Positions 1 through 64,000 of a stretch of 64,000 nucleotides of DNA are shown piece after piece. Position 1 is the stretch's first letter. Each line of letters starts with the position of its first letter. The notes under the pieces are model-generated. The model saw only the letters and a program-made list of their open reading frames with translations. It was not told the origin of the DNA and searched no databases. A program made the position numbers and the translations under genes. Source of the DNA: Mucilaginibacter flavus (lineage in GTDB: Bacteria > Bacteroidota > Bacteroidia > Sphingobacteriales > Sphingobacteriaceae); assembly GCF_030409315.1 (NCBI RefSeq), contig NZ_JAUFPS010000095.1, positions 1 through 64,000 on the forward strand, read 5' to 3'.

Positions 1-75
1 CATTTGCTGCAACTCAAAAGTCAGCTAACCCAGTGGTCAATTTGGCCCGGAACAGGGTGGTCAACATCTCCATAA
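1..75. mobile_element. possible IS21-type element end (remnant)
   Basis: The sequence GTGGTCAA occurs twice within about 35 bases (near 32-39 and 57-64), separated by a GC-rich stretch. Repeated GTGGTCAA-type units are, from memory, a feature of the ends of IS21-like elements in Bacteroidota. No transposase gene is visible on either strand here, so at most this is one end of an element that lies mostly to the left of the window, or a relic. Recognition is from pattern memory only. Confidence 0.25.
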
Positions 76-711
76 TATACACCTAAGCTAACGGATAGCT
101 CTGTGTACCGGCAGCGGGCATCGAGCCCGATAATTCATTTCTGCCGGTATATATTTTCGGGATTACTAACGTCGTATCCTACGATACGGGCCTTCGCCTG
201 CCAATGCGTTTTCGGAGTATTGCGGTTTTACGCTCACCTTCGCAAAATTTCCTGTTTTTGCAGGATAATGTTTGGTCCCCTCATGTCAAATAACGTTCGT
301 TTTGCAGCTATTGGCTGGCGGATCAATAGTTTAAGTGTTATCTCAATCGTTGATCATGGCACAAAACAAAAAGTTATCGCTATAGTAAAACAGGGAACAG
401 GGGTGAACGAAACCTTTCACCCACCTTAAAAAGGACATTCGATTTTTGTAGAATTGGGTATGTTGAAGGCATTTTATTGAGCATATTTCAAAAAATTACC
501 AAAACCAATTGGATAAGATTTTGCGATAAATTTGTGATAATGGAGCTGTTAAAAGGTTCGTGGCTATTAGAAATTACACGGTTATAATCGCGGCAATTAA
601 TAATTTTAAGCGGGATAATCACAATTAAGCTTTTCAAAAACCGCAATTTGTATTTAGGTTTGCGTGAGGGCGCCAATTTTAATATATTAAGCGTGAAATT
701 CAGTTCCGAAA
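76..711. other. gene-poor stretch, no supported gene
   Basis: No open frame here looks like a real protein. The frame on the plus strand from 103 to 429 is rich in Cys, Arg and Phe and has no recognisable domain. A small inverted repeat (GGGTGAA ... TTCACCC, about 401-421) could form a hairpin. On the minus strand a short Arg/Lys-rich tail is readable around 175-255, which may be the end of a decayed gene. Confidence 0.4.
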
Positions 712-948
712 ATGGTAGAGATCTCTAAACTAGATTGCCCCTTTTCTATGTTGGGAATGGGTGCGAAATTTATCCGGGAAGCCGAAAGCTTGGGCCTGCA
801 CAAGCTTGGGGACTTGTTGGATGTGAACTTGACACATTTAAAAAAGCATAAAAATTTTAATTTTTTATGGTATGCAGATATGCTGGACCTTTTAAAAAGC
901 CAGGGACTGCTCAGGCAATTTCAGGAAAAACAATTAGACCTAACCTGA
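712..948 (+). CDS. small protein resembling RNA polymerase alpha C-terminal fold
   Basis: This 78-residue protein reads as a compact helical domain. The segment LGLHKLGDLLDVNLTHLKKH resembles the helix-hairpin pattern of the RNA polymerase alpha-subunit C-terminal domain, in which a helix ends in 'LG..TLGDLL' followed by a short helix. No other domain is present, so a role in DNA binding or protein contact is only an inference. The gene ends 9 bases inside the convergent neighbour (940-2127), so the two genes overlap tail to tail. The composition is ordinary for the window, and the start at 712 is the first ATG of the frame. Confidence 0.6.
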   Translation: MVEISKLDCPFSMLGMGAKFIREAESLGLHKLGDLLDVNLTHLKKHKNFNFLWYADMLDLLKSQGLLRQFQEKQLDLT

Positions 949-2127
949 ATTAAAGTTTGAGAGATTATAATTAGTGTTTAGCCAGTTAAGCATCCCAATC
1001 AGGTGGGCTTTCATTTTCTGAGCTGTTGAAAATTCTACATCGGTTGATTTTTTTTGCAAACTGTCCGCAGAAATATGTGCTGTATTTTGCGTATAGAAAT
1101 GGCTAGCAAAAAATGAAAAGAGTTCTCCTATGTGTTCTTTTGATAAAAAACCCTTTTCGACTTGCATCCTGATGAACAATCCAAATTGAGGTACGGGTAG
1201 ATTTATTAAAATTTTTGTCGCTCTCGCCTTTTCTACATCAATTTGGACTTCTCTTCTTATTTTAATGAGCTGCCTGATATAGCTTTTCTTCTCGGTCAGG
1301 TAATCATTTAGATCACAAAATAAACTACGATCTGTCATTGTTATTTTTAGTCCTTCTTCAATATGAAGGTTATACAGACGATCTTTCTCTCTTATGATCT
1401 CTACGAGCTGATCATGTAAGCCATCTAATTTATTTAAGTTGTCGCGAAAAGTATTGATCTGATAATGAAAAAATTCCGGAAGATTAAAATCATTAATAAT
1501 CAACAAATCGTTCAGACTCCGCTCTGATTTCTTAGAGAGTAGTAACAGTAATTGATTCAAATATTCTTTTTTGGAATAGGTTAATCCTTTTTGATTGATC
1601 ATTTGCTTTACTCCGGCTGAAAAAATTTCTACAAGCTCCGCAGCTGATTGCTGCACATGGAGACTTTCAAATACAGCATTCAGCGCATTTTTCAATTCCA
1701 TTTTTACTTGCGGAAGCTGATAATTAGTAATTAAAACGGAACTCCGCGCATTTGGGAAGATTATCATTATTTCATCCATTAACCATTCAAGACGATTGCA
1801 AGTATGTATATATTGCTCCCTGATCTGTTTCGACTGAACGTGATCGCTCCATAAATGAACGTTTTTGATTAAATAAGTATTCACTGTATTGCTTAATGAT
1901 ACAAGCCTATTTATATACGCGGTTATTTGATCCTTATCCTTTCTGCGGTTTATTAAAGTGTATTTACGCGCCTCTTCTATTAATGAATTCAGTTCCTTTG
2001 TGAGAAATGCGTTCCATTTATCAATTTCATCTTTCGATAAAATATGATGTTTAAAATGATTCGGGTGTATAGAATCATTTATAAAATGCTGAAGCGGTAA
2101 GGAAATTAAGTTCATTGGAAACTTCAA
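940..2127 (-). CDS. RteC-like hypothetical protein
   Basis: A 395-residue soluble, largely helical protein without signal peptide or membrane segment. Its last ~90 residues contain LPVPQFGLFIRMQVEKGFL followed by a helix and 'HISADSLQKKSTDVEFSTAQKMKAHL'. That pattern (ISA.SL.KK.....T...K..L..ML) resembles the C-terminal region of RteC-domain proteins, which in Bacteroides conjugative elements regulate excision. Here there are no other conjugative-element genes nearby, so the protein is probably a chromosomal homologue of unknown role. The start could also be the Met at residue 5. It converges on the small gene 712-948 with a 9-base overlap. Confidence 0.6.
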   Translation of the reverse strand: MKFPMNLISLPLQHFINDSIHPNHFKHHILSKDEIDKWNAFLTKELNSLIEEARKYTLINRRKDKDQITAYINRLVSLSNTVNTYLIKNVHLWSDHVQSKQIREQYIHTCNRLEWLMDEIMIIFPNARSSVLITNYQLPQVKMELKNALNAVFESLHVQQSAAELVEIFSAGVKQMINQKGLTYSKKEYLNQLLLLLSKKSERSLNDLLIINDFNLPEFFHYQINTFRDNLNKLDGLHDQLVEIIREKDRLYNLHIEEGLKITMTDRSLFCDLNDYLTEKKSYIRQLIKIRREVQIDVEKARATKILINLPVPQFGLFIRMQVEKGFLSKEHIGELFSFFASHFYTQNTAHISADSLQKKSTDVEFSTAQKMKAHLIGMLNWLNTNYNLSNFNSG

Positions 2128-2209
2128 ATTTATATTTCACCTTATTTAATAATGATCTATGGTTTATGTTGAAGTCAATTAATGTCAGTCTTAGCAACCA
2201 GATCTGACT

Positions 2210-3475
2210 TTATTTTTGATAACGGCCTGAAATGTTTAATTCTATATCTATTTCAGCGAAGGCAGCTAACACTTTATCCAACTGTTCAAATGTATGAGAG
2301 GCCATTACATTCATTCTTATCCTGGCATTCTTTTTAGAAACTGCGGGATACATAATCGGATTCGTATAAATACCAGCTTTTAAAAGCAGACGGCCGGCTT
2401 CCAGTGTTTTAGGTATATTACCGACTTTTACCGGAATAACTGCCGAGGCAGTTGTGCCAACGTCAAATCCCATTTCTATAAGTCCGTTTTTTAGATAATT
2501 GATGTTTTCCCATAATTTATCCCGCCATTCCGGTTCTTCATCTACCAGTTCAATGGCTTTTAAAATTCCCATGATAGCAGGAGTCGCTGTGGTTGAAAAT
2601 AAGTGTTGTTTTGATTGAAATTTCAAATAGTTAATCAACTCAGTTGAGGCAACTACATAGCCACCGATATTACCAAGCGCTTTGCTAAAGGTTCCGGTAA
2701 TAATATCTACCTGTTCAAAAGCATTATATAACTCAATTACTCCTCTGCCCGATTTCCCTACAACACCAATTCCATGAGCATCATCAACGACCAGATAGGC
2801 TCCGTATTGATGCGTTAGTTCTGCAATTTTGTCCAAGTGTGCCAGGTCACCGTCCTGACTATAAACACCATCGATAATGACCATCCTGGTGCGGTAAGTA
2901 TTCTCAGCATTTTTCAACACCAGTTCCAGCATTTCGAGGTTGTTATGAAGAAATGTTTTTACGTTCGTCGTAATACAACCTTCATAAACACTGGCGTGTA
3001 CTGCCATATCCAAAATCGCCAAGTCTTCTTTATGTAGCAGGCACTGCAATGTTGCACTATTCGCCGTGTAGCCTGTTGTGTATAAAATTGCGTCCTTTTT
3101 CTTGTAGAATCCGGCGATTTTATTCTCCAATTGCTTGTGGTAAACGAAGTGCCCCCCGATAGCAGGTGATGCACCGGAACCCGTACCAAACATCTCGATT
3201 CCTTTAACGACAGCAGATTTTACTTTAGGGTGCTGACTGAAGCCGAGGTAGTCGTTTGAAACAAGGCAAATGGCCCAGGTTGGTGAATCCTCTGCCGGAA
3301 GTTTTAACTGCATTTCCGGCCCTACAGGTGTAAGAGATTCGATCCTGTAATTTAAATGGCCTTTTGATTTTAAAAACTCCAGGTATTCATTGAACTCCTT
3401 GGATGTCTGGTAAATGTCTTGACCTTGAATGTTTTCGAAGTCCTTAAAGCTTGCTTTTTCAAATTCTATTTTCAT
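2210..3475 (-). CDS. PLP-dependent alpha-oxoamine synthase (SPT/KBL/BioF family)
   Basis: A 421-residue fold-type I PLP enzyme of the alpha-oxoamine synthase family, which condenses an amino acid with an acyl-CoA. Visible family marks are VVDDAHGIGVVG (Asp and His contacting PLP, residues ~230-241) and GTFSKALGNIGG, with the Schiff-base lysine at residue 265. The N-terminal substrate region reads GTGSGASPAIGGHFVYHKQLE. BioF, Kbl and serine palmitoyltransferase cannot be separated by eye. The ~45-residue N-terminal extension before the core and the absence of biotin genes argue against BioF, and serine palmitoyltransferase (sphingolipid synthesis, common in this phylum) or an uncharacterised synthase is plausible. 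It is divergent from the Crp-type regulator at 3701, about 225 bp away. Confidence 0.85.
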   Translation of the reverse strand: MKIEFEKASFKDFENIQGQDIYQTSKEFNEYLEFLKSKGHLNYRIESLTPVGPEMQLKLPAEDSPTWAICLVSNDYLGFSQHPKVKSAVVKGIEMFGTGSGASPAIGGHFVYHKQLENKIAGFYKKKDAILYTTGYTANSATLQCLLHKEDLAILDMAVHASVYEGCITTNVKTFLHNNLEMLELVLKNAENTYRTRMVIIDGVYSQDGDLAHLDKIAELTHQYGAYLVVDDAHGIGVVGKSGRGVIELYNAFEQVDIITGTFSKALGNIGGYVVASTELINYLKFQSKQHLFSTTATPAIMGILKAIELVDEEPEWRDKLWENINYLKNGLIEMGFDVGTTASAVIPVKVGNIPKTLEAGRLLLKAGIYTNPIMYPAVSKKNARIRMNVMASHTFEQLDKVLAAFAEIDIELNISGRYQK

Positions 3476-3605
3476 GGCTCAGGGATTAAGTCCCTAAAGT
3501 ATGTCGCAATAAAACCAAAAGCTGGGACATGCATTTTTATTTTAACGTTTTATTAACCATAAAGAAATATATTCCGATGTCCCAGATTTGAGAATTTTGT
3601 CCATT

Positions 3606-3613
3606 TACCTTTG
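3606..3613 (+). promoter_or_regulatory. candidate -7 box (TACCTTTG)
   Basis: TACCTTTG matches the Bacteroidota -7 consensus TAnnTTTG exactly and lies about 88 bases before the ATG of the Crp-type regulator. A clear -33 TTTG at the usual 19-21 base spacing was not found, so the call rests on the -7 box alone. Confidence 0.35.
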
Positions 3614-3700
3614 CAAACCTAAATCCGGACTGTCTAAAACAGCAAAAATTCAGTCCTTTTTAGGCCATTACATTTCCCTTACAAAATAATTGGTCACACT

Positions 3701-4288
3701 ATGAAAGCAGATATACTAATTAAAACATTAAGTGAAACTATCGATTTATCGCCGCAATTAATTGCGGCCCTGGAATCCAGCGTATATTTAGAGATTTACA
3801 AACCTCACCAGATCCTGCATGCAGCCGGGAATATCGAAAACAGGTTATATTTTATTGAACATGGAGTTGCACGAAACTATTTTTATAATCAATTCGGGCA
3901 AGAACAAACCGTAAGGTTTTGGGAGCCAGGAGACATCATGTTTTCTTATGAGGGTTATTACAAAGTCTCCTCTTATTTTTACGTGGAGATTATGGCGGAA
4001 AGCAGGTTTATTTCAATAACCTATGAAAAATTGTATGAGCTGGAAAAACTCTTTCCCGAAACAGGCATATTAATACGTCGTTTTTTATTGGTCTATCAGC
4101 AAGTAGACTTTGAGAAGCAGCAATTGATCTCCTTACCAACGGAGGAGCGTTACCGGTATTTAAGGGAACATAATAATTCAATATTTCTGAAGGTAAGTGC
4201 AAAAATAATCGCGTCTTACCTGCACATGTCGAGAGAGACTCTTAGCCGGTACATGTCCAAGCGCTTGCCCCAAAAAAGTGATAAATAG
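3701..4288 (+). CDS. Crp/Fnr-family transcriptional regulator
   Basis: This 195-residue protein has an N-terminal cyclic-nucleotide-binding-like beta barrel (about residues 20-125, with 'FIEHGVARNYF' and 'FWEPGDIMFSYEG') and a C-terminal helix-turn-helix (about residues 160-185, 'IIASYLHMSRETLSRYM'). This is the layout of the short Crp/Fnr regulators common in Bacteroidota. The ligand cannot be predicted because the canonical cAMP-contacting Arg/Ser pattern is not evident. It lies between the divergent oxoamine synthase gene and the co-directional mauE-like gene (120-bp gap), so either could be its target. Confidence 0.88.
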   Translation: MKADILIKTLSETIDLSPQLIAALESSVYLEIYKPHQILHAAGNIENRLYFIEHGVARNYFYNQFGQEQTVRFWEPGDIMFSYEGYYKVSSYFYVEIMAESRFISITYEKLYELEKLFPETGILIRRFLLVYQQVDFEKQQLISLPTEERYRYLREHNNSIFLKVSAKIIASYLHMSRETLSRYMSKRLPQKSDK

Positions 4289-4377
4289 ACAATTTCGAAC
4301 TGAATTTGACCATCAATTATGTTTATAGCGCAAATTGCTTTGTGATTAAACCTCCGGTGTTAATAGCTACCTGCTAT

Positions 4378-4385
4378 TAATTTTG
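4378..4385 (+). promoter_or_regulatory. candidate -7 box upstream of mauE-like gene (TAATTTTG)
   Basis: TAATTTTG fits TAnnTTTG and is placed 24 bases before the preferred ATG at 4409, giving a short 5' leader. No good -33 element was found at the expected distance. Confidence 0.4.
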
Positions 4386-4408
4386 TTCGTCCACCAAAAT
4401 TGTCGCTT

Positions 4409-4873
4409 ATGTGGTTCAAAAACATTGTCTCATTTCTGATAATCCTGTTGTTTGCCTATACCGGGACAAGCAAATTATTAGAGCATGATAAATTTGTTTA
4501 CCAGATGAAAATATCACCTGTTGCGGTTATTAATCATGCTGCGCCAGTTTTAGGCTATTTAGTTCCGGCTACAGAAATTGTGCTTGTAATTTACCTGTGT
4601 TCAGGTATCATCTTTACTAAATATTTGCGTACAGCGCTCATCAGTTCCGTGATACTTATCCTGATTTTTGAAATTTATATCGTTGCTATGTTGCTATCCG
4701 GATTGGACCTACCCTGCAGCTGCGGCGGTGTCATCGCTCAATTGAGCTGGAAACAACATGTTATTTTCAATGGCTTATTTATTATCGCCGGACTGGCGGC
4801 AATCCTATACGATGATTTTACTTTGAGGCTAAAAGGCAAAAGAATTTCATCTTTAAAATCTTCACGCGCGTAA
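4409..4873 (+). CDS. MauE/DoxX-like redox-associated membrane protein
   Basis: A ~154-residue inner-membrane protein with four hydrophobic segments (about residues 5-22, 45-65, 72-95 and 115-135). Between segments 3 and 4 it carries LDLPCSCGG, a cysteine pair typical of MauE-type members of the DoxX family. Family knowledge: MauE and relatives act in disulfide or thiol redox chemistry on the outer face of the membrane. ATG 4409 is preferred over an in-frame TTG at 4400 because it starts directly with MWFKN and follows a fitting promoter box. The next gene, a cysteine-containing exported peptide, starts 54 bases downstream in the same direction, suggesting a shared transcript and a redox link. 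Confidence 0.82.
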   Translation: MWFKNIVSFLIILLFAYTGTSKLLEHDKFVYQMKISPVAVINHAAPVLGYLVPATEIVLVIYLCSGIIFTKYLRTALISSVILILIFEIYIVAMLLSGLDLPCSCGGVIAQLSWKQHVIFNGLFIIAGLAAILYDDFTLRLKGKRISSLKSSRA

Positions 4874-4927
4874 GCAGGTAGTGCCGTTGCCTGGGACTAA
4901 CGGTTTAATTAAATTAAAAATAATATT

Positions 4928-5185
4928 ATGAAAAACTTCAAAAAAGGCATGCTTGCCCTTGCATTGTTGGCAGGTATCGGGGGTGCATTTGTAACCAAAA
5001 CAGCCCATGCGGCTAAACCGCAAGATCCAACCTATAACTGGACCGAATACAATCGATCCGGAGTGGTGATCGGCACATTAAACAATGCCACTGTTTCGCA
5101 GGCACAGTCAACATTTAGTTGCAGCGGTTCCGTTTCACTAAAGTGCGGAGTCGCTACTGCGGGACCGACAATTTATTACAACTAA
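4928..5185 (+). CDS. DUF6520-type small exported protein
   Basis: An 85-residue precursor with a clear signal peptide: MKNFKKGMLALALLAGIGG is followed by a cut-site-like TAHA before AKPQDP, leaving ~57 residues. The mature part has two cysteines (FSC...LKC) near its C-terminus, ending GPTIYYN. The N-terminal 'MKNFKKGMLALALLAGIG' pattern is what I recognise as the DUF6520 family of Bacteroidota; its function is unknown. It sits between the mauE-like gene and a strong terminator, with a convergent TlpA gene beyond. A disulfide between the two cysteines, formed with help from these neighbours, is an inference. Confidence 0.82.
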   Translation: MKNFKKGMLALALLAGIGGAFVTKTAHAAKPQDPTYNWTEYNRSGVVIGTLNNATVSQAQSTFSCSGSVSLKCGVATAGPTIYYN

Positions 5186-5186
5186 T

Positions 5187-5222
5187 AAAGAAAGGCCTTC
5201 GGTGAGTCGAAGGCCTTTCTTT
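5187..5222. terminator. bidirectional intrinsic terminator
   Basis: A perfect 15-bp inverted repeat (AAAGAAAGGCCTTCG / CGAAGGCCTTTCTTT) with the 6-base loop GTGAGT. It is A-rich on the left arm and T-rich on the right arm, so it can stop transcripts from both the DUF6520 gene and the convergent SusC-SusD-TlpA operon, whose last stop codon lies 3 bases away. Confidence 0.93.
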
Positions 5223-5224
5223 CA

Positions 5225-6538
5225 CTATTGTTCTTCAATAACCAAGTGTGGGTAGAGGGCTTTTCCTTTGTTTACATCGAGCCCAATTTCATTTAAATAG
5301 CTTTTTAATAACTCAAATACCAATCCATTAGGTTGATCGCCAAAGTCTTTATATATATCGATATTGAATTTTATTCCGCTATGGTCAACCCAGGGTGAAT
5401 CCCTATAATTAAATTCGCTAAATTCTTTCGCTAATGCCTCAATGGATTGGTTTTTTGCAATTATTGCAGTTTTGTCAAGATGCAGAGTAGTGTTATCATT
5501 GGGTGCTGTTGTCGGTTTGATTTCCCTTCCTGGTATTTTCGTAATGATATAGCAATCACTTAATACCCGTTTAGTTGAAACCTCCACATTAAACATAAGT
5601 TTTAAATCTGAAAGCATGTGGGTATAAAAATATTCTAATGGAATTTTATTAGGCATTTGCAGTTCATAACAATATTCATTTTGCTGTGACCATTTTAAAA
5701 TTTCCTTTCCATGTTTTCTTTGTGAGTCATCTAATTTAGTATAAGCCGGAAAAAAGAACCGGGTAGAATCCTTGGTTTTGATATCTACTAAATCCCAATC
5801 CCGAATATCCATTGCCCTATGAAAAACGGCATCCCAAATAAGGTCTGTAGAAGGGCGGTTCCAAGCTAAAAACCTTATCTTTGTTTTTGTGGAATCAGGA
5901 AAGAAAACACCGCCATTCCCTATATTTTTGAATGGTGTTAAGACAGAACGGTATACAATTTCCGAATCTCTAACTACCAAATTTTTGCTCCAGTCGAACG
6001 TCAAGTCTTCCGCTTTGGTCTCTAATTTTTCTTTCCCAAGCATGAATGCAGTAATTGTTTCCTGACTAATTTCTTCATCGTCAGTTATTGCACGAATGAC
6101 TCCATCTTTATCAATCCAAACATTATGAGGTAATATCTTATGCGGAAAATATTTAATGAGTTTAGTATCGGCAGCCGAAAAGATCAAATTATTTAGGTCC
6201 CTATTGCGGCTTAAAAACTTTGACACATCCTCATCGCTTTGGTTGGTTACGCAGATCATATTAAATTTATCTGCATTATTCTTTTGTAAAGAATCTAAAA
6301 AAGGCATTTCTCTCACGCAGGGAACACACCAGGAAGCCCAAAAGTTGATAATCAGTAAGCCATTTTTATAAAGATCGGAGGCCTTCCTCGTCGTAACTTT
6401 TGTGTTTTTTAGATTGGAGAATATAAAATCAGGGATTTTGTCACCAATTTTTAAAGGCGCAATTTTTTTTTGCTGACTGAAGGTTGTTGTACTAAATAAA
6501 CATATCATACTTAGTATCAATAAGAATTTTAATTTCAT
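5225..6538 (-). CDS. TlpA-family thiol-disulfide reductase with C-terminal extension
   Basis: A 437-residue exported protein: signal peptide to about residue 21 (...STTTFSQ), then a TlpA/thioredoxin-like domain (about 30-170) with the active site WCVPC, cysteines 71 and 74, in the context NFWASWCVPCVREMPFLDS. The last ~260 residues have no domain I recognise but are typical of long TlpA proteins encoded beside SusC/SusD pairs. It is the last gene of a three-gene operon, 14 bases after the SusD gene. Expected location is the periplasm or the periplasmic face of a membrane, acting as a thiol oxidoreductase; the substrate is unknown. The DUF6520 peptide and MauE-like protein encoded opposite make a shared redox role attractive but unproven. 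Confidence 0.9.
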   Translation of the reverse strand: MKLKFLLILSMICLFSTTTFSQQKKIAPLKIGDKIPDFIFSNLKNTKVTTRKASDLYKNGLLIINFWASWCVPCVREMPFLDSLQKNNADKFNMICVTNQSDEDVSKFLSRNRDLNNLIFSAADTKLIKYFPHKILPHNVWIDKDGVIRAITDDEEISQETITAFMLGKEKLETKAEDLTFDWSKNLVVRDSEIVYRSVLTPFKNIGNGGVFFPDSTKTKIRFLAWNRPSTDLIWDAVFHRAMDIRDWDLVDIKTKDSTRFFFPAYTKLDDSQRKHGKEILKWSQQNEYCYELQMPNKIPLEYFYTHMLSDLKLMFNVEVSTKRVLSDCYIITKIPGREIKPTTAPNDNTTLHLDKTAIIAKNQSIEALAKEFSEFNYRDSPWVDHSGIKFNIDIYKDFGDQPNGLVFELLKSYLNEIGLDVNKGKALYPHLVIEEQ

Positions 6539-6552
6539 GATTTTTCAATTTT

Positions 6553-7920
6553 TTAATGATAGCCTGGATTTTGGATCATGTGGCTGTCGTAGGTAAGTTC
6601 ATTTAATGGTATCGGTAATAATTGTCCGGACGATAACCAGGTTGTTTTTTGCACCCCGATCACCTTATCGAGGTTGCCAGTTCTTTTAAGATCAAAAAAA
6701 CGGTTGCCCCATTCTCCAAAAAGCTCCACCCTTCTTTCCTGGGCAATAGCCTTTAGCATATCTGCCTTGTTATTCGCTAAAGTATTTGAAAGACCCGCCC
6801 TGGCTCTGATCGTGTTCACATCTTCTTCGGCACCTCCTGCACCTAACACCTTCCCGAGGTTCGCCCGTGCTTCAGCTCGTACCAAATAGGTGTCCGCAAT
6901 TCTGAGCAACGTCAAATACTCAGGATTACTGCTATTGGCCATCCTGTTTTTGTATTTGTTGAAATAAAAGTAAGTGGAAGTCCCAGAGATACCGGAGACG
7001 GTTGATGTTCCAATCCAGTTCGTATTCCGCAAGTCGCCGGGCTCGAAACTATTGATAAGGGATGAAGTTACCGGATACAAAGGAAGGTCAGCCGGTGATT
7101 GTGGAACAGTAAAAACCGCACTTGTCGTAAAGCCATCCTGATTCCATATTTGAAGAATGGTTTCGCTGCTGTTCGCCAGGAAGGTATTGGCACAAGACGT
7201 TAACGGTGTATAAAGACCAGAGTTGATTACAGCGCTCGCCTGAATTTCGGCTTGTGTCCAGTTATTCTGAAAAAGGTAAACTTTGGCCAGCAAAGCCATT
7301 GCCGACCAGGTATTTGCGCGAACCCTTCCGCCACCGGTGTACCCATTCGGTAGTTCTTTCCCGGCGGTAATCAAATCATTGATAACCTGTTGGTATACCG
7401 CCTGGCTGTTTGCCTGCGATGCCTTGGAGTTGACATTTACATCCGTTGTGAGTAAAACGGGAACGTTGCCGTAGATGTTCGCCAATAAAAAATAAGCATA
7501 GGCACGAAGAAACCTAGCCTCCCCGGTCAGATGGCCGCTAAAATTTGCAGGAATATTCCTGGATTTCGAGAGCTGTCCAATCAGGTCATTGCATTGGTAA
7601 ATTACAAAATATAGGTTTTGCCAGAGCGTAAGATCCGACGTGTTATTACTCGACACCGAACTACGGAGATATTCCAGATCCTGTTGCGTCGATCCGGTAT
7701 AATTCAGGTTATCCGAATAAAGATCCAGGTTGATGGACAGATTACTTTCAACGGTTTTATCCAGTTGTGCATATATATTTCCTATCGCGGCAGTGGCCGA
7801 ACTTGTATCGGCAAACACCTTGTCGGTGGTTAATTGATTTTTGGGACTTCCCACATCAATCAGCTTTTTACATCCCGATATCAAAAGGATGATCAAAAAG
7901 CAGTATAAGATACTTTTCAT
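6553..7920 (-). CDS. RagB/SusD-family nutrient-binding lipoprotein
   Basis: A 455-residue outer-membrane lipoprotein with lipobox LISGC (Cys17). Family signs are the TPR-like helical body, 'GEARFLRAYAYFLLANIYGNVPVLLTTD' (about residues 130-160), and the C-terminal 'IAQERRVELFGEWGNRFFDLKRTG' segment (about 390-415), both hallmarks of SusD. SusD proteins cap the SusC porin and bind its substrate. The gene lies 11 bases after the SusC gene. No polysaccharide-degrading enzyme is encoded nearby, so the ligand could be a peptide or another non-glycan substrate. Confidence 0.95.
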   Translation of the reverse strand: MKSILYCFLIILLISGCKKLIDVGSPKNQLTTDKVFADTSSATAAIGNIYAQLDKTVESNLSINLDLYSDNLNYTGSTQQDLEYLRSSVSSNNTSDLTLWQNLYFVIYQCNDLIGQLSKSRNIPANFSGHLTGEARFLRAYAYFLLANIYGNVPVLLTTDVNVNSKASQANSQAVYQQVINDLITAGKELPNGYTGGGRVRANTWSAMALLAKVYLFQNNWTQAEIQASAVINSGLYTPLTSCANTFLANSSETILQIWNQDGFTTSAVFTVPQSPADLPLYPVTSSLINSFEPGDLRNTNWIGTSTVSGISGTSTYFYFNKYKNRMANSSNPEYLTLLRIADTYLVRAEARANLGKVLGAGGAEEDVNTIRARAGLSNTLANNKADMLKAIAQERRVELFGEWGNRFFDLKRTGNLDKVIGVQKTTWLSSGQLLPIPLNELTYDSHMIQNPGYH

Positions 7921-7931
7921 GAGTTTAAGAT

Positions 7932-10922
7932 TTAAAGGGTGATCTGAATGCCAAGCGTAATCGTTCGCATTGGCTGAACATTTGCTGAAGCGCCACTCTC
8001 CGGGTCATATAATGCCGCGTTTCTATCCCAAATGGTCAGCAGATTCTCCGCCTGAGCATAAATACGAAGTGCTGTCAGCTTATTATTTTTTAACCAATCG
8101 GTTGGAAAAGTGTAGGATAAGGATACATTCTTCAAGCGGAAATAATTGGCTTTAAAAAAATTAGCAGACGACAGGGTATAATAAAAATCATTAAAACTTG
8201 TCGTTGCTTTGGGGACATTGGTTACATTTCCGGCAGCTTGCCAGCGGCTTAATGCGAGAGCAAAATCGTTTGAAAGAGATCCGGGTGGCAAAATTCCACC
8301 AGCTAACGAGTGTTTAGCGAATTGACCAGAAAAATCTAATTGGAAATTTTTATAGGTAAATGCGTTACTTATTCCTCCATAAAGACTTGGATTATTATCT
8401 CCAATTGTCTTATAGAAATTGTCAAAAGAAGGATTTGAGCTTGTTCCGCCGCCGGTAAGCTGATAAAGAGAAACGCCGGTTTGTGGATCAGCTCCGGCGT
8501 ATTTAAATCCATAAGCCCTGGAAATGCTTTCTCCTACGATATAGATATTTGCATACCCCGAATTCGCTAGCCCGGGAAAATTTACCAACCTATTTTTGGT
8601 AGTAGTAATATTAAAATTTGTTGACCACCTGAAATGCTGACCGACAATATTTTTAGTCAATAACTGAATCTCCCAACCCGTATTTTTTATTACTGCAGGT
8701 ATATTCGCTTCGTAGCTATTGAAACCTGTAAGGTATGGCAATGCATAGTTAACCAGTTGATTACCGCTTCTATTCTCAAAATAATCGGTCGTTAATAGTA
8801 TCCTATCTTTTAATAAACCTATCTCTAGACCCGCATCCAGTTTTTTATTTGATTCCCACCGAAAATTGGCGTTTGCGATTTTGGTCGGTGCCAGTCCGTT
8901 TACATTTTGATAAACATTATTCGAGGATTGATAAGTGGAAAGATATTGGTAGTCACTGATCTGGTCATTCCCTGTTATGCCAAAGCTTCCCCGCAACTTG
9001 CCATAGCTTAACCAATTTAAATTATTCTTAATAAAATGCTCATTACTAAATAGCCAGCCAATACCGACAGCGCCAAAATTTCCAAACTGATTACCCGGAC
9101 CGAACCTTGATGAACCGTCTCTCCGCACACTTGCATTAATAATATATCGGTCATCAAAGTTGTAGGTGATCCTTCCGAATACCGACACGTATTTATAGTC
9201 AATATCAGCATTGGATGGGTGCAATGTAGCAGCCGAAGCTAAATTTTCAAGGAGGCTTTCACTATTGAAATTTGTTGCAAAAATTGTTTCACTTTTTGTT
9301 TGTGTCTCCTGCCAGGTTCCTCCAAACAGCAAATCAAATTTTGATTTATTCATCTGAAGGTTATAGACTAGTTGCGGTTCCAGTAAGAATGATTTATTAC
9401 TATTGCTGCCGAATATCGTATAACTCACAGGCTGATATTGCGGGTCTACAGCGGCCTTTGGATTGACCATCACTTGCTTCATAGAAAGGTTGTTCAATCC
9501 AGTGCTTAATTTGATCTGGAGTCCCGGAAGTATTTTGTAACCGATTAGCGCATTGGTAATAATATTTTCAGTTTCAATATGGGATGTGTTTTTTACAGAA
9601 GCCAAAGGATTGTTTCCGTTTAAAAAATTGAGCGTTCCATCCGGATTGTAGATAGGGAAATCGGGGGGCAATAAAATATCACTGGATAAGGCAATCGCCG
9701 GATTTACCAAGTTGTTATTGTCTTGTGTATAGGAGGTAGACATGGAAATATTGAACTTACCATCCTGAGAAGTATGTTGTAAAGACATATGCACACCTCC
9801 TCGCTGGTATTGATTAGTCCCTGGCAATACACTGGACTCCGTTCTGTAATTGGCACCAATATCAAAATTAGACTGTGCATCGCCGCCTGAGATACTCGTC
9901 TGCACATTTGTTATATGCCCTGTACCCCCAAGAATATATTTTGCCCAATCGGTTGATTTCTGGGTATCCCAAATCGTAAGATCTGGGGCATATGATGGAG
10001 ACAATGGGTTTGAAGAAGGTATTAAGCCATCATTTATGAAGGCTTCCTTCCTAATTGCCAGGTAATCTGTCAAATTCAATAATTTCGGAAAATTTGCGAC
10101 TTTAGCTACCCCTTCATATAAGTTGAAATCTGTTTTGATTTTGCCATTAGCCCCTTTTTTTGTAGTGATCAATACGACACCATTAGCGCCCCGGCTGCCG
10201 TAAATTGCCGTCGCATCGGCATCCTTTAAAATCGATATACTTTCAATATCGCCCGGATTTATAGAATTTAATGGGCTGATAGCGCCATTGATACCAGAGC
10301 CAAGAGCAGAGTTGGCGACCAATGAAGAGGATAAATATGGTACGCCATCAATGATATAAAGTGGATTCGTGCCAGCGGTCAGTGATCCTGGTCCCCTTAT
10401 CTGAATAGCAATATCACCTCCGGGCAATCCATTATTTGTCTGAACGTAAACGCCGGGAGCTTTACCTGAAAGGGCAGATAGGACATTCGTTACGGGCTGT
10501 TGCTCAATATCCTTGGACGTAATCGTGGAAACGCTTCCTGTGTTCAGTCGTTTAGTCGTTGTCCCGTACCCTATGATCTGGACTTCATTTAACGATCCGG
10601 TCTCCGCCTTTAAGTGAATGGTCAAGGGCAACGGGATAGTGCCATTTATTGGAAGTTTAGTAGTTTGATAGCCGATAAAACTGACAATCAACGTATCTGT
10701 CGTGTTTTCTGCGATGTTTAAAATAAATTTACCATCAACGCCGGTAAGGCTAACGGTGTTCGAGGAATGTATTTTAATTGTAGCCATGGGTAACGGCTTT
10801 TCTAACTCGTCAACGACTATCCCGTTGATTATGGAACTGTATCCTGCTGTTGGCGTTTGTGCCGTTACGACAAAAATTGGGCAAAGCAAAGCCAGGACAC
10901 TATACAGTATCTTTTTTTTCAT
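7932..10922 (-). CDS. SusC/RagA-family TonB-linked outer-membrane transporter
   Basis: A 996-residue protein: signal peptide (about 1-21, ending VTAQ), carboxypeptidase-regulatory-like beta domain (about 30-115), plug domain (about 125-250, with 'SILKDADATAIYGSRGANGVVLITTKKG', diagnostic of SusC/RagA) and a C-terminal 22-strand-type barrel ending in TITLGIQITL. It imports a SusD-captured substrate with TonB energy. First gene of the operon with SusD and TlpA. Its length is at the short end for SusC but domain order is complete. No sigma/anti-sigma pair is encoded next to it, so control is probably by a distant regulator or the upstream region that holds a long inverted repeat. Confidence 0.96.
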   Translation of the reverse strand: MKKKILYSVLALLCPIFVVTAQTPTAGYSSIINGIVVDELEKPLPMATIKIHSSNTVSLTGVDGKFILNIAENTTDTLIVSFIGYQTTKLPINGTIPLPLTIHLKAETGSLNEVQIIGYGTTTKRLNTGSVSTITSKDIEQQPVTNVLSALSGKAPGVYVQTNNGLPGGDIAIQIRGPGSLTAGTNPLYIIDGVPYLSSSLVANSALGSGINGAISPLNSINPGDIESISILKDADATAIYGSRGANGVVLITTKKGANGKIKTDFNLYEGVAKVANFPKLLNLTDYLAIRKEAFINDGLIPSSNPLSPSYAPDLTIWDTQKSTDWAKYILGGTGHITNVQTSISGGDAQSNFDIGANYRTESSVLPGTNQYQRGGVHMSLQHTSQDGKFNISMSTSYTQDNNNLVNPAIALSSDILLPPDFPIYNPDGTLNFLNGNNPLASVKNTSHIETENIITNALIGYKILPGLQIKLSTGLNNLSMKQVMVNPKAAVDPQYQPVSYTIFGSNSNKSFLLEPQLVYNLQMNKSKFDLLFGGTWQETQTKSETIFATNFNSESLLENLASAATLHPSNADIDYKYVSVFGRITYNFDDRYIINASVRRDGSSRFGPGNQFGNFGAVGIGWLFSNEHFIKNNLNWLSYGKLRGSFGITGNDQISDYQYLSTYQSSNNVYQNVNGLAPTKIANANFRWESNKKLDAGLEIGLLKDRILLTTDYFENRSGNQLVNYALPYLTGFNSYEANIPAVIKNTGWEIQLLTKNIVGQHFRWSTNFNITTTKNRLVNFPGLANSGYANIYIVGESISRAYGFKYAGADPQTGVSLYQLTGGGTSSNPSFDNFYKTIGDNNPSLYGGISNAFTYKNFQLDFSGQFAKHSLAGGILPPGSLSNDFALALSRWQAAGNVTNVPKATTSFNDFYYTLSSANFFKANYFRLKNVSLSYTFPTDWLKNNKLTALRIYAQAENLLTIWDRNAALYDPESGASANVQPMRTITLGIQITL

Positions 10923-10962
10923 GAATGAATGGATTAAATGTTAGTGAAAAAAACTCACGTCG

Positions 10963-11014
10963 AATAATGGCGTCCGAAAAGTTTAACTATTAACTGATCC
11001 CGGACGCCATTATT
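10963..11014. repeat. long inverted repeat between small gene and susC-like gene
   Basis: Perfect 14-bp arms AATAATGGCGTCCG (10963-10976) and CGGACGCCATTATT (11001-11014) enclose a 24-base loop. It lies downstream of the gene 11061-11342 and 41 bases upstream of the SusC start, both on the minus strand. It could terminate the upstream transcript (a T run follows about 15-20 bases further on) or fold in a leader of the SusC mRNA. The wide loop is unusual for a plain terminator. Confidence 0.6.
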
Positions 11015-11060
11015 CCAAAGTCATTCAGGAGGACAAATGACTACCAGCCAAATTTTTGAT

Positions 11061-11342
11061 TTACTTGCTCTCATCTGATTTTTTAATTTGAGTTTCAGAT
11101 AGGGTTTTAAGCAATTCGGCATGATGATAAATTTTCCCGATTAAATCGGGCAGGGAAGACAAGTTAGATTTCCCATGATCCTGAATTTTTTGCAGATCTA
11201 ATCCTTTTTCCAAAAGAGCTTTGGTAAACCAATCATCTAATTCCTGCTGGAATTGCTCAAAAGGAACCTGGTAAAACCGTTCCATAATTTCGGTCATTGA
11301 ACCGAAATCAAGCTGTTTTTTCTTTGGCTGTGATTTTTCCAT
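11061..11342 (-). CDS. small hypothetical protein
   Basis: A 93-residue, charged, helical protein with no signal peptide or membrane segment (MEKSQPKKKQLDFGSMTEIM...). It contains 'YQVPFEQFQQELDDWFTKALLEKGL' and ends in a Lys/Ser-rich tail. I do not recognise a family. The start codon lies about 30 bases after the 3' end of the structured RNA at 11372-11549 on the same strand, so the two may share a transcript, or the RNA may act as a leader for this gene. Confidence 0.6.
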   Translation of the reverse strand: MEKSQPKKKQLDFGSMTEIMERFYQVPFEQFQQELDDWFTKALLEKGLDLQKIQDHGKSNLSSLPDLIGKIYHHAELLKTLSETQIKKSDESK

Positions 11343-11371
11343 TTTTAATGCTTTTAAGAGCCATTAATATG

Positions 11372-11549
11372 GAGTCTGCTCGGAAGGATTTGCACTATAA
11401 TACTACAGGCATGGGTCCCAACTTATTGTTCCCGGTGGGTTGACACGCCCAGAGCACTAATAAGAAGGGATACCCATACCTGTAGCATGGGCATTCCAGC
11501 TTCTCATCTTGTGCTCATTTGAAAGTGTCAATTTCCGGGAGCAAGACTC
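11372..11549 (-). ncRNA. structured RNA, candidate 6S-type RNA
   Basis: Read on the minus strand this ~178-base stretch folds into a long, bulged closing helix: GAGTC-t-TGCTC-cc-GGAA-ATT-ga-CACT at the 5' end pairs with AGTG-ca-AAT-cc-TTCC-GAGCA-GACTC at the 3' end. Inside is a long hairpin (GAGCAC, TGAGAAG and GCCCAT arms pairing with ATGGGT, CTTCTTA and GTGCTC) and a second region around 11405-11450. An alternative pairing CTACAGGTATGGGT / ACCCATGCCTGTAG also exists. Non-Watson-Crick positions are G-U pairs only when read on the minus strand, which fixes the strand. Size and the long bulged closing helix resemble 6S RNA; the Bacteroidota 6S-Flavo family is the first candidate. No protein frame explains it. 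Confidence 0.62.
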
Positions 11550-11581
11550 AAAGCGAATGCTTCAGTATTTTTGAAGATTCG

Positions 11582-11589
11582 CAAATTTA
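11582..11589 (-). promoter_or_regulatory. -7 box for the structured RNA (TAAATTTG)
   Basis: On the minus strand TAAATTTG matches TAnnTTTG exactly and sits 33 bases before the 5' arm of the closing helix of the structured RNA. A start a few bases downstream would give an RNA of about 200 bases. An extra hairpin (GCGAAT...ATTCGC, 11551-11580) lies between box and helix. No -33 TTTG was found at the usual spacing. Confidence 0.45.
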
Positions 11590-11635
11590 ATATTTACGCT
11601 CTGATTTACTTTATTTCAATCAAATATAAGTAAAA

Positions 11636-11657
11636 ATTACGTCGCACAAGACGTAAT
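11636..11657. promoter_or_regulatory. dyad operator upstream of XRE regulator
   Basis: A perfect inverted repeat ATTACGTC-GCACAA-GACGTAAT (8-bp arms, 6-base spacer) ends 31 bases before the ATG of the XRE-type regulator. Size and position suit an autoregulatory operator for a dimeric helix-turn-helix protein; this is an inference from symmetry and position. Confidence 0.55.
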
Positions 11658-11688
11658 ATATTAAATTTTATCGTCCTCTATTTGGTTT

Positions 11689-11970
11689 ATGGCAAAACCA
11701 TACCGTAATCAGGAATTTATAGATCAGATTGTAAAAAAAATCGCTGAAATAAGAGACGGTAAAGGAATTGTACAAGAAGATATTGTAGATAGAACTGGTT
11801 TTACACAGAAGCAAGTTTGGACTTTACTTAACGGAAAAAGTAATCCCACAATATCAAGTTTAGAAGCCATCTGTAAGGCTTTAGAGATACATCCAAGGGA
11901 CCTTTTAGATTTTGATTTCGAAATCCCCAAAAATCCTCCACTTCGCAAAGACAGAAAAAGTAAAAGCTAA
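11689..11970 (+). CDS. XRE-family helix-turn-helix regulator
   Basis: A 93-residue protein that is almost entirely a Cro/C1-type helix-turn-helix: 'IVQEDIVDRTGFTQKQVWTLLNGKSNPTISSLEAICKALEIHPRDLLDF' (about residues 28-78) shows the usual five-helix pattern with the recognition helix around 'TQKQVWTLLNG'. The tail is Lys/Arg/Pro-rich. No toxin gene is next to it: downstream is a convergent TetR gene whose stop codon overlaps its own end by 4 bases, and upstream is the structured RNA. A stand-alone regulator is therefore more likely than an antitoxin. The dyad at 11636-11657 is its likely operator. Confidence 0.85.
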   Translation: MAKPYRNQEFIDQIVKKIAEIRDGKGIVQEDIVDRTGFTQKQVWTLLNGKSNPTISSLEAICKALEIHPRDLLDFDFEIPKNPPLRKDRKSKS

Positions 11971-12593
11971 CTCATTTTTTTCAACTCCGCTGCATTAAAT
12001 GCCCACGAAACAATCTGAGCTATTGCTTTAAGAATTTCTTCTTTACCCTCTTTTGTGGTAATGTTCATTCCTGTGAAGTTTTCTCCATTATAAATTGTAT
12101 GTAGAATGGTATAATAGATCCCTCCGACTAACAGTGCAGCTACTGCCCGAAAATTAACATTTCCACCTTCGAAATGCAGGTCGGTTAATTCTAAAAACTG
12201 TTGCCCCATTGATTCTCTTGTATTGTGTATGCTCCTCATCAACGGACTATTCATTGAAAGTTCCCATAGTATGAGTCGCTGCATCTCTTTTTGAGATTCA
12301 AAGAATTTAAATTGATTTTGAAGAATTGCAATGATCAGTTTACCGCTATCAGCAAACTGTTCATCACCTATCATTTTTTTCATTTGATCTGCAAAGACCA
12401 TCCAATAATCATTTTCTACGACATAGGCCTCTATCAAATAATTAAGATTGCCAAAATATCGATATATCAATTTTCTATCAACTTGAGCGACTTTCGCTAT
12501 TCTACTGATACTTAAACTCGAAAAACCATTTTTGTTGATTATCTCCCCCACAGCAAGAATCAATTTTCTCTTAGTCAATTCTCTATCCTTCAT
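11967..12593 (-). CDS. TetR-family transcriptional repressor
   Basis: A 208-residue protein with an N-terminal TetR helix-turn-helix (about residues 8-55: 'KLILAVGEIINKNGFSSLSISRIAKVAQVDRKLIYRYFGNLNYLIEAY') and a helical C-terminal ligand domain. It is transcribed away from the metallo-hydrolase gene at 12684. The 90-bp gap contains two copies of a TACTnnnnAGTA-like dyad, consistent with TetR control of both genes. The ligand is unknown. Confidence 0.92.
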   Translation of the reverse strand: MKDRELTKRKLILAVGEIINKNGFSSLSISRIAKVAQVDRKLIYRYFGNLNYLIEAYVVENDYWMVFADQMKKMIGDEQFADSGKLIIAILQNQFKFFESQKEMQRLILWELSMNSPLMRSIHNTRESMGQQFLELTDLHFEGGNVNFRAVAALLVGGIYYTILHTIYNGENFTGMNITTKEGKEEILKAIAQIVSWAFNAAELKKMS

Positions 12594-12597
12594 ATTA

Positions 12598-12641
12598 ATA
12601 CTATAAAGTATAAATATATTAATTAAACTACTTTATGGTAT
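12598..12641. promoter_or_regulatory. twin operator in the TetR/metallo-hydrolase gap
   Basis: TACTATAAAGTA (12599-12610) and TACTTTATGGTA (12629-12640) are near-identical dyads in opposite orientation, centres 30 bp apart, roughly three helical turns. They lie between the divergent TetR and metallo-hydrolase starts, the typical place for a TetR operator pair. The first site is directly before the TetR start codon, so binding there would autoregulate. Confidence 0.65.
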
Positions 12642-12683
12642 AATATTTGACTTAATTTGATTAATTATTCAAAAATTATTATA

Positions 12684-13379
12684 ATGGAAATTTCAGAAGG
12701 TGTTTTTCAAATTGGCCTGGGACCGGTCAACGCGTTTATTATTGAGGATAACGGTCTCATTTTAGTGGACACTGGTTTACCTGGCAAAAAAGAGCAACTT
12801 TTTAATGAAGTTCGCAGGTTGGGCTTCCATCCAAGTCATATAAAAAGTATAATAATCACACACCTTCATACGGATCATACTGGTAATGCGTCGGAAATTA
12901 AAAACCAATTAGACATACCTATCTTTGCTCACGTAGCTGACGCGGAGTTAATTGAAAGAGGAATCAGCGCGCGTGCTACAAATTTGACTCCTGGCTTTAT
13001 TAATTGGATGATATATCATTTGGTTATAAAGAAAAATCCCCAAATTATTGAACCGGTTGTTGTCGATGAAAAATTAATTGATAATGACCTGCTTCCCTTT
13101 GCCGGAGGTATCAGAATCATTCATAGTCCGGGTCATAGCGCGGGACATATTGCTTTACTGTTAGAAAATAGAGGGATATTGATCGGTGGGGATATTTGTT
13201 CAAATGTTTTTAATAAATTAGACTATACCCCATTGTATGAGGATATAGAAACTGGTCGCCAGAGCATCTTAAAAGCAGCTTCATTTTCTTTTGATAAGGC
13301 CGTATTCGGACATGGTTCACCGCTTACAAAAAATGCTAACAAAGCATTACTTGAACGTTTTAAAGAAAAGGAGTATTAA
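12684..13379 (+). CDS. metallo-beta-lactamase-fold hydrolase
   Basis: A ~231-residue MBL-fold enzyme. The zinc-binding motif THLHTDHTGN (HxHxDH, about residues 59-68) is present, as are 'IHSPGHSAGHIALLLENRGILIGGD' (His and Asp ligands, about 145-170) and a late 'VFGHGSP' histidine. Such proteins hydrolyse thioesters, lactones or similar; the substrate cannot be told. ATG 12684 is chosen over an upstream TTG (12657) because MEISEGVFQIGLG is the usual start of this family. Divergent from and probably controlled by the TetR gene. It ends within a terminator stem. Confidence 0.9.
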   Translation: MEISEGVFQIGLGPVNAFIIEDNGLILVDTGLPGKKEQLFNEVRRLGFHPSHIKSIIITHLHTDHTGNASEIKNQLDIPIFAHVADAELIERGISARATNLTPGFINWMIYHLVIKKNPQIIEPVVVDEKLIDNDLLPFAGGIRIIHSPGHSAGHIALLLENRGILIGGDICSNVFNKLDYTPLYEDIETGRQSILKAASFSFDKAVFGHGSPLTKNANKALLERFKEKEY

Positions 13380-13400
13380 CCATTTGTGTTAATACTCCTT
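13368..13400. terminator. bidirectional terminator-like hairpin
   Basis: A perfect 13-bp inverted repeat AAGGAGTATTAAC / GTTAATACTCCTT with loop CATTTGT. The left arm includes the stop codon of the metallo-hydrolase gene. The convergent desaturase gene ends 10 bases beyond. There is no long T run on the plus strand. Confidence 0.75.
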
Positions 13401-13409
13401 GAAAAGTAT

Positions 13410-14435
13410 TTAACCAGTTTTGTGCGGAACAATGAACCGATTTTCGAATTCTTTTTTATGATCTTTATAACTGCTGACAGCACCTAATAAGTACATCATT
13501 TTAATATAATACCAAGCCAAATCTACCTGATATTTTTTAAAACCGCTCCGTGCACTTTTAGGAAACAAGTGGTGATTGTTATGCCATTCACCGGCTACAA
13601 AACCCGGCCAAAGTTGGTTGATGGATTTATCTTTCCGATTGAAATCAATTCCCGGCCTATGGCTGATCTTGCCTTTCCCATGTCCATCATAATTAAAAGT
13701 TCTTACTCCTAAAGCCCAAAAACCGGCCGCACCAAACATACAGCAAGCTAATGCATGGCCACCTAAAAAATAAAATATCAGGTACCAGAAAGACCAGTTT
13801 AAAGCCCATGCTGTACAGGAGCGTAGAGGATTGGCAAACGACCCCCAGTATTTGTATTGCTTGTAATTGTTGCCTTTTAATCCAACATGTTTCATGAGCT
13901 TGACCACCCTGTTATAATCAGATTCCGATAGATCTTTGGCAATTGGCTGGTGATTGACATCTGCTAAGAAACAGTAGAAAAACCCTGCTTCCGCATTATA
14001 CGGATCTCCTGGCTGATCTGACTTCGCATGATGAACGTGATGTGAGATCACATATATTTCCTCCGGGATGACGCTTACAGTAAGATTTTGAGTGACAAAC
14101 CGCCAAAAGCCGTTACGAAACTTATATGCGCCGTGTGTACAATACCTGTGATGCCAAATTGTCCCATGAGTTCCCATCATAATCATGCTGTAAAAGAAAG
14201 CTGCAAAAAAGGTCCACCATGTTAAAAAGTGAAATAGGAAAATCAAAAAAAAAGGGATCAAACAGCATAGCTTCAGCCAGCTAAAAAATGGCAGCCAGTT
14301 CTTTACCGACCTGAAAATATTCAAACGGGTGAAAAACTCTCTAAAGATTTCTCTATTTGAGGGTTTTACCAGCTTACCACTATCATCTTTCCACCCATAT
14401 ACAGGGGGTTGCAAAACATAATCTAAAAAATGCAT
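13410..14435 (-). CDS. membrane fatty acid / acyl-CoA desaturase
   Basis: A 341-residue integral-membrane di-iron desaturase. The three histidine boxes are visible: HRYCTH (about residue 95), HHVHH (about 130) and EWHNNHH (about 277). Hydrophobic segments lie around 45-85 and 205-235. Family knowledge: these enzymes insert a cis double bond into acyl chains using O2 and an electron donor. It is the last gene of a minus-strand run, 110 bp after the TolC gene, so it may be transcribed with the efflux genes or on its own. The double-bond position (delta-9 is commonest) is not decidable here. Confidence 0.9.
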   Translation of the reverse strand: MHFLDYVLQPPVYGWKDDSGKLVKPSNREIFREFFTRLNIFRSVKNWLPFFSWLKLCCLIPFFLIFLFHFLTWWTFFAAFFYSMIMMGTHGTIWHHRYCTHGAYKFRNGFWRFVTQNLTVSVIPEEIYVISHHVHHAKSDQPGDPYNAEAGFFYCFLADVNHQPIAKDLSESDYNRVVKLMKHVGLKGNNYKQYKYWGSFANPLRSCTAWALNWSFWYLIFYFLGGHALACCMFGAAGFWALGVRTFNYDGHGKGKISHRPGIDFNRKDKSINQLWPGFVAGEWHNNHHLFPKSARSGFKKYQVDLAWYYIKMMYLLGAVSSYKDHKKEFENRFIVPHKTG

Positions 14436-14545
14436 AATAAAAATTTAGGTAGTTGTTTTTCTATATTTTCAATTAAAGCGATATATGTTTTTTGAAGTTT
14501 AACCTGATAATCCTGTTCCAGTGATTCACTTTCGAATCACCTTAA

Positions 14546-15877
14546 CTACAGCTGTCCCAAAGCCTTTTTATAATGTACAACATCAATCAAATAAGTGTAG
14601 ATTGCATTTAAATAATTGGTCTGTGTCTGCTGTAAGGTGTAGTAGGTAGCTGCTAAATCTGTACCTCTGATAGTCCCTTTATTAAAACGGCCGCTATCCA
14701 CCTTATAAAGTTCAGATGCCAGTTTCAGATTATTTTTTTGGTTCAGCAGATCCTGCTGATCATTAATCAATGCACTTTTGGCGGCGGATACATCCTGGTT
14801 ATAGTCTTTTTTCAATTTTTCCGAAGTCAATTGAGCAGATTCAAGTTGCAAACGGTAACCGGCTTTCGACCGTTGTTTAAGTAAACCGTCAAATAATGGT
14901 ATGCTTGCTTTGATCCCTATATAATTATAAGGGTACCAAGTATTACTGTTAAATGGTGAAAAATTATTATTCAGGTTTTGAGCCGTATAATTGCCGTAAA
15001 AACTAACGACAGGTATATATTCCTTAGTCTGTTTCAAAATTTGCTGGCGATAGATTTGCTCCTGAACTGACTGCATTTTAAGTTCAACCCTATTCAATTG
15101 AAATTCTTTATCGATTACATCATAATACTTGTTGTAAAGCGATGATAGGTCATCAGACAATATGATATATTTTGGAGAATCTGTGCCTATCCGATAGGAA
15201 AGGTCAGTTAAGGCGAGTTTGTAAGTATTGACATCTTTGACGTAGGTAGATCGGGCGTTTTCAAAATCAATTCTACTTTTATCCAACTCATAAACTGTGA
15301 TCGCCCCTTTCTCCAACTGTGCCTGTCCAACACTATAGACAGCGCTTGTGTTATCCATATTAACCTTTGACAAATCCACCTTTTCCTTTGCGATCAAGCC
15401 ATTAAAATAACTAACTGTAACTTCTTCTTTAATATCCTCCTGCGTTTTTAAGACATTAAGTCCGTCATATTCCGCCTGTATTTTAGCAATCTGTTTATCA
15501 CTTTGATCCGCAGGAGTATATATTGGAATAACCAGATTGATAGCTGCTACAGTATTGTAATTCGTCCCGAATTTGACTTTCTTGTCTGGTGTACCAGCCT
15601 GTCCGAATACGGTGCCTGGCAAGATATTCGTTTGCAGCTGACTATTGTATCGTAGATCCAGGTCTGACGTTAACTGAGGTAATAATTTCGAATTGGCCTT
15701 GCTAACCTCATTGAAGGAGTTAGCTGCATTTACTTGTTGAATTTTTATTTCTACACGATATCTGATTGCATTTTCAATTGCAGATTGTAAGGACATCCGG
15801 GTGCTATCCTGTGCTTTACTTTGCTGAAAGGCAAAGGCGATCAAAATACATATGGTAAAGAAAATCCTTTTATTCAT
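14546..15877 (-). CDS. TolC-family outer-membrane efflux protein
   Basis: About 443 residues with a signal peptide (MNKRIFFTICILIAFAFQQSKAQ) and two outer-membrane-efflux repeats rich in long helices (e.g. 'SLQSAIENAIRYRVEIKIQQVNAANS' near the mature N-terminus and 'LESAQLTSEKLKKDYNQDVSAAKSALINDQ' in the second repeat). The start at 15877 is preferred to an upstream in-frame Met at 15913, which would overlap the permease gene and precede the signal peptide with 12 extra residues. It forms the outer-membrane duct for the ABC/HlyD system encoded immediately upstream. Confidence 0.92.
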   Translation of the reverse strand: MNKRIFFTICILIAFAFQQSKAQDSTRMSLQSAIENAIRYRVEIKIQQVNAANSFNEVSKANSKLLPQLTSDLDLRYNSQLQTNILPGTVFGQAGTPDKKVKFGTNYNTVAAINLVIPIYTPADQSDKQIAKIQAEYDGLNVLKTQEDIKEEVTVSYFNGLIAKEKVDLSKVNMDNTSAVYSVGQAQLEKGAITVYELDKSRIDFENARSTYVKDVNTYKLALTDLSYRIGTDSPKYIILSDDLSSLYNKYYDVIDKEFQLNRVELKMQSVQEQIYRQQILKQTKEYIPVVSFYGNYTAQNLNNNFSPFNSNTWYPYNYIGIKASIPLFDGLLKQRSKAGYRLQLESAQLTSEKLKKDYNQDVSAAKSALINDQQDLLNQKNNLKLASELYKVDSGRFNKGTIRGTDLAATYYTLQQTQTNYLNAIYTYLIDVVHYKKALGQL

Positions 15878-15893
15878 TTTGTTCAATTTGAAA

Positions 15894-17015
15894 TTAACTT
15901 CTGAATACGGCACCCGGCTCCAGCCTAATAATCCGGCGAATGGCGAAAAGGCTACCGAAAAAGGCGATGACCAGGGTAATTAATAAGAATGCAAATCGCA
16001 TCCATAAGGGATAACTAAATATTGTTCCCGTAGTAGCAATGCCCTTTCTGAAAATTTCGGTAACGATTGTCCCAATAACAAAACCGCTGCAGGCAATGAT
16101 CATGGCCTGTGTCAGGATCAAATTACGGATGTAGCTGTTTGTGGCGCCTATTGCTTTTAATGTTCCATAATCTTTAATCCGGTCGATTACAGATGAATAA
16201 AGGGTAAGACCAATGATGACAAATCCGATGATCAAGGCGAAAACAATAATGGTTCCGAAGGAAAAAGCAATACCCGATGTGGCCAAAACCGTAAAAATAG
16301 TTTCCTTTGTTAGTTCAGGCCCGCTCCAGGCATGGACACCAAAATAATGGTTATTGATCGTCCGAATGACATCCTGTTCATTTTGTTCATTATTCAATTG
16401 TACCAGAAAAGCACTTGCCTTATCTGTATTCATATTGGCAAGATATCTGGCTCGCTCAATGGTCGTAAAGGCATAAATCCCTCCGAAAGCGTCGACGCCT
16501 TTTGTTAAGCCCGCATTAAATACCTGTTTGCCGTTGATTTCAAAATACTCGCCGGGTGCCAGATTTCCTAAAGCATTGGAATTAAAATAGTCAGTAATGA
16601 TCGCACCGTCCCGAAACAGAACCTCTTTTTTTCCACTGAACATATCCCATGGCCCGCCGGCAAACTCCGGAACCTGTACACCAATCAATGTTAATCCGGC
16701 TGATGTTCCATTCCTGAATTTCGCGGAAACGCCTGCAGTTACTAAAGGAAAGACATGTGCGACCCCTTTTAGGCTTTGAAGCTCCGTTCCTATCCTGATA
16801 TCAATGGAACCAAGCGCGTTTACGTTTGTTGTTTTATCATCTACTACCCAGATATAAGACTGGTTATTTTTAACCAGTGCAGCCATCGAATTCGTTAGAA
16901 ACATAAAGATACCTGATTGCTGCCCGATCAGAAATACCGACATGACTGTTCCCATTAATGCGCCGAAGGATTTTGGTTTATCAAAAACGATAAACCGTAG
17001 TGCCGTTTTAATCAT
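15894..17015 (-). CDS. FtsX-like ABC transporter permease
   Basis: A 373-residue inner-membrane protein: one membrane segment near residues 18-40, a ~200-residue periplasmic domain, then three segments around 245-270, 295-315 and 335-360, the usual layout of FtsX/MacB/DevC-type permeases. The motif 'VIDRIKDYGTLKAIGATNSYIRNLIL' (about 275-300) is the family's cytoplasmic coupling region. Its start overlaps the end of the HlyD gene by 4 bases (ATGA type), and TolC follows 16 bases after its stop, so the genes are translationally linked. Confidence 0.93.
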   Translation of the reverse strand: MIKTALRFIVFDKPKSFGALMGTVMSVFLIGQQSGIFMFLTNSMAALVKNNQSYIWVVDDKTTNVNALGSIDIRIGTELQSLKGVAHVFPLVTAGVSAKFRNGTSAGLTLIGVQVPEFAGGPWDMFSGKKEVLFRDGAIITDYFNSNALGNLAPGEYFEINGKQVFNAGLTKGVDAFGGIYAFTTIERARYLANMNTDKASAFLVQLNNEQNEQDVIRTINNHYFGVHAWSGPELTKETIFTVLATSGIAFSFGTIIVFALIIGFVIIGLTLYSSVIDRIKDYGTLKAIGATNSYIRNLILTQAMIIACSGFVIGTIVTEIFRKGIATTGTIFSYPLWMRFAFLLITLVIAFFGSLFAIRRIIRLEPGAVFRS

Positions 17016-17968
17016 TTTCCGCCCTTAATATTGATCACACATTCAATACGGCTGCCGATAAGCAGATAGTTATCTCGATCCAGCAAAACCCTAACCTCTC
17101 GTACCCGGCGGTCTTCCATGTTCGCTGCATTATCAGAAAACAATGATTTCTTTTTAAGATAGGAAGACACTAAGTAAACTTTTCCCGTAGCAAGCGTATC
17201 CGATTCGCCTTGTGGCCTGATAACCGCTGTCATCCCGTTTTTAATTTTACGCGCATACAACTCATCCACCTCTATGATAGCGGTCAAATTTCCGGCCGGC
17301 GCAAAATCACCGACAGATTGATTGGCATTGATATAATTTCCAGTCCGGATATCGAGCGATAATATTACTCCGTCGTAAGGGGCACGAATCGATTTTTGTG
17401 CAACCAAAGTTTTGGCATAAGCTACGTCGGCTTCTAATTCAGCTAACCGGGCAGCAGATTGGTTTACAATAGCAGATGCTGCGCTAACATCCTTGCTACC
17501 GGACTCAGCTGCAAACCGGCTATCATCAAGTGCCTGACGGGTTACTGCTCCGGCCGTAAACAGGTCTGCATTGCGATTATAATTTAGCGTGAAATTTTCT
17601 GATTTTACAGTGATTGAAGCCAGTTGTGCTTTATTAGTTTTAATCACAGCTACTTGCGTTGCCAGCTTTGATTGCGCCTGCTTAAGTTGTGCCTCCTCAA
17701 TTATGCTATTCAGGGAGGCGATAAGTTCTCCTTTTCGTACGGTATCACCCATCTCATGATAGACGTACTGAACAGAACCGGCAGTCTGCGCAAACAATGC
17801 GACGATTTTTTTCTCCGGTTGTATCTCCCCAAGCGCAATGACATGATCATTAAGTGGTGAAGATTTCTTGCCAGATGGAATAGTCTTTATAACCTCTTTA
17901 TTGTTATCGCTACAACCATTCAGCAGTATGACCGAAATCAGTGAGAGAATTGAAATTATCTTTTTCAT
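17012..17968 (-). CDS. HlyD-family periplasmic adaptor lipoprotein
   Basis: A 318-residue membrane-fusion protein with lipobox ILLNGC (Cys19). It shows a split biotinyl-lipoyl domain ('VHEMGDTVRKGELIASLNS'-like region about residues 70-95 and 'SIRAPYDGVILSLDIRTGNYI' about 195-215), a helical hairpin between them (about 95-190) and a C-terminal beta-barrel. It links the inner-membrane permease to TolC. ATP-binding, adaptor, permease and outer-membrane genes are all contiguous in the order ATPase, adaptor, permease, TolC. Confidence 0.93.
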   Translation of the reverse strand: MKKIISILSLISVILLNGCSDNNKEVIKTIPSGKKSSPLNDHVIALGEIQPEKKIVALFAQTAGSVQYVYHEMGDTVRKGELIASLNSIIEEAQLKQAQSKLATQVAVIKTNKAQLASITVKSENFTLNYNRNADLFTAGAVTRQALDDSRFAAESGSKDVSAASAIVNQSAARLAELEADVAYAKTLVAQKSIRAPYDGVILSLDIRTGNYINANQSVGDFAPAGNLTAIIEVDELYARKIKNGMTAVIRPQGESDTLATGKVYLVSSYLKKKSLFSDNAANMEDRRVREVRVLLDRDNYLLIGSRIECVINIKGGK

Positions 17969-17971
17969 TTT

Positions 17972-18655
17972 TTATTGCTCAAAATCCAAGGTTTCTGTAA
18001 CAACGCCATTATTTACTTCAATTATCCGGTGGGCATATTCCTTTAATCTCGGATCATGGGTTACTACAGCGACCGCTTTACCGCGTTCAGCAAGGGAACG
18101 CAATTCTGTCATTACTATACGCAAAGCATCTTTGTCCAGCGATGCAGTCGGTTCATCGCAAAGAATAAGTTTAGGATCTGTCACCAGCGCACGCGCTATG
18201 GCGATACGCTGTTGCTGGCCTCCTGAAAGTTGCTTCGGCAAATTGTTTTTTCGGTCAAGCATTCCAACAAGCGTCAACGCCTGCTCCACTTTTACTAAAG
18301 AAGATTTTTTATCATGGCCCATTAATTGTAACGGCATCAAAACATTTTGCTGCGCATTAAGCGGCGCAAGGAGGTTGAAATTCTGAAATATGAATCCGAT
18401 AGTATTCAAACGGAGTGCCGAAAGCTGTTTTTGGCCCATTTCGTTTACAAAATTACCGTCCACCCAAAGTTTCCCTTCTGAAGGATAGATTACGCATCCC
18501 AGCAAGGATAATAGTGTAGTCTTGCCGGAGCCAGAGGGGCCGATGATCAGCATCAGTTCACCTTCTCGTACCTCCAAATCTGTTGGCTGAAGTGCAATCA
18601 ATGTCTGATCACCTATGCTATATGCTTTAGAAACCTTTTCAAGCTTTGCAATCAT
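17972..18655 (-). CDS. ABC transporter ATP-binding protein (LolD/MacB type)
   Basis: A 227-residue ATPase with Walker A GPSGSGKTTLL (about residue 39), Q-loop 'FIFQNFNLLAPL', signature LSGGQQQRIAIARAL (about 144) and Walker B LILCDEPTASLD (about 162), followed by the switch histidine 'VVTHDPR'. The size and 'FIFQNFNLLAPLNAQQNVLMPL' are typical of the LolD/MacB/DevA class, which drive periplasmic extrusion rather than classic import. Encoded 3 bases before the HlyD gene. Confidence 0.95.
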   Translation of the reverse strand: MIAKLEKVSKAYSIGDQTLIALQPTDLEVREGELMLIIGPSGSGKTTLLSLLGCVIYPSEGKLWVDGNFVNEMGQKQLSALRLNTIGFIFQNFNLLAPLNAQQNVLMPLQLMGHDKKSSLVKVEQALTLVGMLDRKNNLPKQLSGGQQQRIAIARALVTDPKLILCDEPTASLDKDALRIVMTELRSLAERGKAVAVVTHDPRLKEYAHRIIEVNNGVVTETLDFEQ

Positions 18656-18717
18656 CGAAATTCTGTTACTAAATCACTCTTTAAATTTTTAACAATGACT
18701 ATATGTAATATCCGTTT

Positions 18718-21090
18718 TTACAGTGCCACAATAATTCCTAAAGAAGGCAGGATATTGCCCCCGGTATTTTTAAGGAACTTGGTTTTGAATCTCGAAGGGT
18801 CCCCGGGAAGCGGCTGAAGATTACCATTTGTATCACGATCGGGAACTAGGTTATCCTGCAACTGGTACTGATTATTACTTAAATTTTGAATATCCAGGTA
18901 AAGGTTCAGCGTATATTTTTTGAAATAGTATTTTTTATCCACTCGTATATCAGCCTGGTAAAAGCTGGTTAGTGTTTTACTATTCAACAGGTTATAATCC
19001 GGTATGGCCCGCGGCTCCAGGTTGTAATTACTGATCAACGAAGATGCCGCAAGATTATCAGGGGTATAAGGGCTGCCTCCTGTTAAGCGCAATTTTGCGC
19101 CAACCTCCCAGTTCCTTTTCAATATCTTCCCTGCGGTCATACTCAAAATATAACGGTTGTTCCAGGATGACTGCACATAATTTCCGTTTTTATCCTGAAA
19201 CTCGCTTCTGAAAAGGGTTAAAGCAAAAAGTCCGTAAAATCCTTTGTTTAACCTTTGCTGGGCGAATAGTTCGACGCCGTAGCTCCTGCCGTCTCCCAAT
19301 TTCACAACCGGCTGGTTACCAACCACACCGAAATCAGCGCCAAGGTTAGCCAGTGGTATCGTATCACCCAGAATTCTTTCAAGTGGGTATTTCTGGTAGT
19401 ACTTGTAAAAACCTTCGAGGGTGAATCGTGTGTTTTTAAGCGTCCTGTATTCCAAACCCAATACGACTTGCTTGGATGAAATGTATTCTACTTTTTGATT
19501 AACCAATACGCCTGTACTGTCACGGTATCCAAGAACGGTATAGGAAGGAAGCTGGTAATAAATTCCTGTATTAAAATTTATACTCAGTTGGTTAGTCAAA
19601 TTATAGGCTGCCGAAAATCTGGGAGAAAATGTTTTCAACGGGTCATTCATGTGGGCGGTATAGGTGTTCCCGTCTGCCCTCAAGCCGGCTGAAAGACTTA
19701 GTTTTTCATCAAAATAGGATTTGCTGAGCTGCCCGAAGAAGTTATATCGTACAAAATTAAGTTTAGATGCATATATGTTACTTCCGAAAGGAAGCAGGTT
19801 AAACGTATTGGTACTATAATTAGAAGTTTCCGCGCCCACGCCTAAGTTTAGCCGGTAACCGTTTGTGCTGGATATATTTTCAAATCGTACTTTGTTTTCT
19901 GCTTCTATCGAGGAATAATCAAGGGATCTGCCTTTAGCCGGGTCGTTATCAATATTCTTGTAAGCGTGGTTATCGAGGTAATTACGGCTTAATACGAGCA
20001 AGGAATAACCATTAGACCGGTAATGTTTATAGGTGGCACCAAAAGTATAATCATTTTGTGAATTGATAGGTATGGTCTGCAATTCGTACCGGTTTTCTTC
20101 AGTTGTACCGGCAGCATAATTAAGATTGAAACGATCCAATGCGCCTACACCAATAAAAGTCAGTTCGTTCTTCGCGTCAAATTTAGTCTTCAATTTAAAT
20201 TGAAAATCCTGGTAGGAAGGTAAAACTGGAAGGCCGATCAGTTTGAAAAAGTCCTGTATATAAGAATAACGATAAGAGGATATAAAGGTCGTCTTGTTTC
20301 CTATAGGAGTTTCAAAAGTAGCGGCCAGATCGCTTGAACCGAGGGTAAAGGTTTCATGGTTTTTATCGGTTGGTCCGTCTTTCAGCTTGAATTCGAACAC
20401 AGAACTCAATGCATTTCCCCGGTCAGCCGGAAAAGCGCCGGAGTAAAAATCCACCTCTTTGATGAAATCGATGTTGATCAGCCCGGCCGGTCCGCCTGAT
20501 GCACCTTGTGTTGCGAAGTGGTTGATGTTAGGGATTTCAATCCCGTCAATATAAAACCTGTTTTCATTTGGCGAACCGCCCCTTATAATAATATCGTTTC
20601 TAAATCCCACAGGCGCGGATACTCCAGGTAGTGATTGGATCGCCCTTGAAATATCACGGTTACCACCAGGATTTCGTTTGATCTCCGTGGAACCTATAGT
20701 GTGAAGCGAAACTGGACTTTCAAGCGTTTTATCCCGCTGTGAGGACGCTGAAATCCTTACTTCCCCCAGTTGCTTATTATCGTCTTCCAGTGCGATATCA
20801 TTAACAGCAGCTGTGGCATTGGTTACCTGTAAATCGTAAGTGATCTTCTTAACGTAGCCCACAAGGGAAAATTCTAAATTGTAAAATCCGGTTTTCAAAC
20901 CTTTGATTTGATAATTACCGGTAGAATCGGTTGTTGTGCCGGTCGTTGTGCCGGAAACCAGCACCGTCACCCCACTCAAAGCTTTATTAGTTAACAAATT
21001 GGTCACTCTTCCGGTGATGACACCATTTTGGGCTTTTAAAATGAATGATATTATGCCAAAGCATAAGGTAAAGAAGATTTTTTTTGTCAT
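18718..21090 (-). CDS. TonB-dependent outer-membrane receptor
   Basis: A 790-residue protein: signal peptide (ends ISFILKAQ), carboxypeptidase-regulatory-like domain (about 22-105, 'GVITGRVTNLLTNKALSGVTVLVSGTTTG'), plug domain (about 125-225, with 'QSLPGVSAPVGFRNDIIIRGG' and 'RFYIDGIEIPNINHFAT') and a beta-barrel to the C-terminus. Not SusC-like: the SusC plug signature is absent and no SusD follows. It is the first gene of the efflux run (62 bp before the ATPase), so uptake or surface binding may be coupled to export of a related compound. Divergent from the carotenoid operon. Confidence 0.93.
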   Translation of the reverse strand: MTKKIFFTLCFGIISFILKAQNGVITGRVTNLLTNKALSGVTVLVSGTTTGTTTDSTGNYQIKGLKTGFYNLEFSLVGYVKKITYDLQVTNATAAVNDIALEDDNKQLGEVRISASSQRDKTLESPVSLHTIGSTEIKRNPGGNRDISRAIQSLPGVSAPVGFRNDIIIRGGSPNENRFYIDGIEIPNINHFATQGASGGPAGLINIDFIKEVDFYSGAFPADRGNALSSVFEFKLKDGPTDKNHETFTLGSSDLAATFETPIGNKTTFISSYRYSYIQDFFKLIGLPVLPSYQDFQFKLKTKFDAKNELTFIGVGALDRFNLNYAAGTTEENRYELQTIPINSQNDYTFGATYKHYRSNGYSLLVLSRNYLDNHAYKNIDNDPAKGRSLDYSSIEAENKVRFENISSTNGYRLNLGVGAETSNYSTNTFNLLPFGSNIYASKLNFVRYNFFGQLSKSYFDEKLSLSAGLRADGNTYTAHMNDPLKTFSPRFSAAYNLTNQLSINFNTGIYYQLPSYTVLGYRDSTGVLVNQKVEYISSKQVVLGLEYRTLKNTRFTLEGFYKYYQKYPLERILGDTIPLANLGADFGVVGNQPVVKLGDGRSYGVELFAQQRLNKGFYGLFALTLFRSEFQDKNGNYVQSSWNNRYILSMTAGKILKRNWEVGAKLRLTGGSPYTPDNLAASSLISNYNLEPRAIPDYNLLNSKTLTSFYQADIRVDKKYYFKKYTLNLYLDIQNLSNNQYQLQDNLVPDRDTNGNLQPLPGDPSRFKTKFLKNTGGNILPSLGIIVAL

Positions 21091-21180
21091 GACCTAATAG
21101 TTGATTTTATATGCCCGGGCCGTTTGATATCGTTTAGAGGCCTGTTAATTGTTGCAAAGGTATAATCCTAAATCAATTTT

Positions 21181-21238
21181 TATACTAAATTATATAAAAT
21201 TTAATTTAATTATACTTTTTAGTAGTATACTTGCGTTC
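21181..21238 (+). promoter_or_regulatory. carotenoid operon promoter region with dyad
   Basis: A very AT-rich stretch just before crtI. TATACTTTTTAGTA (21211-21224) contains the dyad TACT-TTTT-AGTA and recurs identically upstream of the fasciclin gene at 45015. It is followed after one base by TATACTTG (21226-21233), one mismatch from the -7 consensus TAnnTTTG. A second, looser copy (ATACTAAATTATAT) starts at 21182. The arrangement suits a regulator binding next to the -7 box; the MarR protein at the end of the operon is one candidate. Confidence 0.55.
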
Positions 21239-21261
21239 ATTTTTCATCTTTTAATCATTGA

Positions 21262-22764
21262 ATGGATAACGAACCACGAATAGCTGTTATAGGTTCCGGC
21301 TTCGCCGGATTGAGTTCCGCCTGCTATCTTGCCCAGGAAGGATTTCGTGTTGATGTTTATGAAAAGAATGAGACTGGTGGCGGGCGGGCACGTAAGCTGG
21401 TGACAGATAACGGCTATACTTTTGATATGGGTCCAAGCTGGTATTGGATGCCTGATGTTTTTGAAAAATTCTTTTCTGACTTCGGTTATACCACAGCTCA
21501 TTTTTTTGAACTAACACAGCTTGATCCGGGATTTTCAGTCGTTTTTGGAAAAAATGAGGTTATTGATGTACCTGCAGACTACCAACTACTTGCTGATTTA
21601 TTTGAATCAATAGAACCGGGATCTGGTTCCCGCCTAGATAGTTTTATGGCCGGGGCAGAATTTAAATATAAGACAGGTATGGAAAAACTGGTTTACAAAC
21701 CAGGACTTTCCCTTCTTGAATTCGCAGATGCAGATCTTATCCGCGGCTTGTTCAAACTTCAGGTATTTAGTTCCTTCAGCAAACATGTGAGAAAATATTT
21801 CTCCGATCCCCGCCTTATCAGCTTGATGGAATTTCCCGTTTTGTTCCTGGGCGCTACCCCACAGGATACGCCGGCATTGTACAGCCTGATGAATTATGCC
21901 GGATTGAAGCTTGGGACATGGTATCCGCAGGGGGGCTTTGACTCGGTAATCTCAGGGATGAAAACTGTTGCTGAACGCCTCGGTGTGAAATTTCATTACC
22001 ATGAGGCTGTCGAAAAAATTGAGACAAATAATGACATCGTTTCAGGTATTATTACGAAAACCGGTTCAAAAGCTATTGACGGCCTGATTGCAGCTGCTGA
22101 CTACCACCACGTCGAAAATAGGCTGCTGAAAAAATCTGAAAGAAATTACGATGATGAATATTGGGATGATCGGATAATGGCTCCCTCTTGTTTGATTTTT
22201 TACCTGGGCGTTTCAAAAAAAGTCGCCCGGCTTGGGCATCATACACTATTCTTTGATGCGGATCTAAACCAGCATGCAAACGATATCTTTAAAACCCCAC
22301 GCTGGCCAGCTGATCCCTTATTCTATGTGTGCTGTCCATCCAAAACAGATGATTCTGTGGCACCTAAGGGGCATGAAAACTTGTTTATTCTAATGCCGCT
22401 CGCCCCTGACAGTGCCGACAGTGAAGTCCTACGTGAGTTGTATTTTGATATTATCATGGAGCGACTGGAAAATTATTGTGGTACTGCAATAAGAAAAGCG
22501 GTCGATTACAAAAGAAGTTATTGTGTCTCAGATTTCATATCCGATTATAACTCTTACAAAGGGAACGCCTACGGATTAGCGAATACGCTAATGCAAACGG
22601 CAAATTTAAAACCCTCTATAAAGAATCACCAGCTTAAAAATATGTTTTACTCCGGGCAGCTAACTGTACCCGGGCCAGGTGTACCACCTGGGATCATTTC
22701 CGGGAAGATTGCGGCACAACAATTAACAAAATATTTTCACCATTCTCATGAAAGAGCGATTTGA
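21262..22764 (+). CDS. crtI: phytoene desaturase CrtI
   Basis: A 500-residue FAD enzyme that converts phytoene to lycopene. The N-terminal dinucleotide-binding motif 'IAVIGSGFAGLSSACYLAQ' (residues ~8-26) with 'VYEKNETGGGRARKL' and the C-terminal CrtI signature 'GQLTVPGPGVPPGIISGKIAAQQL' (about 468-491) are both present. Length is normal for the family. First gene of the carotenoid operon; its end overlaps crtB by 17 bases. Whether the product is lycopene or a less desaturated carotene cannot be read from sequence, but the downstream lycopene cyclase argues for lycopene. Confidence 0.96.
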   Translation: MDNEPRIAVIGSGFAGLSSACYLAQEGFRVDVYEKNETGGGRARKLVTDNGYTFDMGPSWYWMPDVFEKFFSDFGYTTAHFFELTQLDPGFSVVFGKNEVIDVPADYQLLADLFESIEPGSGSRLDSFMAGAEFKYKTGMEKLVYKPGLSLLEFADADLIRGLFKLQVFSSFSKHVRKYFSDPRLISLMEFPVLFLGATPQDTPALYSLMNYAGLKLGTWYPQGGFDSVISGMKTVAERLGVKFHYHEAVEKIETNNDIVSGIITKTGSKAIDGLIAAADYHHVENRLLKKSERNYDDEYWDDRIMAPSCLIFYLGVSKKVARLGHHTLFFDADLNQHANDIFKTPRWPADPLFYVCCPSKTDDSVAPKGHENLFILMPLAPDSADSEVLRELYFDIIMERLENYCGTAIRKAVDYKRSYCVSDFISDYNSYKGNAYGLANTLMQTANLKPSIKNHQLKNMFYSGQLTVPGPGVPPGIISGKIAAQQLTKYFHHSHERAI

Positions 22765-23584
22765 TATTTTATCAGCCCTTTGTAGTAAAGCCACCACCAA
22801 ACTTTACAGTACCAGTTTTTCACTGGGCATATATTACCTCGGGGTTGAACTTCGCCAACCTATTTACAATATTTATGGATTCGTCCGGTTGGCAGACGAG
22901 ATCGTTGACAGTTTTCACGACTATGACAAATCCCTGCTTCTTGCCGAATTCAGGCAAGACACCTTTACAGCCATTGAGCGTGGAATCAGCGTTAATCCGA
23001 TTTTGAATGCTTTTCAACGAACAGTCAATGAGTATGGGATCAAACATGAACTGATAAACCTGTTTTTAAAAAGCATGGAGATGGACCTAAAGCTTCAGGT
23101 ATATACGACCGATAAATATGACGAGTATATTTTAGGTTCGGCTCAAGTCGTCGGCTTAATGTGCCTGCAGGTTTTTACAGGGGGTAATGAACAGGAGTAT
23201 GATCGATTAAAAGAATCCGCCATGTTGCTAGGGTCGGCATTTCAAAAAGTAAATTTCCTGCGCGATCTGCGGGCTGACTACATGGATTTGAGCCGTTCTT
23301 ACTTTCCACAGGTTGATCTGGCCAATTTCACCAACAGGGATAAATTTTTGATCGAACAGGAAATTAAAAACGAATTCAGAGGTGCACTAAAAGGGATCAG
23401 GGAACTTCCGCGTTCTTCTAAAAAGGGTGTATACCTTGCTTATGTTTACTATAATAAGCTTTTTTTAAAAATCACTTATCAATCCGCAGAAAAAGTGATG
23501 TCGGAAAGGATCAGGGTTTCCAATAGCAGAAAATTCCTGCTCATGTTCGATTCATTGATCCGTTATAAACTAAATGTATTATGA
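22748..23584 (+). CDS. crtB: phytoene synthase CrtB
   Basis: A 278-residue squalene/phytoene synthase that joins two GGPP molecules. The first Asp-rich motif 'FVRLADEIVDSFHD' (about residues 44-57) and the second, 'FLRDLRADYMDLSRSYFP' (about 172-189), are intact and carry the magnesium-binding aspartates. It starts inside the end of crtI and its stop overlaps the start of the next gene by 4 bases (ATGA), indicating translational coupling. Confidence 0.96.
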   Translation: MKERFDILSALCSKATTKLYSTSFSLGIYYLGVELRQPIYNIYGFVRLADEIVDSFHDYDKSLLLAEFRQDTFTAIERGISVNPILNAFQRTVNEYGIKHELINLFLKSMEMDLKLQVYTTDKYDEYILGSAQVVGLMCLQVFTGGNEQEYDRLKESAMLLGSAFQKVNFLRDLRADYMDLSRSYFPQVDLANFTNRDKFLIEQEIKNEFRGALKGIRELPRSSKKGVYLAYVYYNKLFLKITYQSAEKVMSERIRVSNSRKFLLMFDSLIRYKLNVL

Positions 23585-24057
23585 AAATATTAATGTTATT
23601 AACCATCCTTTTGAAGCCATTTATGCAGCAAAACAGGCCGGACCCAATTGAATTAAGACATGTTTATCTGCAGGCTGTTCTCCACGAGTCGAGCTCAAAA
23701 GATCTTGCAAAACTTTCTGAGCAGGTAAATGCCGGAGATGATCCGGTTCTGGTTTGTTATAAAGGTGTTTCGATGATGATTGCAGCGAAATATGGGAGCA
23801 ATCCTTTCGCAAAATTAAAGAAGTTCAATGCCGGTAAAGCTTTAATGGACGGTGCGATAGCCAGGGATAATGATAATGTGGAAATGAGGTATCTACGGTA
23901 TGCTATACAGAAAAGTGCGCCTGAATTCCTTGGATATCACAAAAATTTGTCAGCAGACGAGTATTTTTTAAATAGCCGGCTTTCAACCATAAAAGACAAC
24001 GAATTGAAAGGCCTGATTTTACAAGTTTTATCCAAGCCTATTGCAAATAAAAAATAA
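23581..24057 (+). CDS. unknown protein embedded in the carotenoid operon
   Basis: A 158-residue protein between crtB and idi. A short hydrophobic N-terminus (MKILMLLTILLKPFM) may be a signal or anchor. The rest is helical and TPR-like in feel: 'LRHVYLQAVLHESSSKDLAKLSEQ', then 'AGKALMDGAIARDNDNVEMRYLRYAIQKSAPEFLGY'. No catalytic motif is visible. It overlaps crtB by 4 bases and its stop is one base before the chosen idi start, so it is firmly part of the operon. A structural or regulatory role in carotenoid synthesis is possible, but I do not recognise the family. Confidence 0.8.
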   Translation: MKILMLLTILLKPFMQQNRPDPIELRHVYLQAVLHESSSKDLAKLSEQVNAGDDPVLVCYKGVSMMIAAKYGSNPFAKLKKFNAGKALMDGAIARDNDNVEMRYLRYAIQKSAPEFLGYHKNLSADEYFLNSRLSTIKDNELKGLILQVLSKPIANKK

Positions 24058-24058
24058 G

Positions 24059-24589
24059 GTGAAAGAAGAACAGGTCATACTTGTAGATCAGCATGATAAA
24101 ATGATAGGTATCACGGGTAAATTGGAAGCCCATGTTCTTGGCAAACTCCATAGGGCTTTTTCCATATTTATTTTTAACTCAAGGGGAGAGTTGTTGTTAC
24201 AGCAACGGGCCTTTCAAAAATATCATTCCGGCGGCAAGTGGACGAATACCTGTTGCAGTCATCCGCGACCTGGAGAAAATATATTAGATGCTGCAAACCG
24301 TCGTTTGAAAGAAGAAATGGGATTTACCTGTAAAGTTGAGTCGGTGTTTACCTTTTGCTATTATGCAGATATGGATAATGACCTTATAGAAAATGAATTC
24401 GACCACGTTCTATTTGGAATTAGTGATCAGTTGCCCTTGCCATTCAGTGAGGAGGTAGCCGGATTTAAATATATTTCAATGGATGAGTTGGCCATGGAAA
24501 TACAACTTCATCCACAAATATTTACAGAATGGTTAAAGGAGTGCTTTGGCCGGGTACTATCTCACCACCATAAAATATTTCAACTATGA
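24059..24589 (+). CDS. idi: isopentenyl-diphosphate delta-isomerase (type I)
   Basis: About 177 residues with the Nudix-type fold of type I IDI, which interconverts IPP and DMAPP. Family marks: 'HRAFSIFIFNSRGELLLQQRA', the active-site cysteine segment 'KWTNTCCSHPRPGE', the Nudix-like 'NRRLKEEMGF' and 'ENEFDHVLFG' with the metal-binding glutamates. The start is taken as GTG 24059 (VKEEQVILVDQHD) because it directly follows the upstream stop and matches family N-termini; an in-frame TTG at 24041 is the alternative. It supplies precursors for crtB. It overlaps crtZ by 4 bases. Confidence 0.93.
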   Translation: MKEEQVILVDQHDKMIGITGKLEAHVLGKLHRAFSIFIFNSRGELLLQQRAFQKYHSGGKWTNTCCSHPRPGENILDAANRRLKEEMGFTCKVESVFTFCYYADMDNDLIENEFDHVLFGISDQLPLPFSEEVAGFKYISMDELAMEIQLHPQIFTEWLKECFGRVLSHHHKIFQL

Positions 24590-25059
24590 TTCACGAAATA
24601 TTCAAATATCTGATTGTTCTATTAAGCTTCTTAGGTATGGAGGGCGTTGCCTGGTTTACCCATAAATATATTATGCATGGTGTTTTATGGTCATTGCATA
24701 GCGACCACCATAAAAAAGAACAACCCGGCTATCTGGAAAAAAATGATTGGTTCTTCTTAATATTTGCCATACCCGGAATATCATTTTTGGCCATTGGAAC
24801 CTATGGCGGTATTACTCCATTTGCCTGGATCGGAACGGGAATCACCCTCTATGGAGCCTGCTACTTCTTCGTACACGACATCTTTATACACCAAAGGCTC
24901 AAGTTTCTAAGAAACTCTGAAAACCGATATTTAAAAGCAATCAGGCGTGCCCACAAAATGCATCATAAGCATACCGGCAAAGAATTTGGCGAATGCTTCG
25001 GGATGCTTTGGGTGCCTTTCAAATACTTTCGTGAGAATAACAAAAGTAAATCTGCATGA
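24586..25059 (+). CDS. crtZ: beta-carotene hydroxylase (CrtZ-like)
   Basis: A 157-residue membrane protein of the fatty acid hydroxylase superfamily. The histidine clusters HKYIMHG (about 27), HSDHHKKEQ (about 38), HDIFIHQR (about 100) and HKMHHKHTGKEFGECFGMLWVPFKYF (about 125) match non-heme di-iron CrtZ enzymes. It hydroxylates the beta-ionone rings, turning beta-carotene into zeaxanthin. Four hydrophobic stretches are visible. Coupled to idi upstream and the cyclase downstream by 4-base overlaps. Confidence 0.94.
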   Translation: MIHEIFKYLIVLLSFLGMEGVAWFTHKYIMHGVLWSLHSDHHKKEQPGYLEKNDWFFLIFAIPGISFLAIGTYGGITPFAWIGTGITLYGACYFFVHDIFIHQRLKFLRNSENRYLKAIRRAHKMHHKHTGKEFGECFGMLWVPFKYFRENNKSKSA

Positions 25060-25766
25060 AATTCACCTACCTGCTCATCGATTTCTTCACGCTGATCTTT
25101 CCGCTTCTTTTCAGCTTTCATCCTAAGCTGAATTTTTTCAAAACATGGAATGCGCTATTTCCATCCATCTTTTTTTCTGCAATACCGTTTGTCGCCTTTG
25201 ACATTTACTTCACGCATTTGAAAGTATGGGGGTTTAATCCCCAATATATTTCAGGATATTTTATAGCAAACTTGCCGGTTGAAGAAATTGCATTTTTCTT
25301 TTGTATTCCTTACGCCTGTCTATTTACCTATCATTGCCTTAAGCAACTCCTACCCATTAGATCGACAATCGAAAACAGCCAGGTTGTTAGCGCTTTTTTT
25401 CTCGCCGGATCATTATTAATTACTTTCTTATTCAGACAAGAATTATATACAGTTTTTACTTTTATCAGCCTGCTATTTTTGTTAATTGTTGCGCAATATA
25501 TCTGCAGGGTGAATTGGTTACGTCGCTTCTACCTAACTTATTTGTTGCTGCTGCTTCCTTTTTTTATCGTAAACGGCTTACTTACCGGTACTGGTCCTGA
25601 CCAACCTGTTGTTTGGTATAATAATTTACAGATCGCCGGGCCGAGGTTGCTCACTATTCCTGTTGAAGATATATTTTACGGCATGGACCTGATACTATTA
25701 AACCTTTTATTTTACCATTATTTTCAAGAGATTTACGTACGGTTAGGTCAAAACACCCGTCCTTAA
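25056..25766 (+). CDS. lycopene cyclase, fused CrtYc-CrtYd type
   Basis: A 236-residue membrane protein with about six to seven hydrophobic segments. Two copies of the cyclase motif are visible, LPVEEIAFFF (about residues 73-82) and IPVEDIFYGM (about 205-214), one in each half. That is the signature of the fused form of the heterodimeric CrtYc/CrtYd (fungal/actinobacterial-like) lycopene cyclase used by many Bacteroidota, distinct from FAD-dependent CrtY. It cyclises lycopene to beta-carotene. Last enzyme gene of the operon; the MarR gene follows after ~70 bp. Confidence 0.92.
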   Translation: MKFTYLLIDFFTLIFPLLFSFHPKLNFFKTWNALFPSIFFSAIPFVAFDIYFTHLKVWGFNPQYISGYFIANLPVEEIAFFFCIPYACLFTYHCLKQLLPIRSTIENSQVVSAFFLAGSLLITFLFRQELYTVFTFISLLFLLIVAQYICRVNWLRRFYLTYLLLLLPFFIVNGLLTGTGPDQPVVWYNNLQIAGPRLLTIPVEDIFYGMDLILLNLLFYHYFQEIYVRLGQNTRP

Positions 25767-25835
25767 AGCATATGTTCTATGAGCTTCCTGAATCGATGAT
25801 ATAAAAAAGGATAGTGTATATTTGTGCTTTTGAAA

Positions 25836-26519
25836 ATGAATTCATACCAATTAATATACCAGGTTATCCAGGTTATCGAAAAAATGGAGAGCGAGAATGA
25901 GGGAAGGGATCTTTCCTTAGTTGATCTTGCCGGTTTTTTGAATAATTCCCTGTCGGTACCGCCCTCATCAGAAAGAAGCAATAGTGCACCATTTGGAAAT
26001 AATGATGCACCAACTTTACAAGTTGCCGTTCAGCTTGACAATAATATTGGGAGGCTGATCACTTTCCTGAGCAGGTATGCTAAGTTTTATATTAAAAAGG
26101 CAATTGAAGGTACCCCCCTCTTGGCAGTTGAAGATTTCTCTTGCCTCGGCATCCTGATGACGCATGAATATCTCTCACAAGCCGAACTGATAACACTAAA
26201 TGTGCAGGAAAACACTTCCGGGGTTCAGGTAATTCGCCGGTTAATTGATGCCGGCCTCGTCCAAAAATCAGATGATCCCCAGGATAAACGGGCCAAACGC
26301 ATATCGATTACTGATAATGGAAGAAAAACCCTTCAAATGATCTTTCGTGATATGAAAGATGTTGGAAAAATTGTAACCGGTTCCTTAACCGAGCAGGAGA
26401 AAATTACCATGCTCTATTTACTACAGAAAATGGAACACTTTCATAAGCATCATTACGAAGCCAAGACCTTTGCCTCAAAATCGGATATCCATCAGAAATC
26501 CGGTGAAATTACCCTATAA
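25836..26519 (+). CDS. MarR-family transcriptional regulator
   Basis: About 227 residues. The N-terminal ~60 residues are not part of the standard fold. From about residue 65 onward the MarR layout is seen: a dimerisation helix ('NIGRLITFLSRYAKFYIKKAIE'), a helix-turn-helix ('SQAELITLNVQENTSGVQVIRRLIDAGLV') and the beta-wing 'KSDDPQDKRAKRISITDNGRKTL'. ATG 25836 is preferred over a GTG 12 bases upstream. It follows the carotenoid operon on the same strand, so it may control it or respond to its products; the dyad before crtI is a candidate site. Confidence 0.9.
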   Translation: MNSYQLIYQVIQVIEKMESENEGRDLSLVDLAGFLNNSLSVPPSSERSNSAPFGNNDAPTLQVAVQLDNNIGRLITFLSRYAKFYIKKAIEGTPLLAVEDFSCLGILMTHEYLSQAELITLNVQENTSGVQVIRRLIDAGLVQKSDDPQDKRAKRISITDNGRKTLQMIFRDMKDVGKIVTGSLTEQEKITMLYLLQKMEHFHKHHYEAKTFASKSDIHQKSGEITL

Positions 26520-26738
26520 TATCGGATTGAATATCTTAAATTAAGATTGTACAATATTTCTGATGATCTTCTTTTTTTATAAAATTCCATTTATATAATT
26601 TGCTGTTTTATCTGTAATTCGCGCAGGTTCAACAGCTTTACAACTATATATTCAATCAGTTTCCTGCTTCTTTGTCTCCCAGTCGGGTAATCCATATTGT
26701 TCGGAAAGCCTGACCGAACTTATTTATTCAATCAGACA

Positions 26739-27848
26739 ATGAAACCACAAAAAAAGAAAATTCTGTTGATCACAGGTTCCATGAACCAAACGACACAAAT
26801 GCATGCAATATCAAAATACCTGAAGGAGTTTGATTGCTGGTTTAGTCCCATTTTCTCCGACTCCAGCTTCATCAACCTTATCATCAGGAAAACTTCATTA
26901 CTCTCGGGCACAATACTATCAATTCAAAGGCAAAATGAGGCAGAATCCTACTGCACTGCAAATGGCCTGCAGATGGACTATCGGGCAATGAAAAATGACT
27001 ATGATCTTATTCTTTGCTGTACTGACCTCATCTTACCAAAAAGGGTTTTAAATACCAGGACGCTTTGGGTTCAGGAGGGTATGATCGACAGATTTACCAT
27101 CAAAAGTAAAATTGTACAATACTTAAAGCTGCCAGCATGGGCTTGCGGCGACACTTCTTTGAACGGCGCACAGGATAAATGCGACATTTACTGTGTAGCC
27201 TCGCAGGGTTATAAAGACTACCTATCCAGTATGGGAACAGCTGCCGACAAAATAATCGTGACAGGAATTCCCAATTTTGACCATGCTGATACCTTCCTGC
27301 ATAATTCGTTTCCACATCACGACTACGTAATGGTTGCTACTTCGGATATCAGGGAAACGTTCCGGTTCGAAAACAGGATCGCGTTTATACAAAAGGCCGT
27401 ACAAATTGCAAATGGCCGCCGCTTACTTTTTAAACTGCATCCTAATGAACTCTTTAGCCGGGCTGTTATTGAGATTCGTAATCATACGCCTGCAGATACG
27501 CTGATCCTTCAGGAGGGTAATACCGGGGAGATGATCGCCAATTGCCAGGAACTGATCACCCAGTACTCCTCCATCGTTTTTATTGGCATGCAACTGGGGA
27601 AAAAAGTTCATTCTTTTTTTGACTTGAATGACTTACGGGCATTAATGCCAATGCAGAATTACGGGGCATCTGCACAGGCAATTGCCAATGTTTGTCATAA
27701 TTATTTAAAATTGAATACACTAAGCAGTGATACCTTTACGTCCCAAAGGGAAGCAAGAATTTCTTTTTTGAACAGAATAACGGCGAATATGATAATGACC
27801 TTTATATTCAAGCTGCAACCCCTTTTGCTGCTGATCTACAGAAATTGA
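26739..27848 (+). CDS. putative GT-B-like glycosyltransferase / CDP-glycerol-transferase-like protein
   Basis: About 369 residues, soluble. It starts with a Rossmann-like strand (KKILLITGSMNQTTQMHA) and in the C-terminal half has 'RLLFKLHPNE' (about residue 230) and 'CQELITQYSSIVFIGMQLGKKVHSFF' (about 270-295). The 'K.HP.E' and late 'S......G' pattern is typical of CDP-glycerol transferases, capsule-type glycosyltransferases and UDP-GlcNAc epimerase-like folds. No other surface-polysaccharide genes are nearby. The start at ATG 26739 is preferred over an in-frame TTG at 26697. The gene is followed by a good terminator. Assignment to a donor or acceptor is not possible. Confidence 0.65.
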   Translation: MKPQKKKILLITGSMNQTTQMHAISKYLKEFDCWFSPIFSDSSFINLIIRKTSLLSGTILSIQRQNEAESYCTANGLQMDYRAMKNDYDLILCCTDLILPKRVLNTRTLWVQEGMIDRFTIKSKIVQYLKLPAWACGDTSLNGAQDKCDIYCVASQGYKDYLSSMGTAADKIIVTGIPNFDHADTFLHNSFPHHDYVMVATSDIRETFRFENRIAFIQKAVQIANGRRLLFKLHPNELFSRAVIEIRNHTPADTLILQEGNTGEMIANCQELITQYSSIVFIGMQLGKKVHSFFDLNDLRALMPMQNYGASAQAIANVCHNYLKLNTLSSDTFTSQREARISFLNRITANMIMTFIFKLQPLLLLIYRN

Positions 27849-27871
27849 TCTTACTAACTTCCTTCCGATTG

Positions 27872-27898
27872 GCTCGCATTTTTGCGGGCTTTTTTTTT
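27872..27898 (+). terminator. intrinsic terminator
   Basis: GCTCGCA pairs with TGCGGGC (one G-U pair) around a short T-rich loop, followed by a run of eight to nine Ts. Located 24 bases after the stop of the putative glycosyltransferase. Confidence 0.9.
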
Positions 27899-28074
27899 GC
27901 ATAAAACGTTGATTCGCGCCGGGTTTTCTAAAAATGGTATTTCGTTTTGATCATCAATTCTGCCTTTTCATAGTGCTTTAAGTCGGCTTCGTGTTGTTTC
28001 AGGCTTGTTGGGGTGGCTTACTCGTGTATCCTTGTTAAGTCAAGCACAAAAAACGAAACTTAAAATCAATATTT

Positions 28075-30411
28075 ATGAAAAAATCAGCAACCTTCATCGC
28101 CATTATCCTGCTGCTCATACCGGTAGCATTGATGGCACAATCGAAAAAGCGGTTCTCCTTGTCAGGAACCATCAAAGACAAGGCAACCGGAGAAACACTA
28201 CCCGGCGCAACGGTAAGTTTTACAGAATTGCCGGGAACCGGTGTTTCTGCAAATTCCTATGGTTATTATTCAATTATTATTCCCGAAGGCACCTACACTG
28301 CCCTGGTGACCTATACAGGTTACAAGACAGATACAATCCGCATAGACTTAAAAGGCGATCAGCAAAACAATATTAAACTGGAAGCGTCTGCCAGTCAGCT
28401 TTCGGAAGTTACTATCAAAAGCAGTACATCGAGAAGCAACAACATCCTGACCGCACCTGCAGGTGCGCAAAAACTGACCGTTGAAGATATTAAAAACGTT
28501 CCGGTCCTTCTTGGTGAAAAGGATATTCTGAAAACGATCCAATTACTTCCCGGAATAGTCGCAGCTGGTGATGGCAAGTCGGGATTCTTTGTACGTGGTG
28601 GCGATGCAGATCAGAACTTGTTGCTTTTAGATGAAGCAACAGTATATAATGCATCACACCTACTTGGATTCTTCTCAGTATTCAATTCCGATGCGATCAA
28701 AGATATTGTCATTTACAAAAGCGGGATGCCCGCAAATTATGGCGGCAGGCTTTCATCTGTTGAGGATATCCAGATGAATGATGGTAACAATCAGAAGTTT
28801 GGTGTTAACGGCGGCATAGGATTGATCGCTTCCAGGTTAACTGTTGAAGGACCACTATTCAACCATAAAGGTTCATTCATTGTCAGCGCACGACGTACCT
28901 ATGCGGATCTGTTTACCAGGCTGCTTTCGGACACAACTGTAAAAAAGACTGTATTGTACTTTTATGATTTTAACCTGAAAGGCAATTACCAGATCAACCC
29001 CAATAACCGGATATTTGTCTCGGGGTATTTTGGAAAAGATTATTTTAAGATCAAAAATGCTGATGGCATCGATTATGGGAATTCCACGGCTACATTTCGG
29101 TGGAACCATATTTATAATAACAGTCTGTTTTCTAATACTTCACTGATCTACAACAGTTTCAATTATAACACTCACTTTCAAAGCTTAACTAATAATGTAA
29201 CCGTAGGTTCTGCGATTACTGACTATCATATCAAGCAGGATTTTAACTATTATATCAACGCCAGTAATAAACTCGATTTCGGGTTGGAGAGTATTTATCA
29301 TTTAACTCAACCGGGGGCGGCATCGGCAACACAGGCATCTAATTATAATAACGTGGTTCTACAAAAAAGGTATTCCTTGGAAAGCGCCGCTTATGTTTCT
29401 CATGAATGGACAGCAAGCGATAGATTAAAGATCACCTATGGGGTTAGGTTGAGTGAACTGAACGTTTTAGGCCCCGGTAACTTTTACACTTATGATCCCA
29501 TGGGAAATGTGAACAGCAATACCTATTATGGAAGTGGAAAGATCGTCAAAAGCTATTTTACACCGGAGCCGCGCGTAGCTGCAAGTTATAAACTTAATGA
29601 CAGCAGCTCGGTAAAGTTATCCTACGACCGGACCGCACAAAACATTCACTTGCTCAATAACTCCAGCGCCGCTTCACCGACAAACGTATACCTTCCAAGC
29701 AGTAACGTAGTTAAGCCGGAGATCAGCGACCAGTTCTCGCTCGGTTATTATCGCACCTTTAACAAAGACCAGTTTGAATTCAGCACGGAGGTATACTACA
29801 AAAACCTCCAAAATCAATTTGATTATAAGGACGGCGCTAACCTTGTCGGTAACGAAAATATTGAAGCAGACTTATTGTTCGGCAACGGAAGGGCTTATGG
29901 CTGGGAAACTTATTTTAAGAAAAAAAGAGGCAGATTAACAGGCTGGATCAGTTATACTTTGTCAAAGACAGAAAGAAAGATCAACGGGATCAACAATAAT
30001 AATTACTACAATGCTTCCCAGGATCAAACCAACCATCTTTCCATCGTGGGCCTATATCAGGCTAGCAAAAAATGGACTTTTTCTACCGCATTTGTCTATA
30101 GTACCGGTACCCCTGTCACTTTTCCGAACGCGAAATATGGTGTAGACGGTGCCCCCGTTTACGCTTATGGTGAAAGGAACAGCCAGCGGCTGCAGGCCTA
30201 TAACCGCCTTGACCTCGGCGCAACCCTGTATGTGAAAAAAACAAGCAAAATTGAGAGCAGCTGGAATTTTTCGATCTACAATATTTATGGCCAGTCTAAC
30301 CCATACACCGTTGTTTTCCAGGCAGACCCCAAGGACATGACAAAAACCCAGGTTCGTCAAACTACACTCTTTAAAATGGTTCCATCAGTTACTTATAACT
30401 TTAAATTCTAA
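28075..30411 (+). CDS. TonB-dependent receptor with carboxypeptidase-like N-terminus
   Basis: A 778-residue outer-membrane protein: signal peptide (ends ALMAQ, residue ~22), carboxypeptidase-regulatory-like domain (about 25-105, 'TIKDKATGETLPGATVSFTELPGTG'), plug (about 120-225, with 'ILKTIQLLPGIVAAGDGKSGFFVRGGDADQNLLLLDEATVY') and a beta-barrel ending in FKMVPSVTYNFKF. The DUF4249 lipoprotein gene starts 5 bases after its stop. Such receptor/DUF4249 pairs are common in Bacteroidota and are regarded as import or surface systems of unknown substrate. Confidence 0.95.
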   Translation: MKKSATFIAIILLLIPVALMAQSKKRFSLSGTIKDKATGETLPGATVSFTELPGTGVSANSYGYYSIIIPEGTYTALVTYTGYKTDTIRIDLKGDQQNNIKLEASASQLSEVTIKSSTSRSNNILTAPAGAQKLTVEDIKNVPVLLGEKDILKTIQLLPGIVAAGDGKSGFFVRGGDADQNLLLLDEATVYNASHLLGFFSVFNSDAIKDIVIYKSGMPANYGGRLSSVEDIQMNDGNNQKFGVNGGIGLIASRLTVEGPLFNHKGSFIVSARRTYADLFTRLLSDTTVKKTVLYFYDFNLKGNYQINPNNRIFVSGYFGKDYFKIKNADGIDYGNSTATFRWNHIYNNSLFSNTSLIYNSFNYNTHFQSLTNNVTVGSAITDYHIKQDFNYYINASNKLDFGLESIYHLTQPGAASATQASNYNNVVLQKRYSLESAAYVSHEWTASDRLKITYGVRLSELNVLGPGNFYTYDPMGNVNSNTYYGSGKIVKSYFTPEPRVAASYKLNDSSSVKLSYDRTAQNIHLLNNSSAASPTNVYLPSSNVVKPEISDQFSLGYYRTFNKDQFEFSTEVYYKNLQNQFDYKDGANLVGNENIEADLLFGNGRAYGWETYFKKKRGRLTGWISYTLSKTERKINGINNNNYYNASQDQTNHLSIVGLYQASKKWTFSTAFVYSTGTPVTFPNAKYGVDGAPVYAYGERNSQRLQAYNRLDLGATLYVKKTSKIESSWNFSIYNIYGQSNPYTVVFQADPKDMTKTQVRQTTLFKMVPSVTYNFKF

Positions 30412-30416
30412 TCAAA

Positions 30417-31208
30417 ATGAAAAATGCCATCAACACTATTATCCTATCAGCATTTATCCTGATATGCTCTTCTTGCACTAAGACGGTTACCCCAACGCTG
30501 AATAACGTTAGTCAATTGGTTATCGAAGGTGCGGTAAGCGATACAACCGGACCGTATCACGTAAACATTTCAAAAACCACCAATTTTTACAGCGACAATG
30601 TTTATCCAACTGTTTCCGGGGCAATCGTTGTGATTACCGACGTAACAGCTAACATTACTGATGTGCTATCGGAGATCAGTCCTGGAAATTATGTTACCCA
30701 TACGATCATCGGCACCTATGGACACAGCTACGAAATGAAAGTGATGTTCGAAGGGAAAAGCTATACCGCAATGTCTACCATGCCCAATCTGGTTAAACTG
30801 GATTCGGTTGGTGTTGACTACGAAAAAAGTGATAACATCAGGCCCATTGCGGAGTACCAGGACCCGGCAGACCAGAAAAACTATTATAAATATTCGATGA
30901 GAAAAAATGGGGTACATGTAAATCATTTTCAGGCATTTGATGATCGCTTATCGAATGGCAGGTACTTACGTGATAACCTGGATTGCGATACAGGTACTTT
31001 TCATCGCGGTGATCTTGTTAGAGTTGACCTCGTAGGCTTAGATAAAGGGGCATTTACGTTTTTGCATGAGGCCGAAGATATCGCTTATAATAATTCTAAT
31101 CTCGCATCACCGGCTACACCGACTTCCAATATTTCCGGGGGCTGTATCGGCTATTTTAGCGCGCAAACTGTAAGCAGTAAAACAACAACCATAAAGTCAG
31201 GGAGATAA
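30417..31208 (+). CDS. DUF4249-family lipoprotein
   Basis: A 263-residue lipoprotein with lipobox ICSSC (Cys20). The start of the mature protein, 'LVIEGAVSDTTGPYHVNISKT' followed by 'PTVSGAIVVITDVTANITDVLSEISPGNYVT', is characteristic of DUF4249. The C-terminal 'ISGGCIGYFSAQTVSSKTT' is also a family feature. It is translationally close to the TonB receptor gene and is followed by a strong terminator. Function unknown; likely an outer-membrane partner of the receptor. Confidence 0.9.
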   Translation: MKNAINTIILSAFILICSSCTKTVTPTLNNVSQLVIEGAVSDTTGPYHVNISKTTNFYSDNVYPTVSGAIVVITDVTANITDVLSEISPGNYVTHTIIGTYGHSYEMKVMFEGKSYTAMSTMPNLVKLDSVGVDYEKSDNIRPIAEYQDPADQKNYYKYSMRKNGVHVNHFQAFDDRLSNGRYLRDNLDCDTGTFHRGDLVRVDLVGLDKGAFTFLHEAEDIAYNNSNLASPATPTSNISGGCIGYFSAQTVSSKTTTIKSGR

Positions 31209-31223
31209 AAGATATATAACTTC

Positions 31224-31265
31224 AAAAGCCGGTTAAAGCAAAAAATGCTTTAACCGGCTTTTTCT
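31224..31265 (+). terminator. intrinsic terminator
   Basis: A perfect 17-bp inverted repeat AAAAGCCGGTTAAAGCA / TGCTTTAACCGGCTTTT with loop AAAAA, ending in a T run. It closes the receptor/DUF4249 operon and may also work from the opposite side. Confidence 0.95.
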
Positions 31266-31498
31266 ATTAACTTTTATTTTGGGCGCTATTTCAAAAATTG
31301 ACTCAACATTGTCCAGCTATTTCCCATTTCACAACAACAAATTAAATTGTTGCAGGATTTATTTTTTTCAAATGAATATTTCTGGTTACAGTCATTAATG
31401 AAAGTGCAGTAAGGCTTTGCTATTCCCAAAAATCTGCATCTGAAGTCAATGGAGGCGCTTTTTGGTCGAAGCACAATTAGGGAGAAACTCATGGCGAT

Positions 31499-32077
31499 TT
31501 ATCTTTTTGTATCCCCGCTCGTTTCCTGGCGTGTGGCGGTATCGGGAAGTGCGTCAGGGTTTTTTGATTTATCTCCAGCATTAGGGTTGCTTTGCTTTTG
31601 ATTCTGCCGAATGGCATCGTTGTTTATTGATTTTTCCTGATTAAACAAACGGTAGAAAAATATGGCAGCCAGTAATAAAAACGCAAAAATACAAATACCC
31701 CAGATCACCTTTTTGCGGGACGGAAACTTGGTGGGTATTTCTTTAGAATCCACTGCCGGCCAGGTTGCAACAGCCCGCAAAATGTAGCCCTTTTTCGGGA
31801 TGGTCTCGATCATGGACTTCTCATCGTCTGCCAGTAATTTCCGCAGATAGGAAATGGCCTGAGTCAGACCTTCGTCGGCACTGCCATAGTCATTCCAGAC
31901 TTCTTTCGTGATTGCTGCCCGGCTGACCAATTGACCCTGGTACTGAACAAGCATACATAGCAAGTCCATCAGCCTTGGCTCAATGCGCGTGCTTGTGCCG
32001 GCTTGTTTATCTTGCACCGACCCCAATGATGGCTCGATCACAAAGCGTTCGTTCAAGATAAAAGGGCCTAAATTCAT
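31499..32077 (-). CDS. membrane-anchored winged-helix transcriptional regulator (CadC/ToxR-like)
   Basis: About 192 residues. An OmpR/PhoB-type winged helix occupies roughly residues 1-100 ('RIEPRLMDLLCMLVQYQGQLVSRAAITKEVWND', 'LTQAISYLRKLLADDEKSMIETIPKKGYIL'). After that come a single membrane segment (about 122-142, 'VIWGICIFAFLLLAAIFFY') and a short polar, Gln/Asn/Asp-rich tail expected outside the inner membrane. This is the CadC/ToxR layout with an unusually small sensory tail. The start at 32077 (MNLGPFILNERF) is preferred because an upstream Met at 32125 would overlap the esterase gene. Confidence 0.8.
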   Translation of the reverse strand: MNLGPFILNERFVIEPSLGSVQDKQAGTSTRIEPRLMDLLCMLVQYQGQLVSRAAITKEVWNDYGSADEGLTQAISYLRKLLADDEKSMIETIPKKGYILRAVATWPAVDSKEIPTKFPSRKKVIWGICIFAFLLLAAIFFYRLFNQEKSINNDAIRQNQKQSNPNAGDKSKNPDALPDTATRQETSGDTKR

Positions 32078-32108
32078 GAGCCCTAAATTAAAAATAAATC
32101 CAGGAAAT

Positions 32109-33647
32109 TCATCTACCCCCGCCATACAGCGCCGGAGGAAAGATCGGAACGAAATTACCGCCTGTTTCCGGCATATTGTAAATCAATACAAAACCGTCGC
32201 CACCCGTTTTTCGCAGCAGTTCCAGCTGGACGGGATAAAATCCCTTTTTTAAGGAGGCCATGTAGGAAGTAAAGATACGCCCGGTTTGGGGTCCTTTAGT
32301 GATCAGTAAACGCCCGCCCAGGGAGAACCTGGAAACATCGCCGCCGATCAGCTGAAAAGTGTAATAACCATCTTCTTTTATTTCTAGGAAACCTTTGATC
32401 AGATAAGCCGAATTGCCTTTTTCAACAGGCTTATTCCAGTCAAAGTCCTTGCCTGTGATCCCGGAAACGTTGCCTTTCAGCTTTTTGAATTCCGGGAAAC
32501 CAGTCCAGTCGCCTTCAGCATAACTATATGCCGGAGCACCCAGCTTCAGATTTTTGGCATTGACACGCGCCGGCAGAAGATAACCCGTATCAAAGGAGGT
32601 ACGGATAACCTGGTCGTACTCCGGTCGGTTGCAAAATGATTTGACGATTAGTTTTGCCGGCTTTTCGAGGCTCAGGGTTGTCTCCCCTAGTAGTTGGGGG
32701 GAATTTAAGGTGGGTTCGCTGCCATCGGTTGTATAGCGGACATCCTCTAGGAATTCATTGCCGCACCATATTTTAAAGGGTTTGCCCGGCAGGACAGCTC
32801 CCCGTACAGGTGTAATGCTGATGCTGTCCTTCTGGTAGCCCTGGTAGGCGAACCTTAATCCATCATATAGGGTCTTGATCTGTGTCGAGGTGTGCGTTTC
32901 ATGTTCCGCAGCAAGGACATGCCAGTGTAAAGCGGAAGGTGCATTATACCGCAATACGGTATCCATGGCGCCGATACCCATGGTCACATACGGCCCTTCG
33001 CGGCGTGCCGTGATCCACAGTGTTATTTCGCCGGCTCCCCAGGCTTTCAATTTTTGTGCGGCCAATTTGACCACTTGACGGTCATCGTACCAGAGGGCGG
33101 GGTCTGCGAGTAAATAAGACCTGAAAAGTGCAGGGTCCTTCAGCAGCACATACATGCCGAACAAACCACTCATGGATTGCCCAAAAAGGATATTTTTTCC
33201 AGTTGAAGGGTAGTTATTATCGATGTAAGGCAGCAACTCATTTTTTAAAAATGCGAGAAATGCATCCCCTCCGCCTGAAACCGGGGAATCGGCAATGTGG
33301 GTCGGCGAAAAGTCCCGTTCGCGCATATTGACATTGCCTTTGTACTTATTGGGGATGCTGACAACAATGTTTGGCGGGATCAGTCCCTGATTTGCCAAGT
33401 ACTGGCTCATTTGCAGTGTAATCTGGGTGTTCCACTCCCCGTCGAGCACATAGATCACATCATATTTTTCAGGCGAGCCAGCTTTATAATCTTTCGGTAA
33501 GTATACCTGGAAGGGCCTGTTGTCGTTCAGCGCTGCAGAGTTGAGCGAATCTCGGATTGCCGCAGCCTGCTGTCCGTAGGTTAGCCGGGGTGAAAACCCC
33601 ATGGCTGCAATCATCGCCGTCAAAAGAAATTTAATTGAATTTTTCAT
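32109..33647 (-). CDS. secreted esterase (esterase D fold) with chitobiase-like and PA14-like regions
   Basis: About 512 residues. A signal peptide (MKNSIKFLLTAMIAAMGFS) precedes an esterase-D-like alpha/beta hydrolase domain with 'YDVIYVLDGEWN' and nucleophile elbow GQSMSG, and a late histidine in 'AAEHETHTS'. After about residue 300 comes 'VRYTTDGSEPTLNSPQL', a chitobiase/beta-hexosaminidase C-terminal-like motif, and the final ~130 residues ('LEIKEDGYYTFQLIGGDVSRFSLGGRLL', 'KGFYPVQLELLRKTGGDGF') resemble a PA14 domain. The frame is open 156 bases further upstream, but that part encodes the tail of the neighbouring hydrolase, so the start is set at ATG 33647 before the signal peptide. Confidence 0.88.
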   Translation of the reverse strand: MKNSIKFLLTAMIAAMGFSPRLTYGQQAAAIRDSLNSAALNDNRPFQVYLPKDYKAGSPEKYDVIYVLDGEWNTQITLQMSQYLANQGLIPPNIVVSIPNKYKGNVNMRERDFSPTHIADSPVSGGGDAFLAFLKNELLPYIDNNYPSTGKNILFGQSMSGLFGMYVLLKDPALFRSYLLADPALWYDDRQVVKLAAQKLKAWGAGEITLWITARREGPYVTMGIGAMDTVLRYNAPSALHWHVLAAEHETHTSTQIKTLYDGLRFAYQGYQKDSISITPVRGAVLPGKPFKIWCGNEFLEDVRYTTDGSEPTLNSPQLLGETTLSLEKPAKLIVKSFCNRPEYDQVIRTSFDTGYLLPARVNAKNLKLGAPAYSYAEGDWTGFPEFKKLKGNVSGITGKDFDWNKPVEKGNSAYLIKGFLEIKEDGYYTFQLIGGDVSRFSLGGRLLITKGPQTGRIFTSYMASLKKGFYPVQLELLRKTGGDGFVLIYNMPETGGNFVPIFPPALYGGGR

Positions 33648-33860
33648 TTTTTTGTCAAAGATTTCAGCACTTTTTTTCCCTTCATTGTTGGGATTGAGCA
33701 CCAGTGATTTTTTATACATTCGGATGGCCTCTTCTTTTTTACCATTCTGGTTAAGGGCGTCGGCGTAACTATCATAGACATTGAAACTGGTTGGAAAAAG
33801 CAAGGTGTTGACCTTCAGTACTTCCAGGTCGCATGCTTTGCTCCCCGGAAACTTTCCAAA
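33648..33860 (-). pseudogene. severed TPR tail of the upstream serine hydrolase
   Basis: Right after the TAA stop of the serine hydrolase (33861-33863) the same frame continues with FGKFPGSKACDLEVLKVNTL and then FPTSFNVYDSYADALNQNGK and 'EEAIRMYKKSLVLNPNN'. This is the tetratricopeptide tail found at the end of many Bacteroidota serine hydrolases. It runs without a stop into the esterase signal peptide. The simplest reading is a point mutation that made the in-frame stop, with the tail now untranslated or read only by chance. Confidence 0.75.
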
Positions 33861-35177
33861 TTACAGGAAATCGCCGCCTAACTGGCTCATCTCCTGTTCT
33901 TTTAATTCATATTGCCCTGTATCCGAGCGTAATTCGTCCATGACAACCGTCGCTGCATCAACGCCTTGCGTTTTCATAGTATGCCCATATATTCTAGTAA
34001 GAGACTCTTTGAACTTGCGCTGATATAGAGCCCGGTGATTCAGCAGGTAAATTGCCGCAGTGACCAGATTACCGAACTGACGGCCGCTTGTGTTCTGGTA
34101 GGCAATGACCGTTTGATTTTTGGCTAAATTATGCAAATAAAAAGTAGCCAGGCCACCCATAAAACCACCATGGCCGACGCTTTTACCAAAACCCGGCTGT
34201 TCAAAAATTTCGAAGCCTAAACCATAGGAGCCCCTGCCTTCACCTAACATCGTATCCATGTGCTCCGCGTACCAGATCTGGCCGCTATTTAGCCGGACAG
34301 GTGTAAATGTTTGCTGCAGGGTGGAAGCCTTCAGCAGACGGCCGCTGAATAGAGCCTGGTCAAATTTTAGTAAATCTGCGGTAGTGCTGATGATATTCTT
34401 TTCACCATATGTGCCCGCACAGTTATAAATAAAATAGCGGTATTGGCCGACGCTGTCGATCGCTGCAAAGTCTTTTTCATACCAGGCTGACTGCACGTTG
34501 AGTTTTACCAATGCCGTGTCAGGGTTATGATAAACACTGGTTTTAGTAGGTAGCCATAGGTAGATTTTAGTCATTTGAGCGGGAATAAAAATATTCCGGT
34601 GCAGATAGTCAGCGAAACTCGTTCCACTCAATTTTTCTACTAACAGCGCCAATACGCTGTAACCAGGATTTGAGTACCGGTAATTATCGCCGGGTTTAAA
34701 TAACAATCCTTTATCCCATTTCCTTAAGGCTTCCATCACATTTTTGTTGGTGACTATCATGTCATTGTTTAACCCGACCAGGTACCCGTAGATTTCAATA
34801 TCGGGTAAACCTGAAGTGTGCGAGAGTAGTTGGCGTATGGAAATTTCCGGATACGGGAACCTGGGCAGATATTTTACCACATGGTCATCAAGCTTCAATT
34901 TGCCTTTATCTTTAAGTTGAAGTACAGCGACGGCTGTAAATGTTTTTGAAATGGAGGCCAGGTTAAATCTGGAATTAGCATTATTTAACTTTTTCGAAGC
35001 AAAATCAGCATACCCCCCTGTAGACTGGAATACTACTTTGCCTTTTTCAGCTAAAAGCACTGCTCCGTTCAACTGATGTTGATCCTGTTTGGCTTTGAAA
35101 AAAGAATCTATGCTTTGCGATTTTGCCTGCATCCAACCAATGAGCAGGCAAAAGCTAGTTATAATTATAGCTTTCAT
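33861..35177 (-). CDS. beta-lactamase-fold serine hydrolase, C-terminally shortened
   Basis: A 438-residue exported enzyme of the class C beta-lactamase/DD-peptidase fold. Signal peptide ends near MQAKSQ. The catalytic motifs are intact: SISK (SxxK, about residue 76), YSN (about 168) and HGG (about 339, 'VGHGGFMGG'). The body therefore looks functional. It ends early: an in-frame TAA follows '...MSQLGGDFL', and the TPR tail normal for such proteins is encoded directly beyond it. It overlaps the small gene upstream by 4 bases. Substrate unknown; many family members are esterases or peptidases rather than beta-lactamases. Confidence 0.88.
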   Translation of the reverse strand: MKAIIITSFCLLIGWMQAKSQSIDSFFKAKQDQHQLNGAVLLAEKGKVVFQSTGGYADFASKKLNNANSRFNLASISKTFTAVAVLQLKDKGKLKLDDHVVKYLPRFPYPEISIRQLLSHTSGLPDIEIYGYLVGLNNDMIVTNKNVMEALRKWDKGLLFKPGDNYRYSNPGYSVLALLVEKLSGTSFADYLHRNIFIPAQMTKIYLWLPTKTSVYHNPDTALVKLNVQSAWYEKDFAAIDSVGQYRYFIYNCAGTYGEKNIISTTADLLKFDQALFSGRLLKASTLQQTFTPVRLNSGQIWYAEHMDTMLGEGRGSYGLGFEIFEQPGFGKSVGHGGFMGGLATFYLHNLAKNQTVIAYQNTSGRQFGNLVTAAIYLLNHRALYQRKFKESLTRIYGHTMKTQGVDAATVVMDELRSDTGQYELKEQEMSQLGGDFL

Positions 35178-35452
35178 GATTTTGCGTTCTTTACTTTGTG
35201 CCTGCGTTCTTCTAATTTTTGTTGCAGTAAGCCAATGATGCTGCTGTAATGTTCCAGGTCTTCATTACCTACCTTTTTATTATTCACAAAGAATTCCGGG
35301 ATTTTATCGCCGATAACGATCATTTTATAGTGTATGCCTTCTTTGGACGTGTATACTATCATGTCTTTGTCTGCTGGTTTTCTGTTTGCCTGTCTATTGG
35401 CCAACACGGCTATCGAAGAGGCAATCAAGGAAATCAAGAATATTTTTTTCAT
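35174..35452 (-). CDS. small exported hypothetical protein
   Basis: About 92 residues with a signal-like N-terminus (MKKIFLISLIASSIAVLA) and a short mature part 'DMIVYTSKEGIHYKMIVIGDKIPEFFVNNKKVGNEDLEHYSSIIGLLQQKLEERRHK'. No domain is recognised. Its stop overlaps the start of the serine hydrolase by 4 bases, so the two are co-translated. The start at ATG 35452 is preferred over an upstream in-frame Met at 35470. Confidence 0.72.
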   Translation of the reverse strand: MKKIFLISLIASSIAVLANRQANRKPADKDMIVYTSKEGIHYKMIVIGDKIPEFFVNNKKVGNEDLEHYSSIIGLLQQKLEERRHKVKNAKS

Positions 35453-35847
35453 GCTGTTATTTTTCACCAAAATTAACCCTGACTGGAGCGCACCCGTCTA
35501 TAGAAAAACTTCAGAAAAGATTCAGAATAAATAATTCTCGCGATGTTCGCGCTTTTGAACATTGAGGATACATGCCTCCTCTGAATTCTGGCAGCAATCT
35601 TCGATAGACTACTTTCGTGATTATAAGTAGAGTAGCGAATCAGGTGACAACTCTTTTCCTCCATTGAGAAATTGATTGGTCAGAAAATCAAAGTTTTTCG
35701 TTTCACGTTCCAACTAATCACCTCGTACGTAGCTCTATTTTGGTCTGCCCGTAGCCGGAAAGATAAATAAGAGCCCGTAGGAGAATCGAACCTTTAACTT
35801 AAGCCACCTTTAATTCACTCAGAAATCCTAAATTGTCTAAAAAATGA
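35453..35847. other. gene-less stretch with a short tRNA-like fragment
   Basis: No supported gene on either strand. Read on the minus strand, 35771-35795 (GGTTCGATTCTCCTACGGGC within it) resembles the T-arm and 3' acceptor strand of a tRNA, but the T-stem does not pair well and no D- or anticodon arm precedes it. It may be a relic of an integration event or chance. The stretch borders a decayed gene. Confidence 0.4.
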
Positions 35848-36393
35848 TTAGAATTCTGTCCAGTCTGGGAGGTAGCGGATCAGGGCTGCGCACTGGGATA
35901 CATAAGTTAAAAAGACCGCGATTATAAAAGCGACCACACCTAAACCGCCCGATAAATCGATATTATCATGACTATCGTACTCCTTAAAAAAGCTGGAAAA
36001 CCGAGGTATTGATAACGCCATTCTTCTTTCAGATAGACCGCTCCAATAAATGCCGCGGAACACATTAAAGTCAATAACGCATAAACACCAAAAAGCACCA
36101 ACACTTTTTATTCTTGTCCATGACATAAATATTTGTTTCTGGCCATAGCCAGGCACAACTGAAGGATTGACCCTCAACTAAGCCAGGTAGCAGATCGCTG
36201 GTAAACCAGCTTTAGGCAATATCTCGTTGTGGAACGCGCTAAATTCCAAATGGTTTTTACCAAAGACTTCAATATACTGATGGTTAATCGCCGTCATTTC
36301 CGGTGTCAGATGCTCCCAGATGTAGATCAGGCAAAAGCCGATAAATGCTATAGTTAAGAGGATCAATTCATGCGTTCTCCATTTTACTTTCAT
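35848..36393 (-). pseudogene. remnant of a LytS-type sensor kinase membrane domain
   Basis: The frame opens with MKVKWRTHELILLTIAFIGF, the usual start of the membrane part of a LytS-type histidine kinase in this group, and stops at 'LPAICYLA' (36178). Past that stop another frame gives the membrane segment VLVLFGVYALLTLMC, then GAVYLKEEWRYQYLGFPAFL, then a stop, and a third frame continues with 'GGLGVVAFIIAVFLTYVSQ'. At least two frameshifts are thus needed to join the pieces. The cytoplasmic kinase part is absent. This is a decayed, truncated gene. Confidence 0.75.
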
Positions 36394-36426
36394 GTCCTTG
36401 TATTTTACAATACAGGATTCGCGCAA

Positions 36427-36850
36427 ATCAACAATGCTCGATTAAAAAATGTGATGAATAACTTCGAAAATGTGACGAACACCTGATCTGCCGATTTTTT
36501 ATTGCAATGGAAACTATTGTGAATTACTTAAATCAACTCATTAAATGTTTTTAGGCCCGCTAATATTTAACAATTGAAATAAGAAGTAGATTTTGTTGCT
36601 ATGCCTCATATAATATTTTATTTGTGATAGAAAACTTTATAATCTTTTTCCATCAGTAAATTATTGGCCTGTAAATCCACCTGAATGAGGTTTTTGTTTC
36701 GGAATGGGTGTTATGGCACGTTTACCGGGCGATCCGTTGTTGCCAACGTAGTCCGTTTGCAAATAAGTTATAATAAAAACCGCCAATGATAAAAATTATA
36801 ATCACCAGCGGCCTGTTAAAGGACCAAAATTAGTCCTCAGCATTTATTGA
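36427..36850. other. gene-less stretch; one short minus-strand frame without a good start
   Basis: No gene is supported. On the minus strand a short frame (about 36661-36795) ends in GNNGSPGKRAITPIPKQKPHSGGFTGQ before a TAA. It is protein-like in composition, but has no ATG and is preceded by stops, so it is either a decayed small gene or one with an unusual start. A small terminator-like hairpin lies at 36820-36837. Confidence 0.35.
36820..36837 (-). terminator. weak terminator-like hairpin after lipocalin-like gene
   Basis: AGGAC pairs with GTCCT around an 8-base A/T-rich loop. On the minus strand it is followed by TTT, 13 bases after the stop of the gene at 36851-37255. The stem is only 5 bp, so confidence is low. 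Confidence 0.35.
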
Positions 36851-37255
36851 TTAACGGTAAAGCGTAAAGGTAACTATCATACCCTCATCCGGCCTTGTGA
36901 ATACCAGCTGATGTTCAGAAAGACTAATAAGTGTAGCTGTGATAATAGATTTACCTTTCTTTTTAACAGTTACCTCTGTGCCCTTTTCATTTATCATCCA
37001 AGTGAAATGTTTTTTACCTATATCAAGCGAATTGCTTTTAAAAGTAAACCCGTATTTCTTAAAATCTGCTTCATCACCGTCGATGATCTTTTGATCCTTC
37101 TGTCTTTCCTTCTCCTTAATATTTGAAGGGAATTGGGCCTTTAGACTTTTCAATTTCCAGGTACCGTTAATCATCTCCGTTTTAGAAGCCTGGCCATACA
37201 CAACACTAAAGTAGCAGATAGTTGCAATCAATAAGCAATTGAATTTTGTTTTCAT
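36851..37255 (-). CDS. exported lipocalin-like hypothetical protein
   Basis: A 134-residue protein with signal peptide (MKTKFNCLLIATICYFSVVYGQ). The mature part 'EMINGTWKLKSLKAQFPSN' followed by beta-strand-like segments ('YGFTFKSNSLDIGKKHFTWMINEKGTEVTV', 'TATLISLSEHQLVFTRPDEGMIVTFTLYR') fits small lipocalin-like beta-barrels of Bacteroidota, which open with 'G.W.L'. It stands alone on the minus strand between gene-less DNA and the LytTR pair. Function unknown. Confidence 0.72.
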   Translation of the reverse strand: MKTKFNCLLIATICYFSVVYGQASKTEMINGTWKLKSLKAQFPSNIKEKERQKDQKIIDGDEADFKKYGFTFKSNSLDIGKKHFTWMINEKGTEVTVKKKGKSIITATLISLSEHQLVFTRPDEGMIVTFTLYR

Positions 37256-37397
37256 AATTTTATTTGTTTTGATGCAATAGTAAGCCGATCACCATGAGAA
37301 TTTATTCAAATACTAATGAACCGGTCAATTTGAAAGACGAAAAGGCTGTTTTTCATGCTGGAACAACCGTTTTAATCCTGTCCATTAAATGCGTTTC

Positions 37398-38168
37398 TTA
37401 CCTGCTCAACCAGGATTTGAAGATTTGTGCCCGTTCCTTACTTACAATAATCCCTTCTGGAATCTCTGGTGAAACCATTACTTTTAATTTACCATTGAAA
37501 TAGTTATGAACGACTTTAATCGACGAAAAAGCTGCAATATATTGCCGGTTTAGCCGAAAGAATACATGTGGATCGACCAGTTTTTCCAATTCATCAAGAG
37601 TATGATCCAGCATATAGCGCTTTTGAGCGCTGGTAGTCAGAAAAGTAAGTTTATCTGTAAAGCTAAAATAAGCGACCTCGGAAATGGAAACCGGGATAAA
37701 TTTATCACCTGTTTTAATGAGAAACCTTTTCTTATAACCGGAAACCACTTCCTGGGATTTGTAATTGTTGGCCATAAGAGATTCTACCATTTGTTTGAGA
37801 TTTCCCTGAACGCCCGCAGTCGCCTTAAATTTATCAATAGCATATGTCAATAAACCTTGTTCTACCGGCTTAAGTAAATAATCAACACTGTTCACTTTGA
37901 ACGCCTTGATAGCATATTCGTCATAGGCGGTAGTGAAAATTACAGGGGCTTTTATTTCAACCTGTTCAAAAATTTCAAAAGACTGACCGTCAGCGAGCAT
38001 AATATCCATAAAAATCAGATCAGGATGGGGGTAAGTGTCAAACCATTCTACAGCCTCTTCTATGCTGTCGATTACTTTGATAACCTGAATAGTTGGGTCA
38101 ATTTCCAAGAGCATGTTTTGAAGCCTTTTTGCTGCGAGCGCTTCGTCTTCTATTAGTATAACTTTCAT
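37398..38168 (-). CDS. LytTR-type response regulator
   Basis: A 256-residue regulator with a receiver domain (about 1-115: 'VILIEDEALAAKRL', phosphoacceptor Asp in 'PDLIFMDIMLADGQ', 'VIFTTAYDEYAIKAF', 'DYLLKPVE') and a C-terminal LytTR DNA-binding domain (about 150-250: 'KRFLIKTGDKFIPVSISEVAYF', 'LDELEKLVDPHVFFRLNRQYIA'). Its start overlaps the sensor kinase gene by 4 bases. Such pairs in Bacteroidota often control adjacent export or surface genes. Confidence 0.95.
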   Translation of the reverse strand: MKVILIEDEALAAKRLQNMLLEIDPTIQVIKVIDSIEEAVEWFDTYPHPDLIFMDIMLADGQSFEIFEQVEIKAPVIFTTAYDEYAIKAFKVNSVDYLLKPVEQGLLTYAIDKFKATAGVQGNLKQMVESLMANNYKSQEVVSGYKKRFLIKTGDKFIPVSISEVAYFSFTDKLTFLTTSAQKRYMLDHTLDELEKLVDPHVFFRLNRQYIAAFSSIKVVHNYFNGKLKVMVSPEIPEGIIVSKERAQIFKSWLSR

Positions 38169-39205
38169 AATGCCGTATTTTCAAGAATAAGAGGAATTGA
38201 TACGCTGAAATCAATATCAGTAATAACGATATCTACCTTTTTTTCAGTGAGTAGTTTATACCTATTGATGATATTATTTAATCCGGTATGGGTGGATTCA
38301 ACTCCTGAAGTTTTCTTCTGTAGATTGTTCCGGATGATAATATGTTCATTTTCCTGAATCACTGTAATTGTCAATGGCTTCCGGTTGGATATAATATTGT
38401 GTTTGATCGCATTCTCAACCAGCATCTGCATGGTAAAAGGTACGATCATGATATGATCAATCACCTCCGTTAACCGATAATCAATGATGAGATTTTCCCC
38501 GAACCGCATTTGAAAAAGAAAAATATAGTCTTTCAAAAAATCCAGTTCAGCCTTCAATTCAACAATGTTTTTTTCATTGTAGGTCAAAATATGGCGGTAA
38601 ACATTGGATAGCTTTTGAATAAATAAAACGGAGAGTTGCGGGTCCTCCGGCACCAGTGTGATTAATGCATTGAGGCTGTTAAACAGGAAATGCGGGCTGA
38701 TCTGGTTCTTAAGTAATTCAAACTGTGAAATCAGGCTTTCTTTTTCTAGCCGTTCAGATTCATACAAACTATGTTCCCAGTTGCCAAAAAAGTAGGCAAC
38801 CTCATAACAGACAGTGATAATAAACAAGAGGATGGTGCTTTTTTGCATGGTATCCTTCAGTTCATCCAGAAATGTTTCATGGTTTTCCGGCGGTTTAAGC
38901 GACTGATTTATAACTGCGACGATCAAACCCATCACAGTTATGAATACCGCAAAAATTAAAACCTGGAATAATATTTTTTTGCCGGCATCTTTCGGTCTTG
39001 GAAATTTCTTTCTCAAAAAAACAAAGATGACCCGGTTGCTTTCCCAATAAAAAAGTATGAAGAGTGTATTCTTGACAAATTTTACTATCCATACATCCCA
39101 GGAATAGGACGCCCAGGAATCATGAGCCAAAAGGATTAATAATATTCCAATTAGGGGAACACCGATTATCCTGGCCCACTTATCATTTAGTCTATGTTTT
39201 TGCAT
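38165..39205 (-). CDS. LytS/YehU-type sensor histidine kinase
   Basis: About 346 residues: four membrane segments in the first ~140 residues, a coiled stretch ('LYESERLEKESLISQFELLKNQ'), then the His_kinase family motif 'QISPHFLFNSLNALITLV' with the phospho-accepting His in 'SPHFLFN' and a C-terminal ATPase region with 'MQMLVENAIKHNI'. The ATG at 39205 is preferred over an upstream TTG at 39241. Operon with the LytTR regulator. Confidence 0.93.
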   Translation of the reverse strand: MQKHRLNDKWARIIGVPLIGILLILLAHDSWASYSWDVWIVKFVKNTLFILFYWESNRVIFVFLRKKFPRPKDAGKKILFQVLIFAVFITVMGLIVAVINQSLKPPENHETFLDELKDTMQKSTILLFIITVCYEVAYFFGNWEHSLYESERLEKESLISQFELLKNQISPHFLFNSLNALITLVPEDPQLSVLFIQKLSNVYRHILTYNEKNIVELKAELDFLKDYIFLFQMRFGENLIIDYRLTEVIDHIMIVPFTMQMLVENAIKHNIISNRKPLTITVIQENEHIIIRNNLQKKTSGVESTHTGLNNIINRYKLLTEKKVDIVITDIDFSVSIPLILENTAL

Positions 39206-39564
39206 CAAAAGAAGTTTAGTTGAATTTATGGATAAGTTCAATTTATTTTTTAATTGTTTATGGCTAAAGAATAATTGGCGGCCTGAAATTCGGCATTATT
39301 TTAGGCCTATACATTAAACATTGTTTGAGACGTACTATTATAGCGTTGATCCATCTAAAATACGTTATGAAACGTGCAATTTGAGCTTTAATGATGGTGA
39401 TAGTATTCCGATAATCAGTTTATTTTAACACTGTAATTTATTTAAATCAATTTTGCTTCGACGGCATTTTTAGCTGTTTTGTATCTTAAATCGGTTGCCC
39501 TGATATTAAAAAGTGCAGGACTGTTCAAGCGGGAGTTAACTTGCAACAGCATTAAATAAATAAA
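39206..39564. other. intergenic region between divergent genes, no gene seen
   Basis: About 360 bases between the divergent kinase and M61 peptidase genes. A/T-rich, without a convincing open frame, hairpin or exact TAnnTTTG box. It must hold promoters for both directions. Confidence 0.5.
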
Positions 39565-41409
39565 ATGAAGAAGCTAAGTTTAACATTCTTTCTGGCATGC
39601 AGACTCATGTTAATACTGATCCTGATTTTTTGCGATGCTATAATTCTTAAAGCACAGCAGTTAAAACACGGTATAGAATTTGAAATATCGATGGACCGCC
39701 CTTCAGATCACTTTTTCCATATAGTTCTCAATTATAAAAATCCGCCAAAAGAAGTTGTTGATTTCAATATGCCTACCTGGACACCCGGATTTTATGAAAT
39801 TGTGGATTTTGCAGGCGCTGTTCAAAATTTTAGTGCCATTGGGTGCAACGGTAAAAAGTTATCCTGGTCAAAAGCAAGCAGTAACACCTGGGAGGTGAAA
39901 AACCCGAAAAAGCAACCGATCAAAATCACTTATGATGTTAGGGCGATAGAACCTTTCATCGGCAATATTAACCTCGATGATCATTACGGGTATATCATAC
40001 CCGGAGCCGTATGCTCATATTCAGCTGGGGAACTCAAAACGCCAGTAACTATAGAAGTCAAACCTTATTCAAAATGGCCCCCATTCGTTGCTACAAGCCT
40101 CGATACTGTTTTAGGAAAATCGAATACTTTTTATGCTGCTGATTTCGATGTGTTGTATGACAGTCCATTTTTGATGGGTGAGTTGGAAAAGTTTCCTTCA
40201 TTTATGTTGAAAGGCAAGCCTGTAGGGTTTATCGGTTATAATTTAGGAAATTTTGATAGAAAAGCATTTATGACGGATCTCTCGAAGATTGTTATAAGCG
40301 GAAGTAATATCATAGGAGACATCCCGTATAGTCACTACTCTTTTTTGGCTGTTGGCATTAATGGAGGGGATTATGGCGGAATTGAGCACCTCAATTCAGT
40401 TTCCATCATTATGAATACGAATGGCTTGCTTTCCCCAAGGAGGAAAAATGCCTTTTATGCATTTCTTGCCCATGAGTATTTCCATCTATATAATGTCAAG
40501 CGAATACGGCCAATTGCATTGGGACCATTTGATTACAGCAAAGAAAATTACACCAACCTTTTATGGGTTTCAGAAGGATTCACCGATTATTATGAATACC
40601 TGATCCTGAACCGCGCAGGATTGATGAAAAAAGATGGAGTATTGGCAAATTATCAGGAGCATATCAGTAATTATGAAAATAAGCCAGGTCATCTTTTTCA
40701 AACGGCTAATCAGGCAAACCAAGGTATCTGGGCAATTAGGGGTAATCCAAATGCCAGAACTTCAGACGAAATTGATAAAACGATATCCGTATATGATAAA
40801 GGCTGCGCCATAGGCCTTATGCTAGATCTTGAGATACGCCATGACACACACAACAAGGTATCGCTCGACGATGTGATGAAGATACTTTATAAAGACTATT
40901 ACAAAAGATTGAAAAGGGGGTTTACAGATCAGGAATTCCGGAGAGCCTGCGAAAAAGCTGCTGGTAAGTCGCTATCAGAAATATTCGGTTATTCATCTAC
41001 CGTAAAACCCATCAATTATCCCAAATATCTTGCTTATGCCGGGCTACAAATCGACACCGTTACTAAAACGTTGCCTGGGGGCTACCTCGGCGCATTTTTA
41101 GGGATGAGGGACAGCACTTTGTTGGTTGGAAGTGTAGATAATCATTCGCCGGCGATGAATGCCGGATTACAGCCGGGGGATAAAATATTAATGGTTGACG
41201 GAGTAAAAGCAGACCTTCAGTCTTATAAAACTTATATGCTGACCAAGAAAAAAGGGGATACACTCAACCTTAAAATCGAAAGAGATAGCCTGGAAAAGAA
41301 CCTCACGGCCTTGATCGAAATCAAGCGGGAAAAGAGTTTTGCCATAACGGGAGCGGAACACCCGGATGACCTCGCGAGACAAATTTACAAAAGCTGGCTA
41401 TTGCCCTAA
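39565..41409 (+). CDS. M61-family metallopeptidase with PDZ-like end (copy 1)
   Basis: A 614-residue exported protein: signal peptide to about residue 31, an N-terminal beta domain, then the M61 (glycyl-aminopeptidase-like) catalytic domain with zinc motif HEYFH (residues 303-307) and the third-ligand region 'LLWVSEGFTDYYEYL' (Glu about 337). A PDZ-like domain follows near 515-590 ('SPAMNAGLQPGDKILMVDGVKADLQ'). Length is normal for the family. It closely resembles copy 3 at 57601 around the active site (HEYFHLYNxKRIRPxxLGPF in both). Substrates of such enzymes are Gly/Ala-rich peptides in known cases; here unknown. Confidence 0.93.
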   Translation: MKKLSLTFFLACRLMLILILIFCDAIILKAQQLKHGIEFEISMDRPSDHFFHIVLNYKNPPKEVVDFNMPTWTPGFYEIVDFAGAVQNFSAIGCNGKKLSWSKASSNTWEVKNPKKQPIKITYDVRAIEPFIGNINLDDHYGYIIPGAVCSYSAGELKTPVTIEVKPYSKWPPFVATSLDTVLGKSNTFYAADFDVLYDSPFLMGELEKFPSFMLKGKPVGFIGYNLGNFDRKAFMTDLSKIVISGSNIIGDIPYSHYSFLAVGINGGDYGGIEHLNSVSIIMNTNGLLSPRRKNAFYAFLAHEYFHLYNVKRIRPIALGPFDYSKENYTNLLWVSEGFTDYYEYLILNRAGLMKKDGVLANYQEHISNYENKPGHLFQTANQANQGIWAIRGNPNARTSDEIDKTISVYDKGCAIGLMLDLEIRHDTHNKVSLDDVMKILYKDYYKRLKRGFTDQEFRRACEKAAGKSLSEIFGYSSTVKPINYPKYLAYAGLQIDTVTKTLPGGYLGAFLGMRDSTLLVGSVDNHSPAMNAGLQPGDKILMVDGVKADLQSYKTYMLTKKKGDTLNLKIERDSLEKNLTALIEIKREKSFAITGAEHPDDLARQIYKSWLLP

Positions 41410-41449
41410 TATTCGTTTGCCTTTAAAGTTAAATTTTATTACTACCAAA

Positions 41450-42262
41450 ATGGTAAAAACTATTTTTATTACCGGTGCCTCAACCGGATTAGGTAAAGCT
41501 ACGGCCATACTATTCGCCCTCCGCGGCTGGAATGTAATCGCCACAATGCGCAGTCCCGAAAAAGACATAGACCTGAGCGGCTATCCTAATATTAAAGTCA
41601 TGGCACTTGATGTGACCGATCCCGAGCAAATAATTGATGTTGCTGTAAATGTTGCTACAAAAGTTGTACCTGATGTCGTATTCAATAATGCCGGATATGG
41701 TCTTTCCGGCCCGCTGGAAGGCACAACCGACGAACAGCTTACGCGACAAATCAACACCAACCTCTTAGGCGTAATGAGGGTGACAAAAGCATTCATACCA
41801 CTATTCAGAGAAAGAAAATCGGGTATTTTTCTTACCACAACATCCATAGGTGGATTAGTAACCTTCCCCTTTAATTCCGTTTATCACGCTACTAAATGGG
41901 CATTAGAAGGTTGGTGTGAAAGTCTTTCCTATGAATTAGGACAGTTTGGCATTGATGTAAAAACGGTTTCCCCCGGGGGAATTAGAACCGATTTTGCAGG
42001 TCGTTCCCTCGTATTGACAAATCATCCTGAGTATACTGAACCGTTGAATAAGGTACTAGAGGTATTTGCAGATCCTTCCCGAACTGCACAGCATTCAACA
42101 CCTGAACAAATTGCGAAAGTAATTTTTGAGGCAGCAACAGATGGCCAAAAGCGGTTAAGATATATTGCCGGTGAAGATGCTAAGAATATTTATATGCAGC
42201 GCCTGGAGCTTGGCGGCGAAAAATTCCGAAAAGCAATCGATATTCGTTTCTTTGGAAAATAA
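41450..42262 (+). CDS. short-chain dehydrogenase/reductase
   Basis: About 270 residues with the SDR cofactor motif 'FITGASTGLGKATAI' (TGxxxGxG), 'FNNAGYGLSGPLEG' (NNAG) and the catalytic YHATK (YxxxK). It belongs to the classical SDR branch. The Met at 41450 (MVKTIFITGAS) is chosen; the frame is open upstream but that part overlaps the M61 gene. It may be transcribed with the M61 gene (40-bp gap). Substrate unknown. Confidence 0.92.
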   Translation: MVKTIFITGASTGLGKATAILFALRGWNVIATMRSPEKDIDLSGYPNIKVMALDVTDPEQIIDVAVNVATKVVPDVVFNNAGYGLSGPLEGTTDEQLTRQINTNLLGVMRVTKAFIPLFRERKSGIFLTTTSIGGLVTFPFNSVYHATKWALEGWCESLSYELGQFGIDVKTVSPGGIRTDFAGRSLVLTNHPEYTEPLNKVLEVFADPSRTAQHSTPEQIAKVIFEAATDGQKRLRYIAGEDAKNIYMQRLELGGEKFRKAIDIRFFGK

Positions 42263-42413
42263 GCCGGGCATACCTATCCAGGAGCGGTTAAATACTTGAC
42301 ATGATCCCAAACTTATGTGTTGAGATTATCGTCGATATCAATGATTAAGACAGGCTTTAGCGCTTGTATATTTTGATTAAGTTAGCGATCTTAAAATTAT
42401 TTCACAGGCTCCG

Positions 42414-42977
42414 ATGAAAGACTTTGCAGATTTTATAAAATCAAGGGTGTTTATTAGGGAGGCAGACCTTCAGTTAATACTGGATAAGTTTAAAATAAAA
42501 AACGTTGAAAAGGGGCAGTTTGTTTTAAAAAGTGGTCAAATTGCCAACCAATATTTTTATATCAGTTCAGGAGCTTTACGTTTTTTTTTTGGCGAATTCG
42601 ACCAGCAACTCACTGCCTGGATAGTTTTCGAAAACGAATTCTTTGCAGAAATTTCCAGCCTCAGTCCGCAGAAACCTACCCGCTTCAATATAGAAGCAAT
42701 TGAAAAAACTGAGCTGCTTTATATCGATAAAGCGGATATGGAAACCCTCTATAAGCAAATTCCTGCCTGGCAGGAATTTGGCAGGAAGACCTGGGAATCT
42801 ATGGCAGTAAGGATGATCGATGAGATCATTAGTTTTCAAACGAAGACCGCTGAAGAGCGATACTTAGCGTTTTTAAAAGTACCAGGTTACCTCCAAAAAG
42901 TTCCGGTGAAACAATTGGCATCCTATCTGGGCATTACCCCGAACGCTCTCAGCAGGATCAGAAAAAAGATCAGGTAA
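42414..42977 (+). CDS. Crp/Fnr-family transcriptional regulator
   Basis: A 187-residue protein with a cyclic-nucleotide-binding-like barrel ('VEKGQFVLKSGQIANQYFYISSGALRFFFGEFD', about 33-65) and a C-terminal helix-turn-helix ('VKQLASYLGITPNALSRIRKKIR'). It is the same short type as the regulator at 3701. The NmrA-type reductase gene starts 67 bases downstream; the gap contains an 18-bp perfect palindrome, so this regulator may act on that gene. Confidence 0.9.
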   Translation: MKDFADFIKSRVFIREADLQLILDKFKIKNVEKGQFVLKSGQIANQYFYISSGALRFFFGEFDQQLTAWIVFENEFFAEISSLSPQKPTRFNIEAIEKTELLYIDKADMETLYKQIPAWQEFGRKTWESMAVRMIDEIISFQTKTAEERYLAFLKVPGYLQKVPVKQLASYLGITPNALSRIRKKIR

Positions 42978-42984
42978 GTTCATT

Positions 42985-43030
42985 AACTACCATATGGTAG
43001 TTTTTAGCGCAGCTTACTGCGGTAGCTTTG
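42985..43030 (+). promoter_or_regulatory. promoter with 18-bp palindrome upstream of NmrA-type reductase
   Basis: AACTACCATATGGTAGTT (42985-43002) is a perfect 18-bp palindrome. Twenty bases further is TAGCTTTG (43023-43030), an exact TAnnTTTG -7 box, so the palindrome covers the -33 position. A repressor site is the natural reading. Its core ACCATATGGT recurs in the long palindrome at 52995-53030. Confidence 0.65.
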
Positions 43031-43044
43031 TATCATAAAAAAAA

Positions 43045-43938
43045 ATGATGACAAAGATGAACAGTACCATATTAGTAGCAGGAGCTACGGGAAATTTAGG
43101 ACAGAAGATCTGCCGTGAATTATTAAAAAGAAATGCTCAAGTGAGAGCAATTGTGCGAAGCGGGAGTAACAAAGAAATTATTGAAGCGCTGGAAAAAGAT
43201 GGAGTTGACGTTTTCGAGGTCGACTGGTCAAATCAACAGGAACTTATTAGCGCATGTAACGGTGTCCATTGTATCATTTCTGCCATAACTGGTTTACATC
43301 ATGTGATTGTGGATGCCCAGTTAAACCTTTTAAATGCCGCTGTTGCAGCGAGCGTTCCCCGTTTCATCCCATCTGATTTTTCCTGCGATTTTACCTTAAT
43401 GCCTAAAGGAGAGAACCGGAATTTTGACTTCAGGAAAGAATTCCAGCAGTACCTTGACAGCCTTCCAATAAAAGCCACTTCCATTTTTAATGGTTGCTTT
43501 GCCGATATCCTGCGGTACAATACGCCGTTGTTTAATGTGCCTGAAAAAACAATCGGCTATTATGACGATAAGACCGATTGGGAGATTGACTTTACGACGA
43601 TGGATAATACAGCGGAATTCACCGCCGCTACAGCAATGGACAAAAGTTCCCCACGTTTTCTGAGGATAGCGAGTTTCCGGGTAAGCCCTGAAATGCTTGT
43701 AGATTTAAGTGAAAAGCATAAAGATCAAAAATTCCAACTGGTAAGTATGGGCTCTATGGAGGAGTTCTCTGCCTTCAACAAGATGCAGCGCGCCACTCAT
43801 CCTGAAGGTGAACAACAACTATACCCAGGCTGGCAGCAGGCACAATACCTCTACAGTATGTTTTCCATACATCATCCGGCACTTGATAACTCCCGCTATA
43901 CCGGTATCAACTGGGAAGCAGTTGAATCATACATTTAA
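43045..43938 (+). CDS. NmrA-like / isoflavone-reductase-type NAD(P)-binding protein
   Basis: A 297-residue atypical SDR. The cofactor loop 'ILVAGATGNLGQKICREL' (GxxGxxG, about 8-25) and 'RAIVRSGSN' are at the N-terminus, followed by 'RFIPSDFSCDF', a segment seen in NmrA/isoflavone-reductase proteins. It lacks the YxxxK catalytic pair of classical SDRs, consistent with NmrA-like redox sensors or reductases. It is followed 24 bp later by an alpha/beta hydrolase gene; the two look like an operon. Confidence 0.88.
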   Translation: MMTKMNSTILVAGATGNLGQKICRELLKRNAQVRAIVRSGSNKEIIEALEKDGVDVFEVDWSNQQELISACNGVHCIISAITGLHHVIVDAQLNLLNAAVAASVPRFIPSDFSCDFTLMPKGENRNFDFRKEFQQYLDSLPIKATSIFNGCFADILRYNTPLFNVPEKTIGYYDDKTDWEIDFTTMDNTAEFTAATAMDKSSPRFLRIASFRVSPEMLVDLSEKHKDQKFQLVSMGSMEEFSAFNKMQRATHPEGEQQLYPGWQQAQYLYSMFSIHHPALDNSRYTGINWEAVESYI

Positions 43939-43961
43939 CCGTCACTTTTAAAAAGAAAAAC

Positions 43962-44888
43962 ATGATTAAAGAAATGGAAATGTCTCCTTACGCTGATGAG
44001 GAGCTGATAAAACAATGGCCAGGATTCGTTAACCGCTATGAGAATGTAAACGGTGTTCGGCTGCATTATGTCGAAGGCGGGGCCGGTAAGCCCTTAGTTT
44101 GCTTGCCCGGCTGGCCGCAAACCTGGTATTCATTCCATACCATCGCGCCGGAATTAGCGAAAAACCACCATTTGATAATCGTTGACATACGGGGCATGGG
44201 AAGCTCTGGAAAACCAGCCTCTGGATATGAAAAGAAAAATATGGCTAAAGATGTTTATGAACTCATCCGTCAGCTAGGGCATGAACAGATAAATATACTA
44301 GGACATGATATCGGTGGCATGGTCGCAATGAGTTTCGCTTTTAATTATCCGGAAGCAACGCAAAAACTGATCGTGATGGATGGTGCTCATCCTGGCGAGG
44401 GTATCATGCAAATGCCGTTAATACCCGCACCCGGCAGCTTTACTAAAAAAATGGATGGCAATGCATCTTATGCCTGGTGGATGGGATTTAATCAGGTTAA
44501 AGAATTACCAGAAAAAATTCTTGAAGGGAGATTTCAGTATTTGCTTGACTGGCTATTTTCCTATGTAATGATCGATGAAACCAAAATGTCAGAATTTGAC
44601 CGTGCGGTTTATGCATCCGTTTATAACCGGGTAGACGACATTCGTGCGTCCAATGCCTGGTATCAAACATTTACGCAAGATATTGAAGATGCTAAAAGTT
44701 ATTCTATCTTGGAGATGCCGGTACTTGCAATAGGCAGCTATATTAGCTATAATTATATGAAAATAGGGTTACCTTATGTAGCAAAAAATTGCACGGTTAC
44801 CGGAATATTAGATAGCGGACATTATTTGGCGGAAGAAAAACCGGATGCTGTCTTAAAGCTTGTTACTGAGTTTCTCGAACTTATTTAA
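43962..44888 (+). CDS. alpha/beta hydrolase (epoxide hydrolase / dehalogenase-like)
   Basis: A 308-residue soluble hydrolase. 'LVCLPGWPQTWYSFH' (HGxP-like oxyanion loop with Gly replacing His), nucleophile elbow GHDIGG with Asp, and the late histidine in 'DSGHYLAEEKPD' fit the Asp-nucleophile branch that includes epoxide hydrolases and haloacid/haloalkane dehalogenases. No signal peptide. Substrate unknown. It is likely co-transcribed with the NmrA-type gene. Confidence 0.9.
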   Translation: MIKEMEMSPYADEELIKQWPGFVNRYENVNGVRLHYVEGGAGKPLVCLPGWPQTWYSFHTIAPELAKNHHLIIVDIRGMGSSGKPASGYEKKNMAKDVYELIRQLGHEQINILGHDIGGMVAMSFAFNYPEATQKLIVMDGAHPGEGIMQMPLIPAPGSFTKKMDGNASYAWWMGFNQVKELPEKILEGRFQYLLDWLFSYVMIDETKMSEFDRAVYASVYNRVDDIRASNAWYQTFTQDIEDAKSYSILEMPVLAIGSYISYNYMKIGLPYVAKNCTVTGILDSGHYLAEEKPDAVLKLVTEFLELI

Positions 44889-45014
44889 AGATTAATTTTT
44901 AAGTTTAGCCAAACCGGACCAAAATTTAGGTTCAAAGTAATTTATTGGATTTTATAAATTGATAGATTGATATGCGGTAAAATCTCGAATTATTAAAGTA
45001 CTGAAAATATTTTT

Positions 45015-45028
45015 TATACTTTTTAGTA
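45015..45028 (+). promoter_or_regulatory. dyad upstream of the fasciclin gene, identical to the crtI one
   Basis: TATACTTTTTAGTA is identical over 14 bases to 21211-21224 in the carotenoid promoter region and contains the dyad TACT-TTTT-AGTA. A loose -7-like TAATTATTG follows after 2 bases. A second, related sequence (AATACTAAAATATAC) lies at about 45045-45059. The fasciclin ATG is 68 bases downstream. Confidence 0.5.
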
Positions 45029-45095
45029 CTAATTATTGAAATATAATACTAAAATATACAATAAGACGTTTCATCATAAATTATTAAAAAGTAAA

Positions 45096-45641
45096 ATGAA
45101 AAAAATCTTGATCGTCGTGCTTGTATTAGCAGCTTTTGCCGCACCTAAAACCTATGCACAAAACAAAATGGTCGGAGGTGCAGAGATGTCTCCAACTAAA
45201 AACATTGTTGAAAATGCTGTGAATTCCAAAGACCATACTACATTAGTAGCAGCTGTTAAAGCAGCAGGACTAGTTGAAACATTATCATCTGCAGGACCTT
45301 TTACCGTATTTGCGCCAACCAATGAGGCCTTTAATAAATTACCAGCAGGAACAGTTGATAACCTTGTTAAACCGGAAAATAAAGAAGCTTTGACAAAGAT
45401 TCTAACTTACCATGTTGTTGCCGGTAAAGTCACCGCCGCTGAGTTAATCGACTTAATAAAGAAGAATAACGGAAAAGCTGAATTGAAAACAGTCCAAGGT
45501 GGCCTATTGATAGCCTCGTTAAAAGGTAAAAAAGTGATTATCACTGATGAAAAAGGCGGGACTGCAACTGTTACGATTGCTGATGTACTGCAAAGTAACG
45601 GCGTAATACACGTTGTGGATAATGTGTTACTACCAAATTAA
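45096..45641 (+). CDS. exported fasciclin-domain protein
   Basis: About 181 residues: signal peptide (MKKILIVVLVLAAFAAPKTYAQ), then one fasciclin (FAS1) domain with 'NIVENAVNSKDHTTLVAAVKAAGLVETLSSAGPFTVFAPTNEAFNKLP' and the closing 'IADVLQSNGVIHVVDNVLLPN'. FAS1 domains mediate adhesion or ligand binding; carotenoid- and light-related functions are known for some. ATG 45096 is chosen because it directly opens the signal peptide. A terminator follows. Confidence 0.93.
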   Translation: MKKILIVVLVLAAFAAPKTYAQNKMVGGAEMSPTKNIVENAVNSKDHTTLVAAVKAAGLVETLSSAGPFTVFAPTNEAFNKLPAGTVDNLVKPENKEALTKILTYHVVAGKVTAAELIDLIKKNNGKAELKTVQGGLLIASLKGKKVIITDEKGGTATVTIADVLQSNGVIHVVDNVLLPN

Positions 45642-45663
45642 TAAAACATTTAAATTTCTAAGA

Positions 45664-45693
45664 AAGCCTGGTAGTCAATTACCGGGCTTTTTT
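45664..45693 (+). terminator. intrinsic terminator
   Basis: AAGCCTGGTA pairs with TACCGGGCTT (one G-U pair) around a short loop, followed by a run of Ts. It closes the fasciclin gene. Confidence 0.9.
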
Positions 45694-46473
45694 TATACAG
45701 TAATTTTGATATTCGTCACCAACGAGTCAATGATTTCGGAATGTTCTGGTTACCAGATCACCCTGCAACTAAGGGTACTTACTAAATATACAAAATGCCA
45801 TTTGAGGAAATAATCATCCTATATTCTCGGATAATCTTGGCCACACCACGCAACAAGCGCATAACTGGCGAATACCTGCGCTCATACCGAAATGCCACAG
45901 TAAGCTGCGCTTAATCCGGGCATTTCTGCGCTTTCCACCAGCCATGCCCTTGCTTGTTCCCGCAAAAGATGATAAAATCTTTTAACGCCGTATATTATTC
46001 AGGCTTTAACCGCAAACTATCAAGGACAACCTAGGGTACACCTTGATGCCCTTCGGGTGCTCATTCCGAATTATTTCGGAAGGGCAGTTTGCTATTTCAA
46101 GCCTGCGAATGATTCCGGGCGGCAGAATCGTCGTTGCGTCCCATCATTGCCGCACCTTAACCTGATCGGTCCAAGAAAGTATCATTACTGACCGCACGAC
46201 AAATAGTTATTGGCCAACAACCTGCCTAAAGGGCCGGATACGGCTAATAAACTATTTTGAGCAGCATCTACATTGCCTATACAACTGATTAAATAATTTT
46301 TTTCGGTTGTTTACAGAGTGATGTTAATAGCAGACCTACGCAAACTGCTATTTTATTACTTTGATAATACGCCCTTTATTATGTTTCAGCGCAATTACCT
46401 GTATTAGTCCTAAAAATAGATTATGAAATCGCTGTCAATTTAGCCCAAAACACTTTGCCAGATTTTACTTTTC
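45694..46473. other. 780-base stretch without a gene
   Basis: No supported open frame on either strand. GC content looks higher than in nearby gaps, and short protein-like bits are readable but broken, suggesting decayed DNA. A nested palindrome lies at 46048-46085: GCCCTT pairs with AAGGGC, with an inner CCGAA-ttat-TTCGG stem. It could be a recombination or transfer site, a terminator for the fasciclin side, or chance. Confidence 0.4.
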
Positions 46474-47919
46474 TTATAACTTAAGCCATTCCAGGTACCT
46501 TTTGAGCAAAAACTCATCCCACGCTTTCTTATATTCCCCTGTTACCACGCTAAAATGGTCACCGGGATAGTAAGCAAACGTGATGCCGGCTCCGAGCTTT
46601 TTCATCTCTTCTTCCATTAACCGCACGGCGGGACACTGCTCTGTATCCTCTGTCCCCACCGAGATCCGTAATTTCCCCTGCAAGTCTTTTTTTAAGTCAG
46701 GCCAGCGCGCGATGACATATTGCGTGAGGTCGTACCGTTTCCAATAGTTAACTACAGCAGGGTTGATAAGCAACGTTTCGGGGTCAAACATACGTTCCGG
46801 CAACATGTCAGAGCCTTTGGGGCCAAAAACGGCGTCAAAAGAAACATTTTGCTGCCCGCGGTAAAAAACACCTTCAATGCTATGTGTGATATTCGGTTTG
46901 TCGTAAACAACACTGTCGAGTATCGACGGCCTGTCCATGGTCAGGCCGTCGACATAACGGTTCAGCTTTCTATCCTGGTACAGGTTGGTGGATGAAAACC
47001 GACGAAAATCCACCGGGTCAGGCGCGCTGGCATTTCCGGCTACGAAAAGCTTCGGATAATGCGTAAGCAGATACACCACTGTCCAGCCGCCGCTGCTATG
47101 TCCCCGAATCAGGCGTGCGCCGTTCGTCCGGTACTGTTTATCCAACTGCGGAATAAACTCATAAGCGAATGCATCACCGACAGGGCCATTATTATCACTG
47201 TTGGCATAGGCGCTATGCCCCAGCGAACAATCCCCATCGAGGTAAACTTTGATACAGGCAACGGTATCCAATGGAACGGAGGCCGCAGTATCACTGCTCT
47301 CCGACTTTGAATAATGGATATAGCCGCCGCCGAAACCAGCGATCATGAAATAGACCGGGAAACGCCTTTTGGTTTCGGTATAGTATTGCTTGGGCAGGAT
47401 CACCGCGCCCTGAATGTACTCCTGCTTATGGCTGAATTTGGTCAACAATTTGGAGCTGACCTTAATTTGTTTTACATATTTGCTGTTAGCAAAAACCGGG
47501 GGCGGAACCACCTGATCACAAACTAAGGCAAAGGCCTCTTTGGTATCATTCAAATTTACCTTTCGGCTGCTGTTAAACATATTCCCGGTGCTTTGCCCGA
47601 TAATACGTCCATCAATATTCAGATCCCATACCGCTTGTACATAATAATTGCCGCGCGGCGCCCTGGATAAAAGTGTTGGATAAGACAGGGCCGAGTCGTC
47701 AAATACGATCTGCTGATCAGGCATGATATTTTTTACCTTCATCCGGTAACAGGGCCAGCCTGTTTCATTTTTTGGATTTTCGTTTTTGTTGGAAAGATAC
47801 AGGATCACGTTTCCTGTAAACGGGCCTTTATAAACAGAGGGTTTATAGCTGACATAAAATCTTTGAGCCTTTGCAAAGGTCACCAGTAGCAGGAAGAATA
47901 ACAGGATATAATATTTCAT
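46474..47919 (-). CDS. exported esterase-like alpha/beta hydrolase
   Basis: A 481-residue protein with signal peptide (MKYYILLFFLLLVTFAKAQ). An N-terminal ~165-residue beta-rich region precedes the hydrolase domain, with 'FPVYFMIAGFGGGYIHY', nucleophile elbow GHSSGG in 'LIRGHSSGGWTVVY' and a late His in 'YYPGDHFSVV'. It resembles the esterase D-type family of Bacteroidota. An AraC-type gene is next to it on the same strand (71-bp gap upstream), a possible regulator. Confidence 0.88.
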   Translation of the reverse strand: MKYYILLFFLLLVTFAKAQRFYVSYKPSVYKGPFTGNVILYLSNKNENPKNETGWPCYRMKVKNIMPDQQIVFDDSALSYPTLLSRAPRGNYYVQAVWDLNIDGRIIGQSTGNMFNSSRKVNLNDTKEAFALVCDQVVPPPVFANSKYVKQIKVSSKLLTKFSHKQEYIQGAVILPKQYYTETKRRFPVYFMIAGFGGGYIHYSKSESSDTAASVPLDTVACIKVYLDGDCSLGHSAYANSDNNGPVGDAFAYEFIPQLDKQYRTNGARLIRGHSSGGWTVVYLLTHYPKLFVAGNASAPDPVDFRRFSSTNLYQDRKLNRYVDGLTMDRPSILDSVVYDKPNITHSIEGVFYRGQQNVSFDAVFGPKGSDMLPERMFDPETLLINPAVVNYWKRYDLTQYVIARWPDLKKDLQGKLRISVGTEDTEQCPAVRLMEEEMKKLGAGITFAYYPGDHFSVVTGEYKKAWDEFLLKRYLEWLKL

Positions 47920-47990
47920 TTGAGTTATTTTAAGTTGATGATTAAAGGTAGCTGAAGAAATAGCCTGAAAATAGAATGGGATTTGCCTTT

Positions 47991-48770
47991 TTATAATTTT
48001 TGATACTGTTTAGGTGTAAGCGAGGTATAGTTCCTGAAATTCCGGATGAAATGGCTTTGATCTGAAAAGTTACAAAGGTAAGCTATTTGCGTCAGCGGAG
48101 TGGCGGTATGCTTAATGAGGGATAAAGAACGCTCTACTTTTTGTTTCCGCAGATAATCGCCCAGCGTGCAGCCGAAAAAGGAGGAAAAATGTTTAGAAAT
48201 GGTAATGGGATTAACACCAGATACTTGGGATAACTCCAGCAAAGTGATCGTTTCGTTCCACCGGTCATGAAGTATCTCCTGTACAATGGTGATCCACGCC
48301 GGGATCTTTTTTTTATGTATCGTTTGTGAAGTGCAGATGAGCTGGTAAAACAGCATATGGATCGAGTCGGTGCTATGTGCGTCATTGTGGAGCATTTCCC
48401 GATACATTTTTAAGATCAGGAATTTGGCATCAGGCGATTGATGTATGGCATTGATCAGTCGCTCTTCTCTGATATTATTTTCCGACAACGCAGTCGGCTT
48501 GATGTCAAGAGACAGATAGCGTGTAGGTATCGAGGTGAATATAGTTTCGTGCGCTTCACCTGCATGTAAATATGTAAGGTCAGCGGCTCTTCGTTCATAA
48601 TTCCCACATTGTCTTTTCTCAGCGCAGCCGCCAGAAAGGATGAAAACCAGGCTAGGGTGTTCATGCTCATGTTTGCCTGGGCCGTTTCCTGCGCCAAAAC
48701 GAGTAGAAACTCTGATATCGAAGCTATCGGTAGTACTGGTAATCTCTTCGACCAATAGGGGCTTGTTCAT
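47991..48770 (-). CDS. AraC-family transcriptional regulator
   Basis: About 259 residues: a cupin-like N-terminal sensor ('EHEHPSLVFILSGGCAEKR', 'AADLTYLHAGEAHETIF') and a C-terminal AraC helix-turn-helix pair ('TITLLELSQVSGVNPITISKHFSSFFGCTLGDYLRKQKVERSLSLI' and 'LTQIAYLCNFSDQSHFIRNFRNYTSLTPKQY'). ATG 48770 is preferred over an in-frame TTG at 48806. It is encoded before the esterase gene on the same strand. Confidence 0.92.
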   Translation of the reverse strand: MNKPLLVEEITSTTDSFDIRVSTRFGAGNGPGKHEHEHPSLVFILSGGCAEKRQCGNYERRAADLTYLHAGEAHETIFTSIPTRYLSLDIKPTALSENNIREERLINAIHQSPDAKFLILKMYREMLHNDAHSTDSIHMLFYQLICTSQTIHKKKIPAWITIVQEILHDRWNETITLLELSQVSGVNPITISKHFSSFFGCTLGDYLRKQKVERSLSLIKHTATPLTQIAYLCNFSDQSHFIRNFRNYTSLTPKQYQKL

Positions 48771-49104
48771 ACGAATTCGTTCGTAAATTTCGTGCCAAAG
48801 TTTCAATTGTCTGATAGTTAACTACATGCATGGTATTTGATTGAAAAGCTGTCTCGTAAGCGAACACCTACCGTACGGTTATAAAAATGTTGATTTCGAA
48901 CAAGTCAAACCCGAATTCTAAAATTACTGTTACGCACATCACCGGATCTTTGTAGTATGAAATCATCCAATAGATTTAATAGAATATTTTTATTAAGAAA
49001 CTTTATTACAAACCTTAACCCGTTATGAACACAAAGTAATGCGTTTTGGATACAACCGTTACCTGTTTACTCATGACATTTGACTTCATAATTAAACGAC
49101 AAAA
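48771..49104. other. intergenic region between divergent AraC and aldo/keto reductase genes
   Basis: No gene seen. It contains the 10-bp palindrome ACCGTACGGT (48870-48879), a possible operator. No exact TAnnTTTG box was found next to either gene. Confidence 0.45.
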
Positions 49105-50142
49105 ATGAAGTATAAAATTTTAGGAAATACAGGTTTAAAAGTCTCCACACTTTGTTTGGGCACTATGAATTATGGCGGAAAAGGTTTCTTTGGCTATATG
49201 GGTAATCTTGACCAGGATCAGGTTGATGAACAAATTGGAACGGCTATACAGGCTGGTGTTAATTTTATTGATACCGCAAATATTTATTCTGAGGGACTGT
49301 CGGAAGTTATGATTGGTCAGGCAATTAAAAATTTGTCTATCAATCGCGATGACCTGGTTTTGGCGACAAAGGTCAGAGGTTCGATGGGTAAAAGTGAAAA
49401 CGACAGGGGGCTTTCAAAAAAGCATATTATTCAGCAAGTGGAAGGGAGCCTGAAAAGGCTTGGTACCGATTATATTGATCTTTATCAGATTCACACTGCA
49501 GACCCGTTAACACCGATAGAAGAAACTATAAGGACGCTTGATGATTTAGTAAGGAGCGGTAAGATCAGGTATTTCGGCTCGAGTAATATCTCTGCATGGC
49601 AGCTGATGAAAGGTTTAGCCTATTCTCAATATAATCATTTAGACAGGTTTGCCTCCCTGCAGGTAAATTATTCACTGGATGTAAGAGATGTAGAGCGCGA
49701 GATTGTCCCGTTATTGCATGATCAGAAAGTAGGGATGATGGTGTGGAGCCCTTTAAGCGGGGGGCTGTTGACCGGCAAATATAAAAGAGACGGAAAAAAA
49801 GAAGGAGGCAGATTAAGCAGCTTCCCGTTCCCGCCATTTCATGAAGAAAGAGCCTATGACGTATTAGATGTGCTTGTACCAATGGCATCACAAAAACAAG
49901 TTTCCATTTCTCAACTGGCTATTGCATGGCTGCTGCATCAGCCTGTTGTCAGCAGTGTTATCATTGGTGCAACAAAATTACACCAGCTACAAGACAACTT
50001 AAAGTCGGTTAGTGTCGAGTTTACAGCAGATGAATTAAATCAATTAAAAGAAATCAGTAAATTACCCGTTGAATATCCGGCTAACGTATTGGAAGTAATG
50101 ACTATGGACCGAGGTGCCGGCGTTGACTTTTTAAACGCCTAA
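49105..50142 (+). CDS. aldo/keto reductase
   Basis: A 345-residue TIM-barrel oxidoreductase. Family residues: 'GVNFIDTANIYSEGLSE' (Asp, Tyr), 'DLVLATKVRG' (Lys), 'YIDLYQIHTADPLTPIEETI' (His), and the C-terminal 'IAWLLHQPVVSSVIIGATKLHQLQDNL' NADPH-binding segment. It has a longer middle loop than typical small AKRs, fitting the YajO/Tas-like group. The AraC-type gene 55 bases downstream on the same strand is a likely companion regulator. Confidence 0.93.
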   Translation: MKYKILGNTGLKVSTLCLGTMNYGGKGFFGYMGNLDQDQVDEQIGTAIQAGVNFIDTANIYSEGLSEVMIGQAIKNLSINRDDLVLATKVRGSMGKSENDRGLSKKHIIQQVEGSLKRLGTDYIDLYQIHTADPLTPIEETIRTLDDLVRSGKIRYFGSSNISAWQLMKGLAYSQYNHLDRFASLQVNYSLDVRDVEREIVPLLHDQKVGMMVWSPLSGGLLTGKYKRDGKKEGGRLSSFPFPPFHEERAYDVLDVLVPMASQKQVSISQLAIAWLLHQPVVSSVIIGATKLHQLQDNLKSVSVEFTADELNQLKEISKLPVEYPANVLEVMTMDRGAGVDFLNA

Positions 50143-50196
50143 ATTTTCAAATTCTATGACAGGTAGTTTTTTAATTGCCTGTCATAATTATTTACT

Positions 50197-51111
50197 ATGA
50201 ATAATAAGGAAACGGATATACTGACTTTAAGAACGGTAAAAGAGTTACATTCTTTTATGGGTCTTCCCGGGCCGTTGAACCCCCTGGTCACGATCATCGA
50301 TCATGCCAGTACGAATGAGCCCAGTGCGTTTTCCGGGTCTAAACTGCTGTTGAATTTTTATAATATTTCAATTAAAAGAAGTTTTAAAGGGAAACTAAAG
50401 TATGGGAAAAATCACTATGATTTTGATGATGGAATCATGTCTTTCGTAGCTCCAAACCAAATCATTAGTATTGACAGAGGCGAAGACAGAAACACTGATG
50501 GATGGTCATTGTTATTTCACCCTGACTTAATCAGGCAATATCCATTAAGCAGAGTTATAAAAAACTATGGTTTTTTCTCCTATAGCGTCAACGAAGCATT
50601 GCATCTTTCCAGCCTGGAGGAAAAAGTTATCGAAAACATCCTGCAAAACATTCAAAAGGAAATAGAGTCAAGATTAGATAATTTCAGCCAGGATGTAATT
50701 GTCTCTAACCTGGAACTTTTATTCAATTACGCTAACCGATTTTATAATCGGCAGTTTATTTCCAGGAAAATGGCTTCGAATGATTTGCTAGCCAGCTTTG
50801 ATGAGGTTCTGGATAAGTATTTTTCTGCCGATTCACACTCGACCTTACCTACTGTTGAAAAAATAGCCGCTGAATTAAACGTTTCGTCTTCTTATTTAAG
50901 CGATATGCTACGCAGTTTAACAGGGCAAAATACACAGCAACATATACATCATAGACTGATCGAAAAATCAAAAGAAATTTTGGTAATGACAAATCTTACG
51001 GTCAGTGAAATTGCCTACCAATTAGGATTTGAATACCCTCAGTCCTTCAGCAAGCTTTTTAAAAGTAAAACTAATTTAACCCCGATACAATTCCGACAGA
51101 GTTATAATTAA
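50197..51111 (+). CDS. AraC-family transcriptional regulator
   Basis: A 304-residue regulator. The N-terminal half is a cupin-like sensor ('NHYDFDDGIMSFVAPNQIIS'). The C-terminal AraC domain shows 'TVEKIAAELNVSSSYLSDMLRSLTGQNTQQHIHHRLIEKSKEIL' and 'TVSEIAYQLGFEYPQSFSKLFKSKTNLTPIQFR'. It follows the aldo/keto reductase gene in the same direction. Confidence 0.93.
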   Translation: MNNKETDILTLRTVKELHSFMGLPGPLNPLVTIIDHASTNEPSAFSGSKLLLNFYNISIKRSFKGKLKYGKNHYDFDDGIMSFVAPNQIISIDRGEDRNTDGWSLLFHPDLIRQYPLSRVIKNYGFFSYSVNEALHLSSLEEKVIENILQNIQKEIESRLDNFSQDVIVSNLELLFNYANRFYNRQFISRKMASNDLLASFDEVLDKYFSADSHSTLPTVEKIAAELNVSSSYLSDMLRSLTGQNTQQHIHHRLIEKSKEILVMTNLTVSEIAYQLGFEYPQSFSKLFKSKTNLTPIQFRQSYN

Positions 51112-51459
51112 CTATCCTTTAGAGGCATTTAATACTATGGTGATTTATAATTATTACCGGGCGAAATTAAATAATTAACGTGCTGTCCATTGTCAACTTC
51201 GAATCTTTTTACTGTCTAAAATTCATCTGAGGCCTTCCTATTGGTTTAAACGTTCTGACAGTTTACTTCAATTAATAGTGAAATATTTTCTGATTTTAAA
51301 TTTTTAGCTGCTTATCGGAACTTAAGTTATTTATCTATATCGAAATTGGTTAAAATATTAATCTAAAAGAGATCATCGATAAATTTAAATAAAGATGAGT
51401 TCTCGGAGTTAGTATCTATAGTTACTAATCGTTTTTTATAACTGATAGTGTGCGATAAA
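51112..51459. other. A/T-rich gap between convergent genes, no gene seen
   Basis: About 350 bases between the AraC gene and the convergent HxlR gene. No open frame of note. A dyad TTAGTA...TACTAA (about 51408-51427) is present. No clear terminator. Confidence 0.5.
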
Positions 51460-51816
51460 TTAAATATCAGGACTACTATTCATATTTCCTTTATGTAACA
51501 ATCCCCATTTTTTCAATTCATCCATCATCGGCATGGTAGAACTGCCTAACTCCGTGAGACTATATTCAACCGTTGGAGGTACGGTCGCGAAAATCTGGCG
51601 ACTAATCAGCCCATCAGCCTCCAGCTCGCGCAACTGCGAAGTGAGCATTGTCGGCGTTATCCCGCGAACCTCCCGTTCCAGGACCTTGAACCTTTTGGGG
51701 CTTTCTTTAATCAGGGCATTGAGTATCGGTAATTTCCATTTTCCACTTAACAATGAGACCGCATATTCAACGGCACACAATATATTTTTTCGTTTTTCAA
51801 TTTTATTCTCACTCAT
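51460..51816 (-). CDS. HxlR-family transcriptional regulator
   Basis: About 118 residues, a single winged helix. The HxlR pattern 'CAVEYAVSLLSGKWKLPILNALIKESPKRFKVLEREVRGITPTMLTSQLRELEADGLISRQIFATVPPTVEYSLTELG' is complete, with the family's N-terminal cysteine. It is divergent from the dehydrogenase gene at 51917. ATG 51816 is preferred over a TTG two codons upstream. Confidence 0.94.
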   Translation of the reverse strand: MSENKIEKRKNILCAVEYAVSLLSGKWKLPILNALIKESPKRFKVLEREVRGITPTMLTSQLRELEADGLISRQIFATVPPTVEYSLTELGSSTMPMMDELKKWGLLHKGNMNSSPDI

Positions 51817-51858
51817 TATCAAATAGCTATAGTTTTTAATACTAATACAGTTTTTGTG

Positions 51859-51895
51859 TACTACTTGTAAAAGTATAGCATTGGGAATATTTTTG
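51859..51895 (+). promoter_or_regulatory. promoter with overlapping dyad, HxlR/dehydrogenase gap
   Basis: A -33-like TTG (51865-51867) is followed after 20 bases by TATTTTTG (51888-51895), an exact TAnnTTTG -7 box, so this is a good Bacteroidota promoter for the dehydrogenase gene. The dyad TACT-N9-AGTA (51859-51875) covers the -33 element and is the likely HxlR operator. Confidence 0.65.
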
Positions 51896-51916
51896 CAAAC
51901 AAATCAATAAGAAAGT

Positions 51917-52921
51917 ATGAAAAACTCGATGAAAGCCATATGCTCTACACCGGGCGGTGTGGAATTACAAAACGTTCCCATGCCTGTTAAAGCAGAACCC
52001 AAGCACCTGCTGATCAAAATGGGAGCTTGTGGTATCAACCCAGGCGATAAGTCATTTATCGGTCGCACCTTTCCGATCGGCCTGGTATTAAGTAAATATG
52101 AGATATATGGCGTGTCAGGGGTTGGTAACGTTGTGGAAGCTGGCGACAATGTACCGGAGGAATACATAGGAAAACACGTAGCCATTTATCGCTCACTAGT
52201 CCCAAGCAATCATATCGTGGGTACCTGGTCGCAATATGCACATGTGCATTACCTGGATTGTGTAATCCTTCCGGATTCAGTCGACATGCTTGACTATTCC
52301 GGTTCACTGGTGAATATCATTACGCCTTATGCATTTTTAAAACAAATACAGTTGGAAGGCCATAAAGCTATTATTACTACAGCAGGCACATCGGCTACAG
52401 GAATTGCTATGGCCGGCATCTGTTTGGCCTATAATATTCCACACATCGCTATAGTCCGGACAGCGGAAGCAAAAGAGGAATTATTAGACCTGGGCGCGCG
52501 GCATGTTCTGGTTCAGGGGGACGCAGATTTTAAAAACCAGCTGAAAGATCTTGCACAAGCCTTATCTGCAACGGCAGTTTTTGACGGTGTAGGCGGCACC
52601 ATATTAAATGACATCATTGACGTGTTACCCAACAATACGACGATCTATGCCTATGGATTTCTTGGAGGATCAACCCCGTTAACGGTACACACCAGCGCAT
52701 TGATTCGCGGGATCACCATTAAAGGATTCAGCAATTTCAGGTCGGCGACCGTGCTTGATTTGCCGGAACTAGAAAGAGCAATGCAAGCAATAAGCGAAAT
52801 TATCCACATGCCCCATTTTAAGACTAAGCGAGGGCCTTCGTTTAAACTGGAGGATATTGCAGATGCACTCGCTTTTTCCACTGAAGATGGCGCAAAAGCA
52901 ATTCTCCACCCATTTAAATAA
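51917..52921 (+). CDS. zinc-type/quinone oxidoreductase-like dehydrogenase
   Basis: A 334-residue MDR-superfamily protein. 'GACGINPGDKSFIG' (about 34-47) is the N-terminal catalytic-domain loop; the cofactor domain follows with 'AIITTAGTSATGIAMAGICLAY' and 'FDGVGGTILNDI'. Cys/His zinc ligands of classic alcohol dehydrogenases are not obvious, so the quinone-oxidoreductase branch is likelier. It is divergent from the HxlR gene and probably controlled by it; HxlR/oxidoreductase pairs often answer reactive aldehydes or quinones. Confidence 0.9.
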   Translation: MKNSMKAICSTPGGVELQNVPMPVKAEPKHLLIKMGACGINPGDKSFIGRTFPIGLVLSKYEIYGVSGVGNVVEAGDNVPEEYIGKHVAIYRSLVPSNHIVGTWSQYAHVHYLDCVILPDSVDMLDYSGSLVNIITPYAFLKQIQLEGHKAIITTAGTSATGIAMAGICLAYNIPHIAIVRTAEAKEELLDLGARHVLVQGDADFKNQLKDLAQALSATAVFDGVGGTILNDIIDVLPNNTTIYAYGFLGGSTPLTVHTSALIRGITIKGFSNFRSATVLDLPELERAMQAISEIIHMPHFKTKRGPSFKLEDIADALAFSTEDGAKAILHPFK

Positions 52922-52994
52922 ATCCGGTATTAGATTATTCAAAATAACGGATGTAAAATCACAGAATTATATGATTGATTTTTAGGGAGGTAAA

Positions 52995-53030
52995 AGTTTT
53001 AACGGTCACCATATGGTAACTGTTAAAACT
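52995..53030. repeat. 36-bp near-perfect palindrome
   Basis: The two 18-base halves (AGTTTTAACGGTCACCAT and ATGGTAACTGTTAAAACT) are inverted copies with two mismatches. It lies between the dehydrogenase and the second M61 gene. It has no T run, so it is not a classic terminator. It shares the central ACCATATGGT with the palindrome at 42985. Confidence 0.75.
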
Positions 53031-53166
53031 TAAATGCTCACCATAATAATGACAGCCGACTCGGGAAATTTGCGCGGAGGCTAAGACGTTCTAATAACGG
53101 TGTCTTAAAGGTTCATTTAGAATATAGTTGTGAGGAAATGGAAATAAGCTATTCACCATTGTTTTC

Positions 53167-54909
53167 ATGTTAAATAAATTTAAATTCTTTCTTTTTTTTT
53201 ATCTATTGGTCACGGCGTTTCCGTGTAAGATCTTAGCCACGCCCAGAATGTCCATCGTTTACACAGTTTCTTTCCCTTCACCGGAAACACATGAAATCCA
53301 GGTAAAAATGGCCGTAACCGGAATTCATCAATCTCATCTGTTATTAAAAATGCCGGTCTGGATCCCGGGATCTTACCTGATCAGAGAGTTCTCGAAAAGT
53401 GTTGAAATGCTCACCGCGGAGCATGAAGACCAAAATCTACAGGTGCATAAGGTTGCGAAGAATGAATGGGCAGTTTACACCCCCCACATTCATACCGTTA
53501 TTATAAAATATACGGTCTATGCTTTTGAACGTTCGGTCCAGAATAGTTTTGCAGACATTTCACATGCTTTTTTGTCAAATCCCGGAATTTTTATTTATCC
53601 ATCAGGAATGTTAACCACGGCTTCGATAGTTCATGTCCTGCCTTACAAGAATTGGACAACCGTTTCTACGAGTCTCGCCCCAATTAAAGGTGATTCAAAT
53701 ACTTTTTTCGCGCCTAATTATAACGTTTTGTTTGATTCTCCATTTGAAATTGGCAACCAGGATCTAATTAATTTTAAAGTCAAAAATACCAATTATCAAA
53801 TGGTCATATACGGGTCAGGAAATTATAATAAGCAGCGGATGGTGAAGGATCTAACCAGGGTCATCGAAAAGCAGACTGAAATTTTTGGAGAGAACCCCAA
53901 TCGGAATTACCTTTTTATTCTTCACAATTACCAGCAATTAACCGGCGACGGTCTGGAACATTTAAATTCTTCAGTTGTGGAACTCTCCAGAGATATGTTT
54001 ACCGACAGTACGCTTTATCATATCTTTTTGAATGTGATGGCGCACGAGCATTTCCACTTGTGGAACGGTAAAAGACTGCGGCCAATTGCGTTAGGCCCGT
54101 TTAATTATGATCGTGAAAACTACACGAGCGAGCTTTGGATTGTAGAAGGGTTTACGCGTTATTACGAAAATACTACGGTTAATCGCACGAAACTATTCTC
54201 CGTCAATTACTATCTACATGAACTTTCTCAGAATATCAGTTTTGTAGTTAATCAATCAGGCCGACCATATGAGTCGCTTGCTGAAGCTAGTTTTGATGCC
54301 TGGATCAAGCTTTACCGGCACAATGAAAACTCAGCGAATAGTACGATTAACTACTATAACCAGGGGGCGCTTATAGCGATGTTGCTGGATCTGGAGATCA
54401 TTCATGACTCACATGGTGCATACCGGCTGGACGACGCCATGCGCTATATGTATGATCTTTATGAGAAAAAACGGCACCGGGGCTATACCGATTTAGAGTT
54501 CCGGACCGGAACGGAAAAGTTTACAAACAGGAATCTTTCTAAATTTTATAAAAATTATATTAACGGGACCTTACCAATTGACATCGACCATTATTTGAAT
54601 TTCGCCGGGTATAAACTTGTTGATGAGAATGCCGGCACCAACAATCCCTGGGTCGGAACTTATACCGAACCCATAAACGGCAACCTCAAAATTACTGAAA
54701 TGGTGCGGAACAGCAGTTTTTACCAGGCCGGGCTGAATGTGAATGACATCATTACAGGTATTGATAACTCACCTGTTATTGATCTTTCAGCAGCTGTAAA
54801 AAACAAAAAGCCAGGCGATGTAATCGGAGTATCCGCATTACGTGATGGGTTACCGATGACGTTTAAAGTAAAACTGCTGCGGAGACCTTACGTCCAATAC
54901 CATATCTAA
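53167..54909 (+). CDS. M61-family metallopeptidase with PDZ-like end (copy 2)
   Basis: A 580-residue exported protein with signal peptide (ends CKILATPR). Zinc motif HEHFH (residues 293-297) in 'MAHEHFHLWNGKRLRPIALGPF', third ligand in 'LWIVEGFTRYYENTTV'. PDZ-like end 'FYQAGLNVNDIITGIDNSPVIDLS'. It diverges from copies 1 and 3 (e.g. HLWN for HLYN and a different N-terminal domain), so it is an older paralogue or separate subfamily. It leads a same-strand run with the LamG-like, epoxide-hydrolase-like and third M61 genes. Confidence 0.93.
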   Translation: MLNKFKFFLFFYLLVTAFPCKILATPRMSIVYTVSFPSPETHEIQVKMAVTGIHQSHLLLKMPVWIPGSYLIREFSKSVEMLTAEHEDQNLQVHKVAKNEWAVYTPHIHTVIIKYTVYAFERSVQNSFADISHAFLSNPGIFIYPSGMLTTASIVHVLPYKNWTTVSTSLAPIKGDSNTFFAPNYNVLFDSPFEIGNQDLINFKVKNTNYQMVIYGSGNYNKQRMVKDLTRVIEKQTEIFGENPNRNYLFILHNYQQLTGDGLEHLNSSVVELSRDMFTDSTLYHIFLNVMAHEHFHLWNGKRLRPIALGPFNYDRENYTSELWIVEGFTRYYENTTVNRTKLFSVNYYLHELSQNISFVVNQSGRPYESLAEASFDAWIKLYRHNENSANSTINYYNQGALIAMLLDLEIIHDSHGAYRLDDAMRYMYDLYEKKRHRGYTDLEFRTGTEKFTNRNLSKFYKNYINGTLPIDIDHYLNFAGYKLVDENAGTNNPWVGTYTEPINGNLKITEMVRNSSFYQAGLNVNDIITGIDNSPVIDLSAAVKNKKPGDVIGVSALRDGLPMTFKVKLLRRPYVQYHI

Positions 54910-54998
54910 AGCGAAGCGGATTTAACAGCTGAACAAACGACTACCCGAAAAAAATGGCTGGAATAGCTCTGGAAATAAAATAATCTTATTAATCATTC

Positions 54999-56216
54999 AT
55001 GAAAGATCAACTAATCAATATTCTTAACAAATTGCCCTTAACAAGGGTAAAAAATGGCGATTTTAATTCGTTCACCTGTATATGGATAGCTATCCTGATT
55101 ACCTTATGCTTTCAGATGCCGGGAAGTGCTGATGCTCAACAAAAAAATGCGTCTCGTAAATCAATCAACTTTCCCTTTGAAGCGGCCTATTGGGATACCG
55201 CATCAACGAAATCAGCATTCGTGAATTTTAAAGGCATGAAAGTTCTAAAAATGAAACCTAATACCAATCCGGTCGTCCTTAAGAATTATAAATTGTCTAA
55301 CGGCACAATCGAATTCGATACGCAGCCGGTTGATGTAAAAGGATTCAGCCCGATTGGTGTTTACTTCAGAAGAAGTGGTGAGAAGGAATCGGAGTACATC
55401 TATTTCCGAACAAAAGTAGACGACCGCAAACGGGACGATGATGATATTCAGTATGTGCCAATCATCAAAGGGTCATTGCCATTTAATATGTACAGCCATT
55501 TCGACGGACCTGCCGATTTTCATGATGATCAATGGAATCATGTAAAAATTGTTCTTTCCGGCGTGCAAATGAAAGTCTACGTTAATAATATGACTGAAAC
55601 CGTACTAGATGTCCCGAGGCTTGAAAGTAACAGCAGCAGTGGAACCATCGGATTTGACGGGCAGGCCTATTTCGCGAATGTGGTGATTAGCCTTGGAGAT
55701 ACCGACGGACTTTCACCGCTGGAAGGAATCGATCCTACCCGTCATGATGTTAACTATATCAGGAGGTGGGAAAGAAATACAGCCAGGATACTTCCCCAGG
55801 GCAAAGAACTAACTGTACAGGATTTACCGGGCGACACGGCAAAATGGGTTCCCATCCTGGCTGAGCGGCGCGGGATGGTCAACCTGACACGGACATACGG
55901 CGGCTGTGATACGAACAGGTACGTCTGGCTCAAAACCAACATCGTATCTTCTAAAGATCAGCTCATGCAATGCCAGCTGGGCTTTTGCGACGAAGTATAT
56001 GTCTTTGTTAATAGAAAATTAATTGCTGCCGATAAAAATCAATTCGGACAGCCTATGAGCAAATTTCCGAACGGGTGTCTGAATATCGATAATTCTGTGA
56101 TTACCCTTCCGTTAAAAAAAGGTGACAATGAACTGCTGATCGGCCTGGTCAATAATTTTTATGGCTGGGGAATCATGGCAAGGCTCAGAAGCCTTGCGGG
56201 CATAACTATTTTGTAG
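54999..56216 (+). CDS. exported protein with concanavalin-like (DUF1080-type) domain
   Basis: A 405-residue protein with an internal hydrophobic signal-like stretch (about 28-44, 'IWIAILITLCFQMPGSADAQ'). The first domain (about 55-230) matches the LamG/3-keto-disaccharide-hydrolase-like pattern: 'NGTIEFDTQPVDVKGFSPIGVYFRRSG', then 'HDDQWNHVKIVLSGVQMKVYVNNM'. The second half ('WVPILAERRGMVNLTRTYGG', 'QLGFCDEVYVFVNRKLIA') is beta-rich and resembles a galactose-binding-like domain. The catalytic status is unclear. Encoded 21 bases before the epoxide hydrolase-like gene. Confidence 0.78.
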   Translation: MKDQLINILNKLPLTRVKNGDFNSFTCIWIAILITLCFQMPGSADAQQKNASRKSINFPFEAAYWDTASTKSAFVNFKGMKVLKMKPNTNPVVLKNYKLSNGTIEFDTQPVDVKGFSPIGVYFRRSGEKESEYIYFRTKVDDRKRDDDDIQYVPIIKGSLPFNMYSHFDGPADFHDDQWNHVKIVLSGVQMKVYVNNMTETVLDVPRLESNSSSGTIGFDGQAYFANVVISLGDTDGLSPLEGIDPTRHDVNYIRRWERNTARILPQGKELTVQDLPGDTAKWVPILAERRGMVNLTRTYGGCDTNRYVWLKTNIVSSKDQLMQCQLGFCDEVYVFVNRKLIAADKNQFGQPMSKFPNGCLNIDNSVITLPLKKGDNELLIGLVNNFYGWGIMARLRSLAGITIL

Positions 56217-56237
56217 CGCATACAACAAACTTTTAAC

Positions 56238-57512
56238 ATGCTGAAAGAAAATCCTATGTATTCATTAACGAGAAGGGAATTGATTAAAAAAAGTGGAATT
56301 GCATTTGCGGCGCTTTCCTTACCTTTCCCTTTGAAATTATTGGCGGCCGATAAAGGAGAGCGATTCAAAATGATACCAAAAATTGACTTACAGCCATTTA
56401 CCGTGCATATTTCAGAACAAGTGCTGGACGATCTGCGATCCAGGTTACGAAATACCAGGTGGCCGGATCAAATCGCCGGATCTGGCTGGAGTTACGGTAC
56501 GGACCTGGCTTATCTGAAAACTTTAGCTGACTACTGGCAGCGCGATTTCAACTGGCGGAAGGTTGAAAAGGAAATCAACGCTTACCCTAACTTTTTAGCT
56601 ACGGTTAATGGGCACCAGATCCATTTTATACACATCAAAGGAAAAGGAAAACGCAGTATTCCTTTGCTGATTACGCACGGATGGCCCGGATCTTTTCTCG
56701 AAATGATGAAACTGATCCCATTATTGACCGAAAGTCCTGACTTATCTTTTGATCTGGTGGTTCCGTCCATCCCCGGATTCGGATTTTCCGCCAAAGTAAC
56801 GGAGCCAGGGTGCAACAGTTCCTATGTTGCAGATCTCTGGCACGGGCTGATGATTGGGCTAGGGTACGACCGATACGGCGCGCAGGGCGGAGACATCGGG
56901 TCGGGAATCAGCACCTGGTTATCGCTCAAATATCCTGAAAATATTATCGGGTTACATCTTAATTATATTTCCGGTTCCTATAAGCCGTATATGCAGGAAG
57001 GCGAGCAGCTTTCCGATGAAGTATTGGCGTTCCAGAAAAAGGGTGCTGAATGGTCGGCAATGGAAGGCGCATATGCTTATATGCATGCCACCAAGCCGCT
57101 GACCGCTGCTTACGGGCTCAATGATTCGCCGGTAGGTTTATGCGCCTGGATCATTGAAAAGTTCCATGGGTGGAGTGATAACAAGGGAAATATTGAATAT
57201 GCTTTTACTAAAGATGAACTACTGGCCAATGTGACGCTTTATTGGGTAACGGGAACCATTCATTCGTCCATGCGGATATACAATGAAAACAGTAAACGAC
57301 CATTAGTCTTTGGGAAAGATGATTTTGTCAGGGTTCCGGTTGGATTCGCAAGTTTTCCAAAGGAGCTGCCTACTCCGCCGCGCTCTTACATTGAGAAAGG
57401 TTTTAATATCCGGCATTGGACAGCTATGCCTTCAGGTGGACACTTTGCCGCGGTTGAACAGCCTCTTTTGCTGGCTAAGGATATTGTTGATTTTTTCAGC
57501 GGGTTGGTTTAA
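56238..57512 (+). CDS. exported epoxide hydrolase with EHN N-terminal domain
   Basis: A 424-residue alpha/beta hydrolase. A Tat-like leader (LTRRELIKKSGIAFAALSLP) is followed by the epoxide hydrolase N-terminal domain ('VLDDLRSRLRNTRWPDQIAGSGWSYGTDLAYLKTLADYWQRDFNWRKVEKEINAYPNF') and the catalytic core with 'LLITHGWPGSFLEMMKLIPLL' (HGxP) and the elbow GGDIGS with Asp nucleophile. A late His is in 'MPSGGHFAAVEQP'. Most EHN proteins act on epoxides or related compounds; the leader suggests folded export. Confidence 0.9.
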   Translation: MLKENPMYSLTRRELIKKSGIAFAALSLPFPLKLLAADKGERFKMIPKIDLQPFTVHISEQVLDDLRSRLRNTRWPDQIAGSGWSYGTDLAYLKTLADYWQRDFNWRKVEKEINAYPNFLATVNGHQIHFIHIKGKGKRSIPLLITHGWPGSFLEMMKLIPLLTESPDLSFDLVVPSIPGFGFSAKVTEPGCNSSYVADLWHGLMIGLGYDRYGAQGGDIGSGISTWLSLKYPENIIGLHLNYISGSYKPYMQEGEQLSDEVLAFQKKGAEWSAMEGAYAYMHATKPLTAAYGLNDSPVGLCAWIIEKFHGWSDNKGNIEYAFTKDELLANVTLYWVTGTIHSSMRIYNENSKRPLVFGKDDFVRVPVGFASFPKELPTPPRSYIEKGFNIRHWTAMPSGGHFAAVEQPLLLAKDIVDFFSGLV

Positions 57513-57600
57513 GATAAGGTCATTGCACTACTGTGAAGCTGTTGTTACTTAAAGAAATAATCGGTTGATAAAAGAAAGTCATCTGATTTATGCAAAGTAT

Positions 57601-59478
57601 ATGAAATTTAACGTCAGGCCCTCGAAATGTATCATCTTCAGTTTAGTTGCGATTGTTTTAAACTGTTTTTTATGGCCCGGTATAACAGACGCGCAAATCC
57701 GGCAGCCGAAGACATCTTTTACTGTATCTATGCCTGACCCCGGCAGCCAGCAGTATCACGTGCATCTTATTTACAGCCAGGGACAAAAGGCTCTAAATGA
57801 CTTCCATATGTGCGCTTGGACCCCCGGCTTTTATGAATTGATTGATTTCTCGTCCGCGGTTACCGGCTTTAATGCAAAAGATGAGAAGGGCAATAATTTA
57901 CCCTGGAAAAAAACCGATTCCAATACCTGGCAAGTCGCCAACCCTAAAAGGCGGCCGTTGATAATTGATTATGATGTAAAAGCTATTGTTCCTTTTGTCG
58001 GAAATATATACCTGGATGAGCATTACGGTTATATCATTCCCGGAGGATTGCTGATGTACGTGAAGGATGCGTTAAGGCACCCTGTGACGCTGGAAATCAA
58101 GCCATATGCGAAATGGCCGAAGTATGTCGCTACGGGTTTAAAAAAAGTGCCCAAGAAAAAGAACATTTTTTACGCGGCAGATTTTGATGAGCTTTATGAC
58201 AGCCCTTTATTGATGGGTAACCTGGAGGCGCTTCCATCATTTACTGTCAACGGGATTCCGCATCAGTTTGCCGGCTACAACCTTGGTGATTTTGACCGTC
58301 GGCAGTTTATTGCAGACCTCCAGAAAATTACAAAAAGTGCGGTGGCATTTTTTGGAAATATCCCGTTCAGACATTATACTTTTTTAGCGACGGGTATGTC
58401 ACACGGTGGATTTGGCGGTGTTGAACACCTGAACTCCACGTCGTTGATGCTGGGTAACAAAGGCTTAATGGCGCCTGATAGAAAAGCAACATTTTATGAA
58501 TTTCTTGCGCACGAATATTTTCATTTGTATAATGCCAAACGTATCAGGCCTGTGGAGTTGGGGCCCTTCGATTATAGTAAAGAAAACAAAACAGACCTGC
58601 TTTGGATCTCCGAAGGTTTTACCGACTATTACGAATACCTGATCGTTCGTGGTGCAGGACTGATCGATGATCAGCAAGTTTTAGCGGGCTATCAGGAACA
58701 CATCGGCAATTATGAAAATACGCCGGGCCACCTCTACCAGACGTTGTCGGAATCGAGCCGGAGTATCTGGTCGGTCAGGGGCGCACCAACTACGCGGGAT
58801 AAGGAAGAACTTAGCAAAACGATTTCAGTATATGATAAAGGCTGTGCACTGGCTATGCTGCTTGATCTGAAAATAAGGCATGAAACCCAAAACCTCCGTT
58901 CACTGGATGATGTGATGCGGTTATTATATCATGATTACTATCAGGTCAAAAAAAGAGGATTTACCGGACCGGAATTCTGGATTACCTGTAAACATCTGGC
59001 CGGCGTACCGCTGGATGAACTCATTTCCTATTCCACTACGTTAAAACCCGTGGATTACCCTAAGTATTTCGCTTATGCAGGATTAGCGATTGATACAAAT
59101 ACCCATCATTTAGATGGCAATAACCTCGGTATAACGGCGGCTGTCAAAGACAGCAGTCTGTTGATTAAAGCGATCGCCTGGAATTCTCCGGCTTTTAAAG
59201 CAGGTCTTCAGCAGAATGACCGGTTAATAAGCGTTGGGCATAAAAAAGCCGCGCTAGAATTGTTTGCATCGGCGTTGAAGGATTATAAAACAAATGACAC
59301 GCTCAGTATTACCGTGAGCAGGGCAAATAAAACGATTGAGTTAAAATTGAAATTAACGTCCTGGGACACCCGGTTTTTTACGATCAATCCGATGCCCCAT
59401 CCAGACCAACTGCAAATGCAGATTTACAATGGATGGCTTAGGCACTCAGAACACTTGCCAAAAAAGAAAAACCGATGA
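57601..59478 (+). CDS. M61-family metallopeptidase with PDZ-like end (copy 3)
   Basis: About 625 residues with a signal peptide (ends ITDAQ). Zinc motif HEYFH (residues 304-308), third ligand in 'LLWISEGFTDYYEYLIV', PDZ-like end 'SPAFKAGLQQNDRLISVG'. It matches copy 1 (39565) almost position for position around the active site, indicating gene duplication. ATG 57601 is preferred; the in-frame TTG at 57565 adds 12 residues before the signal peptide. It closes the same-strand run that starts with copy 2. Confidence 0.93.
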   Translation: MKFNVRPSKCIIFSLVAIVLNCFLWPGITDAQIRQPKTSFTVSMPDPGSQQYHVHLIYSQGQKALNDFHMCAWTPGFYELIDFSSAVTGFNAKDEKGNNLPWKKTDSNTWQVANPKRRPLIIDYDVKAIVPFVGNIYLDEHYGYIIPGGLLMYVKDALRHPVTLEIKPYAKWPKYVATGLKKVPKKKNIFYAADFDELYDSPLLMGNLEALPSFTVNGIPHQFAGYNLGDFDRRQFIADLQKITKSAVAFFGNIPFRHYTFLATGMSHGGFGGVEHLNSTSLMLGNKGLMAPDRKATFYEFLAHEYFHLYNAKRIRPVELGPFDYSKENKTDLLWISEGFTDYYEYLIVRGAGLIDDQQVLAGYQEHIGNYENTPGHLYQTLSESSRSIWSVRGAPTTRDKEELSKTISVYDKGCALAMLLDLKIRHETQNLRSLDDVMRLLYHDYYQVKKRGFTGPEFWITCKHLAGVPLDELISYSTTLKPVDYPKYFAYAGLAIDTNTHHLDGNNLGITAAVKDSSLLIKAIAWNSPAFKAGLQQNDRLISVGHKKAALELFASALKDYKTNDTLSITVSRANKTIELKLKLTSWDTRFFTINPMPHPDQLQMQIYNGWLRHSEHLPKKKNR

Positions 59479-59609
59479 TGATTTTTAACGCACAAGCTGT
59501 AAGGCAACGTTTTTTGCAAACCGGTGTTCAAGCACTTATTACAAATACTTAAAAAATCACCAATTCATTTTAAAAAAATAGCGGACATTTGTTTTAATAA
59601 AATGGAATA

Positions 59610-60038
59610 ATGGCAGCTATCCCGGTAAAATATCTGAACAGACAGCAGGAAATCACTGACCATTTCCTTTATCAGATGAATAAGCATATGGATGAGTTCA
59701 TGGCGGGCTATGTGGAAGAAATGTTATCGCTGAAAGACATCGCTAGTATTATGTGCCTGCATCCTGTCCACATCAGCAATGTCATTAAGCTACATACCGG
59801 GTTCCACCCCTGCCATTTTTATGAACTGCGTATCCTGAACGAGGCAAAAAAACTACTTGCAGATTATTCCCTGACCATAACCGATGTGGCCAGGCGGTTA
59901 ACATACGATAATTCCAACTTTACCAAGTATTTTAAGGAGTATGCCGGGATGACACCTACAGCCTACCGTAAGATAGTCAGTGAACAAGCCCAAGCTGATC
60001 TACCTGCTCCCAACACAAAACTTTACCTGGTTGCCTGA
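59610..60038 (+). CDS. small AraC-type DNA-binding protein
   Basis: A 142-residue protein with only the AraC double helix-turn-helix ('LSLKDIASIMCLHPVHISNVIKLHTGFHPCHFYELRILNEAKKLL' and 'TITDVARRLTYDNSNFTKYFKEYAGMTPTAYRKI'). The usual sensor domain is missing; only ~35 residues precede the HTH part. It is either a genuine stand-alone DNA-binding protein or an N-terminally shortened regulator. No extra AraC sensor sequence is seen directly upstream. Confidence 0.85.
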   Translation: MAAIPVKYLNRQQEITDHFLYQMNKHMDEFMAGYVEEMLSLKDIASIMCLHPVHISNVIKLHTGFHPCHFYELRILNEAKKLLADYSLTITDVARRLTYDNSNFTKYFKEYAGMTPTAYRKIVSEQAQADLPAPNTKLYLVA

Positions 60039-60239
60039 CGAAAAATAGTGTTCCACCACTTGACGTTCTCTTTATTCCCTTTTTTTCCTGGTTTATACTT
60101 CCGTTACATACGATTCGCTACCTTATTTAGGGATATTTTCTATGCTCCAATTACTTTAATCTTCACCATTTATAGTTAAATCTTCACCAGCTGCAAGGCT
60201 ACCCGAAGGGCGACCTTTGTATAAACAAACAATCAATTG

Positions 60240-60707
60240 ATGACAACAAAGAAAGAACAACCGGAACTGGTTAAAGTATTAACGGCGACAGAACTTGAGG
60301 CGATAGAGATATTTTACAGCGCCTGGAAAAAGCATGAGCCGGAGCTGCTCGACACCGTCTGCACGGCAGACTGGAAAGATATACCCCTTGGGCCGGGTCA
60401 GGCGGATGGTCCAAAAGGGTTGAAAGACATTATCCGCGGGTTTACTGCAACCTTCCCGGACGTGGAAATTATCATTCACGAAATCTATGGCACTCATGAA
60501 CGTGCCGGTGTAAGGGCGGCATTTGCTTTTACGCATAATAAAGAGCTCATGGGCATCCCTGCCACAGGGCAATGGGTCGAGCTTGCCCTGCATGAATTTC
60601 ACCATCTCAAAGACGGAAAATTAACCCATACCTGGCACCTGGAAGATTGGTTTGGCCTGCTGCTGAAGACGCGAACGTGGGCGGGAGCCGGCTTAGGAGG
60701 TAATTAA
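60240..60707 (+). CDS. SnoaL-like ester-cyclase family protein
   Basis: About 155 residues with the SnoaL/NTF2-like fold: 'EIFYSAWKKHEPELLDTVCTADWKDIPLGPGQADGPKGLKDIIRGFTATFPDVEIIIHEIYG' and 'VELALHEFHHLKDGKLTHTWHLEDWFGLL'. Members act on polyketide-type or small organic substrates. Start at ATG 60240, directly after a TTG. The SDR gene follows 13 bases later, so they form an operon with the DUF3861 gene. Confidence 0.88.
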   Translation: MTTKKEQPELVKVLTATELEAIEIFYSAWKKHEPELLDTVCTADWKDIPLGPGQADGPKGLKDIIRGFTATFPDVEIIIHEIYGTHERAGVRAAFAFTHNKELMGIPATGQWVELALHEFHHLKDGKLTHTWHLEDWFGLLLKTRTWAGAGLGGN

Positions 60708-60720
60708 TTAAAACAGGAAA

Positions 60721-61395
60721 ATGAAGACAGAAAATAAAAACGCAATAATCACCGGTGCCAATAGCGGAATCGGACTGGCGCTTACCCATAAATTACTGGC
60801 AGAGGGTTATAACGTATTTGGTACGTCGAGATCCGGCCTGATAGCAGATTTAACACACGAGCACTTAAAAGTTTTCCGCGTGGATATTATGGACGGTGAA
60901 CTTATCAACGCCGCAGTTGTAGAAATTGATGCAGCTGGACTAAAAATTGATTTGCTGGTCAACAATGCAGGCGTTGCACCGGACGTATTTGACGAAGAAC
61001 CAGAAATTAGTGCACTAGATGAAACGTTTGCAACCAATGTAAAAGGCACTGTGTTCTTTACGGAAGCTATATTACCCTTGCTCAATCATGCTGCACAGGT
61101 ACTGTTCATTTCTTCGAACATGAGTTTGCCGAAGAATATAGCAGCTAACGGACCCGCTTACCGGATGTCAAAAGCTGCAGTTAATGTTTACGCTATGACG
61201 CTGGCCCAGCGCCTGGAAAGCCGGAACATCCGTGTAACACCGGTTCATCCGGGCTGGGTACAGACCCGTTTAGGAGGCGAGATGGCACCCTATACCACCG
61301 CACAATCCGCTGAGGGTATTTTTACAGCAATACAACAAAACACAGAAAATGGAAAGTTCTGGAATATAATGGCTGGCGGTATCGAGGAATATTAA
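60721..61395 (+). CDS. short-chain dehydrogenase/reductase
   Basis: A 224-residue SDR with cofactor motif 'IITGANSGIGLALT', 'VNNAGVAPDVFDEE' and the catalytic pair YRMSK (YxxxK). It is short but complete for a classical SDR. Encoded between the SnoaL-like and DUF3861 genes with gaps of 13 and 11 bases. Confidence 0.92.
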   Translation: MKTENKNAIITGANSGIGLALTHKLLAEGYNVFGTSRSGLIADLTHEHLKVFRVDIMDGELINAAVVEIDAAGLKIDLLVNNAGVAPDVFDEEPEISALDETFATNVKGTVFFTEAILPLLNHAAQVLFISSNMSLPKNIAANGPAYRMSKAAVNVYAMTLAQRLESRNIRVTPVHPGWVQTRLGGEMAPYTTAQSAEGIFTAIQQNTENGKFWNIMAGGIEEY

Positions 61396-61406
61396 TATTG
61401 GGAACT

Positions 61407-61604
61407 GTGGCAAAACGTACAAACCGTTACGAGCTGAAATTGAAACGAATCGGGGTGCCGGAAAACGAAGAGCATGTGTCTGGTCAAATCCACCTCGTGG
61501 TCGCAAACCATGACGACATTTTTGCAATCATTGAAAAATTGAAACAAAAAGATTTATTCATTAATCAGCAGCAATCCGCTGAATTTGCCGTAGGTCTTAA
61601 GTGA
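61407..61604 (+). CDS. DUF3861-family small protein
   Basis: About 65 residues, starting at GTG 61407 (VAKRTNRYELKLKRIGV); an in-frame TTG at 61398 is the alternative. The pattern 'RYELKLKRIG...ISGQIHLVVANHDDIFAIIEKLKQK' type, here 'HVSGQIHLVVANHDDIFAIIEKLKQ', is what I recognise as DUF3861. Function unknown. Last gene of the SnoaL/SDR operon, followed by a long inverted repeat. Confidence 0.78.
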   Translation: MAKRTNRYELKLKRIGVPENEEHVSGQIHLVVANHDDIFAIIEKLKQKDLFINQQQSAEFAVGLK

Positions 61605-61717
61605 TTCAGCGAAGTGATGGTTAGCAACCGGCAACACCTGATCTTTAAAGCCTTCCGGCCTGCCTTTAGACTATTTATGGAGAAGTTAAAAAATACGTAG
61701 TCAGACTTTATTTCCGC

Positions 61718-61771
61718 AAACTTAACCGGGAAATTCAGGTTACTCAGGACTTGTTTTTCCCGGTAAAGTTT
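61718..61771. terminator. inverted repeat between convergent genes, likely two-way terminator
   Basis: Arms of 16 bp with one mismatch (AAACTTAACCGGGAAA / TTTCCCGGTAAAGTTT) enclose a 22-base loop. It lies between the DUF3861 gene and the convergent membrane protein gene at 61775, at equal use for both. Confidence 0.65.
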
Positions 61772-61774
61772 GTC

Positions 61775-62539
61775 CTATTTGAAAAATGGTCTTCCGTTTA
61801 ATGCCTGTACGAGAATCAGGATAGCTACAAAACTGTAGATTGCCGCTAACAAAAACGTGAATTTCACGTTTTTTAACCCATAATATGAAACCAGGGGTAT
61901 GATCTGTAGAGCATGCATACCTACAAAATGGGCTATTCTCAGGTCGCCCAATTTTCTTGTCCAGTTGAGTACCGGTAAACCACCGCCGCCATCCGGTCCG
62001 CCAACGGTATGTGAACCACGGGCGCCCATCACCAGGCCTTCCAGGGCGAAAATAACAAATAAAAATATGCCTAGGCGGATACTCCAGATATAGTATTCAG
62101 GAAGTTCCGGAAATGAACGTGTACAAAATAAAACGCCGATGTAGGCTGTATATAAGGTTATCCCAACGGCCGCCAAAGCCATTATTCCTAAGATCAGAGC
62201 GTACACGGGTGTGCTGCGATTATAATGGGATAATTGCCCCCGTGATGCCTGAAAAGCGATATAAAAAAGTTCAAATCCCAATAGAACAATCAGCGCCCAA
62301 CTGTAACCATTAACTTGACCCGGAAGCCTTAAATACCAGCAGAACCAACCCATTGTCCAACTAAATATGCCGATGGACAGCGCAAATTTAAAGGGCTTGT
62401 AAAACGCATTTGCACCCGTAACCTGCATTTGGCTAACCCTTGTTGCACCCAAAAACACGATAGCACTGATCAAACAGCACCAACCAAAATAAAATAAGGG
62501 TTCATTTCTGAATTTCAATGTTATAAGAAAGTTATTCAT
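61775..62539 (-). CDS. multi-pass membrane protein of unknown function
   Basis: A 254-residue protein with about seven hydrophobic segments (near 15-33, 50-68, 80-97, 112-133, 148-170, 202-220, 225-245). Between segments 5 and 6 is a Gly-rich loop 'GARGSHTVGGPDGGGGLPVLNW' followed by 'LRIAHFVGMHALQIIPLVSYY'; the His residues in the last segment might bind heme or metal, but no family is recognised with certainty. It is 10 bases after the dehydrogenase gene on the same strand. Confidence 0.78.
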   Translation of the reverse strand: MNNFLITLKFRNEPLFYFGWCCLISAIVFLGATRVSQMQVTGANAFYKPFKFALSIGIFSWTMGWFCWYLRLPGQVNGYSWALIVLLGFELFYIAFQASRGQLSHYNRSTPVYALILGIMALAAVGITLYTAYIGVLFCTRSFPELPEYYIWSIRLGIFLFVIFALEGLVMGARGSHTVGGPDGGGGLPVLNWTRKLGDLRIAHFVGMHALQIIPLVSYYGLKNVKFTFLLAAIYSFVAILILVQALNGRPFFK

Positions 62540-62549
62540 GGATGGAATG

Positions 62550-63494
62550 CTATGAATTTAAAATGCTAACCAATATTTTTCCCTTTGCCCTGCCGGTCTC
62601 ACTGTACTGATGGGCTACAGCTACTTCTTCCAGTGGATATTCCCTGTCAATGATCACCTTAAGTTTATGTTCAATTATTAATGTCATAAGCTGGTTCATA
62701 TCTTCAGTACTTGGATTATTCCAAACGCTCTTAACTTTTTTTGACCGGAACAAATTGAATAGCATGGCAAGCATGATCCGGAAAGAACCTACTGTCGTTA
62801 CCAAAATTCCGCCTTTTTTAACCAGGCGCTGAATTTTTCCGATATCAAGCTTACCTACCGTGTCAAACACAATATCAAACTGCTTACCCATCCCGTAGAC
62901 GTCCTGTCTGGTATAATCAAAGACCTGATCCGCATGTAATGCCTTCACGTTTTCCAAATTTTCTTTGCTACAAATTCCGGTTACCTTGGCACCAGCTAAT
63001 TTAGCCAGCTGAACGGCAAAACTTCCGATTCCGCCATATGCTCCGTTAATAAGCACTTCATCACCAGGTTTTACTTTAGCCGTCAGGCAGAGCCCGTTGT
63101 GGGCAGTACCACCGGCGCATGGCAGGCAGGCGCCTTGCGCAAAATCGACAGCGTCAGGAAGTTTAAATACAGCTTTTTTATCAACCGAAACAAACTCTGC
63201 ATAGGTGCCGAATTTAAATCCGGTATTCACCGTTACCCGGTCGCCCTTTTTTAAGCCTGCGACATTTTTGCCAACTTGTTCAATGACTCCCGCACTTTCA
63301 GATCCAAAAACTTTCGGGAACTTACGCCCGGCAAACAACTTAAATTGCCCGGCGCGAACCTTGCAGTCCATCGGGTTTACCGTCGTATAGTAGTTTTTGA
63401 CCAGCACTTGATTAGGGCCCACTTCCGGAACAGGTACCTGGGCCATTTGGAGTTCGTTAACTGAGCCGAATTTATTGATAATGATCGCTTTCAT
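62550..63494 (-). CDS. NAD(P)-dependent quinone-oxidoreductase-like dehydrogenase
   Basis: A 314-residue MDR-superfamily protein: 'TVNPMDCKVRAGQFKLF' N-terminal loop, then the Rossmann segment 'VLINGAYGGIGSFAVQLAKLAGAKVTGICSKEN'. No zinc-ligand cluster is obvious. The last gene, an AraC-type regulator, is divergent from it (114-bp gap), and the membrane protein follows in operon, so the two are likely controlled together. Confidence 0.92.
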   Translation of the reverse strand: MKAIIINKFGSVNELQMAQVPVPEVGPNQVLVKNYYTTVNPMDCKVRAGQFKLFAGRKFPKVFGSESAGVIEQVGKNVAGLKKGDRVTVNTGFKFGTYAEFVSVDKKAVFKLPDAVDFAQGACLPCAGGTAHNGLCLTAKVKPGDEVLINGAYGGIGSFAVQLAKLAGAKVTGICSKENLENVKALHADQVFDYTRQDVYGMGKQFDIVFDTVGKLDIGKIQRLVKKGGILVTTVGSFRIMLAMLFNLFRSKKVKSVWNNPSTEDMNQLMTLIIEHKLKVIIDREYPLEEVAVAHQYSETGRAKGKILVSILNS

Positions 63495-63608
63495 TTTCTC
63501 CTAAAATTATGTATCAACTATAGTAGTTTATATGTGACGCAAACTTCAGGTTATTAATAGTGATTAAATAGCTATATTCGGCTGAATAATAGTCGCAAAA
63601 GGTCAAAA

Positions 63609-64000
63609 ATGATACTTGAATTTAATAGTCCTAACCTTTCGGGGCTTCTCCCGGCAATTGCAGCAGCAACAGGCAGTGTCATTGAGAATGGCACGATTAA
63701 AATAGGGGAAAAATTTGGTAAAGGTTATATAAAAGCTATTGTTGTCAATCCGCAGTTATGGATGCTGATCCGGCAGTATGAATTGAAAGAGGAACTTATC
63801 ATTAAACGAGGGCCGGTTACCGATGGGAATAATACCATCATATTAGCTTTTCATAATCTATATCGGGACATCGGCGAGTTATACGACAACACTCGTTCTT
63901 TGCCCTCTGTACAGATTGCAACGGCAGGGGTGGACTACGAAGATTTTTTTCCATCAAATACGAAGGTGAATACCTTAATTATTCTGATCCATTTAAATTT
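63609..64000 (+). CDS. AraC-type regulator, N-terminal part (cut by window edge)
   Basis: An open frame from ATG 63609 (MILEFNSPNLSGLLPAIAAA) runs without a stop to the end of the window. It contains 'LIIKRGPVTDGNNTIILAFHNLY' and 'VQIATAGVDYEDFFPSNTKVNTLII', a pattern I recognise from the N-terminal sensor part of Bacteroidota AraC-family regulators. The DNA-binding domain would lie beyond the edge. It is divergent from the dehydrogenase at 62550-63494. Confidence 0.72.
   Translation, partial: MILEFNSPNLSGLLPAIAAATGSVIENGTIKIGEKFGKGYIKAIVVNPQLWMLIRQYELKEELIIKRGPVTDGNNTIILAFHNLYRDIGELYDNTRSLPSVQIATAGVDYEDFFPSNTKVNTLIILIHLN

Follow-up and report, generated by a model that had tools for sequence, protein, structure and literature searches.

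A conserved RNA with two competing folds, a candidate leader of SusC/SusD-type operons in Bacteroidota

The locus and its gene neighborhood

The window analyzed here, a stretch of 64,000 nucleotides from Mucilaginibacter flavus (contig NZ_JAUFPS010000095.1, positions 1 to 64,000), encodes on its minus strand a SusC/RagA-type outer-membrane protein, a SusD-like protein and a TlpA-like thioredoxin, preceded by a small-protein gene and a structured segment, beyond which lies a divergent gene for a small XRE-type protein (Table 1). The initial annotation had described the segment as a structured minus-strand RNA, a candidate for the 6S type, or alternatively as the leader of the gene behind it.

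Table 1. Features of the RNA and of its neighborhood in the window
Feature	Position	Strand	Remarks
Conserved RNA (candidate leader)	11403..11582	-	Covariance-model span, P1 to Tb end
P1 hairpin GCGAAUCUUC..GAAGCAUUCGC	11553..11582	-	Highest sequence conservation; double changes in 10/10 pairs
P2 5' strand	11535..11542	-	Pairs with 11428-11435; compensatory changes along whole helix
P3 5' strand UUGACAC	11525..11531	-	Pairs with GUGUCAA 11440-11446; 7/7 pairs changed on both sides
P4 5' strand	11511..11516	-	Pairs with 11452-11457; covariation counts
P5 5' strand AUGAGAAG (outer strand 1)	11500..11507	-	Pairs with 11460-11467; 96.5 % of cells paired
P6 5' strand GCCCAUGC (inner strand 1)	11485..11492	-	99.1 % of cells paired
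Strand 2 (Ta)	11459..11485	-	Partner is P5/P6 5' strands or Tb; covariation for both pairings
Strand 3 (Tb) AAUAAGUUGGGACCCAUGCCUGUAG	11403..11427	-	With Ta, terminator-like stem; core 98.2 % paired
'PK' 5' strand GUCUU (AUCUCG in most relatives)	11543..11547	-	31 double-change cells
'PK' 3' strand AAGAU (CGAGAU in most relatives)	11506..11510	-	Present in folds forced into Ta:Tb state
Downstream strand GCAGACUC	11372..11379	-	Can pair with GAGUCUUGC (11541-11549); close relatives only (L003-L010); in MFE fold
-7 box TAAATTTG	11582..11589	-	Overlaps RNA 5' end
Divergent small XRE-type HTH gene	11689..11970	+	HTH_26 1.6e-10; constant upstream neighbor, same place in most homologous loci
Small-protein gene, 93 aa	11061..11342	-	Follows RNA in Mucilaginibacter; no Pfam/NCBIfam match
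SusC/RagA TonB-linked outer-membrane protein gene	7932..10922	-	TIGR04056 1.5e-208
SusD-like gene	6553-7920	-	Follows SusC/RagA gene
TlpA-like thioredoxin gene	5225-6538	-	Redoxin/AhpC-TSA match

The first large gene on the strand of the RNA encodes a SusC-like protein (Plug + CarbopepD_reg_2) in 49 of 61 cases, an ECF sigma factor in 7 and a TlpA-like protein (AhpC-TSA/Redoxin) in 3, so that by gene position 59 of the 61 same-strand downstream genes belong to these three types. SusC is followed by a SusD-like gene and then, at loci with an assignable next gene, by one for a peptidase, either M16 or of the S9 prolyl oligopeptidase type; these peptidase genes suggest that the operons function in peptide import. 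In Mucilaginibacter a family of ~90-aa proteins without a database match is encoded behind the RNA, and the structure model of the window's member is of low confidence (mean pLDDT 60.7). At some loci (L194, L195, L199 and L200) a seemingly unrelated small protein occupies its site. We rejected the small protein as a partner of the RNA, as it does not directly follow the RNA in the Flavobacterium loci. Outside Mucilaginibacter the first gene mostly lies 100-600 nt further downstream.

Several smaller elements are found between the RNA and susC. 1) In the window a hairpin whose 14-base arms (AATAATGGCGTCCG/CGGACGCCATTATT) match perfectly occupies positions 10966-11014 between the small gene and susC, and it recurs in many relatives with arms that vary yet stay complementary and a loop that retains CAGTTAATAGTTAA. 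2) A tiny reading-frame motif, NTG CCT RTG nnn TAA (core GCCTRTG), is present at 33 of 62 loci versus 2.1 +/- 1.4 in shuffles, often 110-150 nt ahead of susC and also in Flavobacterium (e.g. L060, L069, L101, L123). 3) At L081, L074, L119, L062, L102 and others the 5' element of the RNA recurs, inverted and imperfect (TTGCGA..GAAG..GCTTTGAA), no more than ~40 nt behind the RNA. Long-range pairing with this copy could enclose the entire leader in one helix, for which z is below -2 at 45 of 142 loci, most strongly outside Mucilaginibacter; we count this helix as an extra feature, outside the core of the RNA.

On the upstream side, a divergent ORF starts at 65 of 76 named loci, mostly 90-150 nt off, and of the 57 proteins scanned HTH_3 was recovered in 40 and HTH_26 in 39; these proteins are very diverse, with a mean column identity of 13 %. 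The -7 element of Bacteroidota is TAnnTTTG. Just such a box had been noted immediately upstream of the RNA, and the homologues uphold it: in 91 of 143 the first base of the motif lies precisely 7 nt ahead of the RNA start, and in 104 of 143 the motif overlaps this start. In the interval from the RNA to the operon it occurs at 4 of 62 loci versus 7.5 expected, i.e. not above chance, and no fixed -33 element was seen. The best palindromes upstream of the RNA score slightly higher than those in shuffles (5.49 versus 4.81); locus-specific operators for XRE are our guess. In the window a perfect palindrome, ATTACGTC-GCACAA-GACGTAAT (11636-11657), lies between the XRE gene and the RNA and is a candidate XRE operator.

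Conservation and two competing folds of the RNA

Read on the minus strand, positions 11372-11589 have a minimum free energy (MFE) of -87.6 kcal/mol versus -52.2 +/- 4.2 in 200 dinucleotide shuffles, none of which folds as well (z -8.35). The plus strand is also well folded (z -7.07), and hence folding strength alone leaves the strand undecided. In the homologues, one-sided changes at paired positions give G-U pairs in the minus-strand reading, as at one position of the Ta:Tb helix with 24 U-G and 40 C-G pairs, thereby supporting the minus strand. The fold, the homologues and the compensatory changes described below strongly bear out the claim of a minus-strand RNA under selection, though its conserved extent, 11403-11582, is shorter than the 11372-11589 first given.

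In blastn searches 17 of 100 relatives, all of the same genus, gave matches. A covariance model (R1) built from 16 copies, including the window sequence, scores the window at 185.5 bits (E 2.6e-39). It recovers the RNA in 56 of the 101 congeneric genomes sampled, with 1-4 copies each, and, when 395 genomes are drawn evenly from Bacteroidota, in 41 of them (16 of 170 genera) with up to 6 copies. A second model (R2), built from other loci only and without the window copy, recovers that copy, the single one in its genome, with an E of 5.3e-26, and matches 46 of the 395 genomes (19 of 170 genera; 0-6 copies per genome). Further, a 22-base pattern from the 5' element matched at least 120 stretches, including ones in Flavobacterium, Niabella, Terrimonas, Salegentibacter, Zunongwangia, Leeuwenhoekiella and Arenibacter, and R1 matches all 80 of the loci fetched from these. 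We rejected a mobile or repeated element, given the single copy in the genome and the lack of an exact 22-mer in viral contigs and of similar plasmid sequences. One truncated copy (L011, G043:C25:320171-320224) retains the 5' element alone, and by eye a gene resembling a Bacteroidota-type tyrosine recombinase follows it within ~400 bases, which looks like the disruption of the locus by an integrated element.

From 5' to 3' the RNA consists of the P1 hairpin, the joining sequence UUUGAGUCU, helices P2-P6 stacked as a single interrupted long hairpin, and the Tb tail. Its ends form no closing stem: the P1 hairpin stands separately at the 5' end and the 3' tail is free or paired with Ta. A covariation analysis, as proposed with the initial annotation, was made for this fold. 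Compensatory changes were seen in all but two of its 46 helix pairs (44) across 70 copies from Mucilaginibacter, with 578 double-change cells versus 162 in shuffles, and 89.4 % of cells are paired versus 39-45 % when slid; in the broad alignment set 28 pairs have double changes (379 cells versus 116 in shuffles). As these alignments were fitted to the same fold they are biased towards it; the margin is nonetheless very large.

The Ta:Tb and 'PK' helices are absent from the model and were counted afterwards on the identical alignments. These counts showed that: 1) Ta:Tb is paired in 85 % of cells, with double changes in 14 of 20 pairs and 94 double-change cells versus 33 in shuffles, its core GGYRUGG:CCAYGCC being 98.2 % paired. 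2) The 'PK' helix AUCUCG/CGAGAU (GUCUU/AAGAU in the window) is 88.7 % paired, with 31 double-change cells versus 14 and 0 of 500 shuffles as high. 3) In the broad set, the two helices counted jointly are 93.9 % paired, with 11 double-change pairs versus 4.3 in shuffles. Ta:Tb is incompatible with P5 and P6, since all three occupy the strand 11459-11485; thus an antiterminator-like helix (P5/P6) and Ta:Tb are mutually exclusive, and this exclusion is conserved with covariation on both sides. The three pairs quoted in the initial annotation are real, and their mismatches are indeed G-U on the minus strand only; however, they are parts of two folds which cannot coexist. The pair CUACAGGUAUGGGU/ACCCAUGCCUGUAG (Ta:Tb) excludes both UGAGAAG/CUUCUUA (P5) and GCCCAU/AUGGGU (P6), and hence two competing folds had been mixed. 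We conclude from the covariation that one RNA carries two selected folds, namely P2-P6 or AUCUCG/CGAGAU together with Ta:Tb.

When Ta:Tb is forced, the fold lies a median of 6.9 kcal/mol above the MFE (-68.8 versus -73.2 for the window copy), and the two states are therefore close in energy. Most of the forced folds listed as examples also contain AUCUCG/CGAGAU, and GUCUU/AAGAU as a pseudoknot was dropped as first choice, as this helix fits the Ta:Tb state without crossing. Ta:Tb is part of the MFE fold in just 8 of 121 copies, the long hairpin being more stable in nearly all. A complement of Tb further downstream was detected at 46 of 142 loci at p <= 0.05 (~7 expected) and at 26 at p <= 0.01; at several Mucilaginibacter loci it lies just before the start codon of the small gene, ending roughly 10-20 nt ahead of the AUG. 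Such a strand 4 would complete a 1-2-3-4 arrangement in which 1:2 and 3:4 are opposed to 2:3.

A U-rich tract, counted as 6 or more T among 8 positions around the end of the model, follows Ta:Tb in 106 of 143 copies, and this stem with its tract, placed before the operon, thus resembles an intrinsic terminator, for which a loop as long as that of Ta:Tb is unusual. Outside Mucilaginibacter the terminator region of most members reads ..CCACGCCUUUUU. In the clade of the window, the sequence after Ta:Tb (UAUUAUAGUGC, tail CCAUGCCUGUAG-UAUUAUAGUG) is a poor U-tract, despite which Ta:Tb is even longer (CUACAGGUAUGGGU/ACCCAUGCCUGUAG).

A candidate attenuator and its alternatives

Judged from sequence and gene order, the RNA is most likely the 5' leader of its operon. 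What the initial annotation offered as its second choice, a leader of the downstream gene, is hence the better reading, refined in that the RNA heads the whole SusC/SusD operon and holds a conserved conformational switch; as a leader it probably turns outer-membrane importers on and off. More specifically, we favor, with reasonable though far from full confidence, a 5' leader of a SusC/SusD-type import operon that works as a bistable transcription attenuator. The promoter with the -7 box over the RNA start would begin the operon transcript, probably under the control of the divergent XRE protein. In the first state strand 1 would hold strand 2 within the long hairpin P2-P6, and RNA polymerase would read into the operon; in the second, Ta:Tb would join strand 2 to strand 3, accompanied by the AUCUCG/CGAGAU helix. 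In most members the U residues after Ta:Tb would then end transcription before the operon. Some signal would shift the balance between the two states; as the long hairpin is more stable almost everywhere, termination would need a trigger. The conserved P1 and joining sequences could be a sensor. In the clade of the window, where the U-tract is weak, the output may be translational or may lie in RNA processing.

The arrangement recalls trp-like 1-2-3-4 attenuators and terminator riboswitches, with which the RNA shares the leader position, the mutual exclusion of helices 1:2 and 2:3, in many copies a further helix 3:4, the U-tract behind the terminator stem and a metabolic or transport operon downstream. 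It differs from them in apparently having no conserved leader peptide inside and in having no known ligand core, in its much longer and strongly paired antiterminator and in adjoining a divergent XRE gene. A leader peptide inside the RNA seems unlikely: read by eye, the frame AUGAUAAGU.. has stops that close it, or no start, in several relatives, and the mini-ORF motif of 33 of 62 loci lies downstream of the RNA.

Bacteroidota take up nutrients chiefly through SusC/SusD importers, and for many of the operons encoding these the control is poorly understood. A conserved RNA switch heading a subset of them, those with S9/M16 peptidase or thioredoxin-like genes and a divergent XRE gene, offers a handle for tests in which the two conformations, the mutations and the output are all defined. 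A tentative extension, to which we give only limited credence, is that the RNA represents a new signal-sensing leader class (a riboswitch or protein-sensing attenuator) in many Bacteroidota, in which an XRE-controlled promoter and a four-strand switch would choose among paralogous SusC/SusD-peptidase importers.

The main rival is an independent sRNA reaching from the -7 box to the Ta:Tb terminator, which would act in trans or titrate a protein and would owe its position before SusC to co-inheritance with the XRE gene. The RNA does have a promoter box of its own, a terminator-like 3' end in 106 of 143 copies and a strong fold. However, it lies nearly always in the sense direction directly before the SusC, ECF sigma or TlpA-like gene (59/61), no other consensus promoter stands ahead of those genes, an sRNA would have no need of a conserved competing antiterminator-like fold, and up to 6 copies occur per genome. 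As it leaves the operon linkage, the absent second promoter and the competing fold unexplained, we regard the sRNA as rather unlikely.

Alternatively, a cis-acting leader could affect translation or RNA processing: on read-through, strand 3 would pair immediately ahead of the first gene's start codon (in Mucilaginibacter, that of the small-protein gene) and hide the ribosome site, and formation of Ta:Tb would free it. The strand 3 complement (46/142 loci at p <= 0.05), which in several Mucilaginibacter loci falls near the AUG of the small gene, and the weak U-tract in the window's clade are in line with this, but outside Mucilaginibacter the first gene is mostly 100-600 nt away and the U-tract is good; we hold it improbable. 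A DNA-level element with inverted repeats that only resemble RNA stems, either an operator for XRE or a promoter segment able to invert, would accommodate the palindromes upstream of the RNA and the imperfect inverted 5'-element copy after the terminator in many Flavobacteriia loci, but is very improbable in view of the compensatory changes with G-U pairs on one strand, the two exclusive pairings of the same strand and the constant relative orientation of RNA, XRE gene and operon in the loci examined. An invertible segment in particular was rejected, with no inverted allele seen in these loci.

Relation to known structured RNAs

Across the entire window no match to an Rfam family passes the cut-off of that family, a permissive scan of 11200-11800 gave only chance matches to eukaryotic families, and five homologous loci likewise have no Rfam match. 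The 6S and 6S-Flavo models, with which the 6S proposal was to be checked, find nothing in the window. In a set of 21 genomes, made up of this one together with relatives from its genus and class, RF00013 gives nothing at E <= 1, E. coli and other controls being matched; RF01685 (6S-Flavo) has none in the window or the genome, a genome search that is also without a match in the control genomes. The length of ~180 nt and the long bulged hairpin are shared with 6S RNA and 6S-Flavo, but copy number and synteny differ: in place of a single housekeeping copy in nearly all genomes, the RNA is patchy (56/101 genomes in the genus with 1-4 copies, 41/395 in the phylum with up to 6; 0-6 copies overall) and tied to SusC-type operons. 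Moreover, 6S RNA has a large central bubble closed by a stem between its two ends, and the ends of the RNA here form no such stem. Hence, a 6S or 6S-like regulator of RNA polymerase is the least credible reading, and this part of the initial annotation has to be given up.

By these scans the RNA belongs to no Rfam 15 family, and it adds a family absent from that release. We found no earlier description in the literature; the supplementary tables on F. psychrophilum (PMC9723704) may list a copy without analysis. That transcriptome study reports many structured 5' elements without Rfam matches, as well as the Flavo-1 motif, a structured element of Flavobacteriaceae (PMC9723704). Like Flavo-1, the RNA is a structured element of Bacteroidota, but the window and the five homologous loci match no Rfam family. 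The same source describes a cobalamin riboswitch before a TonB-dependent transporter gene in Bacteroidota, e.g. F. psychrophilum THC0290_1776 (PMC9723704). The RNA, which matches no Rfam family, the cobalamin riboswitch included, differs from it in this respect and resembles it as a structured leader of a gene for an outer-membrane TonB-dependent transporter.
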